Assembly (NCBI GenBank): GCA_904424815.1 | Contig: CAJGBI010000001.1 | Location: 1,321,671-1,385,670, forward strand | Direction: 5' to 3' | Origin: Puniceicoccaceae bacterium Marseille-Q1082 | Lineage (GTDB): Bacteria > Verrucomicrobiota > Verrucomicrobiia > Opitutales > Intestinicryptomonadaceae | Length of the DNA stretch: 64,000 nucleotides | In this document: piece by piece, positions 1 through 64,000 of the stretch | Layout: every line of letters starts with the position of its first letter | Numbering within the stretch: the first letter of the stretch is position 1 | Notes under the pieces: model-generated | Told to the model about the DNA's origin: nothing | Databases searched by the model: none | Seen by the model: the letters and a program-made list of their open reading frames with translations, nothing else | Made by a program: the position numbers and the translations under genes

Positions 1-573
1 TTCTCGGAATGCCTCGCAAAAGACGGGGATTGCAGAATACGCGGCGTGTACATCGACGACGGCTCCGGCGGGTACGATATACGCGAAAACATATTCTGCC
101 GCCTAAAATCCGCCGACCCCGACGCCTCGAACGCGGGAATCGCGGCGATATACTTCCACGGCGGCCACGACAACAGGGCGTATAAAAACGTGTTCATCGA
201 CTGCGCCGTCGGGGTTTCCCATTCCCCGTGGGAGGACGAATGGTGGCTCAAAAACATAAACAGCCCGGCGTGGCGGCGGAAGCTCAAAGCCGAGGCCGAC
301 ATAGAGTCCGAAACATACCTGAAAAAATATCCGGAGCTCGAAAACTTTTTCAAGAACGCCAGGCCGCGCGTCAACTACCTGACCCAAAACCTGTACTTCC
401 GCACGTCCGGGCCGCTCGACGGCAACTTCATAAACAAATGGAACGCCTTTTTAAACCCGTCGAAAAGCGTTCCGGCGGACAAGTCCAACTGGACGCCCGA
501 GGATGTGCTCGAATACTTCGGCAACAACGGAACCGTGCGCTCGATTCTCTCGGAGCGCATCGGGCCTCAGTGA
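1..573 (+). CDS. C-terminal part of a right-handed beta-helix protein (partial)
   Basis: The reading frame is open from the first base, so the gene starts outside the window; about 190 residues are visible. The fragment carries short repeated strands with conserved Gly/Asn turns (GVYIDD, IYFHGG, AYKNVF, GVSHSP), as in parallel beta-helix proteins of the pectate-lyase-like fold that bind or cleave polysaccharides. The last ~100 residues are a helical, aromatic-rich tail ending in RIGPQ. No catalytic residues can be assigned from the fragment, so the substrate is unknown. Inference: a secreted carbohydrate-active or surface protein, in keeping with the many glycoside hydrolases nearby. Confidence 0.7.
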   Translation, partial: FSECLAKDGDCRIRGVYIDDGSGGYDIRENIFCRLKSADPDASNAGIAAIYFHGGHDNRAYKNVFIDCAVGVSHSPWEDEWWLKNINSPAWRRKLKAEADIESETYLKKYPELENFFKNARPRVNYLTQNLYFRTSGPLDGNFINKWNAFLNPSKSVPADKSNWTPEDVLEYFGNNGTVRSILSERIGPQ

Positions 574-887
574 GGGGAGGCCACTTTCACGCCGACGATT
601 CCAATTATTATAAGCGACAGAAAAAAAATCTGCAAGGGGTTGGAGGGCTCGCCGAAAAGCAGAATCCCCGAGAGCACCGCCCCGACCGCGCCTATGCCCG
701 TCCAGATCGCGTACGACATGCCCAGCGGCAACGCGCGCACCGCGAGCGCAAGCAGCCCCATGCTCAAAAGCATGGCAACAACCATCGCCGCCGAGGGCGC
801 GAGCCTCGTAAACCCGTGCGAATATTTGAGGGCGACCACCCACGCGATCTCGAAGGCGCCCGCAAGAAATAGATAAATCCAGCTCAT
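567..887 (-). CDS. SMR-family exporter, Gdx/SugE type (guanidinium or quaternary ammonium)
   Basis: A 106-residue protein with four hydrophobic helices, the usual size of small multidrug resistance subunits, which act as antiparallel dimers in the inner membrane. The membrane-embedded glutamate is Glu13 in the motif AGAFEIAW. The following KYSHGF stretch and the W in the first helix resemble the Gdx/SugE branch (guanidinium exporters) more than EmrE. The ATG at 887 is chosen because it gives a complete helix 1; a sigma70-like promoter lies just upstream at 919-947. The 3' end overlaps by 7 bases, convergently, with the beta-helix gene. No guanidine riboswitch was recognised in the short leader. 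Confidence 0.88.
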   Translation of the reverse strand: MSWIYLFLAGAFEIAWVVALKYSHGFTRLAPSAAMVVAMLLSMGLLALAVRALPLGMSYAIWTGIGAVGAVLSGILLFGEPSNPLQIFFLSLIIIGIVGVKVASPH

Positions 888-918
888 AAGATTCCGCAGA
901 TTGAAAAAAACGCGCCGA

Positions 919-947
919 ATTAGAGCGCGCGTAGAATGCGCCGTCAA
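919..947 (-). promoter_or_regulatory. Sigma70-like promoter for the SMR exporter
   Basis: Reading on the minus strand, TTGACG (947-942) and TCTAAT (924-919) are separated by 17 bases. The -10 box ends 31 bases before the ATG at 887. Assigned by motif only. Confidence 0.55.
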
Positions 948-950
948 TAA

Positions 951-974
951 AAAAAAGAGCAATTGCTCTTTTTT
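951..974. terminator. Bidirectional terminator-like palindrome
   Basis: A perfect 24-base palindrome with an A6 run, GAGCAA/TTGCTC core and T6 run. It lies between plsC and the SMR gene, both on the minus strand, and probably ends the tyrA-aroA/cmk-plsC transcript. The rest of the 888-1209 gap shows nothing beyond this and the promoter at 919-947. Confidence 0.6.
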
Positions 975-1209
975 GGTCGCGGTCGCGCGCCCCGCGAAAC
1001 CCCTCCCGCCCGCGCTGCGGCAGACAGCGGGCGCGCCCGCCGAACTTTTCATGCAAAAAACCCGCGCGCCAAACCTCCCTTCCCTCCCGCGCCCGCGCGG
1101 CGCGGATTTCACAGAAAAACCGCCCGAGGCAATCCGCGCGCAATGACGCTTCTTGCGGGCGGGCAGCCCGAAAGCCCCCTGCGCTTTCCGCGACGGGCGT
1201 GCGCCACCG

Positions 1210-1866
1210 TTAAATTTCGCGCGCAACCGGCCGCTCTATTTGCGCGATGCGCTCCATCAGCCTGTCCACTATGATCTGCGCCCTGTCGGGGCAGTCTTTG
1301 CCCGGGTCTATTTCCTCCGGATATACCGGCTTTCCGGCGCATATCGCCACCCTACCGCCGCCGCCGAGCCTGTTGGTGCGCGGCAAAACCTCCTCCAATC
1401 CGAAAGAGCGCACCGGAAGAATCGGAACACCAGCCTTTATCGCCAGCAGCCCCGCCCCGGGCTTGCCGGGCAGCAGACCCGCGCCGAGCCCGCGCGTGCC
1501 CTCCGGAAATATTATCACGCCCACCCCGCTTCTCACGCGCGCCAGCACGTCGCGGAACGCCCCGAGATTTCCGGACTGACCCCGCTTTACGGGTATGGCG
1601 TTCAGGCGCCTGAAAATCCACCCGAGAATCCGCCCGCGCATGAGGGTGTCGCGCGCGACCGCGCAAAGTTCGGTCTCGTGGAAAAACGCAACCGCCGTCG
1701 GGTCGAGATAGCTGACGTGGTTGGCGATGATTATGCAGGGGCGCTTTGGAACGTTCTCGTAGCCATAGAGCTCTATCCGCCCGAAAACGTCGCAGAAGAC
1801 GGACGATATGTGCCACCACGCCTTGTATACGAGCTTCCCGCCGAATTTGAAATACCGCGCGCGCAT
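1210..1866 (-). CDS. plsC: 1-acyl-sn-glycerol-3-phosphate acyltransferase
   Basis: A 218-residue PlsC-family acyltransferase that makes phosphatidic acid from lysophosphatidic acid at the inner membrane. The catalytic NHxxxxD motif is at residues 49-55 (His50, Asp55), the RGxI-type block lies around 78-80, and the phosphate-binding FPEGTR block is at 120-125. The ATG at 1866 forms a TGATG overlap with the stop codon of the upstream aroA-cmk fusion, indicating translational coupling; a TTG one codon earlier is the only nearby alternative. The cmk-plsC order is a frequent bacterial arrangement (seen, for example, near rpsA in many genomes). Confidence 0.92.
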   Translation of the reverse strand: MRARYFKFGGKLVYKAWWHISSVFCDVFGRIELYGYENVPKRPCIIIANHVSYLDPTAVAFFHETELCAVARDTLMRGRILGWIFRRLNAIPVKRGQSGNLGAFRDVLARVRSGVGVIIFPEGTRGLGAGLLPGKPGAGLLAIKAGVPILPVRSFGLEEVLPRTNRLGGGGRVAICAGKPVYPEEIDPGKDCPDRAQIIVDRLMERIAQIERPVAREI

Positions 1867-3860
1867 CAAGACTCCAAAATAAGCGAGAGCGTAAGGCGGA
1901 CGACCTCCTCCTTGGTCATATTGGAGGTGTCTATGCGCTCGGCGGACTCCGGACAGCGCAGGGGCGCCGTCTTGCGCGACCTGTCCATGGCGTCGCGCAG
2001 CCCGATGGAATCGGCTATTCCCTCCCTGGCGCGGCGCGCGGCGCGGGTTTGCTCGTCGGCGTCGAGGAAAATCCTAACGTCGGCGTCGGGGAAAATCACC
2101 GACCCTATGTCGCGCCCCTCCATGATGAGCCCCGCGAACCCGTGCGAGCGCGCGAAGTCCGCCATCGACCTCTGGTAGGACTTCAAAAACTCCCTGACCT
2201 CCGCTATCGCCGCGAACTTCGCGACCTCCGAATTTACGCGCTCCGTCCTTATGAGGGCGTCGTCCACGAGTTTTCCGTCGAGGGTGGCGCGCGCGGAATT
2301 TCCGCATAGGACGGTTCCCAACTTGACGGATTTCAGCCTTTCGGCGACGAGCGCGGGGTCGCCGGGGCTTATGCCCTCCCCGAGCAGCGCGTAGGCGACC
2401 GTCCTGTAATGCGCGCCTGTGTCGACGTGCATGTAGCCGAGAATGCGCGCGCACTCCTTCGAGACGCTCGACTTTCCGACCGCCGCGCCCCCGTCAACCG
2501 CCACGACCCTAAGCGCGCCGGAGTCGGAGCGCGCCGTGTAGAGCACCTCGAAAAACTCCGCCCACGTCTTTGAGACGCACCCGGGATCCTCTATCGCTAT
2601 CCACGGTCTGCCGTCGCCGCGGACATCGCGCGAGGCGAGTATCGAAAAGCTCATCGCGATGCGGTGGTCGGCGTAGGTGTTGACGAGAGTCGTAGTTTGG
2701 GCGATTTCCGCGAGGCGCTCCGGCGGGTGGGGGGTTATGGAAATGGAGTCCTCGGTCTCGTCGACTTTGGCGCAAAATTTGCGCAGCTGGGCGGCGCACG
2801 CGGCAACCCTGTCGGTCTCCTGGGCGCGCGTGTGGCCGATTCCCCTTATCGAAAGTTTGAACGGCAAAAGCGGCGATATTGCCGCCAGCGTCAAAAAAGT
2901 GTCGGAAATGTCGTTGAAGTCTAATTCGAGGCTCTCCGGAAAATCCCTCCGCTCCGACGCCTCCGCCACGAGCGAACCGCCTACGGCAAAGCAATCTATG
3001 AGCCCAGCCTTCGAGAGTATCCCGCAAAACGCCGCGTCGCCCTGAAGCCTGCAATCGGCGAAGTTTTTTATTTCGCACGCCCCGCCCGCGACCGCCGGAA
3101 GCGCTATAAAATAGCTCGCCGCCGTGGCGTCGGGCTCCACGCAATAGACCCGCTCCGCGCCCGCTGACGGCGAGAAAGCCGCGGAATACGCGCCGTTTTC
3201 AAAGTCCGCCTTCACGCCGAACTGCGACATTATCCCGAGCGTCATTTCCACAAACGGCTTGGAGACGGTGTCCCCGCGCAATGAAACCCGCATTGGGGAA
3301 TCCGCGAACGCCGAAACCATAAGGAGGGCCGAGAGCATCTGGCTCGACGCTCCGGCGTCCACCGAGACGCCGCCTCCTTTCAGCCCTTCGGCTTTCAAAA
3401 TAAACGGCAGGGCGTTTTTCTCGCCCAAAAACTCGAAGCTCGCCCCCTGCGATTCAAGGGCCTCTATAAGCCCCGCCATCGGGCGCGAGCGCATTGGCTC
3501 GTCGCAGTCGAACCTGTACTTTCCTCCCCTGCGCAGCGCGGCGAGGGCGGTGACAAACCTCGCCGCCGTCCCCGCGTTTCCGACGTGCAGCCGCGCGCAC
3601 GAATTCGGAGGCCGGCTCCCGGGAGACTCTATCTCCACGGTCTTCTCAAAGCGGTTGAGGTTCACCACATACCCGAGGCGGGCGAGGCAGTCCGCCATGA
3701 TTTCCGTATCGCGCGAAAACAGCGCGCCCTCTATGCGCGTCCTTCCCCCCGCCAGGGCGGCGAGGATCATCGCGCGGTTCGTAAGGCTCTTCGAGCCGGG
3801 CGGCAAAACGGAAGAGGCGCACTTGAATCGGAAAGGTTTTATCGCTATTTCTGTAGGCAT
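1866..3860 (-). CDS. aroA-cmk: Fused EPSP synthase and cytidylate kinase
   Basis: A single 664-residue frame joins two enzymes. Residues 1 to ~440 are 3-phosphoshikimate 1-carboxyvinyltransferase (shikimate pathway): PGSKSLTNR at 21-29, NAGT at 95-98, ADHR at 397-400 and KTW at 431-433. Residues ~450-664 are cytidylate kinase (CMP/dCMP phosphorylation), with a P-loop GGAAVGKSS at 457-465 and a DTGAHYR substrate segment. No stop or frameshift separates them. The gene starts 4 bases after tyrA and overlaps plsC, so one transcript links aromatic amino-acid, nucleotide and phospholipid synthesis. Fusions of this kind have been annotated in some bacteria; whether they are typical of this clade was not checked. 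Confidence 0.93.
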   Translation of the reverse strand: MPTEIAIKPFRFKCASSVLPPGSKSLTNRAMILAALAGGRTRIEGALFSRDTEIMADCLARLGYVVNLNRFEKTVEIESPGSRPPNSCARLHVGNAGTAARFVTALAALRRGGKYRFDCDEPMRSRPMAGLIEALESQGASFEFLGEKNALPFILKAEGLKGGGVSVDAGASSQMLSALLMVSAFADSPMRVSLRGDTVSKPFVEMTLGIMSQFGVKADFENGAYSAAFSPSAGAERVYCVEPDATAASYFIALPAVAGGACEIKNFADCRLQGDAAFCGILSKAGLIDCFAVGGSLVAEASERRDFPESLELDFNDISDTFLTLAAISPLLPFKLSIRGIGHTRAQETDRVAACAAQLRKFCAKVDETEDSISITPHPPERLAEIAQTTTLVNTYADHRIAMSFSILASRDVRGDGRPWIAIEDPGCVSKTWAEFFEVLYTARSDSGALRVVAVDGGAAVGKSSVSKECARILGYMHVDTGAHYRTVAYALLGEGISPGDPALVAERLKSVKLGTVLCGNSARATLDGKLVDDALIRTERVNSEVAKFAAIAEVREFLKSYQRSMADFARSHGFAGLIMEGRDIGSVIFPDADVRIFLDADEQTRAARRAREGIADSIGLRDAMDRSRKTAPLRCPESAERIDTSNMTKEEVVRLTLSLILES

Positions 3861-3864
3861 CGTT

Positions 3865-4716
3865 TTAAAGCTTGTCCCTGAAAGCCTTGGCTTTTTTGAG
3901 GGCGGAGGACACGCCGCCCTTGTCGCCGGATTTTATCGCCCCTATCAGCGCGTCGAGGCGCGAGGAAAAATCCCCGAGCGCCGAAAGTATCTCGTCGCGG
4001 TTGTCCGCCACGATGCTCTCCCATATCTGGGGCGAGCCCGACGCAACCCTTGTGGTGTCCCTGAATCCCGGCCCCGAATACGGCAGGAGATTCATGTCAA
4101 AATCCGCCGCGACGTCGCAGACGAGGGTTGCCGCCAGATGCGGCAGATGGCTTACGCGCGCGACTATGGCGTCGTGCAGCTGCGGGGATACCGTGTACAC
4201 CCGCATTCCGAGCGCCCTCCACGCCTCTGAGACGGCGGCGGCGGCGCATTCGTCGGACTCCGACAGCGGCGTGACAAAACACGGGCGGAAATTGAAAAGC
4301 TTTTCGTCGGCGAAGTCTATGCCGATTTTCTCCGAGCCCGCCATCGGGTGCGACCCCACGAAGCGCGCCCCGAACGCTCCGACGGACTCGGAGCACAGGC
4401 GGCAAATCTTGCCCTTGACGCTGCCAACGTCCGTCACGAGCGAGCCCTCTTTGAGGCTCGGGGCGATTTTTGCCGCGAGCTCCGGAATGTTTTCCGTGGG
4501 CACGCATATCACGGTGAGGTCGGCGTCCTCCGCGGCTTCCTCGGGCTCGGAGCGCACCGTGTCGAAAATATTGGGAAGGCGCGAGCACTTTTCGCGCGTA
4601 GACTCGCTCCTCGACCACGCCGATATTCTTCCGCACAGGCCGCAGCTTTTTGCGGCAAATGCGAACGAGGCTCCGAGAAGCCCCGCGCCGAGTATTGCGA
4701 TTTTGCGAAATTTCAT
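3865..4716 (-). CDS. tyrA: Prephenate/arogenate dehydrogenase
   Basis: A 283-residue TyrA-type dehydrogenase that oxidatively decarboxylates prephenate (or arogenate) in tyrosine synthesis, using NAD(P). The Rossmann motif GAGLLG sits at residues 10-15, followed later by the HPMAGSE motif typical of the family. There is no chorismate mutase or ACT domain, so it is the short monofunctional form. The ATG at 4716 is chosen over a TTG three codons upstream because MKFRKIAILG begins the Rossmann strand normally. It is the first gene of the tyrA - aroA/cmk - plsC operon, with only 4 bases before the next gene. Confidence 0.92.
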   Translation of the reverse strand: MKFRKIAILGAGLLGASFAFAAKSCGLCGRISAWSRSESTREKCSRLPNIFDTVRSEPEEAAEDADLTVICVPTENIPELAAKIAPSLKEGSLVTDVGSVKGKICRLCSESVGAFGARFVGSHPMAGSEKIGIDFADEKLFNFRPCFVTPLSESDECAAAAVSEAWRALGMRVYTVSPQLHDAIVARVSHLPHLAATLVCDVAADFDMNLLPYSGPGFRDTTRVASGSPQIWESIVADNRDEILSALGDFSSRLDALIGAIKSGDKGGVSSALKKAKAFRDKL

Positions 4717-4798
4717 ATTTCCCAAACTAAACCCGCGGGCGCCGCGTTCAACAAAATAATACGCCGGCCCCCCTTTTTTGCGCCGTTTCCGCGCCGCG

Positions 4799-6544
4799 CT
4801 ACCCGCCGAATTTCGAGCGGGCGGAGATTTCGGCGAACGCCATGAATATGTCGCCGCGGTTGACTATTCCGTAAAACTTCCCGTCCGCCTCGACCATAGG
4901 CATCTCCTCCGCGGCGGGATTCTCCGAAAACGCCTTTACCCCGTCTATTATCCCCGTGTCGGGGCTGAGCGTCGGGATATCGGAGCGCATTATGTCGTCG
5001 GCTATGACATTTTCCGACAGCGCGCCGGACCTGGCGAACGCCAGAACGTCGCCGCGCAGGATTCCGCCGAGGTATCTGTTGCTGCGCGACACGACGTACA
5101 CCGCAAAGTCGGGATTTTTCAAAAATATCTTCGCCACGCTCCGGAATAGGGTCGTGGGGGCGACCGTGTTGTCGCTCTTGCGGAAGAGGTCGCCGACTTT
5201 CACGTCTTTGAGGGGCTTGTTAAACGCGGATTTCACGCCGCCCGCCGCCTCCGCCGCGTACATGGACTTCGCCCGCGCCAGGCGGGAAACCGCGTGCGAG
5301 ACCAGCACCCCTATTATCAGCGGGAAAATCATGCGGCCCGCCATCGTGAACTCCAACACGAGCATGAGGGACGTGAGCGGCGCGGCCGCCGCCGTAGTGA
5401 AAAACGCAGCCATTCCGAGCAGCGAAAAGCCTATAATCTCCTCCGTCCCAAGCGGCGCGCCCGCAAGCGCGAGCAGCTGGGCGAAAATGAACCCGAAAAC
5501 CCCTCCTATCGTGAGGCTCGGGGTCAGCACTCCGCCGACGGCGCCCATTCCGAAGAAGATCGCCACGGAAAATATTTTGAGCGCGAGAACCGCCGAAACG
5601 TCCCCGAGCGAAAAATTCATGGAAACGAGCCCGCGGATTATGTGCGCCCCGTTGCCCGCCACCTCCGGATAGTAAGCCGCGATCGCGCCCACCGCAACCC
5701 CCGCAACGGCGAGCCTCAGCGGGAGAAGCTCCGCGCGCCTGTTGAGCAGTCTCCTGCACTTTGCGAGGCACGCCAGCCACAAATTCGCCAAAAGGGAGGC
5801 CGCCGCCCCCAGGAGTGCGCTCAAAAGCGCGGTCTGCGCGTTTATTTCGAGATACGCGCCCGAAATTTCGTAGAGCGGGCTCGGGTTGCCTACGGCGCAA
5901 ATGGTAAGGTAGCTCGCGCAGCTCGCCACGAGCAGCGGGGCGAGCATGTCCATGGACATTATGCCGATGACGATTTCGCAGACAAACAGCGCGCCCGCCA
6001 TCGGGGCGTGGAATACCGCGGCCATCGCCCCAGCCGCGGAACACGCCACCAGCAGGCGCAGGCGCGGGGTTGACATGTTCAGCCGCCTGCCCGCCATCGA
6101 AGCGAACACCGCCGCGGTCTGGACGAGCGGCCCCTCGCGCCCGATTGAGGCTCCCGAGCCTATCGTCACTATCGCCGCCGCGCTGCGCAGGAGGTTCGCG
6201 CGCACGGGTATGTAGCCGTTGCCTATGGACACGGCCTCCATGTACGGGGTCGGCGACTTCCTGATCCTCTTTGCGGCAAACAGCAAAATTCCGCCCGCCG
6301 CCGCCCCGCCTGCCGCGAGCGAGAAAATCCTGCGCCACGGCGGAATCTGCAAAAAGGACGACACCGTGCCCGCGCCGTCCGCGCCCGTGAGAGTTTCAAG
6401 AATCAGGCGCGTGGCGAACTGGAACGCGAGCGCGATGGCGGCCGAGAGCATTCCCGCCAAAACCGCGTAAAAATACACCCCGCCCCGCCCCGCAAGGCTG
6501 AAGCGGATTCTGGCGAAAAGCAAAAACTTGAAAAACCCGTTCAC
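4799..6544 (-). CDS. ClC-family chloride channel/transporter with CBS domain pair
   Basis: A 581-residue membrane protein. Residues ~20-430 form the ClC core: GSGASIGREGP at 129-139 contains the gating glutamate Glu137, and GAVGGVLTPSLTIGG is the second selectivity region. In the FVCE-IVI helix (187-193) Glu190 is followed by Ile191, where H+-coupled ClC exchangers usually carry the internal proton glutamate; this hints at a channel-like member. Residues ~445-575 form a CBS pair that could bind adenine nucleotides. The start is GTG at 6544, 13 bases after the PTS IIA-like gene, so the two are probably co-transcribed. Confidence 0.9.
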   Translation of the reverse strand: MNGFFKFLLFARIRFSLAGRGGVYFYAVLAGMLSAAIALAFQFATRLILETLTGADGAGTVSSFLQIPPWRRIFSLAAGGAAAGGILLFAAKRIRKSPTPYMEAVSIGNGYIPVRANLLRSAAAIVTIGSGASIGREGPLVQTAAVFASMAGRRLNMSTPRLRLLVACSAAGAMAAVFHAPMAGALFVCEIVIGIMSMDMLAPLLVASCASYLTICAVGNPSPLYEISGAYLEINAQTALLSALLGAAASLLANLWLACLAKCRRLLNRRAELLPLRLAVAGVAVGAIAAYYPEVAGNGAHIIRGLVSMNFSLGDVSAVLALKIFSVAIFFGMGAVGGVLTPSLTIGGVFGFIFAQLLALAGAPLGTEEIIGFSLLGMAAFFTTAAAAPLTSLMLVLEFTMAGRMIFPLIIGVLVSHAVSRLARAKSMYAAEAAGGVKSAFNKPLKDVKVGDLFRKSDNTVAPTTLFRSVAKIFLKNPDFAVYVVSRSNRYLGGILRGDVLAFARSGALSENVIADDIMRSDIPTLSPDTGIIDGVKAFSENPAAEEMPMVEADGKFYGIVNRGDIFMAFAEISARSKFGG

Positions 6545-6557
6545 CGGCGAGTCCGCG

Positions 6558-6983
6558 TCAGTTCAGCGCAAGCTCCAGGCCGCGCGCCATCTCCTCCGGA
6601 GAAATCCCGGCCGCGGATCCGCCGAGCGACTTTCTCCACTTTATTATCTTCTGCAAGATCGAAAGGTATGCCGCCACGCGGCTCCTGTCCACCGCGACCA
6701 GTATCACGAGGTTCGCCCTGCAATCCTCCGTGGGCCAGTCGACCCCGCCGCTGCTTATACCCGCCACGACGTATTCGGCGCCGAGCCCCGATATCCTGCC
6801 GTGCGGCACCGCGAGACCGTCTTCAAGGTAGGTCGAGGCGGTGTCCTCCCTGAGGTACACTGCCTCTTTGAGGTCGGAAAGGGTTTCGGCGGGCATGTCG
6901 GGCGCAAGGGCGCCGAGCATGTATTCCAGGCATTCGGCCTGCCCCGGGAAATCCCCAAGTCGAATGGCTTTTATAAAAGGCAT
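6558..6983 (-). CDS. PTS EIIA (fructose/PtsN-type) domain protein
   Basis: A 141-residue stand-alone EIIA domain of the fructose/nitrogen-PTS fold. The phosphorylatable histidine is His61 in GLAVPHGR, preceded by the usual REDxxSTYLEDG segment. No EIIB, EIIC or HPr gene is near, so a regulatory (PtsN-like) role is more likely than sugar transport. It lies directly upstream of the ClC gene on the same strand with a 13-base gap, suggesting a link between phosphorylation state and ion transport, which is inference. The start ATG at 6983 lacks a clear Shine-Dalgarno site. Confidence 0.85.
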   Translation of the reverse strand: MPFIKAIRLGDFPGQAECLEYMLGALAPDMPAETLSDLKEAVYLREDTASTYLEDGLAVPHGRISGLGAEYVVAGISSGGVDWPTEDCRANLVILVAVDRSRVAAYLSILQKIIKWRKSLGGSAAGISPEEMARGLELALN

Positions 6984-7082
6984 GAAAAAAATATCGCCAT
7001 AAATCCGCCAATCGTCAAGACAACTCGCTTCCGCCCGCCGCCGCCCCGCCGGAAAATTTTTGGGGACGCGGCGCGCAAACGG

Positions 7083-8528
7083 CTATTCGCGCGCCTCCAG
7101 CATAGCATATCCGTAGGGGGCGAGGCGCGCGCGGAGCTTCCCGCCGGAAAATTCCCACTCCGCCCCCGACGACAGCCTTTCCTCAAAGCCCTCCGGCGCA
7201 TCGAAAGCGGCGGAAAACTCCGCGGGCTCGGGCTTGGCATTGGCAACGCAAAAAAGCCTCTGCCCCGAAACGCCGTCGATTCTCGCGAAGGAAACCGCCC
7301 TGTCGGGCGCGGAGTTTTTAAGCCAGACGGTTTTTCCCCTGTAAAGGGCGGGAAGTTCGCGCTTCATGGACACGAGCTTCCGCACGAGCCCCATGCGCGC
7401 TTTCCCCTCCCGCGTAAGCGCCTTCGACCAGTCTATGAAAAGCCTTCCGAACTCACGGTTGGCGAAAATGTTGTGGGGCGCGCAGTCCGCGATTTCGTTG
7501 CCGTTGTATATGAACGGCACTCCGTCCACCGCGAAATTGAGAAACAGCATTGAGTCCGCCGCGGCGCGACCCGGAAAGGCGTCAACCCTCTTGCAGCCGT
7601 GCGCCATGTCGTGGTTTTCGCGGAAGCGCAAAAACGCGCTCCCCTTTGGGAACTCGCGCGCCGCGCGCGCCTCGGCCTCGAAGAGCTTTTCCGCCGGAGC
7701 CCCTTTCTGATAGACGTCTATGAGCGCCCACGCCCAATAGAAGCCGTAGCTTGCGTCGTAGGTTCCGAGATGGTTTTTGGGCCTTATGCCCTCGCTGAAA
7801 AAGAGAAAGCCTGGTTTTATTTTCCGCATTCTCCGCGCGCCCTCCTCCCAAAACGAGAGCGGCACGAGATCCTCCACGTCGCACCTGAACCCGTCGAAAC
7901 CGTATTCGCGGACGAGATATTCCATATTTTTGTACATGTACTCCCTGAGTTCGGGATTTTCATAGTCCAGCTCCGGAAACTTCCAGTCGCCGACCTTGAC
8001 GGAGCCGTCCCGATTGCGCCTCACAAAATCGGGATGCTCCCCAATCAGCTCCGCCTTCGGGCCGCAATGAAAATACACAATGTCGTACACGACTTTCATT
8101 CCGAGCGCGTGGGCTTCGGACACGAAATCTTTCAGATCCCGGGGGGATCCGTACTCGGGGTCGATTTTAAAGTAGTCTTTCTGTCGATAGGGATTTTTGG
8201 GATTCAGCCCGAACTCGCGCTGGCGGCCGCTCCAGAAATTTTTGTCGGCGTCGCCGTCCGCGAGCGCCACCGGGCAGAGCTGTATTATTTTCACGCCGAG
8301 CGACGCGACGTGCGGCAAAAGCCTCTCCGCCGATTTCAGAGTGCCCTCTTGGGTAAACGGGCGCAGAAAAATCTGGTACACGGTCGATTTTAAAAGCTCC
8401 TCGGAAACCGGACGCGCCGACGCGCCTGGAACCGGAGAATCGTCGTAGCGGACTTGCCCGGCAAAAACGCGCGCGGCAAAAGGCAGCGAAAAAAGCAATA
8501 CGGCGGCAAATGCCAATAGATTCTTCAT
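7083..8528 (-). CDS. Secreted GH13 alpha-amylase-family hydrolase
   Basis: A 481-residue protein with a signal peptide (MKNLLAFAAV onward, predicted cleavage near residue 24) and a GH13 (beta/alpha)8 barrel. The catalytic triad is visible: nucleophile Asp217 in GFRCDVED, acid/base Glu246 in FFSEGIR, and transition-state stabiliser Asp307 in RENHD. A C-terminal beta-sandwich-like part (from ~400) ends in APYGYAMLE. The start ATG at 8528 is chosen because it begins a typical signal peptide; an upstream in-frame start would bury it. The expected substrate is an alpha-glucan (starch, glycogen or maltooligosaccharide). Exact specificity cannot be told. Confidence 0.9.
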   Translation of the reverse strand: MKNLLAFAAVLLFSLPFAARVFAGQVRYDDSPVPGASARPVSEELLKSTVYQIFLRPFTQEGTLKSAERLLPHVASLGVKIIQLCPVALADGDADKNFWSGRQREFGLNPKNPYRQKDYFKIDPEYGSPRDLKDFVSEAHALGMKVVYDIVYFHCGPKAELIGEHPDFVRRNRDGSVKVGDWKFPELDYENPELREYMYKNMEYLVREYGFDGFRCDVEDLVPLSFWEEGARRMRKIKPGFLFFSEGIRPKNHLGTYDASYGFYWAWALIDVYQKGAPAEKLFEAEARAAREFPKGSAFLRFRENHDMAHGCKRVDAFPGRAAADSMLFLNFAVDGVPFIYNGNEIADCAPHNIFANREFGRLFIDWSKALTREGKARMGLVRKLVSMKRELPALYRGKTVWLKNSAPDRAVSFARIDGVSGQRLFCVANAKPEPAEFSAAFDAPEGFEERLSSGAEWEFSGGKLRARLAPYGYAMLEARE

Positions 8529-8680
8529 ACCCCAAAACATAAATTTATAGCGGAAATCCCGCAAGCGCATAAAAAAGAATCTCGGGCAAAATCCGCCGCC
8601 ATTCCGCGGTTCCGACGTTGAATATGCTCTTGCTGAAAGCGCAGGAAAATGCTATCAGTTTTTAATATTCACGCAATATT

Positions 8681-8687
8681 GAGGAGG
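8681..8687 (+). promoter_or_regulatory. Strong ribosome-binding site deciding the start of the six-hairpin glycosidase
   Basis: GAGGAGG lies 6 bases before the ATG at 8694. This fixes the start there rather than at an in-frame ATG at 8649, and it is one of the few canonical Shine-Dalgarno sites in the window. Confidence 0.7.
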
Positions 8688-8693
8688 AAAAAT

Positions 8694-10922
8694 ATGAAAA
8701 AATTCGCGCTTTCGGCGGCCGCATTCGCCGCCCATTCCATTCTGCTGGCGGCGGGCGCGCATGTCGTCCAAACTTCCGGAGAGGGCGACTCGCGCCCCGA
8801 GGACTACGTGCCGCCCGTAATCGGCAACGGCTCGATCTGCACGAGTATTGACAATCTGGGAAAGCAAATCCAGCGCAAGTACGTCACGTACTTTCCGGAA
8901 GTCGTATGGGCGGGGCGCAGGACGAGCCTTCCGGGGACGTCTCTGATTACGATGGGGCACTTTGACGACGAAATATCCGTGGACGGCGCGCCGCTTGGAA
9001 GGCCGCTCAAATGGAGGCAGTCTCTGAACACGACGGAGGCCTTCACGGAATGCGAGGCGGAGTACGAAACCGCGACCGTCAAAACCGTCGCCTTCGTCCC
9101 GTACGGATACGACATGCTCGTCGTAAAAAAGACGGTTCTGCCGAAATCGAAAAGCGCAAAATCCGCCGAAATAAAATTTTCCTACAAATTCACGGACAAG
9201 GACACGGGCAACCCGCCGTACAGGACGATCATGCGGGCGCCGAAATACGAAAAAATCCCGAACTCGGCGTCGCTCTTCTACACGTCGTTCGGGCACAAAA
9301 CCTACAACGGGGAGATAGCCGCCATATCCTCCGCGCCCGCAAAAGTTTCCGCCGATAAAGTTTCAGTGGAGCTCGACTCGGTTTTCGACCTCTCGAAAGG
9401 CGCGGCGGAATCCGCCTATTTCATAACCTACGCCGACGACTTCGGCGGCGCAAACGCAAAAAACGCCTCCGCCGAACTCAAAAAGCGCGTTTTGGAGAAA
9501 GGCTTTGGCGGGATATTCGCCGACCACAAAGAGAGCTGGAAAAAGTTCTGGGGCTCCGAATTCGCCGCCCTTCCCGACAAGCCCATGCAAGACGCCTACC
9601 AGACGGGCCTCTACCACCTGCGGACGATGTGCACAAAGTGGTCGTTCCCCGTCGCGCTGTTCGGGCACGGAGCCGGCTGGTCGGGAAGGTTTTTCGGCTT
9701 CGACGAAATGTTCGCGCAATCCGGTGCGGTTTCGTCCGGAAAATTCGACCTGTCCGTGCGCACGCCGAACTTCAGAAAGGCGATCCTTCCGATAGCCATG
9801 CGCAGGGTGCAGCACTACTCCGACAACGCCGAGAAAAAATTCGGCGCGCGCTACGCGTGGGAAACCCTCGAAGACGGCGCTGAGGGCGCTCCAAACCCCG
9901 CGGGGTTCTGGATAGACCACGTATTCCACATGGCAAACATCGCCAACAGCTGCTGGAAGCATTATTTATACACGGGCGACAAGAAATTTTTGGAGGAGAC
10001 CGGCTACCCCGTAATCCGCGAATGCGCCGCTTTTTACTACTCGCACATGCTCTACGAGGACGCCGGCGGCAGGACGATTTTCGGCAGGTGCACGGACATC
10101 GAGCGGCTGGGGCCGGCGGTTCTCAACGCCTTCATGAGCTCGTGCGGGGCGATATACAACTTTGAGATAGCCTCGCGCGCCGCCGCCGCCCTCGGTGTCG
10201 ACGCGGACTACGCAAAAAAGCTCTCCGACGCCGCAAAGCGCCTGCGCGAAAGCCTGCCGAGAAACTCCGAAATGTACCTGCCCTTCGACGGCTGCAAGGA
10301 AAAGAGCTTCGTGTCCATAACGGGGCTTTACCCGTACACGATATTCGACAAAACCGAAAAGCTGCAAGTCGCCGCCCTCTACGACTTCATGAAAAACATA
10401 AGCAAGGCGGGCAACATGTACCCCGTGGGCAACGGGACGTGCTCGTGGTACGCGGGGATACTGTCGTCGGCGCTCGCAAACATTCAGGACTGCGACGGCC
10501 CCGCCGCGATGCTTGCGGCCACCGCGCGCAACACCGGCAGGTTCGGAGAGACGTGGGAAATCAACGAGCCCGGCATTCGCCACACCCCGTGGTTTATGAC
10601 CGCCGCCGGCAGCTACGTGCACGCCGTAAACCAGATGCTCGTAAACCCGCGCGAAAACGGCGACGTGGACATCGCCGTTGCCGCCCCGAAAGAATGGAAT
10701 GACTATTCTTTCGAGCTTCCCTCATACGGCGGCGCGAAAGTCAGGGCGAAAATCGAAAACGGAAAGTTTGCGAGCCTCGAATACGCCGCCGGAAAATCGG
10801 ACGGGCAAAAGCGCGCGCTCGTAGTCCCGCAGCGGCTCGTCCCGGAAAATAAAATATCAAAGGAATGGGAGCGCGACGGGGATTTCTTCCGGATTCCGGT
10901 CGAGGGCGGCTTTTCTCTCTGA
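8694..10922 (+). CDS. Secreted six-hairpin (alpha/alpha)6 glycosidase, GH65/GH95-like
   Basis: A 742-residue protein with a signal peptide (MKKFALSAAAFAAHS, cleavage near residue 20). It has an N-terminal beta-sandwich region (to ~270) and a long helical catalytic region: WAGRR, GFDEMFAQ, WKHYLYTGD and the block ETWEINEPGIRHTPWFMTAA near residues 620-640, with acidic residues suited to catalysis. The layout (super-sandwich, linker, (alpha/alpha)6 barrel) is that of the six-hairpin glycosidases such as GH65 and GH95. The family cannot be fixed by eye, so the substrate is open. It ends convergently against the unknown secreted protein at 10996, with a terminator hairpin between. Confidence 0.72.
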   Translation: MKKFALSAAAFAAHSILLAAGAHVVQTSGEGDSRPEDYVPPVIGNGSICTSIDNLGKQIQRKYVTYFPEVVWAGRRTSLPGTSLITMGHFDDEISVDGAPLGRPLKWRQSLNTTEAFTECEAEYETATVKTVAFVPYGYDMLVVKKTVLPKSKSAKSAEIKFSYKFTDKDTGNPPYRTIMRAPKYEKIPNSASLFYTSFGHKTYNGEIAAISSAPAKVSADKVSVELDSVFDLSKGAAESAYFITYADDFGGANAKNASAELKKRVLEKGFGGIFADHKESWKKFWGSEFAALPDKPMQDAYQTGLYHLRTMCTKWSFPVALFGHGAGWSGRFFGFDEMFAQSGAVSSGKFDLSVRTPNFRKAILPIAMRRVQHYSDNAEKKFGARYAWETLEDGAEGAPNPAGFWIDHVFHMANIANSCWKHYLYTGDKKFLEETGYPVIRECAAFYYSHMLYEDAGGRTIFGRCTDIERLGPAVLNAFMSSCGAIYNFEIASRAAAALGVDADYAKKLSDAAKRLRESLPRNSEMYLPFDGCKEKSFVSITGLYPYTIFDKTEKLQVAALYDFMKNISKAGNMYPVGNGTCSWYAGILSSALANIQDCDGPAAMLAATARNTGRFGETWEINEPGIRHTPWFMTAAGSYVHAVNQMLVNPRENGDVDIAVAAPKEWNDYSFELPSYGGAKVRAKIENGKFASLEYAAGKSDGQKRALVVPQRLVPENKISKEWERDGDFFRIPVEGGFSL

Positions 10923-10963
10923 GCAAACGGCCGCCCCAAAAAACAGGGGGCTTTCCGAGCAAA

Positions 10964-10984
10964 CCGCCCGCCCTGCGCGGGCGG
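10964..10984. terminator. GC-rich hairpin between convergent genes
   Basis: CCGCCCGC (10964-10971) and GCGGGCGG (10977-10984) form a perfect 8-bp stem with a 5-base loop. It sits between the convergent ends at 10922 and 10996. No long T run follows on the plus strand, so it may act as a bidirectional or processing hairpin. Confidence 0.5.
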
Positions 10985-10995
10985 CCTGCGTTTCA

Positions 10996-12459
10996 TCAAT
11001 TGGCGGGCTTCTTTTTCAAAACGACCGCAAACCCCTCTCCCGAAACATATTTGCCGCCTTCTTTCATGCGGATTTTCCCGCCGGAAACGTCGAACGCCGC
11101 GCCGGGCTTCGCCCAACGGTACTCGCCGAAAACCGAATCGAGCGCGCATATTCTCTCGACATCCCAGCCCTCGGGAATCCGGACTTCGCCGTCGGGGGAA
11201 GTCATGCAGAAGAAAATGCGCTTCGTCTCCGGATGCGTCGCCCACACGCAGCCCCCGCACATATGCGCCGTCGGGCTGTCGTAGGCGTTCTTTTCCGGAT
11301 CGTATTTGCGCACGGACAGCGGAGTGTTGTTCAGGTTCTCCCAAGTTGCGAGGGCGCGCGCTATTTTCATGCGCGGCGGCACGTCGCGTATGCTCCTCAT
11401 AGTGGGGCACGGATTGCCGAACCACGCGCTCCACGAACCCGCCGCAGCAGCCAGCCCAACGTTGCGTATTTCCCGCGCGTAGTCGTAGGACGACAGGTCG
11501 CTCGAAGTCGCGACCCTCGAAGGGTCGGTTATCCCGCCCTCAAAATTGCGCGAATCCGTCGCGAAATCCGGCGACGGGCTTTCGGACATCAGAAGATCCG
11601 GCATGGCGTCGGCGAACTCGGGCGTATTGTATCCCCCGTCGACTATATGTTTTACATAGTCGCGGTATATCAGCCACGGGTCCATTATGAATTTCGCGTC
11701 TGGATTCAAAGCGCGGACAGCCCTGCGGAGCGCGCAAAGATACCGTAGCGTCCCTTCGGTGTAGGTTGGATAGTCGAGCTTTTCGCCCTCGCGGACGGAG
11801 ACGCTGTCCTTCCCCGTCCAAAACTTCAGGCCGACCTGCCGTGGCCTCTTCCAGTCGGGGGAGATTCCGTAGAAATCGCCCGTCGGATCCGGCACGTCCC
11901 ACGAGCACCCGCCGAATTTGAACTTCGGGTTTTTGCCCGTCACCGCCCTGGCGCGCTCGACTATCTTTTTGACTGTCCTGTCGATTACGGACTTCTTTTG
12001 GAAATTGAGCTGCGCGCTGAACGACGAATACGGCATTTTATTGCCTGAAATGTCGGCCTCCCATATGTCCCAGAACCAGCCGGTGGCGATGTTGTCGGGG
12101 AACGGGCGCGAGGCGTCCTTTATGGCGCAAATCTCCTCCCACTCGGCTATCTGCTTTTTGGAATACTTTTTTCTTGCGTCTATCGTGCGGTTGTACGTCA
12201 TGTACTCCGGAGTTTCAAACACGAACCACAGCCCGTCAGACTCCTTAAAATTTTCCATGCCGGGCATGTACAGCACATATCTGTACCCCATGTTTTTGGC
12301 GAACTGCAACGACTCCCTCGGCGACGTCGCCGCCCACGAGCCGTAGTAGTTGCGATAGTCGTCAAGCCCGTAATGCGGCGCATTCCCCTCCACTCCGCCG
12401 GCAAACGCGCCGCAAGCCGACATCGCGGCCGCCGCAATAAACGCGAAATTCAATTTCAT
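10996..12459 (-). CDS. Secreted protein of unknown function, possibly a glycoside hydrolase-like barrel
   Basis: A 487-residue protein with a clear signal peptide (MKLNFAFIAAAAMSACGAFAG). I do not recognise the family. Visible features are a tryptophan- and tyrosine-rich central region (GWFWDIWEADISG, GGCSWDVPDPTGDFYG, FIMDPWLIYRDYVKH), acidic residues near predicted strand ends, and a C-terminal part with short beta strands (from ~400). This resembles a TIM barrel followed by a beta-sandwich, common in carbohydrate-active enzymes, but this is inference. The start at 12459 is supported by AGAGAGGA about 9 bases upstream and a sigma70-like promoter at 12485-12513. It is divergent from the M14 carboxypeptidase gene. 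Confidence 0.75.
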   Translation of the reverse strand: MKLNFAFIAAAAMSACGAFAGGVEGNAPHYGLDDYRNYYGSWAATSPRESLQFAKNMGYRYVLYMPGMENFKESDGLWFVFETPEYMTYNRTIDARKKYSKKQIAEWEEICAIKDASRPFPDNIATGWFWDIWEADISGNKMPYSSFSAQLNFQKKSVIDRTVKKIVERARAVTGKNPKFKFGGCSWDVPDPTGDFYGISPDWKRPRQVGLKFWTGKDSVSVREGEKLDYPTYTEGTLRYLCALRRAVRALNPDAKFIMDPWLIYRDYVKHIVDGGYNTPEFADAMPDLLMSESPSPDFATDSRNFEGGITDPSRVATSSDLSSYDYAREIRNVGLAAAAGSWSAWFGNPCPTMRSIRDVPPRMKIARALATWENLNNTPLSVRKYDPEKNAYDSPTAHMCGGCVWATHPETKRIFFCMTSPDGEVRIPEGWDVERICALDSVFGEYRWAKPGAAFDVSGGKIRMKEGGKYVSGEGFAVVLKKKPAN

Positions 12460-12484
12460 ATGCAAATCCTCTCTGGTTTGGCAA

Positions 12485-12513
12485 AAGGTACCGGAGGCGG
12501 AATTGAAAGTCAA
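12485..12513 (-). promoter_or_regulatory. Sigma70-like promoter for the unknown secreted protein
   Basis: On the minus strand TTGACT (12513-12508) and TACCTT (12490-12485) are 17 bases apart, followed by a short leader containing AGAGAGGA. Motif-based assignment. Confidence 0.55.
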
Positions 12514-12529
12514 ACCAAAGAAAAAGCTG

Positions 12530-12557
12530 TTGAAATATACCCCCGAAAATCTATTCT
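12530..12557 (+). promoter_or_regulatory. Sigma70-like promoter close to the M14 carboxypeptidase start
   Basis: TTGAAA (12530-12535), a 16-base spacer and TATTCT (12552-12557). The ATG at 12568 is only 10 bases after the -10 box, so the transcript would be nearly leaderless. This supports the chosen start. Confidence 0.5.
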
Positions 12558-12567
12558 TTGTTTTTCA

Positions 12568-13788
12568 ATGAAACACATTTTTTCAATTGCGGCGATGGCT
12601 GCGGCGGTTTTGGAATCCGCGGCGTTTGAAATATATTCCGACTTCCCCGGGGGAAATATCGACATTGTCGAAAAGGGCGATAGCGGCGCGAAAATCCGCC
12701 AGCAATACCGCGATTCCGACTGGTGGTTCTACTGGAGCTTCGGGGTTAAGGGCGCGGAGGGCAGGACGCTGACGTTCGGTTTCGTCGACTCGGGCGACGT
12801 CATAGGCTCGCGCGGGCCCGCGGCGAGTTTCGACGGCGGGAAGACGTGGAAGTGGCTCGGCGCGCAGGGCGTAAAGCGCAAAAAACATTCGTCGTCGTTC
12901 GAGTTCACCTTCCCCGACGGCGCCAAAGACGTCCGCTTCGCCTTCTGCCTGCCTTACATGCCGACCGACTTCGACGCCTTCGCGAAATCCGCGCCGAGCC
13001 TCAAAAAAATGCCGCTCTGCAAGACGCGCAAGGGGCGCGAAAATTTCGCGTACTCCCTCGGCAATCCAGACGGGAAAATCAAGATTTTCCTGACCTCGCG
13101 CCACCATGCGTGCGAGACCACCGGAACTTTCGCCATGCAGGGAATCCTCGAAGAGTTCTTGAAAAAGGGCGGAGCCGCCGAAAAGCTGCTGAAAGACGCG
13201 GAAATCGTGGCGGTTCCCTTCATGGATCTCGACGGCGTTCTGGACGGCGACCAGGGCAAGGGCCGCAAGCCGCACGACCACAACCGCGACTATACCAAAT
13301 CGCCGATATACCCGTCGGTCGCGGCATTCCAAAAGCTCTACAACGCAAAGATGGAAAAGGCGGAAATTGCCATCGCGCTCGACCTGCACGCGCCGTTCAT
13401 GTTCAGGGGCGCCGATGGAGACTCCGACAACCGCGCGTACCTTGTGGAGGGCCCGATAGGGAGCAAAGTTGAAAACCTGCGCAAGCTGAGCAAAATTTTG
13501 GAGGCGGCAACTTTGAATTCCGGAGAGGGCGCGATAATCCATCTCCAGAAATGGGACGTAAAATACGGGACGCTATGGAACACGCCCTCGAATATGAAGG
13601 AGGTCACCTGCTCGGCATGGGCGGGACGCCACCCGAAAGCGGCTTTCGCGTGCACGGTTGAAATACCGTACACCGACTGCGTCGGGGCGGAGGTTAACTC
13701 CGAAAGCCTGCGCGGGTTCGGCGCGAACATCGCAAAATCGCTCGCGGAATACTTTGCCGCGCCGGAGTCCAAAGAGTCCAAAAAATAA
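12568..13788 (+). CDS. Secreted M14-family zinc carboxypeptidase
   Basis: A 406-residue protein with a signal peptide (MKHIFSIAAMAAAVLESAAF). Residues ~20-150 form an N-terminal beta domain as in cytosolic-carboxypeptidase-like M14 enzymes. The catalytic domain follows, with the zinc motif HxxE in SRHHACETTGTFAM, a DLHAP motif carrying a further zinc His, and the general-base glutamate in CTVEIPY near residue 370. It should remove C-terminal residues from peptides or process amidated glycopeptides; the substrate is unknown. There is no Shine-Dalgarno site, and the start is backed by the promoter at 12530-12557. It is followed after 59 bases by the exported isomerase-like protein. Confidence 0.85.
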   Translation: MKHIFSIAAMAAAVLESAAFEIYSDFPGGNIDIVEKGDSGAKIRQQYRDSDWWFYWSFGVKGAEGRTLTFGFVDSGDVIGSRGPAASFDGGKTWKWLGAQGVKRKKHSSSFEFTFPDGAKDVRFAFCLPYMPTDFDAFAKSAPSLKKMPLCKTRKGRENFAYSLGNPDGKIKIFLTSRHHACETTGTFAMQGILEEFLKKGGAAEKLLKDAEIVAVPFMDLDGVLDGDQGKGRKPHDHNRDYTKSPIYPSVAAFQKLYNAKMEKAEIAIALDLHAPFMFRGADGDSDNRAYLVEGPIGSKVENLRKLSKILEAATLNSGEGAIIHLQKWDVKYGTLWNTPSNMKEVTCSAWAGRHPKAAFACTVEIPYTDCVGAEVNSESLRGFGANIAKSLAEYFAAPESKESKK

Positions 13789-13847
13789 ATTTTGACTATG
13801 CCCGCGCTTTAATCGACAATTCGGGCAAAACGAAAAAAACAGCGCAT

Positions 13848-14693
13848 ATGACAAAAAAAATACACATATTCCTAATCGCGGCGGCCGTCTCGATTTCGTC
13901 GGCGTTCGCGGCGCAAAACTTCAAATTCGGCAACTTCGGGGGCTCCTTTGAAAGCGCCAAAAAAGCAGGATACGACGGCGTCCAGCTCGACAACTGGCAG
14001 AGGAAAGGCGAAAACAGCAAGATCGGATACACCCGCAAGGACATCGACGACATAAAGAAAAAGATGAAAGAGCTCGGCATGCAAGTCTGCTCTATATGCG
14101 TGCCCTGCTACCACCAATTCCTCTTTGAGGAAGACAAAAACTGCGTCGAATACATGAAAAACGTAATCGACGCCGCCGCGGAACTCGGCGCGGAAAACAT
14201 TTTGATTCCCTTCTTCGGGAAGTCCAGCCTCTACGAAAAGGGCACCAAAAATTTCCGCAAGGAGCGCCTCGAGCCCCTCGTCAAGCGCATAAAGGAGGTC
14301 GCGCAATACGCCGCGAAAAAGAATATCGTCCTCGCGCTCGAAAACACGATAACCGCCGAAGACAACATAAAGCTTCTCGACATGATCGGCGAACCCAACG
14401 TCAAAGTGTATTTCGACACGCTCAACATCGTCTGGACGGGCGACCAGCCCGACGTGGCGATAAAGAAGCTCGGCAAAGACCGCATAGCCCAAATCCACAT
14501 CAAGGCAAACGCCGAATTTTTCGACGAAGCCAAACAGCCCGAGGATTTCGACAAATGCTTTAAAGCCATCGTCGACAGCGGATACAGGGGATGGCTCGTC
14601 CTCGAACAGGGCGTGAAGAGAAAAGTCCACACGCAGGACGAAGTGATATCCCACAATCTGAAATTCTTTAAAAATTCCGCACTCTGCAAATAG
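13848..14693 (+). CDS. Exported sugar phosphate isomerase/epimerase (xylose isomerase-like TIM barrel)
   Basis: A 281-residue protein with a signal peptide (MTKKIHIFLIAAAVSISSAFA) followed by an AP-endonuclease-2/xylose isomerase-like barrel. Metal-binding type motifs are visible: a Glu in LALENT, Asp/His in VYFDTLNIVWTGD and AQIHIKAN, and a C-terminal WLVLEQG. The family includes sugar epimerases and 3-keto-glycoside hydrolases; exported members are common in Planctomycetes and Verrucomicrobiota. It could act on released sugars or keto-sugars in the periplasm, and specificity is unknown. The start falls in a CATATG context without a Shine-Dalgarno site. Confidence 0.85.
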   Translation: MTKKIHIFLIAAAVSISSAFAAQNFKFGNFGGSFESAKKAGYDGVQLDNWQRKGENSKIGYTRKDIDDIKKKMKELGMQVCSICVPCYHQFLFEEDKNCVEYMKNVIDAAAELGAENILIPFFGKSSLYEKGTKNFRKERLEPLVKRIKEVAQYAAKKNIVLALENTITAEDNIKLLDMIGEPNVKVYFDTLNIVWTGDQPDVAIKKLGKDRIAQIHIKANAEFFDEAKQPEDFDKCFKAIVDSGYRGWLVLEQGVKRKVHTQDEVISHNLKFFKNSALCK

Positions 14694-14712
14694 AGCGGGC
14701 AACCCCCCAAAG

Positions 14713-14745
14713 CGCCTCCCGCCACAAAAAGGAGGCGTTTTTTTT
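14713..14745 (+). terminator. Rho-independent terminator after the exported isomerase
   Basis: CGCCTCC (14713-14719) and GGAGGCG (14731-14737) form a 7-bp stem followed by eight T (14738-14745). It is placed 20 bases after the stop codon. Confidence 0.85.
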
Positions 14746-14778
14746 GCGTCCAGACAAAATAGGCATGGGGCATACCAA

Positions 14779-14834
14779 GCGCGCCAGCCATTAAAATGTC
14801 CCCATACGGCGATTGCTTCGCAATAGCCATCCCC
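14779..14834. repeat. Dispersed hairpin repeat, copy 1
   Basis: This segment has the boxes GCGCGCCAGCCATT and TACGGCGATTGC, then a hairpin GATTGC-TTC-GCAAT and ATCCCC. The same order of boxes recurs at 44088-44151 with changes that keep the hairpin. An outer ATGGGG (14765-14770) can pair with the CCCCAT inside the repeat (about 14800-14805). Confidence 0.6.
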
Positions 14835-14860
14835 GCGCACAACCTGAGCGCACATTGGCG

Positions 14861-15021
14861 CGCGACCAGTGGCGGAATCTTTCAAAACGGAGCATCAGCC
14901 GCATGTCCTCCCCCGGGGCGCGTCAAAAGGGGGTTCAGGCGAGTATAGGAAAGCCGCCAAGGGCGCGCGGCGCATTTGACATACGCGAGCGGTCTTGGCG
15001 GCTTTACTAACGGAGCATCAA
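14861..15021. repeat. 161-bp direct repeat, copy 1 (half module B plus module A1)
   Basis: This segment recurs at 15127-15287 with about three substitutions. It contains the right half of a B-type hairpin (arm 14866-14886, box CGGAGCATCA 14888-14897) and a complete A-type module. In the A module, CAGGCGAGTAT is at 14936-14946, the stem arms AAAGCCGCCAAG and CTTGGCGGCTTT are at 14950-14961 and 14994-15005, and CGGAGCATCA is at 15011-15020. Confidence 0.85.
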
Positions 15022-15061
15022 CAGTAAACGCGAACCACAAACTATAAATATTGCAAAATAA

Positions 15062-15163
15062 GGCGCGTCAAACTGCCGCTCAGGCGAGTATTTGAAAGAG
15101 TCTGCCGGTGGGAGCGTACTGGCGTACGCGACCAGTGGCGGAATCTTTCAAAACGGAGCATCA
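15062..15163. repeat. Complete B-type palindromic module
   Basis: The box order is the same as in the A modules but the stem is unrelated. It has GGCGCGTCAAA (15062-15072), CAGGCGAGTAT (15081-15091), 21-base arms (15091-15111 and 15132-15152) matching at 17 positions, an inner perfect hairpin GCGTAC-TGGC-GTACGC (15114-15129), and CGGAGCATCA (15154-15163). Confidence 0.8.
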
Positions 15164-15287
15164 GCCGCATGTCCTCCCCCGGGGCGCGTCAAAAGGGGGT
15201 TCAGGCGAGTATAGGAAAGCCGCCAAGGGCGCGTGGCGTATTTGACATACGCGAGCGGTCTTGGCGGCTTTGCTAACGGAGCATCAA
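15127..15287. repeat. 161-bp direct repeat, copy 2, ending at the thrS stop codon
   Basis: Second copy of the 14861-15021 repeat, offset by 266 bases. Its A module (15181-15286) is closed by an outer inverted repeat: 15181-15201 pairs with 15286-15306 (one mismatch), and the latter arm contains the thrS stop codon and last codons. In copy 1 the outer right arm is missing. Confidence 0.85.
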
Positions 15288-15295
15288 CCCCCTTT

Positions 15296-17134
15296 TCACG
15301 CGCCCCGGCCGAATCCGTCGGGGAGAGTTCTTTCGAGGGCATCTTGGACAATTTGCGCCTTCGCCTCCTCAAAGCTCTTAGTTCCCTCAAAAGCCTTGCG
15401 GATTCTGCTGCGGACAGAGACGCTTCCGGACTCGGCCTCCTTGCGGCCCACTACGAACATGTGGGGGACGCGCTCGGTTTCCGCCTTGCGGATTTTGGCG
15501 CCGAGCTTCTCGCTGGAAGCGTCGATGCCGGCCCTCACGCCGCCGTCGCGCAAGTCGGCGTAGAGCTTGTCGGCGTAGTCCATCACGTCCTCGCCGAGCG
15601 GGATTATGCGCACCTGCTCGGGGGCGAGCCACGTCGGGAAATTGCCGCCGAAGTGCTCGATGAGCACGCCCGTGAAGCGTTCGAGCGACCCGAACGGCGC
15701 GCGGTGAATCATAATCGGGCGGTGCGGCTTGTTGTCGCGGCCTATGTAGGAGAGGTCGAAGCGCTCGGGGAGGTTGTAGTCCACCTGCACGGTGCCGAGC
15801 TGCCATTCGCGGCCTATTACGTCCTTTACCACAAAGTCGATTTTCGGGCCGTAGAAGGCGGCCTCGCCGATTTCCTCGGTAAACGGCACGCCGAGCCCGC
15901 GGGCCGCCTTGCGTATGGCGGCCTCGCTCTTCTCCCAGTTGGACTCGTCGCCGACGTACTTGTCGCTGGCGGGGTCGCGGAGGGAGATTCGCACGCGGTA
16001 TTCGTTCATGCCTATGGTTTTGAACACCGCCTTGACGAGGTCGAGACAGCCCTGGATTTCGGCGTCGAGCTGCTCGGGGGTGCAAAAGATGTGGGCGTCG
16101 TCCTGGGTGAAACCGCGCACGCGGGTGAGACCGTTGAGCTCGCCGGACTGCTCCCAGCGGTAGACGCTGCCGAATTCGGCGAGCCTCACGGGGAGGTCGC
16201 GGTACGAATGCGGGTCGCTCTTGAAGATTTCGATGTGGAAGGGGCAGTTCATGGGCTTGAGCAAAAAGCCCTCGGCCTCGCCGGACTCTATCTTCTTCTC
16301 AAACTGCGCGACGTCCAAATGCTCTTCCGACATTTTCGCGAGATCCTCGCGCTCGACGATCGGGACGAACTGGGAGTCTTTGTAGTACGGGAAGTGCCCG
16401 CTCGTCCTGAACAGGCCGAGCTTGCCGATGTGCGGGGTGAATACCTGCTGGTAGCCGCATTTGCGCAGGAGTTCGAGTATGAAATCCTGCAAGCTCTGGC
16501 GGAGAACCGCGCCTTTGGGCTTCCATAGTATGAGCCCCTGCCCGACCCTGTCGGATATGGTGAAGAGCCCGAGCTCCTTGCCGAGCTTGCGGTGGTCGCG
16601 CAGCTTGGCCTCCTCCATCTGTTTGAGATAGCCATCGAGCTCCTCTTTGGAGGCGAACGCCGTGCCGTAAATGCGCTGCAATTGCTTGTTGTTCTCGTCG
16701 CCGCGGTGGTAGGCGCCCGCCACGGAGAGGAGCTTGAAGGCCTTGACGCGCTTGGTAAAGTCGACGTGCGGGCCGGCGCATAGGTCGCAAAATTCGCCGT
16801 TGCGGTACATCGTAATCTTTTCGCCCTCGGGAATGTCGGCGAGCCTGCCGAGCTTGAACTCCGCCTGCCCCGAATCCCTTATCGCCTTTTCGGCGGCGGC
16901 GCGGTCGAGCTCGATTCTCTCGAACTTCTGGTTTTCGGAGACGATTTTTTTCATCTCCGCCTCGATTTTTGCGAGGTCTTCGGCCGTAAATTTGTGGTCC
17001 AAATCGAAATCGTAGTAGAAGCCCGTCTCGGTTGCGGGGCCTATGTCGAGCTTGGCGTCGGGGAAGAGACGCAAGACCGCCGTCGCGAGAATGTGCGAGG
17101 CGCTGTGCCTGATTTTGAGTAAGTCTTCGTTCAT
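15296..17134 (-). CDS. thrS: Threonyl-tRNA synthetase without the N-terminal TGS domain
   Basis: A 612-residue class II synthetase that charges tRNA-Thr. The protein begins directly with the editing domain (RHSASHILA near residue 9; the HxxxH motif), followed by the SAD region (FCDLCAGPHV), the catalytic core (motif 2 around FRTSGHFPYY to GLTRVRGFTQDDAH) and the anticodon-binding domain ending GFGRGA. The TGS domain (~60 residues) present in most bacterial ThrRS is absent. ATG 17134 has AGGAAAT about 9 bases upstream; an earlier in-frame ATG would add only 12 basic residues and no TGS. Its stop codon lies inside the palindromic repeat arm at 15286-15306. Confidence 0.95.
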   Translation of the reverse strand: MNEDLLKIRHSASHILATAVLRLFPDAKLDIGPATETGFYYDFDLDHKFTAEDLAKIEAEMKKIVSENQKFERIELDRAAAEKAIRDSGQAEFKLGRLADIPEGEKITMYRNGEFCDLCAGPHVDFTKRVKAFKLLSVAGAYHRGDENNKQLQRIYGTAFASKEELDGYLKQMEEAKLRDHRKLGKELGLFTISDRVGQGLILWKPKGAVLRQSLQDFILELLRKCGYQQVFTPHIGKLGLFRTSGHFPYYKDSQFVPIVEREDLAKMSEEHLDVAQFEKKIESGEAEGFLLKPMNCPFHIEIFKSDPHSYRDLPVRLAEFGSVYRWEQSGELNGLTRVRGFTQDDAHIFCTPEQLDAEIQGCLDLVKAVFKTIGMNEYRVRISLRDPASDKYVGDESNWEKSEAAIRKAARGLGVPFTEEIGEAAFYGPKIDFVVKDVIGREWQLGTVQVDYNLPERFDLSYIGRDNKPHRPIMIHRAPFGSLERFTGVLIEHFGGNFPTWLAPEQVRIIPLGEDVMDYADKLYADLRDGGVRAGIDASSEKLGAKIRKAETERVPHMFVVGRKEAESGSVSVRSRIRKAFEGTKSFEEAKAQIVQDALERTLPDGFGRGA

Positions 17135-17260
17135 AATGCGGATTTCCTTTCGCGCGGGGCGGCTCGGCAAAGCGGCGCGCCCGGCCCTTAAAAACCAAAC
17201 AATAGTGGATTCCGCGCGGAAAATGTAAAGTTTTTTTAAATCAAAACGCCGCGCGGGAAC

Positions 17261-17920
17261 TCATGCGGGCGGGGGGAGGAAATCCGCGGCGGTCTCCGCA
17301 AGCATGCAAAAGCCTATCAGCGCGAACACGCAAACGCGCAGCCACTTCATCGCGAACCGGAATTTGCGGGACTTGAAAAGCCGCGCGAACGCCGCCGCCA
17401 AAGACGCCACGCACAGAAAAATCGGCAGCGCCGACAGCATAAATACAAGCCCGAGAACCGACATTTGAACCCATGCAGGCCACCCGCCCTCCGTCAGGAA
17501 CTGAGGCAAAAACGACAGGAAAAATATTATGACTTTGGGGTTTGAGACGTTCATCAGAAACCCGCGCAGAAAAATCCGCCCGCCGCTCCGCCGGAATCCG
17601 GCTTCTCGGAAATCCGCGGAGGCGGATTCTTCGGACGCATTTTCGAGAAAGGCGCCCCGAGCGAGCCACAGCAGGTACGCCGCGCCCGCGACGCGTATGG
17701 AGGAAAACAGCGCGGGGCTTGCGGCGATTGCGAGCGCGACACCGCTTGCGCAAAGGAAAGTGTGCACGAAAACCCCCGAGCACAAGCCGCACGACAGGAC
17801 GTATCCCGTGCGCCTGCCCCTGGCGAGGCTCTCGGCTATGACGAACGCTATGTCGGGCCCAGGCATGAAAGTCAGGGCGACGCATGCCGCAATGTACGCT
17901 GCGAGAATTGAGGCGTCCAT
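17261..17920 (-). CDS. LysE/RhtB-family amino acid or metabolite exporter
   Basis: A 219-residue inner-membrane protein with about six hydrophobic segments. The N-terminal signature is clear: ALTFMPGPDIAFVIAESLARGRR, then a Gly-rich helix and NPKVIIFFLSFLPQF, both typical of the RhtB/LysE family (homoserine, threonine or other small-metabolite efflux). It begins 8 bases after the GH20 gene, so DUF1015 - GH20 - LysE look like one minus-strand operon. The exported compound cannot be told from sequence. Confidence 0.88.
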   Translation of the reverse strand: MDASILAAYIAACVALTFMPGPDIAFVIAESLARGRRTGYVLSCGLCSGVFVHTFLCASGVALAIAASPALFSSIRVAGAAYLLWLARGAFLENASEESASADFREAGFRRSGGRIFLRGFLMNVSNPKVIIFFLSFLPQFLTEGGWPAWVQMSVLGLVFMLSALPIFLCVASLAAAFARLFKSRKFRFAMKWLRVCVFALIGFCMLAETAADFLPPPA

Positions 17921-17928
17921 ACGGCTTT

Positions 17929-19662
17929 TCAGGAAAACAAATCAGGGCGCAGGGCTCGGATTCTGCCCGCGGACTCGGCGAGCCCGCCGACCGCGGCGCG
18001 CTCCAGCCACAAGTCCTCGTACTGGGCGGCTATGAGTTTGAGCGATTTCCGCTGCTCCCGCGAATCGGCGGCGAAGTCTCCGCGCGCCTTGCGCATCGCC
18101 CACTTTATCATCTGGACGCCGAGGGAGACTTCGGCGCGGCATATTTCGGCGTCGCGGCAGCGGGGGGAGGAATTTTCGGAAAGGGCGAACGCGAAGTCCG
18201 CCGCGCCCTCGATAGCCCCGAAGTCGAACCCGCACTCCGCCGCGAGCTTTTCGGCGTCCGCGGGGGGGGCGAAAAACATCTTGTGGTAAAAGCAAAACAA
18301 TTTTTGGACGGGATCCGCCCTGCCGAGCGCGCACAGAGCGCGGGAAAACTCGCCCGAAGCGTCTATGAAAACGAACCTGTCGAGCGCGTCGCAGACGCGC
18401 TCTTCCGCCGGAGCCGCGCCCCACGCGCACGCCGCCGCCGCGGCAATAGCCGGATACATCGCGCACCACGGCTGGTGGTTGCCGCCGTCCCCCCACTGCG
18501 TGAGAATCATTCCGCGCGCGCCGTGCTTCTTGGCGCATCCGCACGCGGTTTGAATGTTTTTAAACGCGCAATCCCAGCGCGAGCCGAAGGAATTCCAGGT
18601 GCTCGTCCCGGGGGCGACCAGAAAGTCCCTGCCGAGCCCTTTCATGTAAGAGCACTGCTCTTCGTAGGGGTGGTCGAGGTAGTATCCCCAGAGAATCGGC
18701 GTCATATCGCACGGGAGAAGCTCCGAATATTCGGGGCTCTGCATGAGCACGTCCGCCCAGAAGCAGACTTTTTTGCCGTACTTGGCGGCGCGCTCCCGCA
18801 GCCCGAGCATGTGGGCTATGTAGACGCCGTATTTGCCGCCCTCCGCCTCGCATCTCGCCCTGCTCCTGCCCATGCCGAGCTCCCACGGCTCGTCGCCGCC
18901 TATGTTGAAATTTTCGCCCTCGAAATTCGGCAGGAGCTGCGCGTAGAGGGAGTCCATAAAATCGAGCGCGCGCCCGTCGGGATAGAGGGTCGTGGGATAT
19001 TTTCTGACGGTTCCGAGGGGATCGACGAACGGAGCCTCGCTCTCCGCCAGATACCGGTACTCCGGATAGCGCAGCCACCGCTCCATGTGCCCGAGCCCGT
19101 TCATGTTCGGCACGAGCTCCACGCCCGCAACCGCGCAAATTTCGCCAAGCTTGCGGACTGCCGCGGGCGAGAGGGGGGAGGCACCCGCCCACACAATCTC
19201 GTGCCCCTCGAACGCGAAAGTGTGCTCCATGTAGAGCTCGAGCCTGTTGTACTTGAAGAGAGCGAGCATGTCTACGAGCCGCGAGAGCTCTCCCAGCTTC
19301 GGAACCTTGCACCGGCTGATGTCGAGCATAAACCCGCGCACTTCGAGATCCGGCGCGTCGGAAATTTCGGCGAATCTGAACCCCCTGCCGCCGGACTGCA
19401 TTCCGATCTGGCGCAGCGTCTGCAAGGCGAGCTTCGCGCCGCGCCCCGAGCCCGCGCGGATTTTTATCCCGACTTCCGAAATCGAAATATCGTGGGCTTC
19501 CTGCGGCATGTCGGCGAACTCTACCGAGAGAAATTCGCCCACCGGCACCCCGTCCTTGCCGATTTTAAACTCCGCCCTCTCCCACGGCAGGAAGCCGTCC
19601 CCCCAGCGGACCGACTTGGGTTCGGGGAGGATCAGGGGCGCGTCCGCGGGCGGGTTTTCCAT
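17929..19662 (-). CDS. GH20 beta-N-acetylhexosaminidase-like protein (cytoplasmic)
   Basis: A 577-residue protein with no signal peptide. The N-terminal alpha/beta domain (1-105) precedes the barrel that opens at EVRGFMLDISRCKVP. The catalytic pair is Asp257-Glu258 in NIGGDEPW, the substrate-assisted arrangement of GH20. Tyr and Trp residues further on (GTSTWNSF, LTQWGDGG) line the site. It should release terminal GlcNAc/GalNAc or related units inside the cell. The ATG at 19662 is used rather than a TTG three codons earlier. The start overlaps the DUF1015 region closely (its stop is at 19668), so translation is probably coupled. Confidence 0.87.
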   Translation of the reverse strand: MENPPADAPLILPEPKSVRWGDGFLPWERAEFKIGKDGVPVGEFLSVEFADMPQEAHDISISEVGIKIRAGSGRGAKLALQTLRQIGMQSGGRGFRFAEISDAPDLEVRGFMLDISRCKVPKLGELSRLVDMLALFKYNRLELYMEHTFAFEGHEIVWAGASPLSPAAVRKLGEICAVAGVELVPNMNGLGHMERWLRYPEYRYLAESEAPFVDPLGTVRKYPTTLYPDGRALDFMDSLYAQLLPNFEGENFNIGGDEPWELGMGRSRARCEAEGGKYGVYIAHMLGLRERAAKYGKKVCFWADVLMQSPEYSELLPCDMTPILWGYYLDHPYEEQCSYMKGLGRDFLVAPGTSTWNSFGSRWDCAFKNIQTACGCAKKHGARGMILTQWGDGGNHQPWCAMYPAIAAAAACAWGAAPAEERVCDALDRFVFIDASGEFSRALCALGRADPVQKLFCFYHKMFFAPPADAEKLAAECGFDFGAIEGAADFAFALSENSSPRCRDAEICRAEVSLGVQMIKWAMRKARGDFAADSREQRKSLKLIAAQYEDLWLERAAVGGLAESAGRIRALRPDLFS

Positions 19663-19667
19663 CGCAG

Positions 19668-20894
19668 TCAAAAGGTGTGAACAAAGAGCCCCGAGCGCAA
19701 TTTCGGCTCAAACCACGTGCTCTTGGGCGGCATGATCTCGCCCGCGTCGGCAATCGCCATGAGCTGCCCTACGGTGGTGGGATACATCGAAAACGCCACG
19801 GCGAACTTTCCGGAGTCCACGAGCTTTTCGAGCTCCCCCGTCCCCCTTATTCCGCCGATGAAGTCTATCCTCTCGTCCGTGCGCGGGTCGCCGATTTTCA
19901 ACAGCGGCGCAAGCACCCTGTCCTGCAGGAGGGAGACGTCGAGGCCCTCGACCGCCCCGAGGGATTCCGCATTCTCGAATTTGAGCGAATACCACTTTTT
20001 GCCAAGATACATGTCCACGAAATTCGGGGCCTTCGGGGACTTTTCCCCGCTCTCCGAAACGGAGCAGACTTTCGAGAGCCCGCCGAGGAATTCCTCCTCC
20101 GACATTCCCGCCAGATCGCGCACAACGCGGTTGTAGGGCAGGATTTTCAGCTGGCCCGCGGGGAAGACGACCGACAGGAACCAATTGTAGTCCTCGTATC
20201 CCGTGTGGTTCGGGTTTTCGGCTTTCAGGTCGCGGGCGCAGCGGGCGTTGCTCGCGCTGCGGTGGTGTCCGTCCGCCACGTACGCGCAGGGAATCTTGCC
20301 GAAAATTTCGGAGATTTTAGCGAGGCGCGCGGGGTCGGAAATCCTCCAGCCCGTGTGTCGGATTCCGTCCGCTGCGACAAAGTCGAATATGGCGTCGGAA
20401 TCCTCCTTGTCTTCGACAATTCCGTCGAGGCCCGTGCCGTCCTTAACCGTGAGGAACACAGGGCCCGTGTTGGCGCGCAAAGTCTTGGTGAGGCGGTAGC
20501 GGTCGTTCTCCTTGGCGGCGCGGGTCTTTTCGTGCTTCTTGATGACGTCGGCGTCGTAGTCCTCCGCAGAGAATGTCGCAACCAGCCCCGTCTGGGAGTG
20601 CCCGCCCATCTGCTGGCGGTACAGGTACATGCACGGCTGGGGCTCGCGGACGAGCGCTCCGCCGGAGGCGAGCTTTTCAAAATTCTCCTTCGCGTGCGCG
20701 TATACCGCGTCGGAATATGGATCCGTCCCTTCGGGGAGCTCTATTTCGGAGCGCACGACCCTCATGAAGCTCAGCGGCCTGCCCTCGGCCTGCTCTTTCG
20801 CCTGTTCAAAATTCACGACGTCGTAAGGGAGGCTTGCGACGGCCTCCGCCTTGCCCTCGGCGGGAACGAGCCCTTTAAAACTTCTTATTTTCAT
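19668..20894 (-). CDS. DUF1015 family protein
   Basis: A 408-residue protein recognisable as DUF1015: it begins IRSFKGLVP, continues with SLPYDVVN and FMRVVRSE, and has the ADGHHRSASNA block near residue 210 and the C-terminal MPPKSTWFEPKLRSGLF. The family has conserved His/Lys/Glu residues but no settled biochemical role; distant similarity to free-serine kinases (SerK/SbnI) has been proposed for related proteins. It is first in the minus-strand group with GH20 and LysE, so serine or amino-sugar metabolism is a speculative link. Confidence 0.85.
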   Translation of the reverse strand: MKIRSFKGLVPAEGKAEAVASLPYDVVNFEQAKEQAEGRPLSFMRVVRSEIELPEGTDPYSDAVYAHAKENFEKLASGGALVREPQPCMYLYRQQMGGHSQTGLVATFSAEDYDADVIKKHEKTRAAKENDRYRLTKTLRANTGPVFLTVKDGTGLDGIVEDKEDSDAIFDFVAADGIRHTGWRISDPARLAKISEIFGKIPCAYVADGHHRSASNARCARDLKAENPNHTGYEDYNWFLSVVFPAGQLKILPYNRVVRDLAGMSEEEFLGGLSKVCSVSESGEKSPKAPNFVDMYLGKKWYSLKFENAESLGAVEGLDVSLLQDRVLAPLLKIGDPRTDERIDFIGGIRGTGELEKLVDSGKFAVAFSMYPTTVGQLMAIADAGEIMPPKSTWFEPKLRSGLFVHTF

Positions 20895-21063
20895 ACGGGT
20901 AAAAAAGATTCACATTTGCGCGCCTTTTTCAAGATTTGCTTTGCGGAATTTTATTCCGGCGCATTTCGGGCGGGGCGGACTGATTTTGCGCGCCGTCAAT
21001 CAGTCCTTGCGTTTTTCGCCAGAATCCCAATAATCTTGAAAACGAAATAAAAATATACCGACT

Positions 21064-21921
21064 ATGAACGCAGAAAAAATCCCGACAATTCCGGCGGCCC
21101 GCTCCGGCGGCTGCATATTTTCCCTTGTAAAGCTCGCGATTCTCGCGCTCGTGATAATCGGGGCGGCCGCGTATTTCGCCCTGAGCTACACCGGCTATGT
21201 CGCAGATTACGCCCTCAAAACCATAACCAAGGGCACGGGCATAGACGCCGGCGTTGGCTCCGTCTCTTTCAGCCTGTCCGAGCAAAAGTGCGACGTCAAA
21301 AATTTCTATATAACCAATCCGCCAAACTATCCGGAGGGCAACGCCATCGAGTTCAAGACCGCGTATGTCGACGCCGACGTCGGAGTGTCGGACATCCTCG
21401 CCAAAAAGCTCGTAAAAGTCGAGGAAGTGCGGATAGAGGGCCTCAAAATCTCCTACGACATGAAAACTAAAAGTGGTTTGGCATCGCTGCTCTCCTCGCC
21501 CGACAACAACCTGAACGAAATCGTCGAAATCCTCGTCGGGGCGCAAAAGAAAAAGGAGCAGGAGCCCGCCGCGGCCGACAGCGCCCAGGAAGAGCCCTTT
21601 AAAATAATTCTCGACAAGCTCGTATTCGCCGACGGCGACGTGAAAGTCGGGCTCAACGACAGGGTTATAAACATAAAGCTGCCGAGCTTCACCGTGGAGG
21701 ATCTCGACGGAAACGGCGAGGGGCTGACGCCCTCGCAGCTCGTGACGGAAATTCTCGGCAGGCTCGCCAAGCAGGTGACGGTGGACGTTGCCTCGGAGCT
21801 TGCGAAGCAGGGGCTGAAACTGGGGACCGACGCCGGCAAGGAAGCCGGAGACGCCACCGAGGGCGCGGCAAAAGACCTGAAAAAGTCCGTGGAAAGCGCG
21901 CTCAAAGACCTCTTCAACTGA
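21064..21921 (+). CDS. Membrane-anchored AsmA-like protein
   Basis: A 285-residue protein with a single N-terminal transmembrane helix (~20-42) and a periplasmic part with AsmA/DUF748-like motifs: GTGIDAGVGSVSFSLSEQKC followed by IYPEG-type strand repeats and IEGLKISYD. The C-terminal ~70 residues are a helical tail rich in Ala/Lys. AsmA-type proteins are linked to lipid transport or outer-membrane assembly; this short version could be a single-repeat relative. It stands alone between the minus-strand DUF1015 gene and the GntR regulator. Confidence 0.7.
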   Translation: MNAEKIPTIPAARSGGCIFSLVKLAILALVIIGAAAYFALSYTGYVADYALKTITKGTGIDAGVGSVSFSLSEQKCDVKNFYITNPPNYPEGNAIEFKTAYVDADVGVSDILAKKLVKVEEVRIEGLKISYDMKTKSGLASLLSSPDNNLNEIVEILVGAQKKKEQEPAAADSAQEEPFKIILDKLVFADGDVKVGLNDRVINIKLPSFTVEDLDGNGEGLTPSQLVTEILGRLAKQVTVDVASELAKQGLKLGTDAGKEAGDATEGAAKDLKKSVESALKDLFN

Positions 21922-21952
21922 CCAATCGGCGCCCGCGCGTAAAAAAAAGCCT

Positions 21953-21980
21953 CCGGCAAACCGTCCGGTCGGTTTGCCGG
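21953..21980. terminator. Strong hairpin with an A-tract on its left side
   Basis: CCGGCAAACC (21953-21962) pairs perfectly with GGTTTGCCGG (21971-21980). An A8 run at 21941-21948 means the T tract is on the minus strand. On the plus strand it follows the AsmA-like gene by ~30 bases. Confidence 0.6.
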
Positions 21981-22089
21981 CAATTTAAGCGCCCGCGGAA
22001 ATAACCGCGCGCCGCCGCCCGACGAAAAATTTTGGGAAACCCTCAACAACCGCTCCATTCCTAACAGACAATCACACGCCCTAAGAGAC

Positions 22090-22878
22090 ATGCCGAAAAA
22101 AAACGCCGCCGGAAAACCCCGACGCACACCGAAATACGCCGAACTTTTCAACGGCGTCGTAAAAAAAATAAAGTCCGGAGAATTTTCCGCGGGCGACCGC
22201 ATACCGTCGGAAAACGAGCTCATCGCGGAGTTCGGCGTCAGCAACACGACCGCCCGCCGCGCGCTACTCGAGCTCAAATCCAACGGCTGGGTCAGGAAGG
22301 TGAGGGGCAGCGGAACGTTCGTAGCCGAAATGACGCCGGACAAGCGGCTCGTCAGGCAGCTCGGCTCTTTCGGCGCGATATGCGGCAGCTTTTCCGAAAA
22401 CCTCGCCCGCGAGGGATACAAACCGTCCGCAAAAACGCTGGAAAAAAAGATAGTGCGCGGCGGCGTCAGGGCGCAGATAGGCTCGCAGGCATACGAGATA
22501 AAATCCGACGCTCTGAAAATCAGGTGCCTGCGCTACGCCGATTCCGTCCTGTTAAAAGACGAGACCAAATACCTGTCGCTCGCGCTATTTCCCGAGGCCG
22601 CCGAGAGCGATTCCGACGAAATTTCGGCGATCCTCTGCGGCGGCGACGGCAAGCCGAAAATCGCGAGGGTTGTGCGCGACATATCGGCGACCCTATCCCC
22701 GCTCGCCGACGGCGGAGAGCGGTTCGGCGCGAAGCCCTCCGCGCTAATTACGTTAGAGGGCGCGGCGGTCTGCGGCGACGGCGAAGTGGCGGAAATAGAG
22801 TTTTCACTCTACCGCGCCGACAGGTACAAATTTTTCGTCGCGGCGGAAAATCTGCCGCAGGACGAAGGCGCAATTTGA
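22090..22878 (+). CDS. GntR-family transcriptional regulator
   Basis: A 262-residue protein. Residues ~14-80 are a winged helix-turn-helix typical of GntR: KIKSGEFSAGDRIPSENELIAEFGVSNTTARRAL and a wing GWVRKVRGSGTFV. The remaining ~170 residues look like a UTRA/HutC-type ligand domain, expected to bind a small sugar-like effector. It sits 27 bases upstream of the GH10 xylanase on the same strand, so it probably regulates, and is co-transcribed with, the xylanase and the next hydrolase. No operator palindrome was pinned down. Confidence 0.9.
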   Translation: MPKKNAAGKPRRTPKYAELFNGVVKKIKSGEFSAGDRIPSENELIAEFGVSNTTARRALLELKSNGWVRKVRGSGTFVAEMTPDKRLVRQLGSFGAICGSFSENLAREGYKPSAKTLEKKIVRGGVRAQIGSQAYEIKSDALKIRCLRYADSVLLKDETKYLSLALFPEAAESDSDEISAILCGGDGKPKIARVVRDISATLSPLADGGERFGAKPSALITLEGAAVCGDGEVAEIEFSLYRADRYKFFVAAENLPQDEGAI

Positions 22879-22905
22879 ACAATGCATGGGAAAGGAAACT
22901 AAAAA

Positions 22906-24312
22906 ATGGGAAAGACTGCAATATTTCTGTGCGCGTGCGCGGCCTCGGGGCTCTGCGCCGCCGACGGGCAAATCCCGCAGAAAATGCGCGACCTCTGGGA
23001 AAACCCCGTGACGGAGGCACGCATAGAAACCGGCATACGCGCCAACAGGATGGGCGAATTCTACCTTGACTTCGACAAGCCCGTGGAGGACTTGAAAATA
23101 AGGCTCGACCGCCACGAATTTCTCTTCGGCGCGTACGCTTCGCGCTCTGTCGCCGACGGGCAGCCCGTAAAATATTCCAGGGAGCAGATCGACAAATACG
23201 CCGATCTCTACAAGCGCATTTTCAACTACGGAACGGTCGCCACGGTATGGCGCAGGGTCGAGCCCCAGGAGGGAAAACTCCGCTGGGACTACTCGAACGA
23301 CGAAAACATAGACCTGTCGTACACCAGCAATCCGACGGTGATGCAGTCCGACACCGCCCTCGCCTTCTGCGAGAAAAACGGGATAACCCCCAAGGGGCAC
23401 ACCTTCGCGTGGCCTATAAGCGTGGCGCACTTCATGCCCGCATGGGCGCTCGACCTCAAAGACCCAAAGCTCGTCGAGGCCGCCGCAAACCGCAACATCC
23501 GCAACATCGCGGAACGCTACCGCGGCAGGATAAAAATCTGGGACGTGGTTAACGAAGCCGCCGACTATATCAACGACGGCGCGATCCTGTACGACGACTA
23601 CGTCTTTAAAACTTTCAAGGAGGCCGAACGCCTGCTGCCGCCCGACGACGTATTCCTCATCAACGAGACCACCGCCGCGTGGTACCAGTACATAAAAAAC
23701 GGCGAAACGGGGCGCTTTTACATGCTCGCAAAAAGCCTCATAGACCGCGGCGCTAAGCTCGACGGCATAGGATTGCAATTCCACTTTTTCTCGGACAAGG
23801 CTTTCGGGGACGTGCTGGACGGGAAAACTTTCACCCCGCGCGATATGGTCAAAGCCCTTGACGGCTACGCCAAACTGGGCAGGCCGATTCACGTCACGGA
23901 AATCACCATTCCCACGAGCCGCGGCGAGGAAGCGCAGGCGTATTTTGCAAGGCAGGCGTACCGGCTGTTTTTCAGCCATCCGGCGGTTGAGGCAATCACC
24001 TGGTGGAACATGCGCGACGGGCAGGCGGCGTCCAACGAGGCGCACCTCATGGGCGGGCTGATAAAAGACGACCTCACGCCGAAGGCTTCGTACCGCGCGC
24101 TCGAACAGCTCATAGCAAAAGACTGGCAGACGAATGTCTCCTATGGCAAGCCCACGAAATCCGCGCACTTTGAGGGTTTCTACGGAATGTATGACGTGTC
24201 GTACAAATTCGAGGGCAAGGAATACAGGCAAAAAGTCTGGTTCGGGAAGAAATCGCCGAGGGGGCAAAAACTCGGGGCCGTCCCCATAGACTGGCGCAAG
24301 CGGTTCTATTGA
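22906..24312 (+). CDS. Secreted GH10 endo-beta-1,4-xylanase
   Basis: A 468-residue protein with a short signal peptide (MGKTAIFLCACAASGLCAA). The GH10 barrel carries the acid/base Glu217 in WDVVNEAAD and the nucleophile Glu332 in HVTEITIP. An N-terminal segment (20-75) resembles the small carbohydrate-binding module often fused to GH10 enzymes of gut bacteria. It is expected to hydrolyse xylan backbones. A ribosome-binding site GGAAAGGAAA precedes the ATG. It lies between the GntR regulator and the next hydrolase, so this is a probable regulated xylan-use operon. Confidence 0.93.
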   Translation: MGKTAIFLCACAASGLCAADGQIPQKMRDLWENPVTEARIETGIRANRMGEFYLDFDKPVEDLKIRLDRHEFLFGAYASRSVADGQPVKYSREQIDKYADLYKRIFNYGTVATVWRRVEPQEGKLRWDYSNDENIDLSYTSNPTVMQSDTALAFCEKNGITPKGHTFAWPISVAHFMPAWALDLKDPKLVEAAANRNIRNIAERYRGRIKIWDVVNEAADYINDGAILYDDYVFKTFKEAERLLPPDDVFLINETTAAWYQYIKNGETGRFYMLAKSLIDRGAKLDGIGLQFHFFSDKAFGDVLDGKTFTPRDMVKALDGYAKLGRPIHVTEITIPTSRGEEAQAYFARQAYRLFFSHPAVEAITWWNMRDGQAASNEAHLMGGLIKDDLTPKASYRALEQLIAKDWQTNVSYGKPTKSAHFEGFYGMYDVSYKFEGKEYRQKVWFGKKSPRGQKLGAVPIDWRKRFY

Positions 24313-24428
24313 GCCGCCGCTCTACGCGCGCAAAAGCCCCTTTCGCCGCGCGCGTTCGTCAACCCCTTCAACGTTCAAACATCCATCCCGCGGCGCGTCG
24401 CCGCAGAAACACAAAACCAAAAGGCATT

Positions 24429-26597
24429 ATGGCAAAATCTCTCCTAACCCTCCCGATTCTCGCGCTTTGCGCGTGCTCGGCGCTAACCGCGCCCTCGACG
24501 ACCGAACTGCTAAAAGAAGACTTCGAAAATCCGGAATCCGTAAAACTCGCGGAAGCCGCAAAGTTTACGCCGGCTTTCACGAAAAACGCGGAGGGCAAAA
24601 ACGCCCTGTCCGGAAGCCGCTCGCTCGAAATCGACGCGATGTCCGCGGCCGGATGGACGCCCCTGCTTACCATCCCGATAAAATCCGGCGGCGGGTACAA
24701 ATTTTCGTTCAAATACAAAATTCTCGAAAAGTCCCCATCGGCGTCCGTCTATGCGGCAATGCGCTCGATAGATTCCGACGGCAAAAAAAACCGCCTTTCG
24801 CTGAAAACCCTGACGGAATCCAAAGGCGCAAAAAACGTGGTGATGGGCGCGGTGGTGCCTTCGTCCGCGAAGGGGGAAATCGAAATAATCTCCAACGGCG
24901 GCGCGAGGATAATATTGGACGACATCTCCGTCGAAAAGCTCGAAGTCGACCCCAGGGGAGCCTGGATGTACGATGACGACGCGTTCATAGCTATGCGCTA
25001 CAAGCCGACGAATTTCGATTTCAGCAGATTTGACGCGCCGTTTCTAAGCTATACAAAAGAGGAATTCTTTCCGTTCATAGACAAGTACGGCCAGTTCAAG
25101 CACAAGGATTGGACGGACAAGATAAAGTCCGACGGCGACTTCAAAAAGCGCGCCGAGGAGGAAAAGGCATTTTACGAAAAAATCGGCGACATTTCGAGGC
25201 GCGACAAATACCTCGGGCTCGTGAGGGACGGTAAAAACTACGGGGCGACCGGCAGGTTCCGCGCCGAGAAAATCGACGGCAGGTGGTGGCTTATAACGCC
25301 GGAGGGCAACCTCTTTTATTCGTTCGGCATAACGTGCGCTGGCAACCTCGACACTACGCCGCTCACCGACCGCGAATTCTATTTCGAGGACGTGTCGGAC
25401 AACCGTTTCCGCAAAAAGAACAACTACGGCGGGCTCCACTATTATAAGGGCAAAAAATTCGACGCCTACGGGTTTCTCGAGAGAAACCTCGTCGCCAAGT
25501 ACGGCGACGACTACCGCGCGTCCTACGGCGAAGTCGCCGACGAACGCATGAAGAAATGGGGGTTCACGACCTACGGCGCGTGGACGCAGCACTACATATT
25601 GAGGCGCGGCAACGTTCCGTACACGCTTATAACAAATTCCAAGGGGCGGAAAACCTACGACACAAACGTCAAAATGTACGCCTATTGGCACGACTTCCCC
25701 GACTTCTTCACCCCGGGATTCCGCGAAAAAACCATGGAGAGCGTGGCAAAGAACGCCGATCTGATAAGGTCTCCGATGTGCGTCGGAGTGTTCGTGGATA
25801 ACGAGCTCCCGTGGCAGGAGAAAACCGTGGTCACGATAAAGGCGCTGCTCGGCTGCCCCGCAAGCCAGCCGGGGAAAATCGAATTCCAAAAAGACCTCAA
25901 AAAGAAATACGGCGAAATCGAAAAGCTCAACGCCGCGTGGAAGGCGAGCTACAAGAGTTGGGAAGATTTCCTCGAAAAGAGGGACTTTGCGCCGAACACC
26001 GCGGCGGCGCGGGCCGACATGCTCGCGTTTGAAGAAAAGATGTACGAGCGCTATTTCAAAATCTGCCGCGAGGCCGTCAAAGCTGTATCCCCCGACGCCA
26101 TGTACATAGGCTGCCGCTTCGCGTGGCGCAACCCGCTCGTGGAGCGCGTGGCGTCGCGGTACTGCGACGCGCTGAGCTACAACGTGTACGCCGACAACGT
26201 GACGGACTTCTCCGCCGCCAAGGGCGCGGAAGACAAGCCCATCATAATAGGGGAATTCCACTTCGGCAACACCGACAAGGGCGTCTACGGAGGCGGGCTA
26301 AATGCGCGCGCCACCGCGGAAGAAAGGGCGCAGGCGTTCCGCGAATACGCCGTGAGCGCCTTCGAAAACCCGAAAGTTGTCGGCGCGCACTGGTTCCAGT
26401 GGTTCGACCTCTGCACGACCGGCCGCTTCAACGAGGCAAACTACGCAATCGGATTCGTGGACATCTGCGACACTCCGGACTACGTGATAGCAAAGGCAGC
26501 GCGAAAACTCTCAAAGAGAATGTACGACATCCGGCTGAGGGGCGGCAAAAGCACGCGCCAAAGCGCCGAAGCCGCCCGCAGCGTAATAGACGACTAA
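24429..26597 (+). CDS. Secreted clan GH-A glycoside hydrolase, GH50/GH42-like
   Basis: A 722-residue protein with a signal sequence containing a possible lipobox (LALCAC). Residues ~20-180 form a beta-sandwich (CBM-like). The catalytic part starts at RWWLITPEGNLFYSFGI, a segment shared with agarase/GH50-type proteins. Glu459 in FVDNELPW is the likely acid/base and Glu609 in IIGEFHFG the likely nucleophile, the usual NE...E pair of clan GH-A. A beta-galactosidase- or agarase-like specificity is possible. It follows the GH10 gene by 116 bases; together they suggest degradation of a plant or algal polysaccharide. The broken integrase starts immediately after its stop codon. Confidence 0.8.
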   Translation: MAKSLLTLPILALCACSALTAPSTTELLKEDFENPESVKLAEAAKFTPAFTKNAEGKNALSGSRSLEIDAMSAAGWTPLLTIPIKSGGGYKFSFKYKILEKSPSASVYAAMRSIDSDGKKNRLSLKTLTESKGAKNVVMGAVVPSSAKGEIEIISNGGARIILDDISVEKLEVDPRGAWMYDDDAFIAMRYKPTNFDFSRFDAPFLSYTKEEFFPFIDKYGQFKHKDWTDKIKSDGDFKKRAEEEKAFYEKIGDISRRDKYLGLVRDGKNYGATGRFRAEKIDGRWWLITPEGNLFYSFGITCAGNLDTTPLTDREFYFEDVSDNRFRKKNNYGGLHYYKGKKFDAYGFLERNLVAKYGDDYRASYGEVADERMKKWGFTTYGAWTQHYILRRGNVPYTLITNSKGRKTYDTNVKMYAYWHDFPDFFTPGFREKTMESVAKNADLIRSPMCVGVFVDNELPWQEKTVVTIKALLGCPASQPGKIEFQKDLKKKYGEIEKLNAAWKASYKSWEDFLEKRDFAPNTAAARADMLAFEEKMYERYFKICREAVKAVSPDAMYIGCRFAWRNPLVERVASRYCDALSYNVYADNVTDFSAAKGAEDKPIIIGEFHFGNTDKGVYGGGLNARATAEERAQAFREYAVSAFENPKVVGAHWFQWFDLCTTGRFNEANYAIGFVDICDTPDYVIAKAARKLSKRMYDIRLRGGKSTRQSAEAARSVIDD

Positions 26598-27182
26598 ACT
26601 CCGGCGCCCTTCGCGTTGCCACGCAAAAGATCCGGCGAGTCGAAAAATATTTTCGCCTCGCCTTTTTTTATCCCGTACATATTCACATAGCGGGTTCTCA
26701 AAAGCGACAAATCAGCATGCCCCATTTGCGACTGCAAGCGCGGAAGATTTTTATAACGCTTCATATAATAAGACGCGAAAGTATGCCTCAAAACGTCCTG
26801 AACCCAAGGGCTCTCCAAATTTGCGTCGCGGCGCAACGCCTTCCATTTTTTTCCCCAATTTTTGGGGCAAATTGAAGATTCCGGATTTTTTCTAAGGCCT
26901 TTCAGCCAAGATTTCAACGCCGGACATATGTCAATGTGGCGGATTCCTCCGGTCTTGCTATTGCGCGCCTTCACCGTAATCGTTCCCTCTTCAAGATCCA
27001 CGTCCCCCCCATGCAAGCCTCGTCGTTTCCCTCGGGCGCACTCCGGCCCAAAGCATAATTCCGAGAGCGGGGGCGCAGTCCAGGTGCGCGGGCGACAAAA
27101 TTGCGTTTGACATCAGTATTGGGAATACTATATCATTATCTAAACAATAATAAATATTATCTATATTTAAAATATAGCCCAT
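26594..27182 (-). pseudogene. Broken tyrosine recombinase/integrase
   Basis: Two minus-strand frames together give the catalytic domain of a phage-type integrase. The upstream piece (27182 to ~27000) contains ALGIMLWAGVRPRETTRL with the first catalytic Arg; the downstream piece (~27010-26594) contains the GDVDLEEGTITVK strand, the VLRHTFASYY block, GHADLSLL and the TRYVN tyrosine. They are joined by a frameshift in a run of seven G (plus-strand C7 at 27004-27010); one fewer G restores the frame. The DNA-binding N-terminal domain is missing and the preceding DNA is AT-rich. It marks the left edge of the AT-rich island. Sequencing error or programmed slippage cannot be excluded for the frameshift. 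Confidence 0.8.
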
Positions 27183-27389
27183 ATTAAGAATATAACAAAA
27201 AAAATGAACTTAAAATCATCGATTTACCCCAAAATAAATAGTTATTTTAAATCTGTAAATAAAATCGAGCGTTATCCAGGCGACAAAACCTATGTTGCTT
27301 TCGGGGAATGATGAAATCTTCCCGACAGGAAATTGTGAACGCGCCGCATCTTAAATTCAAATATCGGCTATTTTGTCCATAGCGCGTGG

Positions 27390-27420
27390 TTGACAATGGA
27401 ATTATGCCGCACGGCATAGT
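27390..27420 (+). promoter_or_regulatory. Promoter with embedded palindrome upstream of kinase 1
   Basis: TTGACA (27390-27395) is followed by CATAGT (27415-27420) with a long 19-base spacer. A perfect palindrome ATGCCG-CA-CGGCAT (27404-27417) overlaps the spacer and -10 box and could be an operator. Confidence 0.4.
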
Positions 27421-27470
27421 TTGCAAACAGCTATTAGTTTTCCGAAATCTTCCGTTATTTTCCGCTAAAA

Positions 27471-28784
27471 ATGTCCCGGGTAACGCAAAATCCGACAGAG
27501 CCTCCCCCCGTTTCATCAATGATTGATAATATTGAAATGGTAAGAGAAATAGGCCGCGGGGGGTTCGGGTGCGTCTTTTTAGTTAAAGATGAAGCCGGAA
27601 TATACTACGCCCTGAAAAAAATTCCGCACGACAAAAGCGAACACTACGGGAAAGAGCTTTCCGCATTAAAACTATACCATAAAATTAAGGATAAAATTCC
27701 AAATTTAATACCGATACTCGATATAAAAATAAACAATCTGGAAATATCATACATCATGCCGCTCGCCGACGGCGTCGACGAAACGGATCCCGCATTTCCG
27801 GAATGGCGCCCCAAAACCCTGACAAAATTTATCGCGCAAAAATGCGAAAACGGAGGAATATTCAGCGCCGGCGACGCTATTAACGTATTTTCGCCCATCT
27901 TTAAAGCCGCCGAAGCGTTAAATAAAGAGGGCATCATACATCGGGATATAAAGCCGGACAATATTTTGTTTTTAAACGGCGAACCTTTCCTTTCCGACAT
28001 AGGATTGATGAAAGAGGACGATCCAGGGGTATCTTCGGCGGGAACTCCGACGTATACCCCGCCGACCTGGTATACCGGGAATCCGGATATGTGGGGGCTC
28101 GCCGCAACTTTATACTTCTTTTTGACACAAAACCCTCCGGATACAATCGGCAGAGCCAAATACATATTCCCTAAAGCGAAAGATAAAATGTCCGCCGCGG
28201 ATATTGCCGCCCTGCGCCACTTTCACCGCGTGATATTGCGGGCCATGAGAGAAAACGCGACCGAAAGATTTATCGACATGCACGATTTTTTTATGGCGTT
28301 CTCAGATATTGAAGAACGCAATAAACAATCCGCAAAATTATTGGACGGCGCAATCGCGGAAAAATCCACTTCTATATTTTTGACAAGCGGGCGAATAGAC
28401 AGGAAAACATTTTCGGCAGCATATTGGTTCATCTATATAATAACCAATATATCCACCTCTCTGCTTGTCGATTTGGGCTCGACATCTACATATGCTTTTG
28501 TTGGAATATTTTTTATTTGGCCGATGGTCACGATATTGTCAAAACGCGCCCACGATGCGAATATCAGCGCCAAAACCGCCATTTGCATTCTTATAGCATC
28601 CAGAGCATTGGGCATCGCAAACGCCTATTTCTTTTACGACGTTGAAAATTTTGTAAAGCTAATCGCAATGCTCTGTATCGAATTATTCATCAATATCGCC
28701 ATTTTTGCGATATTTTTGTCCTTTAAACCCACAAACGGCATAAACAAATACGGCGTCTGCGCCCAAAAGCTCAGTTTTTTCTAA
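27471..28784 (+). CDS. Hanks-type Ser/Thr protein kinase fused to a DUF805 membrane domain
   Basis: A 437-residue protein. The kinase domain (~20-285) has the glycine loop GRGGFG (28-33), Lys49, the catalytic loop HRDIKPDN (157-164) and Asp176 in SDIGLM, so the usual DFG is DIG. The activation segment reads AGTPTYTPPTWY. Residues ~306-432 are a four-helix DUF805 domain (SGRIDRKTF, KRAHDANIS, INKYG), placing the kinase on the cytoplasmic face of the membrane. It is a clear paralogue of the kinase at 30147-32243 (shared PLADG, WRPKTL, PPTWY, PDMWG). The start could also be the ATG at 27519, which begins nearer the kinase fold. It is the first gene of the AT-rich island. Confidence 0.88.
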   Translation: MSRVTQNPTEPPPVSSMIDNIEMVREIGRGGFGCVFLVKDEAGIYYALKKIPHDKSEHYGKELSALKLYHKIKDKIPNLIPILDIKINNLEISYIMPLADGVDETDPAFPEWRPKTLTKFIAQKCENGGIFSAGDAINVFSPIFKAAEALNKEGIIHRDIKPDNILFLNGEPFLSDIGLMKEDDPGVSSAGTPTYTPPTWYTGNPDMWGLAATLYFFLTQNPPDTIGRAKYIFPKAKDKMSAADIAALRHFHRVILRAMRENATERFIDMHDFFMAFSDIEERNKQSAKLLDGAIAEKSTSIFLTSGRIDRKTFSAAYWFIYIITNISTSLLVDLGSTSTYAFVGIFFIWPMVTILSKRAHDANISAKTAICILIASRALGIANAYFFYDVENFVKLIAMLCIELFINIAIFAIFLSFKPTNGINKYGVCAQKLSFF

Positions 28785-28835
28785 AAATTTGCATTTCGCG
28801 CGAAAGATTGGAAAATTAACCGCGAAAAAATAAGT

Positions 28836-29495
28836 ATGAAGTGCCCAGACACACCTAAAAGCGTGATTTCGGAAATGCTGAACCAAAACAAGGGAACGGT
28901 TTGGCAAAAATCATGGAACATTTTTTTTGAGATATATTATTCCACCATGCTTTCAATGGCAAAAAATGTCTTCAAGAACATAGGCTGGCTGTCGGTGCCC
29001 AATGCGGACATGGAAGAAATCATATCCGAAAGCGTGATATCCATTGTGAACGCTTTTAAAAACGGGAAATATCAAAATGGGAAGTACCGCTTTCGGGGAT
29101 TTCTCAAACAAATAATTACCCGCAGGATTATCGACTTCATACGAAGGAAAAACAAAAAGCGTTTGGTGCCTGTGGAAATTCTGGACTTATATGAAAACGC
29201 GAAAGAATTCGACGCTTGCGAAGGCTCCAATCCTTTTGAGCGCCTTGAAGACGACGAAGCCGACGAATACAAAAAGAGCGTCGTAATGGACGCGTGGGAA
29301 AATATACGCCCGTCATTTTCGCCACAGACATGCCTTATTTTCGAGATGAGCCAACTTGAAGGCAAAAACGTCCCGGAGATATCTGAAATTTTGGGTGTCA
29401 CGCGCAATATAATAGACAGTTGCGTTCACCGCGTATTGAAAAAATTAAAATCGAAACTCGAAGAGGAAAATTATAGAAGGGAGTTGGCAAGATGA
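28836..29495 (+). CDS. ECF-type RNA polymerase sigma factor
   Basis: A 219-residue sigma70-family protein with region 2 (~25-115, ending RGFLKQIITRRIIDFIRR) and region 4 (~150-210, with the helix-turn-helix VPEISEILGVTRNIIDSCVHRVLKKLK). No region 3 is present, as in extracytoplasmic-function sigmas. It lies 51 bases after kinase 1 and overlaps the next small gene by 4 bases (ATGA). Inference: it directs expression of genes in the island, perhaps under kinase control, since kinase-linked ECF sigmas are known in Planctomycetes and relatives. No classical anti-sigma gene is adjacent. Confidence 0.88.
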   Translation: MKCPDTPKSVISEMLNQNKGTVWQKSWNIFFEIYYSTMLSMAKNVFKNIGWLSVPNADMEEIISESVISIVNAFKNGKYQNGKYRFRGFLKQIITRRIIDFIRRKNKKRLVPVEILDLYENAKEFDACEGSNPFERLEDDEADEYKKSVVMDAWENIRPSFSPQTCLIFEMSQLEGKNVPEISEILGVTRNIIDSCVHRVLKKLKSKLEEENYRRELAR

Positions 29496-29686
29496 ACTCC
29501 GGCAAAAATACAGACGGTATGGAAAACGAGGAAATTATCAGGTGCCTGAAAGACGCCTTTGATTCCATGGAGGAAAAACGCTCCGACATATTGAAACGCA
29601 AAATAAGGCAATCAATAGAGAACAAGCTGGCGCGGGAAAATCCTGAGAGATCCGGAGGAACCGCGGCGGAACGCCTGACAAAATAA
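29492..29686 (+). CDS. Small hypothetical protein coupled to the ECF sigma factor
   Basis: A 64-residue, highly charged, probably helical protein (EEIIRCLKDAFDSMEEKRSD). Its ATG overlaps the sigma-factor stop (ATGA), so it is likely translationally coupled. No membrane segment or known domain. It might modulate the sigma factor, but nothing in the sequence proves this. Confidence 0.55.
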   Translation: MNSGKNTDGMENEEIIRCLKDAFDSMEEKRSDILKRKIRQSIENKLARENPERSGGTAAERLTK

Positions 29687-29771
29687 ACCCGCAGGCTTTC
29701 GCAATTCTCCGCCGGAGCATCCCGCCCTGCCCTTCGACCTTCAAATAACGCCTATTATTATCCGAAAAAAT

Positions 29772-30035
29772 ATGCCACACCGCAAATTCTTCCGCCTTTG
29801 GGGGCCAACTAAATTATTGCTGCCGGCAATTTGCCTGTCGGCTGCACTCTGTTACGCGCAGCAAGCCGCGATTATAGACGGGCACACGCATATCGCCGTA
29901 ACCAAATATGTAAACGGAACGCAACAGACGATCTGGACGCACGATCCCAATATGTGCGGGAAATGCTCGCTTGAAAAATTGAAAGAAATCAACCGCAGCA
30001 TTATCAACCAAGGCAACGCCTTAAAAAGGCGCTAA
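29772..30035 (+). CDS. Small secreted CxxC protein
   Basis: An 87-residue protein with a signal peptide (KLLLPAICLSAALCYA, predicted cleavage near residue 30). The mature part of ~57 residues contains THIAVTKYV, a threonine-rich stretch and CGKC, with one further Cys only in the signal. I do not recognise a family. Its reading frame and position between the sigma-factor unit and the convergent kinase 2 suggest a real small gene. It could be a redox-active or metal-binding peptide, or an effector or substrate of the island system; this is inference. Confidence 0.55.
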   Translation: MPHRKFFRLWGPTKLLLPAICLSAALCYAQQAAIIDGHTHIAVTKYVNGTQQTIWTHDPNMCGKCSLEKLKEINRSIINQGNALKRR

Positions 30036-30146
30036 TGGGCCCTGGTAATAATAATCGTAATAACTATGTATATCCGGAAGCATATCGGGAACCCCCTCGT
30101 TTTTGAGAAATACTCTATAAATTCCTTTTCAAGAAATCTACATCCA

Positions 30147-32243
30147 TTACATTTTTATATATTCCAAGTAATCTATATTTAGGTACGGCGCCATTACCGC
30201 GCATGTAATCGGATCATTTTCGGCAATCCATTCCATTAACCGCGGGAATTTTAATAAAAACACAAACGCAGTGTGCCTTACCGCGTTATGTCTGATATCT
30301 TGAGGCGCGTGCATTGCATAATCCTCGGTCTTTAATATGGCATAGCGCACGAATTCTGAAGACTTTCCATACAGTTTCGGATCGGATTTCATGTAGTAGC
30401 ATGTCACCGCTGCAAATGCGCCGGCTATGGCGCCAGTGCTTTTATTTCCCCGAAAGCCACTCATATCAAACGAAGCAACATGCGAGAAAAAAAATGCCGA
30501 ATCATTGCAGGTTTGCAAGAAAGTATGACTCGCCATACAGTCTTTTATAAGCTCGTCGGCTTTTGCTTTTTCGCCTATATTTGAATAGTGATATATAGCC
30601 CTCAAAAACACGCCGGACAAAAAACGGGGGCATTTGCCAGTAAGGTCATACAGACGCATACCCCAATATATTGGCCTGTTCGACACCACGATATAATATG
30701 TCATAATCCTATGAAATTCATCGAATATTTTTGCAAACTCCGCAGAATTTTTGCCATCGTCAAATTTTGCATCGATCAAAAGATTATACAATCTCACTAT
30801 CTCGTACTGTTTGTCATCCCAATAATTTTTCCCAAGCACATCCCTTGCCTTCTGGACACCTTCGGGTATTTTTTTCCTTGGACGCAGAAATAGACCAAAA
30901 AACGCCTGATCGTTATATAAACGCTTCGAGCGATACTCATTCTCTATCTGTTTGTAACACTCTTCGTCATCGGCGTCCGGACGCAATCGATATTTAAACA
31001 ACGGCTCGTCAAAAGTTGTGCTCTCCTGCTCCCCCGGAAAATACATATCCTCTATCTGATTTTCTATCCCTTTGTCATAGGCGTCCGGACGCGAGACGCC
31101 TTTCGCGCCTTCCTTTATTTTCAAACACAATCCATTGTAAAATTTATCCAACCCTTCGTAATCATACTCGTAGGGCAAATAGCGCGGAGGGAGAATTTTA
31201 AGGGGATCGAATTTGTTCGGATTTTCGGGAAGCGGTTTTCCCGCTTTTTTATCCACCGCAGTTGCGTCCGCTCCGCCCAATGTTTCGTCAGGCGCGGGTT
31301 CGGCGTCGAAAAAATGAACCGCGCCGGCATAAGTCAATGCGGCCAAGAGCGCGAATGCGGCGGTCGACGCCCATAGATTTCTCCTGCGGGAATTTTCGCA
31401 GGGTTTTACGTCGGGAAATACCACGTCCTGTCCGTCTGCAATTTTTTTGATGTCGTCCGCTATGTCGGAAAACCTTATATACCGCTCCTTTGCCTCCTGG
31501 CTGGTGATTCGGAAAATGACATTGTGGAATTTCTCCCAAGCCACAATATCGCGCGTCGGCATTCCGTTTTTTCCCTGAGGAGGCCACATGTACGCCGTCC
31601 GGCCGAGACAATCCGGAGTGTTCGAAGTCAAAAACGCAAACAAGGTGGCGCCTACCCCCCACATGTCGGGCTTGCCGCGCGTCTTTAAATACCATGTAGG
31701 AGGCATATAGTCCGGAGTTCCCGACGCGGACAGGCTTTTGCCGTCATACGTCATCAATCCGATATCCGCAAGCGTAGGGGCGCCGTTGAAAAACAATACA
31801 TTGGCCGGCTTTATGTCGCGGTGGACAATGTTTCTTTCATTAAGTTCTCCGACAGCGCGTATGATGGGAATGAAAATCGAGGCGACATCTTCGCGGGTAA
31901 ACCACTTTTTCCGGTTGATTTGCCCGCTTATCACGTATTCAAGCGTCTTTGGACGCCAAGATTTGTCGAGGGGCGAAACTTCCGGCTCCACACCGTCGGA
32001 TAAGGGCATCGAGTAATATAAGACTCCTCCTTCTTGAAAAGACTCGAATATGGGAACGATATTCCGAATCGGCTTTTCCAACAGGGATTCTCCGAATGTC
32101 TTTATGGCGCCCGCCTCCCGATTGGCGATTGCGCCGCGAATTTCTTTGAGGGCGCAAAACTTACCGTCTTTCTCCGCCAGATATACCTTTCCGAATCCCC
32201 CGTTTCCTATTTCTCTCAATATTTGGTAATCCCTAACCCGCAT
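30147..32243 (-). CDS. Transmembrane Hanks-type Ser/Thr kinase with extracytoplasmic helical domain
   Basis: A 698-residue protein. The kinase domain (~5-265) has the glycine loop GNGGFG (13-18), catalytic loop HRDIKPAN (141-148) and Asp160 in ADIGLM (DIG in place of DFG). The activation segment is SGTPDYMPPTWY. A single transmembrane helix at ~290-311 leads to ~385 extracytoplasmic residues that look mostly helical, without a recognised domain; this would be the sensor. It is paralogous to kinase 1 (shared MPLSDGV, WRPKTL, PDMWG). It is transcribed divergently from the peptide gene at 32366, with 122 bases between, so the two may share regulation. Confidence 0.88.
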   Translation of the reverse strand: MRVRDYQILREIGNGGFGKVYLAEKDGKFCALKEIRGAIANREAGAIKTFGESLLEKPIRNIVPIFESFQEGGVLYYSMPLSDGVEPEVSPLDKSWRPKTLEYVISGQINRKKWFTREDVASIFIPIIRAVGELNERNIVHRDIKPANVLFFNGAPTLADIGLMTYDGKSLSASGTPDYMPPTWYLKTRGKPDMWGVGATLFAFLTSNTPDCLGRTAYMWPPQGKNGMPTRDIVAWEKFHNVIFRITSQEAKERYIRFSDIADDIKKIADGQDVVFPDVKPCENSRRRNLWASTAAFALLAALTYAGAVHFFDAEPAPDETLGGADATAVDKKAGKPLPENPNKFDPLKILPPRYLPYEYDYEGLDKFYNGLCLKIKEGAKGVSRPDAYDKGIENQIEDMYFPGEQESTTFDEPLFKYRLRPDADDEECYKQIENEYRSKRLYNDQAFFGLFLRPRKKIPEGVQKARDVLGKNYWDDKQYEIVRLYNLLIDAKFDDGKNSAEFAKIFDEFHRIMTYYIVVSNRPIYWGMRLYDLTGKCPRFLSGVFLRAIYHYSNIGEKAKADELIKDCMASHTFLQTCNDSAFFFSHVASFDMSGFRGNKSTGAIAGAFAAVTCYYMKSDPKLYGKSSEFVRYAILKTEDYAMHAPQDIRHNAVRHTAFVFLLKFPRLMEWIAENDPITCAVMAPYLNIDYLEYIKM

Positions 32244-32365
32244 ACATATTTTTAAAATTAAAAAAAAATTGCATCGTCAAGAAAGATTTCCGCCGCAGTT
32301 GCGAAATAATAGAAAAGGGAGCGAAAAATCTCTCTCTTATAGAACTATCAACTAAGGAAAAAATT

Positions 32366-32593
32366 ATGATTATCACTACAATAGTTACGGCAGCCGCGGC
32401 GTCGCTTGCCTCCCCCTCGGATGTCGCGAAAAATATCGACTCCCTTACGGGAGAGCAAGGGCAACGCTCCATTACGACGACATGCGGAGCGGAACTCGAA
32501 GACAAAACCAAAACCGGAGTTAGCGTAAACTATACGTATTCGTACGTAACCGGCAGAAACCAGGTAATGGACGATTCCAGAACTTGGGATTGA
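32366..32593 (+). CDS. Candidate RiPP (graspetide-like) precursor peptide
   Basis: A 75-residue peptide directly upstream of the ATP-grasp ligase. The start is fixed by AAGGA (32354-32358), 7 bases before the ATG. Residues 1-30 would be the leader. The C-terminal half is rich in hydroxyl and acidic residues needed for ester or amide cross-links: T37-T38-T39...E43-L44-E45-D46 resembles the TTxxxxEE core of plesiocin-type graspetides, and the tail has D69-D70-S71...T73-W74-D75. The single Cys40 is not part of a CxxC. It has no close family recognised by eye. The precursor assignment rests on position, size, composition and the ligase type. Confidence 0.62.
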   Translation: MIITTIVTAAAASLASPSDVAKNIDSLTGEQGQRSITTTCGAELEDKTKTGVSVNYTYSYVTGRNQVMDDSRTWD

Positions 32594-32604
32594 TCTCAGC
32601 ATTC

Positions 32605-32632
32605 CGCGGTGCGCGCGGCCGCGCGCACCGCG
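32605..32632. promoter_or_regulatory. Perfect 28-bp GC palindrome between peptide and ligase
   Basis: CGCGGTGCGCGCGG (32605-32618) is exactly complementary to 32619-32632. It starts 11 bases after the peptide stop and ends 30 bases before the ligase start. It is much more GC-rich than its surroundings. It could be a partial terminator or mRNA-stabilising hairpin that yields more peptide than enzyme, a common arrangement in RiPP operons. Confidence 0.6.
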
Positions 32633-32662
32633 AACCAGCATTTTAATTTAAACGACGCCCAT

Positions 32663-33568
32663 ATGCTCCTAATTCCCACATGTTCCGAAGACGTCACCAC
32701 CGACATGCTATTGCCGCTTCTCGGAGAAATTGACGTTTTCAGGTTCAACATCGACAAATGGAACGAATACGCATGGGAATTTTCAAATGCCGGAATATTC
32801 GCGCAATCCCCCGACGGGAAGATTCTTGCCGACAATAAATTAAAATGCGTATACATGCGAAAACCCATATTTTTCGACGCAATCGACGTGCCCGCGAACG
32901 GATGCCTTGAAAATTGGTGCCGCGAAGAGGTGGTTCGGCTCTGGCAGGATTTATTTTACGATATGGCCGCGCGTTCGCGCGCAGCGCTGGTGTTTCCTGC
33001 GAAATCCAAATGGTACAAACACACGCAAATGGAGCTCGCGTCAAAATATTTCAAAGTTCCCGAATGGAAAATTATTCGCGGATTTCTTCCGGAAGCCCTG
33101 AAAAACGGCAAATGGGTGGCAAAATCCCTCACGCAGACCCAGATAGGAGAGGGGAAGATATTTCTCGTCAGAGAAATAGACGTCGATAAAATCGACCCGT
33201 ACTATCCGTGGTTTCTCCAACGAAAAATCGACGCGCAGTACGACCTCACCGCCGTATTTGTCGAGGGAGAAATATTCGCGTTTGAAACTTCGCGCTCAGA
33301 GTTAAAAGGCGAGGACGTTCGCATAAACACAAAATTGCAATGGGATAGAACAGAGCTTTCGGAATCCGAGCTGCTGGCGATTAAGTCGTTCATGAAGGAT
33401 ACCGGCTTTGCGTTTGGAAGATTCGATTTTCTCCGCAAGGACGGAGAGTTGATATTCCTGGAAATGAACCCCAACGGAATGTGGGCGTGGTTGGATATGG
33501 ACTACAAAAACGGAATATTTGAAAGCGTCGCAAACGCGATAAAGAGAAAATACAATTCAATCAACTAA
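32663..33568 (+). CDS. ATP-grasp RiPP ligase (MvdD/PsnB-like peptide maturase)
   Basis: A 301-residue ATP-grasp enzyme. The N-terminal pre-ATP-grasp domain starts LLIPTCSEDVTTDMLLPLL and FRFNIDKW, the pattern of graspetide ligases, and FPAKSKWYKHTQMELA (111-126) matches the K..Q..A helix of the family. Lys154 (WVAKS) is the expected ATP lysine, FLQRKIDAQYDLTAVFV is the conserved strand, and Asp255 plus Glu267/Asn269 (FLEMNPNG) should bind Mg2+. Such enzymes phosphorylate side-chain carboxylates of a precursor and form ester or amide links with Ser/Thr/Lys. The ATG at 32663 gives the standard N-terminus; an earlier frame start lies in the palindrome. The Sel1 gene follows after 19 bases. Confidence 0.85.
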   Translation: MLLIPTCSEDVTTDMLLPLLGEIDVFRFNIDKWNEYAWEFSNAGIFAQSPDGKILADNKLKCVYMRKPIFFDAIDVPANGCLENWCREEVVRLWQDLFYDMAARSRAALVFPAKSKWYKHTQMELASKYFKVPEWKIIRGFLPEALKNGKWVAKSLTQTQIGEGKIFLVREIDVDKIDPYYPWFLQRKIDAQYDLTAVFVEGEIFAFETSRSELKGEDVRINTKLQWDRTELSESELLAIKSFMKDTGFAFGRFDFLRKDGELIFLEMNPNGMWAWLDMDYKNGIFESVANAIKRKYNSIN

Positions 33569-33587
33569 TTTAACCACAAATCAACAT

Positions 33588-35324
33588 ATGATGCGCACTA
33601 ATATAAAACAAAATGTTTCCAAATATATGGCGTTATTCGCAAAGGCCCATATTGCATTATTTATTTTGCTACTTTATTCTCAGTCCATTGGCGCGGAATA
33701 CCAGTTCAAAGACAAACCCAATAAAATGGGGCAATTCGATATATCGTGCGAGGGATTGCTCTTCCCCGAAAATAGCGCATTTAATTCGGCTATTATACAA
33801 ATATCCAAATTATATGAATCGTCGGACGGCGCCATGGTAAATCCTAAAGAGGAATTGAGAAAAAAATTCCAAGAACACGGAATAAACGGATATAAGGGAT
33901 ATTTGAATAAAATAAAAATTCTCATAGAAGAAGCCAAAATGGCGCAAAAAGAAGGGGAAACTTTAAGCAGAGAGAGAGATTATACCATTAAGGACATTGG
34001 CATCAATGCGGGAAGAAAGTTTGTGAGTCAGGAATCTGCTCGAAGAAAAGGAGCAAAACTTATAAGCGATAGTAAATCTTATATGGAAGAAGCCCAAGAA
34101 ATGACGGACATATTAAATAAATATGTGTCATCTCGAAAAATTGGGAGACTTACCAGAGAATGGAAATCTGCAAAGGGAGAAAGCGTATACGGAACCGTGT
34201 TGGAGTTGAAAGACGGGAAAATAACGTTTGTAAACGACAAAACTAAATTCTTCACATTTGAAGAATCCATTTTGGACAAAAACGATATAGCATTTTTACA
34301 CGATAACATAATTCTCTTAGATGTCCTGGATTTTCCGGACCTATCGTCGCAGTCTGAAAATGCGGCAGAAATATTGGAGCGAACCCAGAAGGCATATGAA
34401 AAGGGGAATGCATACGCTGCATATGTTTTGGCGTTTGCATACAAAAACGGATATGGAGTTGAAACAAATTGGGATACCGCGCTAAAATATATGGAGAAAG
34501 CCGCGCAAAATGGCATAGCGGAAGCCCAAAAAAGCATGGGCGACTACAATTACTCCAATTGGGAAAATGCCAATATCCTATTAAGCCAAAATAAAGATGC
34601 AACCAAAGCGGCCAAGGCATTGGAGTGGTATGAAAAAAGCGCAAAGAACGGGAATCGCCCCGCTATGATTATGTGCGCCAAAATATTGTTTCCCGAAGAC
34701 ATAAACAAGGCGCACGAATGGGCGATAAGAGCGTATAATTTTAAATATGAAGATGAAAACGGATGTGAAATGCTCGCGGTATCGCTATTGGGCGACATTG
34801 AAATGCGCAGAGGCAATATCCCTCAAGCTGTAAAATGGTATGAAATGGCCGCAAAACGCCGCAATTTATACGCTATTTTAAAACTCGCCGACTATTATTG
34901 CAGCAAAGGAAACTACCATAAATTCTTAGCCTATTCATCTATTGCCGATAAAATGGGCAACCTTAACGGTAATCTCAATCTTTTTGAGGCGATGTATTGG
35001 GGATGGGGAATCAGAAGAAACTTATCTGAAATTATTAGAATCAACTATTCTCAAAAAACCAATATATTCTCGGATAAGGCGCAAATGTCCGGATTCACTG
35101 ATAAAGTCAAATTTTACGCTTCGATTCTTTCCGGATTTAATTATAAAGAAATTAAATACATAGCGACCGAGAAAGAGCGCAAGACCGCAATTAGGGTATT
35201 GCAATCCGTTCGTGGGAAGTACGCGCCTATTGCTATAAAAGCAGCTGATATGATGCAAAATGGTGTAGTTAATGGAGAAGAGTTTGAAAGTTATTCGGCA
35301 TATGTTGCAGGCTTGATGTTCTGA
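33588..35324 (+). CDS. Secreted SHD1-like and Sel1-repeat protein
   Basis: A 578-residue protein with an N-terminal signal or anchor (ALFILLLYSQSIGA, cleavage near 36). Residues ~60-180 are helical. Residues ~188-240 (REWKSAKGESVYGTVLELKDGKITF, abridged) resemble the SHD1 module found in many Planctomycetes/Verrucomicrobiota secreted proteins. Residues ~260-470 hold Sel1-like helical repeats (A.YVLAFAYKNGYGVE, AAQNGIAEAQ), used for protein contacts. It starts 19 bases after the ATP-grasp ligase, in the same unit. It may bind or present a periplasmic partner; the role is unknown. The start lies in a CATATG context without a Shine-Dalgarno site. Confidence 0.75.
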   Translation: MMRTNIKQNVSKYMALFAKAHIALFILLLYSQSIGAEYQFKDKPNKMGQFDISCEGLLFPENSAFNSAIIQISKLYESSDGAMVNPKEELRKKFQEHGINGYKGYLNKIKILIEEAKMAQKEGETLSRERDYTIKDIGINAGRKFVSQESARRKGAKLISDSKSYMEEAQEMTDILNKYVSSRKIGRLTREWKSAKGESVYGTVLELKDGKITFVNDKTKFFTFEESILDKNDIAFLHDNIILLDVLDFPDLSSQSENAAEILERTQKAYEKGNAYAAYVLAFAYKNGYGVETNWDTALKYMEKAAQNGIAEAQKSMGDYNYSNWENANILLSQNKDATKAAKALEWYEKSAKNGNRPAMIMCAKILFPEDINKAHEWAIRAYNFKYEDENGCEMLAVSLLGDIEMRRGNIPQAVKWYEMAAKRRNLYAILKLADYYCSKGNYHKFLAYSSIADKMGNLNGNLNLFEAMYWGWGIRRNLSEIIRINYSQKTNIFSDKAQMSGFTDKVKFYASILSGFNYKEIKYIATEKERKTAIRVLQSVRGKYAPIAIKAADMMQNGVVNGEEFESYSAYVAGLMF

Positions 35325-35396
35325 TATAAAAATAAATTCACAGAATATACACAAAAACAAATATCTATGTAAAACATAATTAGGCTACAAAATCAT

Positions 35397-36398
35397 ATGA
35401 ACGACTATTACGCCAAAGGCCTTGAAGCTTATAATATCAAAGATTATAAGGCCGCTTTCGGATATTGGAGTTGTGGTTCTAATATGAAGGATGCATGCTG
35501 CGATTATGGATTAGCGATGCTCTATGAACATGGTTTATTCGTAGATAAATCATTTCGGAAATCTCAAGAATATTATTTCAAATCCTATAGAAGAGGGAAT
35601 AGCATTGCCATAAAAAATATTAAAATAACAGGTTTCATAATTATCATCTTTCAAACGCTCTTTTATAGCTTAGTCAAAGTCATAGCATCCGCATGCATCT
35701 TGCTCGCGGCGGGATTTGTGGCATACATCTGTTATGATTGGGCATTTTCTTATCCAGCAAACAAAAAAGAAAAGGTTTTGCCTGCACGCGAACAAGAAGC
35801 AGAAGACAAAAAGGGAAAACTTTTGCTTACTCATGAACAAGAAATGGTCGAATGGGCGACTGCAAATGGTGCGAACGCGCAAATGCAACTTGGGCTGGCA
35901 TATTTTAAAGGCGAAATGGGAATTCCACAAAATCTGGAAAAAGGATGCGTATGGCTATATTATGCCGCAATTAACGGAAACAATGATGCAAGGGAACTTT
36001 TAAAGAGTTTTATTATTTCAAAAAAAATCGACGAACTCGAACGCAATGCAATCTCTAACGGTAATGCGGAAGATTTAGTGACGCTTTCGGCATTGTATTA
36101 CATAGGTTCTAAAAATATACAGCGCGATGAAAGAAAGGCTGAATACTTTTTATCGGAAGCCGCAAAATATGACGAGAATGCCGCGAAAATATTGTTATTA
36201 TTTAAAGGAATAAAGCTTTTGCTTATATTTTCGGATCAGGAAGCACGATCTAAAGTTGAGGAACTAAAACAACAAATAATTGCATGCTTACAAAATGAAC
36301 TTTCGAAATTCGACCTTACTGACAAAGAAATAAAAAATGAACTCATAAATATGGGTTGCGATTTTAACATTATTTACAGTAACACTAACCATAGATAA
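35397..36398 (+). CDS. Membrane protein with Sel1-like repeats
   Basis: A 333-residue protein with Sel1-like repeats before (1-75) and after (~150-290) one or two transmembrane helices at ~80-120 (FIIIIFQTLFYSLVKV). Repeat signatures are LGLAYFKGEMG and AAINGNNDAREL. The second repeat block would be on the far side of the membrane or, if there are two helices, in the cytoplasm. No catalytic motif. It follows the SHD1/Sel1 gene by 72 bases and has the same CATATG start context. Probably an adaptor of the island system; this is inferred from repeats and position only. Confidence 0.72.
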   Translation: MNDYYAKGLEAYNIKDYKAAFGYWSCGSNMKDACCDYGLAMLYEHGLFVDKSFRKSQEYYFKSYRRGNSIAIKNIKITGFIIIIFQTLFYSLVKVIASACILLAAGFVAYICYDWAFSYPANKKEKVLPAREQEAEDKKGKLLLTHEQEMVEWATANGANAQMQLGLAYFKGEMGIPQNLEKGCVWLYYAAINGNNDARELLKSFIISKKIDELERNAISNGNAEDLVTLSALYYIGSKNIQRDERKAEYFLSEAAKYDENAAKILLLFKGIKLLLIFSDQEARSKVEELKQQIIACLQNELSKFDLTDKEIKNELINMGCDFNIIYSNTNHR

Positions 36399-36421
36399 CA
36401 ATAAATTCTCAATTCAACCAT

Positions 36422-37609
36422 ATGAAAGCCGTAAATATAAACAACAAACAGAAAAATAAATTCATTATTCTCATCGCGTTATTTATAATTCAATTTGTAT
36501 TTATTTATGCAGTAGATTTCTTTTGTTGGAATAGAATAGCCTCATATGAATTAGTAAAAACGGAGATTTGCTCAAAATGGGGAAACAACCAGGCCATAAA
36601 CGACGTATATATCGCCATAGCCAATACCGACGGAAAAATTGAAAAAAAATACTTTCCGAAAATGCTAAATGCAAATTCAGAGTTAATTCCGGAAGTGCGG
36701 CATAGGGGAATATATAATATTGCCGTGTTTACGGCAAATGTGTCGGCAAGCGCAACGTTTGAACCTGTCAATGGGGAAAAACGAAAATTAATAATAGAAA
36801 TATCTGACGCTAATGGAACAGCCTCGTTATCAGGCAGAATGAATAACCGCGAGCTTAAATTTTCATATGATGCAGAACACAAATATTTTGTATCCGACAT
36901 TCCCGCCGAAATCGGCGCTGGCGATATGAACGCCAATTTTGATATTGTGCTTCGCGGAAGCGGCAGTTTTTCATTTGGAGCTTCAGGAGAAAAAAATTCA
37001 TTTAAGATGCACTCTAAATGGGGGAACCCTAAATTTATAGGGTACCGTCTGCCTGACACATATAAAATTGATGAAAAAAATTTTACCGCTGAATGGAATA
37101 TAGATAATATCAATAAAATTTCCGGTCTATCAGAAAATGTAGGAACCGAAATTCTCGTCGCATTTGATTCATATGCAAAAGTGGATAGGGCTATTGGTTA
37201 CTCATTTTTATTTTTGATGATTTTCATGGCGACATTAATCACAGGAGAATGGGTCTCCAAAAATAAACTGCATATTTTACAATATGCTGTTGCATCTTGC
37301 ACTCCCGTGATATTTTATCTTTTATTGCTTTCAACATCCGAATTTTTGGGATTTGAAGCAGGCTTCATCTTATGCGCGACAATCGCCACATCAATGATTT
37401 CAATTTACACGCTTATTGCATTCAGGAGCGGCAAGTCAATGCTCATCATATTATTATCTAATATACTATCATATATTTTAATGTACGTTATTCTGAATAT
37501 GCAAATATATGCGCTAATTGCCGGCAGCCTGGTAATCACCGCAGGCCTTGCAATAGCAATGTGCGCAACTGCCAAAATTAACAGAAATACACCGGAGGCA
37601 ACCGCATAG
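36422..37609 (+). CDS. creD: CreD-family inner membrane protein
   Basis: A 395-residue membrane protein. One N-terminal helix (~15-33) is followed by a ~200-residue periplasmic part containing WGNPKFIGYRLPDTYKID and FTAEWNI, the CreD signature, then KVDRAIGYSFLFL and a bundle of about five helices to the C-terminus. CreD proteins belong to the cell-envelope response (CreBC regulon) and affect beta-lactam or colicin tolerance in enterobacteria and relatives. This copy has a shorter periplasmic region than usual. No creBC two-component genes are near; here it accompanies kinases and a candidate RiPP, so an envelope-protective or immunity role is an attractive inference. Confidence 0.82.
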   Translation: MKAVNINNKQKNKFIILIALFIIQFVFIYAVDFFCWNRIASYELVKTEICSKWGNNQAINDVYIAIANTDGKIEKKYFPKMLNANSELIPEVRHRGIYNIAVFTANVSASATFEPVNGEKRKLIIEISDANGTASLSGRMNNRELKFSYDAEHKYFVSDIPAEIGAGDMNANFDIVLRGSGSFSFGASGEKNSFKMHSKWGNPKFIGYRLPDTYKIDEKNFTAEWNIDNINKISGLSENVGTEILVAFDSYAKVDRAIGYSFLFLMIFMATLITGEWVSKNKLHILQYAVASCTPVIFYLLLLSTSEFLGFEAGFILCATIATSMISIYTLIAFRSGKSMLIILLSNILSYILMYVILNMQIYALIAGSLVITAGLAIAMCATAKINRNTPEATA

Positions 37610-37641
37610 TTAAATTATGCATTTGCACAAAATATAATAAA

Positions 37642-38709
37642 ATGAAATATATATTAGTTTTTACTTTTGCATTGGGAATTTTGCCAAATATCCTTGCGGC
37701 GGGCGAAAATGATATAGGCGCTCTTGCCAAAGAAATTTCAAATAACGGCGTCGCTTTATTTGAAAGGGAAACCCATTCGCCCGACGATTACAAAAAAGCT
37801 CTTTGGCTTTTCGAGAAATCTGACGAAACGATAAAAAAGTCCTCCGGAGACAAGACGCTGCTCTACGAGAATGCCTACTATATGGGAATGATCTATTACA
37901 CCGGAGGATATGGCGTCGATAAGGATGAAGAAAAGGCAAAAAAACTGCTCAAATTTAGCGCGGACAACGACAACGACAATGCCAAATCTTTCCTGAAATC
38001 AATAGACGATAAAATCGATTATTATAAAACCTGTTCTTTGAAAGAAGTTCTTTCGTACGTCAATCCCATAAAGAATATCTCAGAAACGGGATACACATTT
38101 CTCCCTCCGGAGTCCGCGGATCTCGCATATGCCAAGGAAAACAATAAGGAATTTTCATACGATAAATCCCTAAAAGTACAACCCGATAAAAAAAGGTATC
38201 ATCTCGTAAATATAATGGCAATATGGGAACTCGCGGGAACCACTCCCGATCCGTTGGAACCCATCATAGCGGTTGACCCTATGCAGGGAAATAGGTTTTT
38301 TTGCAATGGCAAAGTAGATATTTTTGCAGACGGAGCGCGTGTGGAAGGACGCGCAGAGAATGACCCTGAATACAACTATGAGGATTTTTTCAATTATAGA
38401 TACATGGGCGCGCTTCCAAACGGCGTGCACGTTCTAAGCTGTTATGAAGGTATGGGCGGAACGGGCAGAATGTCGTATATAATGTTCCTCGTTTTTGAAA
38501 AAATCAAAATGTTGGACTATTCCGATGTGACGGAAAAAATCATTTTGCGCACTTTGGGGAAAATACATATAGATCCTCCTAAGTTTTATAGTTCCCATCT
38601 GAAATGCGAATTAAAAAACGGCGCATTCTATATAGAATATCTTTCCGACGACGGGGGAACCAATGGATACACGCAACTCTATAAAAATAGAATAGAGATT
38701 AAATTTTAG
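37642..38709 (+). CDS. Secreted Sel1-like protein of unknown function
   Basis: A 355-residue protein with a signal peptide (MKYILVFTFALGILPNILA). Residues ~40-120 contain Sel1/TPR-like helices (YYMGMIYYTGGYGVDKDEEKA). The rest has beta-rich segments (NRFFCNGKVDIFADGARVEG, LPNGVHVLSCYEGMGGTGR) without a recognised family. It is 32 bases after creD and probably the last gene of the run starting with the peptide gene. Base composition matches the island. Confidence 0.7.
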   Translation: MKYILVFTFALGILPNILAAGENDIGALAKEISNNGVALFERETHSPDDYKKALWLFEKSDETIKKSSGDKTLLYENAYYMGMIYYTGGYGVDKDEEKAKKLLKFSADNDNDNAKSFLKSIDDKIDYYKTCSLKEVLSYVNPIKNISETGYTFLPPESADLAYAKENNKEFSYDKSLKVQPDKKRYHLVNIMAIWELAGTTPDPLEPIIAVDPMQGNRFFCNGKVDIFADGARVEGRAENDPEYNYEDFFNYRYMGALPNGVHVLSCYEGMGGTGRMSYIMFLVFEKIKMLDYSDVTEKIILRTLGKIHIDPPKFYSSHLKCELKNGAFYIEYLSDDGGTNGYTQLYKNRIEIKF

Positions 38710-39091
38710 CATATAATCCGTATGGGTCGCCAAACCGAACGACAGAATTATACGAATATACATTTGTATTTATAAATAACAATTGATTCAGAATTCGAAT
38801 CGCTGTCATCTATTGATTTTAAATAAAGATTTCCCGCGGAATACCTTTATTCACATGGACTTGCAGGCTTTTTCGTTTTTGCCGTCCATTGCCGTGATTG
38901 GCGAAAAGCGCACCGAAAAATCGGTAATTTTCTTGAAAAATTACCCACTATTGTCCATCATGAAAATAACGTCGTCCGGAAATCCGCGCGCCCCCCTTTG
39001 AGGTAAACTACATTGCTGAGGTCGTCAAGGCACCAAAAACGACGGAATCGCTTGTAAATTGTGCGGAGTGTAAAATCAAAGGAAAACAAAT
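38710..39091. other. Intergenic, nothing recognised
   Basis: About 380 bases of AT-rich DNA. A 72-codon plus-strand frame (38783-39001) has no recognisable protein features and is not called. No terminator or RNA gene was identified. Confidence 0.5.
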
Positions 39092-39454
39092 ATGGACTAC
39101 GAAGAATACCTAAGACAAAATCCTGAATTTGCCACAAGGCAAAAGGCGAAGGAAAAAGTTGAACAAGTTCAAGTATCGGAATCCCAGACAGAAATGTACC
39201 ACTGCCCGAATTGCGGATATGATTTTGATAAACCTCCCGCGCATCCATACGGATGGGGTGCTTTTATATGCGGGATATTTTTATCTATAATCGGAGGATT
39301 GTTCGCGATAACCGGAATAGGGATAATTATCGCAACGCCCATCCTCGCATTGGCCGCATGCGCTTTTATCGCCTTTGCGGTTTCATACGGCATTGCCGCA
39401 ATTTCCATGCCAGCGACCCTCGCGCCACCGCGTTTGAAAAGCCTTGCCCGTTAA
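39092..39454 (+). CDS. Zinc-ribbon membrane protein at the island's right edge
   Basis: A 120-residue protein. Residues 1-35 are charged, residues ~37-45 contain a half zinc ribbon (YHCPNCGYDF), and two transmembrane helices follow (~55-105). The C-terminus (PATLAPPRLKSLAR) lies where the base composition turns GC-rich, so the natural end may have been replaced when the island joined the chromosome. No function is known. It may be a small membrane adaptor. Confidence 0.6.
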   Translation: MDYEEYLRQNPEFATRQKAKEKVEQVQVSESQTEMYHCPNCGYDFDKPPAHPYGWGAFICGIFLSIIGGLFAITGIGIIIATPILALAACAFIAFAVSYGIAAISMPATLAPPRLKSLAR

Positions 39455-39466
39455 GGCGCAGCCATT

Positions 39467-40624
39467 CTATGCAAGGGCGCGCCGCGCCCGTTTGCCGCGG
39501 AAGAATTCGCCGAGGCAGTCGCAGACGAAATCCTGCTCGGCGCGCGAGATCGAGGAAAAAATCGGCAGGCGCAACATGGTTTTGGACAGCCTTTCGGAGA
39601 CCGGCAGCGGGCGGGAAGCGCACCCGAGGCGGCGCGCCATCGGGCACAGATGCAGCGGCGCGTAATGCTGCGCCACGCCGATTTCGCGCGACCTCATAAA
39701 TTTCTCGAGCTCCTTTTCAGTCTCGGGCGAATCCGTTAGAATGAAAAATATGTGGGCGTTGTGGCGGCAATGCTCCGGAATTTTCGCCAGCTGCAAGTCG
39801 CCGCTTCTTTCGAGCTCCGACAGGCGCGAATAATAGTAGTTCCATGCGGCGACGCGTCCGGAGGTCAGGCGCTCCGCCGCGTCGAGCTGGGCGGCGAGGA
39901 ACGCCGCGAGAATCTCCGAGGGGATGAAGCTGTCGCCGCAGTCCACCCACGTGTACTTGTCGATTTTTCCCTCGACGAAGTGTATGCGGTTGGTTCCCTT
40001 TTCGCGTATGAAGCACGCCCTGTCGCGAAATTTCGGATCGTTGACAAGCAGCGCGCCGCCCTCTCCGCAGACGACGTTTTTGGTGCCGTGGAAGCTTATA
40101 GAGCCGAAGTCGCCGATAGAGCCGAGCGCCCTGCCCTTATAGGAAGCCATAAACCCTTGCGCGGCGTCTTCGACAACTTTTACCGAATGCCTTTTTGCTA
40201 CTGCGAGAATTTCGTCCATTTCGCAGCCGACGCCGGCGTAGTGTACTGGGACTATCGCGCGCGTGCGCGGCGTCACGAGCTCCTCTATTTTCGACGCGTC
40301 GATGTTGAGGGTGTCGGGGGAGATATCGCAGAAGACGGGCTTTGCGCCGCGCAGCACAAAGGCGTTCGCGCTCGACACGAAAGTGTAGGAGGGAACTATA
40401 ACCTCGTCGCCAGCGGAAATATCGCACAGCATCGCCGCCATGTCGAGCGAGGCGGTGCAAGAGTTGGTTAAAAGCGCGGCTTTGGCGCCCGCCATCGCGG
40501 AGATTTTCTCCTCGCAAATTTTCATGAATTTGCCGTCGCCCTGAAGGTGGCCGGCGGCTATCGCCTCCTCGATATTGCGGATTTCGGAGCCTTCGAGGGA
40601 TATTCTGTTAAAGGGTACTTTCAT
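39467..40624 (-). CDS. DegT/DnrJ/EryC1-type sugar aminotransferase, WecE-like
   Basis: A 385-residue PLP enzyme of the DegT family that transaminates nucleotide-linked keto-sugars, as in dTDP-4-amino-4,6-dideoxygalactose formation. The start MKVPFNRISLEGSE fits the family; LTNSCTASL binds the PLP phosphate, VEDAAQG holds the PLP Asp, and the Schiff-base lysine is in SFHGTKN. The ATG at 40624 is chosen because the upstream frame adds a non-conserved 45 residues. The gene sits alone, without other dTDP-sugar genes nearby. It faces the island's right edge and is divergent from the ADP-ribosylglycohydrolase-like gene. Confidence 0.88.
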   Translation of the reverse strand: MKVPFNRISLEGSEIRNIEEAIAAGHLQGDGKFMKICEEKISAMAGAKAALLTNSCTASLDMAAMLCDISAGDEVIVPSYTFVSSANAFVLRGAKPVFCDISPDTLNIDASKIEELVTPRTRAIVPVHYAGVGCEMDEILAVAKRHSVKVVEDAAQGFMASYKGRALGSIGDFGSISFHGTKNVVCGEGGALLVNDPKFRDRACFIREKGTNRIHFVEGKIDKYTWVDCGDSFIPSEILAAFLAAQLDAAERLTSGRVAAWNYYYSRLSELERSGDLQLAKIPEHCRHNAHIFFILTDSPETEKELEKFMRSREIGVAQHYAPLHLCPMARRLGCASRPLPVSERLSKTMLRLPIFSSISRAEQDFVCDCLGEFFRGKRARRALA

Positions 40625-40720
40625 CGGTTTTCGGCGAATATCGCACAACCTCCGCGCCGATTCAAAGAAAAATTTTCCGAAGCTTTCGGGAGGGGGCGAA
40701 AAAAATGCGGACATTCCGGG

Positions 40721-40749
40721 TTGACACCAAAGCTTTAATTGGTTATTTT
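40721..40749 (+). promoter_or_regulatory. Near-consensus sigma70 promoter
   Basis: TTGACA (40721-40726), 17-base spacer, TATTTT (40744-40749). It is followed by AGGAAAGGA and the ATG at 40774. This is the best promoter match in the window. Confidence 0.75.
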
Positions 40750-40773
40750 TGATACGCAACAGGAAAGGATACT

Positions 40774-41814
40774 ATGTTGAAAGAGGCATCAGACAGGTTT
40801 TACGGGGCGTGGTGGGGAGCGTTTTTAGGAGACGCCGCCGCGATGCCCACACACGGCTTTTCGAGCGAAAAGCTGTTGCACGAAGATTATGGCGAAGTGA
40901 AAGAGTTCAAGGCGCCCAAGCCGACGCATCCGGAGAGCGTGCTCAGGACTATTCCCGCGCCGATTCTCCCGCCGGAGTTCGACTACATAGGCGAAACGCG
41001 CCGCCATCTGTGGAGAGAGAGGGACGCGCACCCCCACTGCGGCATGGACGCCGGCGAGAACACCCTGCCGGTTTACCTCGCGCTGCACTTGGCGGTGTCC
41101 ATGTGCGAAAGGGGGGGATTCGACATAGACGACTGGATGGAGCGGTACAGGCTCGTGATGACAACCCCGGGCGGACACCGCGACACTTTCATTCCGAGCG
41201 TGCACCGAAAATATTTTGAAAACCTCGCGACCGGCAAGGATCCCGAAGCCAACGGCTGCCCGGAGGCGCATATGGGCGACATCGCGACCTTCGCGCCGCT
41301 CATGCTGTTTATAATGCGCAATCCGGAGAAGTCGCAAATGGGGCTCTACCGCGCGCTGAAAAAGTTTTCGAGCGGCGAATCCGCGTACTCTGCGGCGTTT
41401 TTCATCGCGGAACTGCTATCGCTCGTAATAAAGGGCGACTCAATAGAAACCGCCATTTATGAAAAGATGACGCCCGACCGCCACTTTTCGCTGGCGTTCC
41501 CCTACCGAAGGTGGATAAAAAACCGCGACGACGCGCAGGCGGTAAACTCGACGGGCATATTCGCGACCGTTGACGAGGGCCTGCCGCTTAGCCTGTACAT
41601 CTGCCTGAAATACGGCGGGGATTTTTCCGCCGCGATATTCGCAAACGCGAACATCGGCGGGGAATCCACGGGGCGCGGGGTGGTGATCGGAATGCTCGCG
41701 GGCGCGCAGGCGGGTTTTTCAAGACTGCCGCAGGATTTGATCGCGCGCCTGAAATATGCGGGGGAAATCCAGGCGGTCGGCGACATGCTCCACAAGCTCG
41801 TCGCTGGCGTCTGA
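40774..41814 (+). CDS. ADP-ribosylglycohydrolase-family protein with altered metal motifs
   Basis: A 346-residue helical protein of the ARH/DraG fold. The N-terminal GAFLGDAAAMPTH (15-27) and the late NANIGGESTGRGVVIGMLAGA (near 295-315) occupy the positions of the Mg2+-binding TDDT and GGDTDT motifs of ADP-ribosyl hydrolases. Here the second acidic cluster reads GGEST and the first appears as GMDAGENTL (near 90), so the usual Asp pairs are partly replaced by Glu. It may hydrolyse a related N- or O-glycosidic bond rather than ADP-ribose. It has a strong promoter and a ribosome-binding site. Confidence 0.78.
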   Translation: MLKEASDRFYGAWWGAFLGDAAAMPTHGFSSEKLLHEDYGEVKEFKAPKPTHPESVLRTIPAPILPPEFDYIGETRRHLWRERDAHPHCGMDAGENTLPVYLALHLAVSMCERGGFDIDDWMERYRLVMTTPGGHRDTFIPSVHRKYFENLATGKDPEANGCPEAHMGDIATFAPLMLFIMRNPEKSQMGLYRALKKFSSGESAYSAAFFIAELLSLVIKGDSIETAIYEKMTPDRHFSLAFPYRRWIKNRDDAQAVNSTGIFATVDEGLPLSLYICLKYGGDFSAAIFANANIGGESTGRGVVIGMLAGAQAGFSRLPQDLIARLKYAGEIQAVGDMLHKLVAGV

Positions 41815-41849
41815 CGATCCGGCGGAACTCCGCGCGCGCCAAAAAACTC

Positions 41850-41877
41850 TTGACGCGCCGTGCGGCGATTCTACCAT
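41850..41877 (+). promoter_or_regulatory. Sigma70-like promoter for the ferredoxin gene
   Basis: TTGACG (41850-41855), 16-base spacer, TACCAT (41872-41877). The ATG at 41889 follows after 11 bases, leaving at most a ~5-base leader. Confidence 0.55.
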
Positions 41878-41888
41878 TTTCAGGCATT

Positions 41889-42119
41889 ATGGCAGACAAA
41901 AACGAAAAAAACGAATTCAATGTAGCCGGCAAATTTTATGTCGACTCCCAGTGCATAGGTTGCGCTTTGTGCACCTCGACGGCCGAAGGGCTTTTTGAAA
42001 TGAGCGACTCCGGTTGCGCGTTCGTGGCCAAGCAGCCCTCGAGCGACGACGAAACCGCCCTTTGCACGGAAGCGATGGAATCCTGCCCCGTGCAGGCCAT
42101 CGGCGACGACGGCGAATAA
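41889..42119 (+). CDS. Single-cluster [4Fe-4S] ferredoxin
   Basis: A 76-residue ferredoxin. The cluster ligands are Cys22, Cys25, Cys28 (CIGCALC) and Cys66 (SCPVQAI). Cys43 and Cys59 are extra and could form a disulfide, as in some monocluster ferredoxins. The length fits the single-cluster type (Pyrococcus/Thermotoga-like) rather than the 2[4Fe-4S] clostridial type. It carries low-potential electrons in the cytoplasm; the partner is not evident from neighbours. It has its own promoter and terminator, so it is monocistronic. Confidence 0.9.
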   Translation: MADKNEKNEFNVAGKFYVDSQCIGCALCTSTAEGLFEMSDSGCAFVAKQPSSDDETALCTEAMESCPVQAIGDDGE

Positions 42120-42170
42120 GTTTTTTAGATTTCCAAAAATTTTCCGGCTTAGGCAAAGCCGAAAGCCGCA

Positions 42171-42200
42171 AATCCCGAACCGCTTGGGTTCGGGATTTTT
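42171..42200 (+). terminator. Rho-independent terminator after the ferredoxin gene
   Basis: AATCCCGAACC (42171-42181) and GGTTCGGGATT (42187-42197) form an 11-bp perfect stem with a 5-base loop and a T run. Confidence 0.88.
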
Positions 42201-42393
42201 GTTTCTTCTCAATCCGCGCCGCATGGGAATGGCTGAAAACGCAGCCGAAATCGGGTGGCGGCAAAACCCGCGCACGCTCGCCAGAATGTCGGCGCGGGGC
42301 AGGGAATTTTTAGTCGCAGAAACCGGCATTAAGCGGGCGAAAATAAAGCGGAGGCGGAGCGCGGGGAAAAATGATTTCAAATTTAGAAATTGC

Positions 42394-42420
42394 TTGACTG
42401 TCTTAATTATAGCATATAGT
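42394..42420 (+). promoter_or_regulatory. Promoter-like boxes 9 bases before the PEP-CTERM gene
   Basis: TTGACT (42394-42399), a short 15-base spacer, TATAGT (42415-42420). The ATG at 42430 would be at or next to the transcription start. Confidence 0.45.
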
Positions 42421-42429
42421 GGCATTATT

Positions 42430-44031
42430 ATGAAATATATTCCTCATATCTCCCTGCCGTTTTTGGCGCCGTTTTTCATTTCGCTTTCCGCCGCGGCGGA
42501 AACCTATTACTACTGGGGCGACGCTGCCTACGGAAGCATGCCGGTATTCGGCGCATCCGCATGGAGCTCGTCGAGTTCAGAATACGTCGCCATTCCCGAG
42601 GACACAAACGTAAACTCCCCCGACGCCAACTGGGTGTTCGACTACGACGCCCATCTGCCCGTCGCCCACAGAAGAGAGGGCATTTATTTCAATATCATAG
42701 ACCAACCTTTCATAAACATAGCGTCGCTTTCCGTCTTAAACTACAATTATACTGCCATAGACTATGTTTCGGGCGATTCCGTCGTTTCAGGTGGAGACGC
42801 AAAAACCCTGTTTATCTCAAACACCGAAGGCGCCTATTGGAGCATAGGCGAATTCACGTTTACGGGCGGTTCTTCCGACAGGGTGCTTGTGTTCGGTTCG
42901 GCAAGTGTTAACTCAAACCAGCCGGAAGTGACTTTAGGAACCGTCAATATCGGCAGCGAAGACGCGTACGCGAATATCCAGTTCGGCGGCGACGCGGCGG
43001 GCGTATGCAAAATGACCGCCGGCGACAATATCGGCCAAGACACAACTATGATGGAATCCGCATGCATGAAGTATCTCACCGTCACGGGAGATTTCAACAT
43101 ATACGGGAATTCCGTAGTGAGCTTCAATGTGTGGAACGAAGACACATCCGTCGTCCACTCCGAAAATATGCCGGATATAGCTATCGACGGTGTCGTCAGA
43201 ATGACGCCGTCGTCCGACGGAAAGCTCCCTACCCTAAACCTTCTCAACAGGGTCGGGACAGTAAGCTGGCATTCAGCAAAACCCGCCCCGGGCGCCACCA
43301 ACACTTTTATAAAGATAGGCGGTCTCGACGGCCGGGGAAATCTGTCGAACAACTCGCAAACGCTCGACGCGAGCACCGTAAAGCTCATCTTCACCAACAA
43401 GGAGGACTGCGATTTCTCCGGCACTTTCACAGAAAACCGCTCCGACTCCATAAAGACCGTAATGAGCGTAAAAATGGCGGGCGAAAACGGAAAGAAGCAG
43501 ATTATCCGCGCGGACTCCGCCTTTACCGGAACCGTCGAAGTCGAGAGCGGAACCCTCATAATCCACAGTTCGACTGCCCTCGGCAAGCTCACAATGACCG
43601 GCGGCGGCTTCGGCGGCATAGAGGGCGGAGTGACCGTCTCCGGCGCCGAATGGTTTGGCGGGGACATAGTTTTCCACAACACCGAAACTTTCTTCGGGGG
43701 GCTCGCCGACAAGATTACCATTGATGGGACTTTCACAAAGTCCGCCGAGGGGAAAATAGGCGTGGACTTTTCAGGGCTCGACGCCTCCGGACTGATAGAC
43801 GAAGGCAACAACGTGTTCGACCTGATAACCGCCAACGCCCTGGAAGGCTCGTTTTCGTCCGACGCGAACGACGACTTTGAAGCCAAGAACCTGCTGAACG
43901 CGATAGCGGACTTCGCGTGGGTCGGCAACACCCTCACCGTCACCTTCTCGCAGGTGCCCGAACCCGCAGCTGTCGCCGCCCTCATCGGAGCGTTCGCCCT
44001 CGGCGTTGCCGCGTGGCGCAGGAGGAGATAG
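42430..44031 (+). CDS. PEP-CTERM sorted, autotransporter-repeat-like surface protein
   Basis: A 533-residue protein with a signal peptide (YIPHISLPFLAPFFISLSAAA), a long beta-rich passenger with a PATR-like repeat (SGTLIIHSSTALGKLTMTGGG), and a C-terminal VPEP motif followed by a hydrophobic helix and an Arg cluster (AAWRRRR). The last is the PEP-CTERM tripartite signal processed by exosortase and associated with EPS-producing bacteria. The protein probably ends at the surface or in the extracellular matrix. No exosortase gene is in the window. The start is chosen at the signal peptide; the upstream frame contains the ferredoxin terminator. Confidence 0.85.
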   Translation: MKYIPHISLPFLAPFFISLSAAAETYYYWGDAAYGSMPVFGASAWSSSSSEYVAIPEDTNVNSPDANWVFDYDAHLPVAHRREGIYFNIIDQPFINIASLSVLNYNYTAIDYVSGDSVVSGGDAKTLFISNTEGAYWSIGEFTFTGGSSDRVLVFGSASVNSNQPEVTLGTVNIGSEDAYANIQFGGDAAGVCKMTAGDNIGQDTTMMESACMKYLTVTGDFNIYGNSVVSFNVWNEDTSVVHSENMPDIAIDGVVRMTPSSDGKLPTLNLLNRVGTVSWHSAKPAPGATNTFIKIGGLDGRGNLSNNSQTLDASTVKLIFTNKEDCDFSGTFTENRSDSIKTVMSVKMAGENGKKQIIRADSAFTGTVEVESGTLIIHSSTALGKLTMTGGGFGGIEGGVTVSGAEWFGGDIVFHNTETFFGGLADKITIDGTFTKSAEGKIGVDFSGLDASGLIDEGNNVFDLITANALEGSFSSDANDDFEAKNLLNAIADFAWVGNTLTVTFSQVPEPAAVAALIGAFALGVAAWRRRR

Positions 44032-44043
44032 TTATCTTGATAT

Positions 44044-44066
44044 GAGGGGGTCTGTGCGACCCCCTC
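44044..44066. terminator. Hairpin after the PEP-CTERM gene
   Basis: GAGGGGGTC (44044-44052) and GACCCCCTC (44058-44066) form a perfect 9-bp stem 12 bases after the stop codon. It lacks a T run, so it may be a repeat hairpin that also stops transcripts. Confidence 0.5.
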
Positions 44067-44087
44067 ATACTCCCCCGCAGGCGCGAG

Positions 44088-44151
44088 GCGCGCCGGCCAT
44101 TGAAGGGGCTGACGCCCCTTACGGCGATTGCCTTGCAATACGCCTATCCCC
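44088..44151. repeat. Dispersed hairpin repeat, copy 2
   Basis: This segment has the same order of boxes as 14779-14834: GCGCGCC-GGCCATT, TACGGCGATTGC, an ATTGC-CTT-GCAAT hairpin and ATCCCC. An inserted AAGGGGC-TGAC-GCCCCTT hairpin takes the place of a different stretch in copy 1. Confidence 0.6.
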
Positions 44152-44244
44152 TTTGTGGTTACGGATAATAGTGGTTAAAAAGAAGTGTATTTAAATTGGG
44201 GATTGGTTATATGCCAAAGTAAAACCCGATACCCGAGTTTCATT

Positions 44245-44292
44245 AGCCGTTTATTTGTTTGCGCGCGGCGCAAAGGCAAATAAACGGCTTTT
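44245..44292. terminator. Long bidirectional hairpin
   Basis: AGCCGTTTATTTG (44245-44257) pairs with CAAATAAACGGCT (44277-44289), with an inner TTTGCGC-GCG-GCGCAAA stem. T residues follow on the plus strand. It lies between the PEP-CTERM gene and the convergent MFS gene. Confidence 0.75.
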
Positions 44293-44297
44293 CTCTT

Positions 44298-44320
44298 CCG
44301 CAACGGCTTCGCCGTTGCGG
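44298..44320. repeat. Perfect 10-bp hairpin with TTC loop
   Basis: CCGCAACGGC-TTC-GCCGTTGCGG, only 6 bases beyond the previous hairpin. The TTC loop is shared with the hairpin in the 14779-14834 repeat. Role unknown. Confidence 0.5.
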
Positions 44321-44460
44321 CGTTGCTTTAAGTTTGCCGTAATCCGAAATTGGCGGGGTGCGGATTAAAGCGGCAGAAGATGCGGAGGAAAGTTTTCGTC
44401 GGGTGTTAAAAATTTGCCCCGCATGGAATTTTTTGCGCGCATTCCGCAGGTTCATTAATT

Positions 44461-45717
44461 TTAATCCCGCAGAGTGCGGTAAGCAAGATACGTCACAAAA
44501 AATGAAACGAGCGTGCAAAACAGCACCCACTCGAAAAATCCGGCATACCCGAGGAATTCCTGAACAGCCCCGCTGAAAAACCCGGGCGCCATTATGCCGA
44601 GCGCCATAAACGACGTGTATATCGCATAGGCCGACGTCTTGTTTTCCCCTTCTGAAGCGCGCATGAGATACACCATATAGCCCGCGAACCCAAAGCCGTA
44701 CCCGAACTGCTCAAAACATATCAGCGCCGCAATTTCCGCGAGCGATTCCGGCAGCGCATACGCCATGTAAACGTAGATTGCATTCGGCGCGTTCATCGCT
44801 ATCGCCATCGGCAAAAGCGCCCTTTTCAAACCCGTTTTCGATACCAAAATTCCGCCGAGCACGCCCCCGCAAAGAAGGGCCGCCGGCGCCGCCGCGCCGT
44901 ACACCAAGCCTATGCTTTCGAGCGGCAGCCCGAGCCCCCCGACCTCGCGGCCGTGGTAGAGAAACGGCTGGACGATTTTCAAAAGCTGCGCTTCCGCAAA
45001 CCTGTAAAACAGCACGAACGCGAGAATCGAAACTATACCCTTGCGCGCGAAAAATTCCGCGAAAGCCTTCCGCATATTTGCCGCTACCAGACGCGCGGAG
45101 GAACCGGCGCGCGGGGCGTCGGAAGCCGGAGCGGGCAAAACCTTTGAAAAATACGCCGCCGACATCGCCGCTATCGCCGCGCACAGAAGAAACGCCACCG
45201 CCCATCCGCCCGCGGCGGAGTCGAAGAAATCCCTGCATCTGCCCGCTATCACGAGCGTCGCGCCCTGCCCGAACAAAACCGCCGCCCTGTAAAAGGCGTT
45301 GCGTATGCCTACGAAAAACGACTGCGACTTTTCGTCGAGCGCGAGCATGTAAAATCCGTCGGCGGCGATGTCGAAGGTCGCCGACGCGAACCCGAGCGTC
45401 CAGAACATCAGCGCGCTCGCGGCTATCCACCGCGGCATAAAGCCCGCCGCCGCAAGCCCCGCAAAACACGCCGCAAAAACCGCCGAGCAGAACAGAATCC
45501 ACCCGCGCTTGGAGGACACCGAATCTACGAACGGCCCCCACAGCCCCTTCAAAAACCACGGGAGATACAGCCCGCTTGTGAGCATCGCCGCCTGCGCGTT
45601 GCCCACGCCCATTGACATGTAGTAGCCGACGGAAAGCGAGGCTACCACCGCGTTCGGCAGGCCTTCTATAAAATAAAGCGGGGGCACCCAGGCCCAGTGC
45701 GAACGGGTTTTTTGCAT
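44461..45717 (-). CDS. MFS transporter, AmpG (muropeptide permease)-like
   Basis: A 418-residue inner-membrane protein with about 12 helices. The opening WVPPLYFIEGLPNAVVASLSVGYYMSMGV and LPWFLKGLWGPFVD are the AmpG-type signature, and an Asp in ATFDIAADGF fits helix 5. AmpG carries anhydro-muropeptides into the cytoplasm for cell-wall recycling. Relatives in Bacteroidetes and Verrucomicrobiota often sit with glycosidases and could move other glycans. The start MQKTRSHW at 45717 is used since the upstream frame is low-complexity and Arg-rich. Confidence 0.82.
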   Translation of the reverse strand: MQKTRSHWAWVPPLYFIEGLPNAVVASLSVGYYMSMGVGNAQAAMLTSGLYLPWFLKGLWGPFVDSVSSKRGWILFCSAVFAACFAGLAAAGFMPRWIAASALMFWTLGFASATFDIAADGFYMLALDEKSQSFFVGIRNAFYRAAVLFGQGATLVIAGRCRDFFDSAAGGWAVAFLLCAAIAAMSAAYFSKVLPAPASDAPRAGSSARLVAANMRKAFAEFFARKGIVSILAFVLFYRFAEAQLLKIVQPFLYHGREVGGLGLPLESIGLVYGAAAPAALLCGGVLGGILVSKTGLKRALLPMAIAMNAPNAIYVYMAYALPESLAEIAALICFEQFGYGFGFAGYMVYLMRASEGENKTSAYAIYTSFMALGIMAPGFFSGAVQEFLGYAGFFEWVLFCTLVSFFVTYLAYRTLRD

Positions 45718-46343
45718 AAATTTAGGAGTCCGCCGGCGCGCGGTTCGCGTCCGGAATAATAAAAAAGCCGCTCCGAATCCGCCGGACCGGCAAAATGGGA
45801 ACCCCCGGAATTGCCGTCTTGCCGGATTGGTTTCGCAGCCTCCAAAAGAAGAGGTGGGTGCTTCCGCCGCGGCTTCTGTCTTCCGCAATCGAAGGCGGCC
45901 TGACATCCGCCGCAACCGGGTCGAGCTCCCGTATTATTGTCATTAAGGCGGGGAACCGGTAGGGCAGTCTCGAACATTCCAGAGGTTCTGCAAGTTTTAT
46001 CCCACGCGCGCGCGCATTTTGCAACAAAATTTTTAAAGCGCATTTCAAATCCGCCCCAATTTGACCGCGGCGGAAGCGGAAAGGGGGCGCCACCCCGCCC
46101 CCCAATATTCCGAAATTCCGCGGGGATTTCCGCCCGAGCGTCAAGCTATTAAAAAAAAAGTTCCGCACAGGGCGCCCCCCGCCCGCCTATGCGAAATCCT
46201 CAAAAGGCAAAACCCGTAAAATTTACCGATTTAAAGATGGAAAACTGCGGAGAAAAAAAACGCAAGCCGGACTGTCGGGGAAAGCGCGGGAAACCCCGAA
46301 TTTTGGCTTTGCAATCGCGCCCGCGCCCGCGCAGAATGGGCGC
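45718..46343. other. Intergenic, no supported gene
   Basis: About 625 bases. A 148-codon minus-strand frame (45722-46168) lacks recognisable domains and a plausible start, and is not called. No RNA gene or terminator was recognised. Confidence 0.5.
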
Positions 46344-47012
46344 ATGTTAAAGAAGATTTCGCAGGCCCGCCGAAAGCTTGGCGGATTTTGGCCGCTGTTG
46401 CTCTGGCTGCCCGCGCTATGGGCGGGAAAGGCAATCTTTTTCGCCGCCGCCGGAACGCTCGCCGACGCCCAAAAGTTTTTCGAGTTCGACCCCAACGCGC
46501 CGGAGGCCTCCATAGACGGAATCCTGTTCCGCTCGACGGCGTATTGCGTATTTTTTATCCCAACTTTCGCCTACGCGCTTTTCGTGCGCTTCGTCTCTCC
46601 GCGCGAAACGCGCTTTGAAAAGCTCGCGTTTTCGCTTCCGCTGGCGGCGCTCTTTGCGGCGGAAGGGGTTATCGCCCTAAGCGTTGCATTTTCAACGGCC
46701 GACGCGGCGCGCGCAATCGGCTGGGGCACCGGTTTCGCGGCGGCGCTGTGCGCGGAAATGGCCGCACTGTTCGGGGGGATGTGGCTATTCAGGCTCTACG
46801 CGAATCCGCGCAACTCCGGCTTTGCGGCGTCCCTCGGATTTTTGTGCGTCGGCGGGGCGCTCGCGTCGCTGGTCGCCGCCGCATACCTCGACGGACTTTG
46901 GGCGCACGCCTATCTGGTTTTCGTGTCAGTCGCGGGCGCGGCATTCGCGGCTGACATCTCGTTCAGGGGAATGGCGTACAAAATTCTCGCTCGCGCATTT
47001 CGGGCGGAATAG
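46344..47012 (+). CDS. Six-helix membrane protein of unknown function
   Basis: A 222-residue protein with about six hydrophobic segments (20-38, 68-86, 96-116, 124-150, 160-182, 188-206). No family recognised. Charged Arg/Glu residues between helices 2 and 3 (FVSPRETRFEK) suggest a cytoplasmic loop. It ends 61 bases before the convergent queE gene. Membrane localisation is the only firm statement. Confidence 0.7.
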   Translation: MLKKISQARRKLGGFWPLLLWLPALWAGKAIFFAAAGTLADAQKFFEFDPNAPEASIDGILFRSTAYCVFFIPTFAYALFVRFVSPRETRFEKLAFSLPLAALFAAEGVIALSVAFSTADAARAIGWGTGFAAALCAEMAALFGGMWLFRLYANPRNSGFAASLGFLCVGGALASLVAAAYLDGLWAHAYLVFVSVAGAAFAADISFRGMAYKILARAFRAE

Positions 47013-47073
47013 GGGCGCGCGTTTTGAGCGGGCAAAAACCGCCGGCGGAATTTGCCTATTCCCCGCCAGCCCG

Positions 47074-47694
47074 CTAACGCGCGCGGTAGAGCTTGTGCAC
47101 CTGCCAGCCGACCCTCCATCGCCCCCCGCGCGATACCGCAAATTCGCAGAGCGCCCCGAGCAGCCTTTCGTCTACCGACCGCGACCACTCCGGATGCAGC
47201 CAAAACGCCTTCGCCCTCCCCGCCCCCTCCGCGAGCCTTTCGCAGTCCGATAGCTCCCGCGGGTCGGAAATTATGAATTTGAGCTCGTCCGCCCGCGCGA
47301 GCGAATCCGCGCGCGGCGGGCAAAACAGCTTCGGACTGAGCGCGACCCACGCGAAATTCGCCCCGCGCCCCTCGGGTATGGGAAGCGTTCCGGAGGTTTC
47401 AAGATGCGCGGAAACAGAGCGCGCAGAAAGCTCGCGCAGAAGCGGGCGGAGGTCGTAAAGGCACGGCTCCCCGCCGGTGACGACCGCGATTTCCGCGCCG
47501 GAATCCAGGGCGGCGCCGGCGATTTCCCGCGCCGAGAGGGTTTCAGGCGCCGCGCCCTCCCACGCGCTTTTGCTGTCGCACCAGCCGCACTTCACGTTGC
47601 AGCCGAAAAGCCGTATGAAATATGCCCTTCTGCCCGAGTGGATTCCCTCGCCCTGAAAGGACAGGAATTTTTCGGCTATCGCAAACCCGCCCAT
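47074..47694 (-). CDS. queE: 7-carboxy-7-deazaguanine synthase (radical SAM)
   Basis: A 206-residue radical SAM enzyme of queuosine synthesis that converts 6-carboxytetrahydropterin to 7-carboxy-7-deazaguanine. It has the N-terminal FLSFQGEGIHSGRRAYFIRL, the substrate-binding QGEG motif, the cluster cysteines Cys32, Cys36 and Cys39 (CNVKCGWC) and the TGGEP motif. It follows queD by 16 bases in a minus-strand operon, and an M20 dipeptidase gene is upstream. queC, queF and tgt are not in the window. Confidence 0.93.
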   Translation of the reverse strand: MGGFAIAEKFLSFQGEGIHSGRRAYFIRLFGCNVKCGWCDSKSAWEGAAPETLSAREIAGAALDSGAEIAVVTGGEPCLYDLRPLLRELSARSVSAHLETSGTLPIPEGRGANFAWVALSPKLFCPPRADSLARADELKFIISDPRELSDCERLAEGAGRAKAFWLHPEWSRSVDERLLGALCEFAVSRGGRWRVGWQVHKLYRAR

Positions 47695-47710
47695 GGAAAC
47701 GAAAAAGCGC

Positions 47711-48142
47711 TTAGCGCGAGAACGCCGCGGAGTTCTTTTTGTCCTCGCTGACCTCGACGCTCACCACAAACGCGCGTGAGCCGGTCTCGCGCCGGACGAG
47801 AGCGTCGAACACCCCGAAGAGCTCGCGCGCGAGCCCCTCGCACGAGCACTCGTCGCAATAATAAACCTTCCACGCCTCGGGGGCTGCGGCGACGAGCTTA
47901 CGGGCGAGCGGGTCGCCCCTCGAAAGCGCGCAGGCGTGGTCGAGGTTTTCCTCTATCCAAGCCTTCAAAAACTTCAGCTTTCCGAAGTCCACCACAAACC
48001 CGTTCTCGTCGGTGCGCTCGCAGCCGAATGTCACGCGGATGTCCCAGTTGTGGCCGTGGACGAATGAGCAGTGGCCGTCGTGCAGGTGCTGGCGGTGCGC
48101 GAACGGCACGTCGAAATACGTTTTTGTGCAGGTGAGCGTCAC
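47711..48142 (-). CDS. queD: 6-carboxytetrahydropterin synthase
   Basis: A 143-residue QueD enzyme (dihydroneopterin triphosphate to 6-carboxy-tetrahydropterin). Zinc ligands are His16, His29 and His31 (FAHR, HGHNW), the catalytic Cys is Cys25, and the late SCEGLAREL segment carries the conserved Glu. No ATG exists near the normal N-terminus. The start is GTG at 48142, which overlaps the stop codon of the upstream M20 gene by 4 bases (GTGA), so translation is coupled. Confidence 0.9.
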   Translation of the reverse strand: MTLTCTKTYFDVPFAHRQHLHDGHCSFVHGHNWDIRVTFGCERTDENGFVVDFGKLKFLKAWIEENLDHACALSRGDPLARKLVAAAPEAWKVYYCDECSCEGLARELFGVFDALVRRETGSRAFVVSVEVSEDKKNSAAFSR

Positions 48143-49515
48143 TTTGAAATTTCCCCGAAAAACTTTTTGTAATATGCGGTTCCCCTCTCGACCATCGCGA
48201 GCGAAAACCCCTCGTTGGGCGCGTGCAGGTTGTCGTCGGGCGAGAAAAGGCCAGCCATCACGCAGTCGAGGCCAGTCCGCCGCTTTATCGCCGATATGAG
48301 CGGAATGCTCGCGCCCTCGCGCAGGTACAGCGGAGGATTGCCGAAGACCTCTTCCGCGCACTTGTCAACCGCGGCAAACGCCTTTGAGAGCCTCATTCCC
48401 CGCTCCCCGCGCGGCTCGGCCTTCGGATCCACGAAATAGGCGTTGCCGGACGAATCGTTGTCTATAAACGAAAGCTTTACGCCCTTCGGGCACCTGTCGA
48501 GCATGGCGTATTTCACCGCCGCCAAAGCCCTGTCGGTGTCCTGCCCCGCGACCGTGCGGCAGGATATTTTGCAAAAGCATTCGGAGGGTATGATCGACTT
48601 CGACCCCTCGCCCTGGTATCCCCCTCCGGCGCCCGAAAATTCAAGGGTAGGCAGAACGCGCATCGCCTCCGGAACGGAATAGCCCTTCTGGGCGGCGAGA
48701 AAGTCGAGCCCAAGCTGCGCCTTTATGCCGGATTCGTCGAACGGGCTCGCGGCAATCTGCCCCCTCTCCCAGTCGGAGAGTTCCGGCAGCTCCTCGTAAA
48801 ATTCCGGAACGTTCACCAGCCCGTCGGGGGTATGGAGCGACGCGCAGACCTCGAACATCGCGCGGAGAGGATTGTAAACAGCCCCGCCGAACATTCCCGA
48901 GTGGACGTCGGTGTTCGGCCCCCTGAACACGGCTTCAAACCCGCCCATTCCGCGCAGGCCGATAGTCACGATTATCCGTTTTTCGGAGGCGGCGGAAGTG
49001 TCGCTCAAAACCATGTAGTCGTATTGCGAAAACAGCTCCGGACGAGTTTCGACGAGCTTTGAAATCCCGCCGCTGCCGATTTCCTCCTCCCCCTCGACGG
49101 CGATTCCGAAATCTATGTCGGCGTCAGGATTTTCGGACAGAAATTCGGCAATCCCCCCCAGCAGGCAGGAAAACGGCCCCTTGTTGTCTGCGGTTCCGCG
49201 CCCCCAGATTTTTCCGTCCTTCACCGTCGGCTCAAAAGGCGGAGTTTTCCATTTGCCGAGCGGATCGGCGGGCTGGACGTCGTAGTGCCCGTAGCAGAGC
49301 ACGCGCGCCTTCGGCCTGCCCGACGCGCAGTTTCTGCGGGCGAATACGACGGGGTTCCCTCCGGTCTCCATGAGCTCGGAATCAAAGCCGAGCCCCGCCA
49401 GTGTCCGCGAGAGAAATTCGGCGCATTCGCGCGCGCAGGCGGCTTTCGAAGAGTCAGCCGATACGCTTTCAAATTTCACGAGTTTGGATATTAGGCCGAG
49501 CGTGTCGAATTTCAT
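48139..49515 (-). CDS. M20-family dipeptidase
   Basis: A 458-residue cytoplasmic dizinc peptidase of the M20 family. Metal ligands: His77 and Asp79 (YGHYDVQP), bridging Asp110 (GRGTADNKG), Glu144/Glu145 (EGEEEIGSGG) with the general base, and a C-terminal His in DNLHAPNEG. The lid domain starts after ~190. Substrates are probably dipeptides or peptide fragments. Its ATG overlaps the membrane-protein gene's stop (ATGA), and its own stop overlaps the queD start. Confidence 0.93.
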   Translation of the reverse strand: MKFDTLGLISKLVKFESVSADSSKAACARECAEFLSRTLAGLGFDSELMETGGNPVVFARRNCASGRPKARVLCYGHYDVQPADPLGKWKTPPFEPTVKDGKIWGRGTADNKGPFSCLLGGIAEFLSENPDADIDFGIAVEGEEEIGSGGISKLVETRPELFSQYDYMVLSDTSAASEKRIIVTIGLRGMGGFEAVFRGPNTDVHSGMFGGAVYNPLRAMFEVCASLHTPDGLVNVPEFYEELPELSDWERGQIAASPFDESGIKAQLGLDFLAAQKGYSVPEAMRVLPTLEFSGAGGGYQGEGSKSIIPSECFCKISCRTVAGQDTDRALAAVKYAMLDRCPKGVKLSFIDNDSSGNAYFVDPKAEPRGERGMRLSKAFAAVDKCAEEVFGNPPLYLREGASIPLISAIKRRTGLDCVMAGLFSPDDNLHAPNEGFSLAMVERGTAYYKKFFGEISK

Positions 49516-49898
49516 CGCATTATATAATAGTATACCGCGGAAAAAACCGCCGCCTGCGCCGCGCAAAACGACGCGCCGAGCGCGATAGACTTCCTCCATT
49601 CAAGCCCGAACGCAAAGCGGCAAACAAAGAGCGGAAGCGCCAGAAACGCCGCCATGCCGATTTTCTCCCACAGAGGCGGAATAGGGAGCCCCGCGGGGAT
49701 TATCCACACCGCCGACGCGCAGAAGAGCGAGACCGCAAACGAATCGCAAAACCCGAACCGCCCCGCCGCCGAAAAATAAAGGGCAGCCAGCCACATGCCG
49801 AACCCGCCCGCAAACGCCGCCGCGAGCGAAACCGCCATGTGTCCGGCGAACTTGAGCTCGCTGTAATACGGCAGAAAATCTGCGGCGCCGGCATTCAT
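49512..49898 (-). CDS. Small membrane protein upstream of the dipeptidase
   Basis: A 128-residue hydrophobic protein with about four helices; no family recognised. Its stop codon overlaps the dipeptidase ATG (ATGA), so it heads the operon membrane protein - M20 dipeptidase - queD - queE. The start MNAGAADFL at 49898 avoids an Arg-rich 14-residue extension. Confidence 0.65.
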   Translation of the reverse strand: MNAGAADFLPYYSELKFAGHMAVSLAAAFAGGFGMWLAALYFSAAGRFGFCDSFAVSLFCASAVWIIPAGLPIPPLWEKIGMAAFLALPLFVCRFAFGLEWRKSIALGASFCAAQAAVFSAVYYYIMR

Positions 49899-49957
49899 TC
49901 CATAAATTCGGCCCGTCCCGCAGCGGCGGCGGGCCTCCAAATTTTAAGAGCCCGCAA

Positions 49958-50362
49958 TCAGCGGCCCTCGAACATGCGCATGTTCTTGGCTATGGCGTTG
50001 AATATCTGCTGGCTCTTCATGAGGTTGCCGTCGCCGTAGTCGATTGAAACCTCCACTTCGTCGTTCGGGAGCTGTTTGAGCGACACCACGATTTTTATGT
50101 CCAGCTCGGCGCGCGCGTATATCAGCCACGAGTTGTCGCCGGGTATCTGCCCGACGCGGAAATATTTGAGGTCGCGCTCGAGGGCGATGTTTGCGGACTT
50201 GAACGCCGAATTGATATTGCCCGCAAGCTTTCCGGTGAACGAACCCGAAATTTCGTCATAGGAGGCCATCGGGAACGCGCGCGAATCCACCACGACGTTC
50301 GTGGTGCAGGCGCCGGCAAAAAGCGCCGCTACGGAAATTGCCATCAAGGATATTTTTCTCAT
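49958..50362 (-). CDS. Lipoprotein of DUF3568 type
   Basis: A 134-residue protein with a lipoprotein signal (SVAALFAGAC; lipid-bearing Cys19). The body, VVVDSRAFPMASYDEIS to the basic C-terminal end, resembles DUF3568, a small alpha/beta periplasmic domain of unknown role. TTGCAT-17-GATATT boxes lie just upstream of its start. It probably faces the periplasm from the inner or outer membrane. Confidence 0.75.
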   Translation of the reverse strand: MRKISLMAISVAALFAGACTTNVVVDSRAFPMASYDEISGSFTGKLAGNINSAFKSANIALERDLKYFRVGQIPGDNSWLIYARAELDIKIVVSLKQLPNDEVEVSIDYGDGNLMKSQQIFNAIAKNMRMFEGR

Positions 50363-50521
50363 AATGGCGCAATATCGTATAATAATTCCGATTATGCAAC
50401 CAAAAAAGGCGCAGCCGCGCCCCGCGCGGGAAACCCGCCCAAAAGCTGCGAATTTCCGCGCGCAGGCGTCCCTGCCAATCCGCCTGCCTCCGCTGTCCGG
50501 CAAAAACGCGAAAATAAAAAC

Positions 50522-50550
50522 GCCCCGAGCGGGAAACCGCCCATCGGGGC
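50522..50550 (-). terminator. Terminator of the small basic protein gene
   Basis: GCCCCGA and TCGGGGC flank an inner GGGCGG/CCGC stem, and on the minus strand a T-rich run (50520-50511) follows. The hairpin is 59 bases after the stop of the 57-residue gene. Confidence 0.75.
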
Positions 50551-50608
50551 AAACGGCCAGCCCCGCGCCGCATACGGGCGCCGAGGGAAAGGCGCGGGAC
50601 ATGGAGCG

Positions 50609-50782
50609 CTATTCGCCGTCCCTCTTCCAGACGATTTTTGCCTCGGCTTTGAGGGCGCTCGCGCGCTGCTTGCGCTTGCGGGAGGCCAAGAGCCTCTGCC
50701 TGCGGGCGTTGGGCTTTTTGCCCGCGCTCTTTTTGCCGGATTTGCGCTTTGCGCATGAAGACCATTGGATAAGTCCGCTCAT
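50609..50782 (-). CDS. Small highly basic protein (57 residues)
   Basis: A 57-residue protein with ~19 Lys/Arg, starting MSGLIQWSSCAKRKSGKK and ending VWKRDGE. The stop at 50609 is followed by a clear terminator. It resembles ribosome- or nucleic-acid-associated small basic proteins in composition, but I do not recognise a family; the known Verrucomicrobia/Chlamydiae small basic protein has a different sequence. Coding status is supported by the frame, the terminator and the position opposite a promoter-like AT-rich segment. Confidence 0.6.
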   Translation of the reverse strand: MSGLIQWSSCAKRKSGKKSAGKKPNARRQRLLASRKRKQRASALKAEAKIVWKRDGE

Positions 50783-50822
50783 TTTTAATCTTTCGTGTTA
50801 TTGTTAAAATGTAAAATTGTTT

Positions 50823-50848
50823 AAGCGGCAAAAGGTACCGCTTTTTTG
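50823..50848 (+). terminator. Terminator-like hairpin in the leader of the sigma factor gene
   Basis: AAGCGG and CCGCTT enclose AAAAGGTA and are followed by a T run. It lies ~90 bases before the sigma-factor ATG, so it could be an attenuator or a terminator for a plus-strand transcript entering the locus. Confidence 0.45.
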
Positions 50849-50935
50849 CTCGCGTTCCAGCTTTTTTTTTCATTTTTTAAAAAAAAGCGCAACTTTTGGG
50901 AGCCGGGCGGGTTTAACCTTGCAAAGGAAAACTCT

Positions 50936-51532
50936 ATGATTGCCGCGGCAAAATGCGAAAATATGGACACGGAGCGGATAGAAACCGCGGCTCCGCCGCC
51001 CGACGGCGACGCGATTTTGATGTCGGAAGTCGCAGGAGGGTCGGAGCACGCGCTGAGGATGCTTATCGAAAAATGGAAGAATCCTCTCGCAAATTATTTC
51101 TACCGCTCCGTCCGCGACGCGCACGCCGCCGAGGACATGGCGCAGCAGACGTTCGTTAACCTCTACCGCGCAAGGGAAAGCTACGTCCCTTCCGCAAAAT
51201 TTTCGACATACCTTTTCCGCATCGCCCGCCACGTGCTGATTAACGAATTCAGAAAATCCGCGCGGCGCCCATGCGACCCGACGGATCCCGCGGACATGAC
51301 GGCGGTTTCCAGCGGGCGCGGAGAGCTTGAAGCCGCGGAACTCGAGGAGATTTTCTATTCCGCGCTCGAAACCATGCCGGAAAACCAGCGCACCGCCATA
51401 CTGCTCTACAAGCAGCAGGAGCTCACGTACGAGGAAATCGCGGCGGCGATGGACGCGAGCGTCGCTGCTGTCAAAACGTGGATATTCAGAGCCAGAACGG
51501 TTTTGAGGGAAGCCTTGAAAAATGCCCGATAA
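50936..51532 (+). CDS. ECF-type RNA polymerase sigma factor
   Basis: A 198-residue sigma factor with region 2 (~35-105; EDMAQQTFVNLYRA, then STYLFRIARHVLINEFRK) and region 4 (~135-195; LTYEEIAAAMDASVAAVKTW). The ATG at 50936 has AAAGGA about 8 bases upstream. The next gene overlaps its end by 11 bases and encodes a single-helix membrane protein, an arrangement typical of an ECF sigma with a membrane regulator. Target promoters are unknown. Confidence 0.92.
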   Translation: MIAAAKCENMDTERIETAAPPPDGDAILMSEVAGGSEHALRMLIEKWKNPLANYFYRSVRDAHAAEDMAQQTFVNLYRARESYVPSAKFSTYLFRIARHVLINEFRKSARRPCDPTDPADMTAVSSGRGELEAAELEEIFYSALETMPENQRTAILLYKQQELTYEEIAAAMDASVAAVKTWIFRARTVLREALKNAR

Positions 51533-52010
51533 ATTTGAGAAAAATTCCCCCGCGCGCGCAGGCGGCTTTTGCGAAAGCCGCATCGACGCGCTCGTCGAAG
51601 AGCTCGCGGCCGCCCCCGCCATAGCCTGCGGGGCGGATTTTGCGGACAGAACAATCGCGGCGGCAAAATCCGCCTGCGCGCGCGACGACGCCCTTGTCGA
51701 CGCTCTCTTAAAGGCGGCCCCCCTGCGGCTCGGCGCGGATTTCGACCGCAGGGCGCAGCTCGCGTGCAGGAATGCGGTGAAAAAGGCGCCCGGCGCGGCG
51801 GCGCGGACGGTCGCGTCGCTCTCGGCGGCGGCGTGCGCCATGCTCGCGGTAATCGGCGCGGCAAACTCACGGACTTTCGGCGCGCGCGAGGCGCTCAACC
51901 TGCGCGACGACTACGCAAAGATCACCGAGATGACCCGCGAAATTTCCGACCTCTCCGCGTTCATAGTGCAGGAGGACTTTTTCAACGCCATTCAGCCGCC
52001 GAGCCGATAG
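51522..52010 (+). CDS. Possible membrane anti-sigma or partner protein
   Basis: A 162-residue protein overlapping the sigma gene by 11 bases. It has an N-terminal cytoplasmic helical part rich in Ala/Asp/Arg, one transmembrane helix near 97-115 (ASLSAAACAMLAVIGAA), and a ~45-residue outside tail. No zinc-binding anti-sigma motif (HxxxCxxC) is seen. Position and topology suggest an anti-sigma factor. Confidence 0.6.
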   Translation: MPDKFEKNSPARAGGFCESRIDALVEELAAAPAIACGADFADRTIAAAKSACARDDALVDALLKAAPLRLGADFDRRAQLACRNAVKKAPGAAARTVASLSAAACAMLAVIGAANSRTFGAREALNLRDDYAKITEMTREISDLSAFIVQEDFFNAIQPPSR

Positions 52011-52111
52011 GCCTTCGCCGCCGGAGACAAAACCGGACGCGGCGCGCCCGCTTCCGGAGGGGTTATGTTTTAACAGGCGGCGCGGCGGCGTCTGTTTTGG
52101 AAATCCCGCTG

Positions 52112-52750
52112 TTATCTTCCAACAGCGAAAAGCACATCCACAGGTCTTTTGAAAATATAATCCGCCAATACTCCCTGAGTTTCCGCACTTCCCCATGCGG
52201 CAAATCCAAAATCCACACCCGCATTTTGCGCGCACTGGCTGTCGTAAATGGTATCTCCTATATAAATGACATCCCGTGCATTCATGCCGGATGCGTCAAG
52301 ATACGCCAGCAAAGGGTCCGGGGAGGGTTTTGGGCGGGCGGCATTTTCCACGCATATTACAGCGCCGAAACAATCGGATAATCCAAAAGGGACGGCGAAA
52401 TCGGCCATGTATTCATTTCGGGTCTTGGATGTCACTATGCCCAATCCATAGCCATTCGCCTCCAAGTTATCCAATAACTCCGGGACGCCCTCAAAGAGCC
52501 GGATGCGGGATTTATATTTCAGCAGATGTTTATTCCATCTGTCATTGGCGCGTTTTGTGTCCGCTATGCCTAATTTGCGCAAGGCCGCGGCCCCCGGTAT
52601 CCCAAGCGCGAATTTCAGTTCGCGCCTTTCAACATCCCTATGCAGCATTTCCCATACAGTATCTTTCAGGCTTTGAAGTATGGCTTCTTCCGTATCGATT
52701 AACGTACCGTCAATATCGAATACGACATGTTTATAGTTTCTCTTTCTCAT
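52112..52750 (-). CDS. HAD-superfamily phosphatase (phosphoglycolate phosphatase-like)
   Basis: A 212-residue HAD hydrolase. Nucleophile Asp12 and acid Asp14 (FDIDGTLID), a Thr in IVTSKTR, Lys in ARPKPSPDPL and an Asp pair in VIYIGDTIYD are all present. The C1 cap lies between 20 and 95. Such enzymes dephosphorylate small sugars, phosphoglycolate or nucleotides. Codon use looks somewhat more AT-rich than its neighbours, and a fragment of an acyltransferase lies just upstream, hinting at local transfer or rearrangement. Confidence 0.85.
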   Translation of the reverse strand: MRKRNYKHVVFDIDGTLIDTEEAILQSLKDTVWEMLHRDVERRELKFALGIPGAAALRKLGIADTKRANDRWNKHLLKYKSRIRLFEGVPELLDNLEANGYGLGIVTSKTRNEYMADFAVPFGLSDCFGAVICVENAARPKPSPDPLLAYLDASGMNARDVIYIGDTIYDSQCAQNAGVDFGFAAWGSAETQGVLADYIFKRPVDVLFAVGR

Positions 52751-52762
52751 TGCGTCGATCCG

Positions 52763-52924
52763 TCAGATTTCGCTGTCAATTTTCCCTGCCACCCGCCAAG
52801 GACTTCCCACAGCTGCGCAATTGGCATGGATGGGACAGTCTACCGCGCTGCCTGAAGCGATAACACTATTCCCGCCGACAGTCATTTTTCCCGACTCTCT
52901 TGATTTTAGGGGCGGCCTATTCAT
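52763..52924 (-). pseudogene. Fragment of a hexapeptide-repeat acyltransferase
   Basis: A 53-residue frame that ends with the C-terminal coil of a left-handed beta-helix acetyltransferase: TVGGNSVIASGSAVDCPIHA then NCAAVGSPWRVAGKID, matching the usual VTVGENSVIAAGSVV...PANVVAAGNPARVI pattern. The N-terminal catalytic repeats are missing, so it is most likely a remnant. It lies between the HAD gene and the rRNA methyltransferase gene. Confidence 0.65.
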
Positions 52925-52937
52925 TATGCAGATTTGC

Positions 52938-53753
52938 CTAAAAAAAGCGGGCGTTTTTCTGGCGGAGGGACTCGTACAAAAATATGGACGCCGCCACGTT
53001 CACGTTCAGGCTGTCGGATATTCCGCCCATGGGAATTTTGACTTTTTCGGCGAGTTCCGCCTCCCAGTCCGCGCCGAGCCCGTCGGATTCGCTGCCCACA
53101 ACTATGGCGACCGGCCCCGACAAGTCGGCCTCCCACAGAGCCTTTTCCGCGCCCAAATGCGCGCCTACCGGTTTTATCCCGTTGGATTTCAGCCATCGTG
53201 CGGCGTCCTCCACCGGTGCGGAAGCTATCTGAACCGAAAACAGCGCGCCCTGCGACGCCCTCACCGCGGCGGGATTGAAAATGTCGCAGACGAGGTTGGT
53301 AAGAACGAGCGCGTCCGCGCCCTCCGAATCGGCGGTTCTTACGAGCGCGCCGAGATTCCCGGGCTTCTCTATGGCGTCCGCCACGAGCACCGTCGCGGGG
53401 CGACCTTTCGGAAGCTCGACGTCCGAAAGCACGCATCCCCACTGCCGCGCCACCCCGATGAGCCCGTCGCACCCCTCGCGGTTTGAGACTTTTTCAAAAG
53501 CCCCCGGCGAGAGGCGGCAGAGCGGGATCTTTTTTTCGGCGGCGATTTTTTCGACAAATTCACCGTGCCCGCGCCCCTTGAAAAATTCCGGGCAGTAATA
53601 GATTTCCTCGACGTCCGAAAGCCCTACGCACCTCGACAGCTCGCGCAGTCCCTCGACGGCGAACAGCCCGAGCCGCCTGCGCTCCGCCCTGTCGCGGAGC
53701 TTCATCAGAGATTTCACGCGCGGATTCTGCCTGCTCTGTATAAATTCTTCCAT
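52938..53753 (-). CDS. TrmH/SpoU-family RNA 2'-O-methyltransferase
   Basis: A 271-residue SPOUT methyltransferase. It has an N-terminal substrate-binding domain (RNA 2'-O ribose methyltransferase type; QNPRVKSLMKLRDRAERRRLGLFAVEG) and then the knot domain with motif 1 (EKPGNLGALVRTADSEGADAL), motif 2 (AIVVGSESDGLG) and motif 3 (IPMGGISDSLNVNVAASIFLYE). It methylates a ribose in rRNA or tRNA with SAM; the exact site is not predictable. The ATG at 53753 is chosen; an alternative 8 codons upstream also exists. Confidence 0.9.
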   Translation of the reverse strand: MEEFIQSRQNPRVKSLMKLRDRAERRRLGLFAVEGLRELSRCVGLSDVEEIYYCPEFFKGRGHGEFVEKIAAEKKIPLCRLSPGAFEKVSNREGCDGLIGVARQWGCVLSDVELPKGRPATVLVADAIEKPGNLGALVRTADSEGADALVLTNLVCDIFNPAAVRASQGALFSVQIASAPVEDAARWLKSNGIKPVGAHLGAEKALWEADLSGPVAIVVGSESDGLGADWEAELAEKVKIPMGGISDSLNVNVAASIFLYESLRQKNARFF

Positions 53754-53818
53754 TGCGCTTTTACAAATTTGCCCCATACTGCCGCATCGTTAAAAAAAAG
53801 CCAAGACAACTTTGCCGA

Positions 53819-55057
53819 ATGAGCCACGAAAATTTCAAACCAGTGCGTGAAGCCCCGCGCAACTTCGTCCCCGAACCCTTCGCATACCACGAGGTCGTCG
53901 AGCTTGAAGTCGACGACATCACGAACCTCGGCGCGGGCGTCGGGCGGGTGGACGGCTGGGTTGTAATGGTGCCGTTTGCCCTCGGCGGAGAGAGGGTGAG
54001 GGCGCGGATTTTCCGCAACAGAAAAAATTTCTCCGAGGGCGACCTGCTGGAAGTCGTTCGGCCGAGCCCCGAACGCGCCGCCCCCAAATGCCCCCTGTTC
54101 GAAACCTGCGGAGGCTGCCAATACCAGCATCTCGAATACTCCGCGCAGCTTGAATGGAAGCGCAAGCAGGTCCGCGACCTCATGAAGAGAATCGGCGGGA
54201 TAGACTGCGAGCCCCTCCCCACCCGCCCGTCGCCGATGGTCTACGGGTACCGCTCAAAACTCACCCCGCACTACGAAAAACCGCGCGGAGAGGATTTCCC
54301 GATAGGATTCGTGAAAGCCGGCAGGAGGTCGGAACTCGTGGACGTTCCGCGCTGCCCGATAGCCTCAGACGCGATAAACGCCGCCCTTCCGGAAGCGCGC
54401 GCCGCGCTGCGCGCGCGCAAGGAATCCCTGCGGCGCGGCGGAACCATCCTGCTGCGCGACGCCGGCGGCAAGGTCTGCTTCGACAACTCCGCCGTGGTGC
54501 GAGAGCGCGTGGGAAAACTCGAATTTGAATTCGTCGCGGGGGAATTTTTCCAGAACAACCCCTTCATACTTCCGGAATTCGCCGAATACGGGGCGGCGGA
54601 GGCCGCGGGGCCGAGATTCCTCGTTGACGCCTACTGCGGGGCGGGAATGTTCGCGCTCGCGGCGGCGCCGAAATTCGAGCTCGTCGAGGGCATAGAAGTG
54701 AGCGAAAAGGCAGCCGAATGCGCGCGCAAAAACGCCCTGATAAACGGAATTAAAAACTGCTCGTTTTCCGCGGGAAAGGCTGAGGACATCTTCGCCGGAG
54801 TCGCCGGAAAATTCCCCGGGGCGGAGACGTCGGTGCTGATCGACCCGCCGCGCTCGGGCTGCGACGCCTCTTTCATAAGGCAGCTCGCCGAGTTTTCGCC
54901 CGCAAAAATCGTGTACGTCTCATGCGGGCCCGACACCCAGGCGCGCGACGCCGCCGAACTCTCGCGGCTCGGATACCGCCTCGATAAGCTGCAGCCCTTC
55001 GACCTCTTTCCACAAACCCGCCACATCGAGAGCGTCGCGACGTTTTCGCGAGGATAA
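53819..55057 (+). CDS. RumA/TrmA-type RNA m5U methyltransferase with TRAM and Fe-S motif
   Basis: A 412-residue enzyme. The TRAM domain is at ~25-80. The Fe-S cysteines are in CPLFETCGGCQYQ near 95-107 with one further Cys nearby. The SAM domain has DAYCGAGMFAL, IDPPRSG and the nucleophile Cys in VYVSCGPDT. It methylates uridine-5 in 23S rRNA or tRNA (RlmD/RlmC/TrmA group; the exact target is not predictable). The gene is divergent from the SpoU methyltransferase, starting 65 bases from it. Confidence 0.92.
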   Translation: MSHENFKPVREAPRNFVPEPFAYHEVVELEVDDITNLGAGVGRVDGWVVMVPFALGGERVRARIFRNRKNFSEGDLLEVVRPSPERAAPKCPLFETCGGCQYQHLEYSAQLEWKRKQVRDLMKRIGGIDCEPLPTRPSPMVYGYRSKLTPHYEKPRGEDFPIGFVKAGRRSELVDVPRCPIASDAINAALPEARAALRARKESLRRGGTILLRDAGGKVCFDNSAVVRERVGKLEFEFVAGEFFQNNPFILPEFAEYGAAEAAGPRFLVDAYCGAGMFALAAAPKFELVEGIEVSEKAAECARKNALINGIKNCSFSAGKAEDIFAGVAGKFPGAETSVLIDPPRSGCDASFIRQLAEFSPAKIVYVSCGPDTQARDAAELSRLGYRLDKLQPFDLFPQTRHIESVATFSRG

Positions 55058-55060
55058 TGG

Positions 55061-55088
55061 TTGATTTTTCCAACGGAGCGGGTATGAT
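55061..55088 (+). promoter_or_regulatory. Sigma70-like promoter abutting the start of a secreted protein gene
   Basis: TTGATT (55061-55066), 16-base spacer, TATGAT (55083-55088), only 7 bases before the ATG at 55096. It overlaps alternative upstream in-frame codons and supports a leaderless start at 55096. Confidence 0.6.
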
Positions 55089-55095
55089 ATTGCCC

Positions 55096-56241
55096 ATGAA
55101 AAATATCCCCGCTTTATTTGCCGCCCTGTCCATCGCCGCGCTGTTTGCGCCCGCCGCATCGCACGCAAAAATAGGAGAAACCCGCTCCGACATAGAGGGG
55201 AGGCTGCTCTCCAAGAGCGGGGGCGCCGCCTATGCCTACGACTCCCGCGAAGACCGATACCGCGAGGCGATGGAGCTGCCCTACGTCAACCTGTTCCTGA
55301 CGATGCCGCGCTCGGTGTTCCACAAGTTTTACTACAAGCGCGCGGACGCCTCGTCCGCCACGAACAGCGACACCATACAGCAGCACGACCTCTTCGGCTG
55401 GGAAATCCACATCGGCTACGACGACGACGTATCCGCAATGGAACTCTACCGCCGCCACGGCGACCCCATCACCACGGAGGAGCTCGAAGCGCTGATGGAG
55501 TCGGTCGCCAAGTCCAAAAACTCAAAGTGGAAGAAGACGACGTACGTGCCGGTCGCAAGGCGCTGGGACATCGAATTTAAAGACGGCGGGATGAAGCTCG
55601 CCGACGCCGATCCGGACGGCAAAAAGACGCTGCGGGAAATCCTGCCGGAAAACCCCAACAGGTTCGTCTACATCGAGCTCCCCGAGGACGTCGCCGGATC
55701 AACAAATTACAGCCAGAGCCTCCAATTCCAGATAATGGAGGCCTACCAGCGCGTCGCCTACGAAAGGTACCGCAAGCTCGTCGAAAAACAGTCGATGGCG
55801 AGCGCCGCAAAAACCGCGCGCGCCAACTCAAAGAACGCCAGAAGGACCTCCGGCGCCCTGCCCCCCAAGATAAACAAGTTCGGCGACTACAATATGCGCG
55901 ACTTCGAATCGCTCTTCCAGCCGGCGGGCGCGGGTTCCGCGAACGACTCCGCCTCCATAGTGAAATACAAGATGAAAGACGTCGTAGTCGGCGGCGGCGC
56001 CAAGCAGAACAGGACGAAAAACGTCCAAATAACCTACACCCTTCCGCAGCAGCCCGACACAATGCTCGGTTACGACTACGAGCTCGCCGACGGCTCCGTA
56101 CGCGCCAAGCTCTACTACAACGCAATACTCTTCGTGGACTCCGCGTTCGACAAGGCCATGCGCGCGAACCTGGAAAAGAGCTACAAGCAGCAGTCGGAAG
56201 AGCGCGCGGAAGAGGCGAAGGCGAGCGTGGGAAAATTCTGA
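55096..56241 (+). CDS. Secreted protein of unknown function
   Basis: A 381-residue protein with a signal peptide (MKNIPALFAALSIAALFAPAASHA). The start region (KIGETRSDIEGRLL) resembles small-protein/outer-membrane SmpA-like openings, but the rest has no recognised domain. It is alpha/beta with many charged residues, a low-complexity stretch near 240-260, and a C-terminal helix rich in Glu/Lys. The start is placed at 55096 because of the adjacent promoter. It is followed by another small secreted protein with its own promoter. Confidence 0.75.
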   Translation: MKNIPALFAALSIAALFAPAASHAKIGETRSDIEGRLLSKSGGAAYAYDSREDRYREAMELPYVNLFLTMPRSVFHKFYYKRADASSATNSDTIQQHDLFGWEIHIGYDDDVSAMELYRRHGDPITTEELEALMESVAKSKNSKWKKTTYVPVARRWDIEFKDGGMKLADADPDGKKTLREILPENPNRFVYIELPEDVAGSTNYSQSLQFQIMEAYQRVAYERYRKLVEKQSMASAAKTARANSKNARRTSGALPPKINKFGDYNMRDFESLFQPAGAGSANDSASIVKYKMKDVVVGGGAKQNRTKNVQITYTLPQQPDTMLGYDYELADGSVRAKLYYNAILFVDSAFDKAMRANLEKSYKQQSEERAEEAKASVGKF

Positions 56242-56260
56242 GCTTCCGCGCCGAAACGCA

Positions 56261-56290
56261 TTGACTTTTCCGCGCCGTCGCGGGCATAGT
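56261..56290 (+). promoter_or_regulatory. Sigma70-like promoter abutting the next start codon
   Basis: TTGACT (56261-56266), 18-base spacer, CATAGT (56285-56290), 7 bases before the ATG at 56298. Confidence 0.55.
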
Positions 56291-56297
56291 TTTCCGC

Positions 56298-56831
56298 ATG
56301 AAAGCAAAAACCGCCATACCGGCCGTTTTGGCGTCGCTCGCCCTCGCCGCGGGCGCGGAAGTTTTCGCCGACGGCTTCTTCAAAAATCTCATGAACTCCG
56401 AGACGATAAGGGCCTCCATCGCGAACACGGACGCGGCGAAAGAATACTCGCAAATCCGGAACCTGATCGAACGGGTCAACGAGATCCCCAAAGACCCGAG
56501 GGCCTTCTGCGAAAAATACGCCACGCGCGAAAATCTCGACAGAGCCGTGGACAAGATCAGGGAAATCGACGTGTCGGCGTGCGAAGAGGACGTCAAAGCC
56601 GCGAAAGAGGAAATAGTGAAGTCCGGAGAAAAACTCTCCGAAACGCTCGCAAAAATGCCTAAGGCGGCGCCCGACAAAAACGCGGCGCTCTCGGCGCTCG
56701 CGTCGTCCATTCTCGGGGGGAAATCCTCCGGCGGCTCGAATTTCGCCGAAGAACTCGGCGAATGCCTGAAACAATTCAACGAATCTGCGGCAAAGCTCGC
56801 CGAAATCGCCGCAAAAAGGCTCAAAAAATAG
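56298..56831 (+). CDS. Small secreted helical protein
   Basis: A 177-residue protein with a signal peptide (MKAKTAIPAVLASLALAAGA). The mature part is helical and charged, with two Cys in CEKYATRENL and ACEEDVKAA regions and a Gly/Ser linker (GGKSSGGS) before a final helix ending KRLKK. No family recognised. It probably stays in the periplasm. Confidence 0.65.
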   Translation: MKAKTAIPAVLASLALAAGAEVFADGFFKNLMNSETIRASIANTDAAKEYSQIRNLIERVNEIPKDPRAFCEKYATRENLDRAVDKIREIDVSACEEDVKAAKEEIVKSGEKLSETLAKMPKAAPDKNAALSALASSILGGKSSGGSNFAEELGECLKQFNESAAKLAEIAAKRLKK

Positions 56832-56909
56832 CGGGAGGCCCGCCTGGCGGACGAGCGCGGCGGCGGTTTTTCTCTCGCGGACGCGGCCGCCCCAATATCT
56901 GCTGGAAAC

Positions 56910-57560
56910 TCAGAGCCCGCCGCCGAAAAACGCCTCCATGAACTCCGCGGGATTTTCAAACACGGGAACTCCGAGCTTTTCGAGCCTCCGGCGCGACGCG
57001 TGCCCGCAGGCTACGAGCGCGCATGCGGCGCCCATCGCGTCGGCGACCTCCTTGTCGTGCGGGGTGTCGCCGACCATGACGATTTTCTCCGGCGGAATTT
57101 TGAGGCTCGCCGCATGCCTTGCGCCGAGCTCTTTCTTGGAACCCGCGTCTATGTTGTCCAAGCCGTCGATTCTCGAAAAGAACTTTTCCAGCCCGTAGTG
57201 GCGCAGCGCCTCGTTCAAAAGCCCGTTCTCGTACGCGGACAGCACGCTCTGCCCGACTCCCGCCTCCGACAGCGCCCGCGCCGCTCTTTCAAACCCGAAA
57301 GTCAGCGGGCACTCAAAGCGGCGCGCCCCGTAGAGCCTGGCGAACTTCTCGCCTATTTTCCGAAAATCGAATTTCGAAAAGTCGAACCCGGAGTCCTCGT
57401 AAAAATCGCGGACGGGGATTTTGAAATTTTCGACGTACTCGGACTTTGCCACGGGCGGAAGGCCGCAGTCGCCCCGCAGCTCGTTAAAGACCTCGACGCC
57501 GAGCGCCACGTCGTCGATTATCGTGCCGTTGAAGTCCCATATGACGTGAGAGTATTTCAT
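56910..57560 (-). CDS. HAD-superfamily phosphatase (Gph-like, DFN variant)
   Basis: A 216-residue HAD hydrolase of the phosphoglycolate-phosphatase group. The nucleophile is Asp9 in WDFNGTIID; the second Asp of the usual DxD is Asn11, a variant frequent in this group. Further motifs are the Ser/Thr in VLSAYENG, Lys in GSKKELG and the VMVGDTPHDKEVA acid pair. Likely substrates are small phosphorylated metabolites. It is divergent from the 2-hydroxyacid dehydrogenase. Confidence 0.85.
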   Translation of the reverse strand: MKYSHVIWDFNGTIIDDVALGVEVFNELRGDCGLPPVAKSEYVENFKIPVRDFYEDSGFDFSKFDFRKIGEKFARLYGARRFECPLTFGFERAARALSEAGVGQSVLSAYENGLLNEALRHYGLEKFFSRIDGLDNIDAGSKKELGARHAASLKIPPEKIVMVGDTPHDKEVADAMGAACALVACGHASRRRLEKLGVPVFENPAEFMEAFFGGGL

Positions 57561-57634
57561 TTTCCTTCAAAAAAGCTTCTATTTGCGAATAAAAAAAGCC
57601 AATAATCGGAAATCGAAAGGAATAGGCAAGCTTT

Positions 57635-58591
57635 ATGAAAATCGCAATCCTCGACGGATACACTTCGACAATGGGCGAATTCGACTGGAAGGGCATAGAG
57701 GCCTTCGGGGAAGTCGCCGCGTACGACCGCACGCCGGAGGACAAAATCATCGAGCGCGCAAGGGGCGCGGAAGCCGTGCTCACCAACAAGGTTCCGATGT
57801 TCGAAGAGCAAATCTGCGCCCTTCCCGAACTCCGCTACATAGGCGTTCTCGCCACGGGCTACAACAACGTGGATTTGCGATGCGCAAAAAGCCGCGGCAT
57901 AGCCGTGACAAACATAGCGGAATACGGCACGGACAGCGTGGCGCAGGCGGTATTCGCGCACATCCTCAACATCGCCAACAAGACGGAGGAGCACTCGCAG
58001 TCCGCAAGGTCCGGCGACTGGTCGAAATGCGCCGACATCTGCTATTGCCTCGCCCCGCTCACAGAAATCGCCGGCAAGACCATCGGCATAGTCGGATACG
58101 GCGCGATAGGCAGGAGAGTGGCGCAGATAGCGAAGGCTTTCGGAATGGAAGTCGCCGCATACTCCCCGAGCAGGCCCGCAGGGACTTCCGACGCGGCGGC
58201 GCGCTTCACTACCTTGGACGACCTCCTGCGCTCCTCCGACATAATTTCGCTCAACTGCGCGCTAAACGACTCCACGAAGGAAATGGTAAACGCCGAAAGC
58301 ATCGCAAAAATGAAAGACGGCGCGTGGATTGTGAACACGGGGCGCGGCGGACTCGTCAACGAAAGGGATTTGGCCGCCGCGCTTAACTCCGGCAAAATAG
58401 GCGCCGCGGGCGTGGACGTGCTCTCGTCCGAGCCCCCGCCGCCCGACAACCCGCTGATCTCCGCAAAGAACTGCCACATCACCCCCCACATAGCCTGGAC
58501 TACGCGCGAGGCGAGGAAGCGCCTGATACAAATCGCCGCCGAAAACCTGAAATCCTGGCTCGAAGGCGGAAGCAAAAACCGCATCTGTTGA
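57635..58591 (+). CDS. D-2-hydroxyacid dehydrogenase (glycerate dehydrogenase-like)
   Basis: A 318-residue NAD-dependent enzyme of the D-isomer 2-hydroxyacid family, probably reducing hydroxypyruvate or glyoxylate. It has a substrate domain start, then the nucleotide-binding GIVGYGAIGRRVAQ motif, the catalytic Arg in NTGRGGLVNE, an acidic residue in DVLSSEPPP and the catalytic His in HITPHIAW. The SD AAAGGAA is about 10 bases before the ATG. Exact substrate is not predictable. Confidence 0.88.
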   Translation: MKIAILDGYTSTMGEFDWKGIEAFGEVAAYDRTPEDKIIERARGAEAVLTNKVPMFEEQICALPELRYIGVLATGYNNVDLRCAKSRGIAVTNIAEYGTDSVAQAVFAHILNIANKTEEHSQSARSGDWSKCADICYCLAPLTEIAGKTIGIVGYGAIGRRVAQIAKAFGMEVAAYSPSRPAGTSDAAARFTTLDDLLRSSDIISLNCALNDSTKEMVNAESIAKMKDGAWIVNTGRGGLVNERDLAAALNSGKIGAAGVDVLSSEPPPPDNPLISAKNCHITPHIAWTTREARKRLIQIAAENLKSWLEGGSKNRIC

Positions 58592-58839
58592 ACTTTTCTT
58601 TTAATCGGAGGCAAAGCAGGGCGCGGGCGCTGTTGCGCTTTTGGGCGCATATCCGTTAACGGGGGCTTTCCGCCCGCCAAATAAGGGCCGAACTCTTGTC
58701 CGGCACGTTTTGCGGAAATTCAAACTTTGGCGGAGCGGCAACTGGCGCGCCGGCGACAAACCGAGGAGGCGCGGCAAAACGACAAAATACGCGCGCAAAA
58801 ACAAAAACTTCCGCGCGGGGCGGCCGGGGATTGAAAAAG

Positions 58840-58867
58840 CCCCGCCGCCGGAAATCCGGCGCGGGCG
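58840..58867 (-). terminator. Terminator of the small lipoprotein gene
   Basis: On the minus strand a GC-rich stem CCCGC-GCCGG with a short ATTT-type loop is followed by T5 (58838-58834). It lies ~10 bases downstream of the lipoprotein stop. Confidence 0.7.
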
Positions 58868-58876
58868 CCTGGGGAA

Positions 58877-59062
58877 TCAGAGCACGTCGGGATCGTACGT
58901 CTCGTATCCGGTTCCGGAGCCGTTTATTTCCTTGCCCAAATCGTTGCCGTCGCCGAAGTACGCGGGGTCGTTCCACGATTCCGGAAGCTCGCAGCCGGAA
59001 AGCAAAAACAGCGCGGCGAACCCTAAGAAAAGCGATAAAATTTTCAAGCGGTATTTTTTCAT
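58877..59062 (-). CDS. Small lipoprotein
   Basis: A 61-residue protein with a lipobox (ALFLLSGC, Cys24) and a short Gly/Asp/Glu-rich mature part ending ETYDPDVL. No family. TTGAAA-16-TAAAAC boxes lie upstream of the ATG with a ~9-base gap, and a clear terminator follows, so a short independent transcript is likely. Confidence 0.65.
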   Translation of the reverse strand: MKKYRLKILSLFLGFAALFLLSGCELPESWNDPAYFGDGNDLGKEINGSGTGYETYDPDVL

Positions 59063-59122
59063 GGAAAATATGTTTTAGAAAATCCGCCGTTTTTTTCAAT
59101 ACGCAAATTTCGCCGGCCTGCC

Positions 59123-61051
<1,929 letters not shown>

Positions 61052-61279
61052 GAATCTGCGCGGGTTTTGGCCGCCGCGCGCGGCGGCCGTAAAACAATGC
61101 GCCAATCAAAGCAGAAAGCGGAGATTTTTTAAAGCCTAAAACTGCGGCGCCCGATTTTGCGGGCGGAAGACGGGTACGCCGGAGGGCGGCGTTTCCGCGC
61201 GCATTGCGCCAAATCGGGGCTTGACTACCAAGCGGGACTTGAAAGAGAATTGGGGATTGTAATTTAAAGAAAACGGCAA

Positions 61280-63064
61280 ATGAAACGCACAAACAATTGC
61301 AACGAGCTCACCGCCTCCGACAACGGCAAACAGGTATCGCTCATCGGATGGGTACAGTCGGTGCGCGACCACGGCGGAATAATATTCGTGGACCTTCGCG
61401 ACCGCGAGGGAATAACGCAGATAGTATTCCATCCCGAGTGCCCCGCTTACAGGGACGCCCAGAAGCTCAAGGACGAGAGCGTGGTGCAGGTGTTCGGCAA
61501 GGTATCCATGCGCGAGGGCGACACGGTGAACCCCGCGCTAAAAACCGGCGAAATCGAAGTGGTTGCGGAAAACATGGTCGTCCACAATGTCTGCGAAACC
61601 CTCCCCTTCCCGCTCGACGACGAAAAGGCCGACAAAGTCAACGAGGACTTGCGCCTGCAATACCGTTACCTCGACCTGCGCCGCCCGCGCAACCTAAACC
61701 TGCTCAGGCTGCGCCACAGGGCGGCCAAAGCTCTGCGCGAATATCTCGACTCGCAGGACTTCACGGAGGTCGAGACCCCCATACTCTTCAAGAGCACCCC
61801 CGAGGGCGCGCGCGAGTTCCTCGTGCCCAGCCGCCTAAACGCGGGGCAGTTCTACGCGCTCAACCAGTCTCCGCAGCAGTACAAGCAGATGCTGATGGTG
61901 TCCGGCATAGAGAGGTACTACCAGATGGCGAAGTGTTTCCGCGACGAAGACCTCAGGGCAGACAGGCAGCCGGAATTCACGCAGGTTGACATCGAAATGA
62001 GCTTTATCGACCGCGAGGACATGTACTCGCTGATAGAAAACATGCTCAAAAAAGTCTGGAAGGACGTGCTGGGCGTGGACATTCCGACGCCGTTTAAGAG
62101 AATGCCCTATTCGGAGGCGATGAACCGCTACGGCGTGGACAAGCCCGACACGCGCTTTGAAATGGAGTTAAACGACCTCACTGACGCGTTCAGGCAGAGC
62201 CAGTTTAAAGTGTTCGCGTCGGTCGCCAACGGGGGAGGGGCGGTAAAGGCGATAAACGCCAAGGGCCTCGCAGACATCACTCAGGGAGAGCTCAAAAACC
62301 TCGAAGACGTCGCAAAGACCCTCGGGGCAAAAGGGCTGGCTTTCATCAAGGCGGAAAACGGCGCCTGGAAAAGCCCCATACTCAAATTCCTTTCGGAGTC
62401 CGAACAGGCGGAGCTCAAAAGCAGGCTGAACATCGAAGACGGCGACATCGTGTTCTTCGCCGCCTGCGAATGGGAGCGGGCGTGCTCGATTCTCGGAAGA
62501 GTGCGCCTCGAATGCGCCAGGCTCTTGCAGGCGCGCGGCAAACTTTCGATTCCGTCCGACCAGTTCAATTTCCTCTGGGTCATAGAATTTCCGCTGATGC
62601 TCTTCGACGAAGAACAGGGAAGATACGTCTCTGCGCACCATCCCTTCACCTCGCCCGTGGAAGAGGACGTCCAGTACCTAGACTCCGACCCCCTGCGCGT
62701 CAGGGGCCAGCACTACGACATAGTTCTCAACGGCGTAGAGCTCGGCGGAGGCTCCATAAGGATACACCAGCCGCAGGTTCAGGAAAAGGTGTTCCGCGAC
62801 GTGCTCAAAATTCCGGAAGACGTAATAGAGTCGCGGTTCGGCTACATGCTCAAAGCCTTCAAATACGGCGCCCCGCCGCACGGGGGGATCGCTCTCGGCT
62901 TCGACAGGCTCGTGAGCATACTCGCAAACCGCCAGAGCATACGCGACATCATCGCCTTCCCCAAGACCCAGCGCGGGCAGGATCTCATGGCGCAGTCGCC
63001 GTGCCCGGTGACGGAAAAGCAGCTCAAAGACCTGCACATCGCGCTCGCCGACGACGCGCGGTAG
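61280..63064 (+). CDS. aspS: Aspartyl-tRNA synthetase, bacterial type
   Basis: A 594-residue class II synthetase. It has an N-terminal OB-fold anticodon domain (1-110), motif 1, motif 2 around FRDEDLRADRQPEFTQ, the bacterial GAD insertion (~290-420; AINAKGLAD) and motif 3 in GIALGFDRLV. Charges tRNA-Asp, possibly also tRNA-Asn if asparaginyl-tRNA synthetase is absent. The start MKRTNNCNEL gives the standard N-terminus. A terminator hairpin follows at 63097-63128. Confidence 0.96.
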   Translation: MKRTNNCNELTASDNGKQVSLIGWVQSVRDHGGIIFVDLRDREGITQIVFHPECPAYRDAQKLKDESVVQVFGKVSMREGDTVNPALKTGEIEVVAENMVVHNVCETLPFPLDDEKADKVNEDLRLQYRYLDLRRPRNLNLLRLRHRAAKALREYLDSQDFTEVETPILFKSTPEGAREFLVPSRLNAGQFYALNQSPQQYKQMLMVSGIERYYQMAKCFRDEDLRADRQPEFTQVDIEMSFIDREDMYSLIENMLKKVWKDVLGVDIPTPFKRMPYSEAMNRYGVDKPDTRFEMELNDLTDAFRQSQFKVFASVANGGGAVKAINAKGLADITQGELKNLEDVAKTLGAKGLAFIKAENGAWKSPILKFLSESEQAELKSRLNIEDGDIVFFAACEWERACSILGRVRLECARLLQARGKLSIPSDQFNFLWVIEFPLMLFDEEQGRYVSAHHPFTSPVEEDVQYLDSDPLRVRGQHYDIVLNGVELGGGSIRIHQPQVQEKVFRDVLKIPEDVIESRFGYMLKAFKYGAPPHGGIALGFDRLVSILANRQSIRDIIAFPKTQRGQDLMAQSPCPVTEKQLKDLHIALADDAR

Positions 63065-63096
63065 TTGGCGCGCCTTATATAATAATGCAGAAACGG

Positions 63097-63128
63097 GCGG
63101 GCTCCCATGTTGGGAGGCCGCTTTTTTT
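63097..63128 (+). terminator. Rho-independent terminator after aspS
   Basis: GCGGGCTCCC (63097-63106) and GGGAGGCCGC (63112-63121) pair with one mismatch, followed by T7. It ends about 60 bases after the aspS stop. Confidence 0.82.
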
Positions 63129-63506
63129 GCGCGGCGCAAAAAATTGCGGAACCGCGCCTCCGCGGGAGCCGCCATAATAGCGCGGATAATCGCCGGCATC
63201 CGAATATTTTTCACAGCCAATTCATTCCGCATTTTGCGCCGGCGCGCCCGAACCGCGCCTTCGGCGCATACACGCACAGCAGGGGCTGACTCGTGAATAC
63301 GCCGATTTATGCGTGGGGGTATTGGCTGCGCCAGGTTTTCGGCAATGCCGGATGCGCCGCCATAACGATAAATGCGCTCAATTATTTTCCCCGAATGCCC
63401 GCTCGCCGCGGCGGCGGGACAATACGCATGGCGGCTTCCGGCAAAATGGGCCCCGCCTAAACAACTCCCCCGCAGCAAACGGCGCGGCGGAATCCGCCGC
63501 GATTTT
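63129..63506. other. Intergenic, nothing recognised
   Basis: About 380 bases of GC-rich DNA between the aspS terminator and the convergent phosphatase gene. Short open frames here lack protein features. Confidence 0.5.
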
Positions 63507-64000
63507 TTATACCCCGCCGGAAACCGCCGCCAAAACCTTTTTGTGCAGCTCCGGCGTGCAGGAGGCTATCAGCCCCCAGTCGTGGCCTATGTCGCGCCCG
63601 CCCCGCCAGTCGGAATACGCAATGCCCGCGCCCTTCAACGCGGGCAGCAGAGCGGCAAAATCCCATACCTCCAAAAGCGCGTCCGCCATGACGTCGGCGT
63701 ACCCACGGCATAGCAGCATATACCCGTAGCAGTCTCCCCATGTGCGCGAAATCGCCGCGGCGTCCTCGAGCCGCTTCCAGCCGGCCTCCCCCCTGAGCCG
63801 CGAACAGTAGCGAGAATCGGACGTTAGCAGCGTCATGCCCTCGAGCGAAGTCCGCCTGGATGGAGACACCCGCCTGCCGTTGAAAAGGCATTCCTCGCAG
63901 TCGCCCACAATGCGCTCGCGCAAAACGGGCTGGTTTATCGCCCCCAAAACGGGCTCGCCGTTTTTCATTAGCGCAATCAACGTCCCGAAAAGCGGAACCG
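63507..64000 (-). CDS. Inositol monophosphatase-family protein, histidinol-phosphatase-like (partial)
   Basis: The 5' part is outside the window; ~164 C-terminal residues are visible. The frame is open to the window edge (VPLFGTLIALMKNGEPVLG), matching the strand after the DPxDGT motif of the family, which itself lies outside. The later Asp ligand is in EVWDFAALLPALKGAG. The PLFGTLIAL sequence is typical of HisN-type histidinol-phosphate phosphatases and CysQ-like relatives; the missing N-terminus prevents a choice. Confidence 0.82.
   Translation of the reverse strand, partial: VPLFGTLIALMKNGEPVLGAINQPVLRERIVGDCEECLFNGRRVSPSRRTSLEGMTLLTSDSRYCSRLRGEAGWKRLEDAAAISRTWGDCYGYMLLCRGYADVMADALLEVWDFAALLPALKGAGIAYSDWRGGRDIGHDWGLIASCTPELHKKVLAAVSGGV

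Follow-up and report, generated by a model that had tools for sequence, protein, structure and literature searches.

The core of the graspetide plesiocin reads TTxxxxEE. In fuscimiditide, according to the accessible text of PMC12291112, a Thr3–Asp22 link lies outside a Thr7–Asp18 link. The available part of the survey PMC8939145 gives Phhx(1,2)h as a leader motif of about half of graspetide precursors and names a histidine-kinase-like ATPase among graspetide neighbours. Neither Verrucomicrobi nor a sigma factor is mentioned in the accessible text of the graspetide surveys PMC8939145 and PMC13097080, and the word 'kinase' is absent from the accessible main text of the latter; an entry for the ligases described here in the supplementary sequence sets of these surveys is possible. 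A literature search, mostly outside subscription journals, returned no graspetide described for Verrucomicrobiota and none with Akkermansia. Here we analyse a window of 64,000 nt, the whole stretch of DNA under study, from the Verrucomicrobiota genome Puniceicoccaceae bacterium Marseille-Q1082. Judged by its sequence, the locus in this window is a genuine graspetide-type pair, a member of a Verrucomicrobiota family that has a core and a leader of its own, and it looks like an undescribed branch of a known natural-product class. Our preferred reading, to which we assign a probability of about 0.7, is a single-ligase graspetide pathway under a kinase–sigma switch, with the case for the switch coming mainly from sister genomes.

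A small peptide gene beside a maturase-type ligase

32366..32593, + strand: precursor peptide gene (P0002), 75 aa; ranks first against the f39 core profile, without a Pfam or NCBIfam match
32605..32632, + strand: 28-nt perfect inverted repeat (hairpin) between the peptide and ligase genes
32663..33568, + strand: graspetide-type ATP-grasp ligase (P0001), 301 aa from the ATG, with profile matches

The initial annotation described a small peptide ORF with a ribosome-binding site directly before an ATP-grasp gene, a description that holds: an AAGGA run stands ahead of the peptide ATG, and by inspection none is obvious ahead of the ligase start. The ligase features it listed, FPAKSKWYKHTQ, K154, D255 and FLEMNPNG, are all present when numbered from the ATG, and K154, D218, R220, R253, D255, E267 and N269 are invariant across 38 aligned ligases. 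A GTG start at 32609 was considered and rejected because the ATG at 32663 lines up with the starts of homologues.

Profile searches of the ligase returned peptide maturases. At E ≤ 1 the NCBIfam matches were TIGR04187 (2e-21, full length), TIGR04185 (9e-20) and TIGR04184 (6e-8), followed by the weaker TIGR04192 (7e-4) and NF005315 (0.012); the ligase scores below every curated NCBIfam cut-off (76.5 versus 350 bits for TIGR04187, 71 versus 425 for TIGR04185), and Pfam gave nothing at 0.1. All 11 ligase relatives match TIGR04187, TIGR04185, TIGR04184 and TIGR04192, with no other NCBIfam model at 1e-3. Searching the PDB with a profile of 11 ligase relatives (threshold 1e-3) recovered AMdnB (7m4s, 5e-28), 5ig8 (5e-23), CdnC (7mgv, 9e-19), 5ig9 (3e-16) and 9bou (7e-15), each spanning nearly the whole ligase profile, and no sixth chain. 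We take 5ig8 and 5ig9 to be MdnB and MdnC. A RimK-like or other non-peptide ATP-grasp identity was rejected, as no such PDB or NCBIfam match appeared at 1e-3; one plasmid relative carries the name rimK_1, by annotation only.

Ligase homologues occur in 40 Verrucomicrobiota genomes, distributed among families f39 (20), f10 (13), f1 (3) and f22, f27, f77 and f106 (one each). Matches were found in 3 of 19 genomes of the window's family, 13 of 387 in a draw from the phylum, 20 of 114 in f39, 13 of 195 in an f10 draw and 7 of 384 in a class draw, the window's own genome being counted where it belonged. A relative with 65% identity is present in the metagenome-assembled genome Verrucomicrobiaceae bacterium SIG74. 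Two of the 40 ligases (L032 and L040) are cut by contig ends, and at all 38 complete loci a small peptide gene lies just upstream of the ligase gene, separated by 51–185 nt in the 37 gaps measured; together these loci encode 37 different precursor peptides. Clustering of the ligase with non-peptide ATP-grasp families, or homologous loci lacking an adjacent peptide gene, had been named in advance as what would speak against a graspetide-like precursor–ligase pair. In the PDB and NCBIfam, every match at E ≤ 1e-3 is to a peptide maturase, and the neighbouring peptide gene is conserved, so the proposed pair withstands both sequence-based challenges.

Full-length ligase relatives on plasmids are 23–24% identical, and in a tree with eight plasmid-record ligases all 38 family ligases lie to one side of a 100/100 branch; deep branching order is unsure, owing to a midpoint root and several long branches that meet. 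Such low identity, together with the deep branching of the enzyme family, could favour an ATP-grasp enzyme with a different action on the peptide, such as appending an amino acid or coupling it to a different molecule. We consider this very improbable, as at 1e-3 only side-chain peptide cyclases or RiPP maturases are matched in the PDB and NCBIfam and the conserved peptide residues form a nucleophile–acid set as in graspetides.

Among viral contigs, 20 candidate stretches yielded three ligase relatives, with 35, 23 and 25% identity. At L092:448–909, on the IMG/VR contig that carries the 35% identical ligase, a 153-aa ORF upstream of that ligase ends in the precursor-like YDW...DTDSDDDRSYD and has an N terminus that resembles a phage portal protein by eye.

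The gap between the two genes is structured throughout the family. In the window it folds at −28.6 kcal/mol (z −3.5), and a strong hairpin is predicted in 37 of 37 gaps folded, with z from −1.6 to −7.2 (60 shuffles each; weakest in L024 and L042). The hairpin sequences are unlike between families, and a T run follows the hairpin in several f10 members. The element may act as a partial terminator or a stabiliser, either of which would give more peptide than enzyme.

The C-terminal core and the leader

32411..32437, + strand: leader motif S16-P17-S18-D19-V20-A21-K22-N23-I24; compare SPVDVAENI (L002) and TPNDIATDI (f39)
32534..32590, + strand: predicted core, with T57 and S59 as putative nucleophiles and D69 and D70 as putative acids

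The peptide residues singled out by the initial annotation, T37–T39, E43-L44-E45-D46 and the SRTWD end, can all be read in the translation. Its proposal that T37–T39 and E43–D46 form the core did not survive comparison with homologues: T37–T39 are not conserved, and the conserved part is a C-terminal [TS]x[STC]...DD. E43, E45 and D46 were likewise rejected as core residues, as they belong to an acidic pre-core stretch that is absent from the short f39 peptides; such stretches (ELEDKTKTG, KLEEETKMG, SDEDMKTG) recur in f1 and f10 and are missing in f39.

Reading of the aligned precursors defines the shared C-terminal segment as [T/S]-x-[S/T/C]-x(4-11)-D-D. In the window it takes the form TYS-YVTGRNQVM-DD, and elsewhere it appears as TYT-FERL-DD in L007, which is among the shortest precursors at 33 aa, as TYT-FPGSPSQRM-DD in L033 and as SFC-PVPFGNGTQTV-DD in L035. 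The DD pair is present in 35 of the 37 different precursors, the exceptions being L016, which has DTD, and L021, which stops early. By eye, every one of the 35 DD-bearing peptides has the motif, its loop being 4 or 8–11 residues long, and Cys occupies position i+2 in ten (L004, L005, L006, L008, L009, L012, L014, L028, L035 and L037); by script it is found in 33 of the 35, with loops of 4–13 and Cys at i+2 in eight. The two counts differ in loops and i+2 residues because the script took the first match before DD and the eye took the match nearest to DD. Positions i and i+2 are both able to carry a nucleophile in 35 of 35 DD-bearing peptides. As a separate observation, the early-stopped precursor (L021/L091) ends TYCSG, ahead of any DD, despite adjoining ligase, exporter, kinase and sigma genes.

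Profile analysis recovers the same segment independently of the window's family. We built a core profile from the last 32 aa of 18 different f39-type peptides and ran it against 834 ORFs from 18 other loci, 18 of which are true precursors. The window peptide, whose own family had no part in the profile, ranks first of the 834 ORFs at E 7.5e-8; the top ten ORFs are all true precursors, 16 of the 18 are listed, L015 and L016 are missed, and the best decoy has an E value of 3.3. Pfam and NCBIfam gave no model at cut-off for the precursor peptides tried.

The conserved [T/S]-x-[S/T/C]...DD core predicts two nested esters with a mass change of −36 Da, which in the window would link T57 and S59 to D69 and D70. 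On this scheme the ligase, with ATP, would activate the side chains of D69–D70 and join them to T57 and S59, and the product would be a hairpin holding two nested omega-ester rings. An alternative is that only one ester forms, or that the connectivity differs, with the invariant T/S at i joined to one Asp and i+2 playing a structural part. A structural role of i+2 would account for the tolerance of Cys at that position, and extra T/S and D/E residues nearby could react too. We judge this rather unlikely: every DD-bearing peptide keeps residues capable of acting as nucleophiles at both i and i+2, and the strictness of the DD pair among the precursors, taken with this, fits two links.

The initial annotation saw no leader motif of known groups, which is correct for the window peptide; the family nevertheless has a motif of its own, P-x-[DE]-[IV]-A, found in f1 and f39 (SPSDVA, SPVDVA, TPNDIA). 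Peptides of f10, f22, f27 and f106 instead carry Y-[ND]-W (YSW in L041). The published motif Phhx(1,2)h is, by reading, absent from the window (SPSDV) and from f39 (TPNDI), and the f10 sequence TPFVAA could fit it. The ligase probably recognises its precursor through the leader, by way of the P-x-D-V-A stretch.

Kinase and sigma genes, export and promoter-like elements

26594..27016, − strand: short tyrosine-recombinase (integrase) ORF, a fragment (PF00589 1.6e-9, profile positions 47–167 of 172) at the island edge
27000..39000, no strand: low-GC island with the locus (1-kb bins of 35–52% GC versus 53–63% in the flanks at 18–27 and 39–46 kb)
27471..28784, + strand: Hanks Ser/Thr kinase 1 (P0004), 437 aa, including a DUF805 membrane domain (Pkinase 2.2e-22, DUF805 2.6e-6)
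28836..29495, + strand: ECF sigma factor (P0003), 219 aa (PF04542, PF08281 and PF07638 above cut-off)
29492..29686, + strand: 64-aa protein whose gene overlaps the 3′ end of sigma, no Pfam match
30147..32243, − strand: Hanks Ser/Thr kinase 2 (P0005), 698 aa, with the peptide gene running divergently (Pkinase 1.1e-21)
33588..35324, + strand: Sel1-repeat protein, 578 aa, 19 nt past the ligase gene (Sel1 4e-10)
35397..36398, + strand: Sel1-repeat protein, 333 aa (Sel1 2.7e-12)
36422..37609, + strand: CreD-like inner-membrane protein, 395 aa (CreD 1.5e-63)
37642..38709, + strand: protein of 355 aa that matches Sel1 weakly (1.5e-6; 29 bits against a cut-off of 30.7)

The window's genome contains two kinase matches, both inside this locus, and at E ≤ 0.01 the sigma protein's own match is the only one in that genome. 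Genome G017 has one kinase match, at its locus, G007 has five, read as four genes with one at the locus, and 2 of 11 ligase-free members of the genus have any. The chance that two genes would fall randomly within 5.2 kb of the ligase is about 1.5e-5, a figure reckoned after the fact. Other ligase-bearing genomes hold 5–35 kinase matches, and the kinase neighbourhood is therefore weaker evidence there. An 87-aa ORF (window 29772–30035) that separates the sigma module from kinase 2 has a signal-like hydrophobic start and the sequence CGKCS, with no Pfam match.

Gene clustering of 21 neighbourhoods, comprising 20 loci from the 40 genomes and the window, found a Hanks kinase at 15, an ECF sigma at 11 and an ABC transporter at 11; a search for sigma relatives added four sigma genes at these loci (G017, G347, G482 and G450). 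In f1, f39, f77 and f22, every evaluable locus (15 of 15) has kinase and sigma genes with the pair, some up to 9 kb off; five f10/f106 loci and the 3-kb L059 are set aside from this count. At the five f10/f106 loci clustering found neither gene (0 of 5), so the switch is dispensable for the pair. Among 114 f39 genomes, a close sigma relative (E ≤ 1e-30) and a ligase each occur in 20, with 17 in common (Fisher 1.6e-14, a value inflated by kinship among the genomes). Sigma and ligase lie on one contig in 16 of these 17, and the aligned stretches overlap by 5 or 8 nt in ten; three genomes have the sigma relative alone (G221, G478, G494) and three the ligase alone (G297, G447, G464).

Sister genomes also contain a promoter-like element. 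The sequence TGTCAGATT-N13-CGTAT, or a close form, lies upstream of f39 and f77 peptide genes. As a pattern with N12-16 it occurs at 42 sites in 12 of 20 chosen genomes, and the reversed pattern at none. Eleven of these genomes bear a ligase and together have 40 sites, of which 30 are no more than 10 kb from the ligase, versus 0.23 of 40 expected; after removal of the 11 peptide sites that defined the pattern, the count is 19 of 29. At 7 of 11 loci, and in L091, the ABC exporter has the element ahead of it, as do an M16 peptidase in L060 and L089 and a Sel1 protein in L090; some f39 sites precede ORFs without a clear kind, one is internal to a long kinase-like ORF (L085), and G404 has two sites though it has no ligase match. 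The pattern was not found in the window's genome, G007, G017, G088, G341, G271 (where the peptide has CGTAA), G405 or G409. Upstream regions in the window's genus gave no convincing motif on inspection, and several f10 peptides have TTGACT...TACATT-like upstream sequences by eye. In L060 and L089, two f39 genomes, the M16 (insulinase-type) peptidases that follow ECF-like sites are possible leader peptidases.

A further hairpin occurs in 19 f39/f77 5′ leaders (L006–L031), upstream of the peptide gene, and shows two-sided changes: pair one is C-G in 17 and U-A in 2, and pair two is C-G in 10, U-G in 6 and U-A in 2, with one mismatch. In most f39/f77 leaders the hairpin is followed by a TTGGTTAACCAA palindrome. 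By sequence, the f39 hairpin and TTGGTTAACCAA together form a candidate RNA element or operator. Rfam gave no match at gathering on five f39 loci, L090 and L091 among them. A recurring CCCGGCTGAGAGAGCCCGGG-like transcript element was also seen behind several ECF-like sites, before Sel1 or unclassified proteins (L086, L087, L088, L090 and L091). In the window the sole Rfam match is a 6S RNA at 45798–45988 (− strand, 67.9 bits).

Kinases and sigma could instead be unrelated cargo of an island or variable region, with no control over a real graspetide pair. Here the locus sits on an island (no such clear drop in GC is seen at the other loci), no promoter element was found in the window's genus, the f10 and f106 loci do without the kinase–sigma module, and the kinase–sigma–small protein module also exists ligase-free in the window's family. 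Set against these points are the constant presence of kinase and sigma at evaluable f1, f39, f77 and f22 loci, the f39 element that precedes peptide and exporter genes alike, and the shared occurrence of f39 sigma and ligase, overstated in its p-value by the relatedness of the genomes; on balance we hold the cargo explanation to be unlikely. Ligase-free kinase–ECF sigma modules were seen at L063, L065–L068, L070 and L072, several of them followed by a conserved 57–72-aa protein like that at 29492–29686. Under the preferred kinase–sigma switch, the neighbouring ECF sigma would set expression of these genes, and the Ser/Thr kinase would probably control the sigma by phosphorylating it.

Once the rings had formed, the leader would be cut off and the peptide exported. 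The route may differ with the precursor. Where precursors lack a hydrophobic N terminus, clustering placed an ABC exporter at 11 of 13 loci, or 12 when L049 is counted, with L045 lacking one. Hydrophobic precursors have an ABC exporter at 0 of 8 loci (f1 3, f10 4, f106 1), and the hydrophobic N terminus may replace the exporter. In the one exporter checked, an ABC membrane domain is joined by an ATPase domain, and a peptidase domain is lacking. A more speculative scheme, and in our estimation distinctly improbable, is a signalling or conflict system in which the kinase senses the exported ester-ringed peptide and turns on the sigma, raising production of peptide, exporter and Sel1 or M16 peptidase proteins, and in which the ligase of members with Cys at the second nucleophile position would form a side-chain thioester. 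We know of no side-chain thioester in any graspetide.

Comparison with known systems

If the preferred reading is correct, a phylum for which our literature search returned no described graspetide contains a family open to testing, equipped with a leader, core and control genes of its own. Should the sigma drive the peptide promoter, it would offer a handle for activating silent clusters and would link natural-product control to signalling by Hanks kinases and ECF sigma factors. Precursors as short as 33 aa, with the TYTFERLDD core, would be convenient ligase substrates, and the Cys variants raise the question of whether these ligases are able to form thioesters. The suggestion that this may be a new graspetide class, beyond the published groups 1–43 and the 174 families of the survey PMC8939145, is plausible.

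The locus resembles the microviridin-type systems (AMdnB 7m4s, 5ig8, 5ig9, CdnC 7mgv; TIGR04184, TIGR04185) in whole-length ligase homology and in a precursor gene just upstream, and departs from them in having a single ligase rather than an MvdC/MvdD pair (seen in L077), no PFFARFL leader and scores far below the cut-offs. With the Streptomyces-type TgmA/TgmB (TIGR04187) it shares the best NCBIfam model (2e-21) and an arrangement in which a single peptide gene is immediately followed by a single ligase gene, whereas the ligases lie across the 100/100 branch at a full-length identity of about 24%. Like plesiocin and, in the accessible description, fuscimiditide, the predicted product has an N-terminal hydroxyl pair, a C-terminal acid pair and nested links; unlike them it has the spacing [TS]x[STC]...DD, a single core with a loop of 4 or 8–11 residues, and no methyltransferase cluster among conserved neighbours.

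For the putative switch, a comparison is offered by the kinase-activated ECF43 sigma factors, in which the acidic DxxD residues of region 2.2 are replaced by uncharged ones. By eye, the f39 sigma factors keep acidic region-2 residues (DADDIVQ or DADDVLQ) and the window has ADMEEIISE; assignment to ECF43 was rejected because the acidic residues of region 2.2 are retained. In the accessible account of the ECF43 pairs PknS–EcfK and PknT–EcfP (PMC13147305), a Hanks kinase gene adjoins an ECF sigma gene, as it does here, but their neighbour is a type VI secretion system, whereas here it is a peptide locus.
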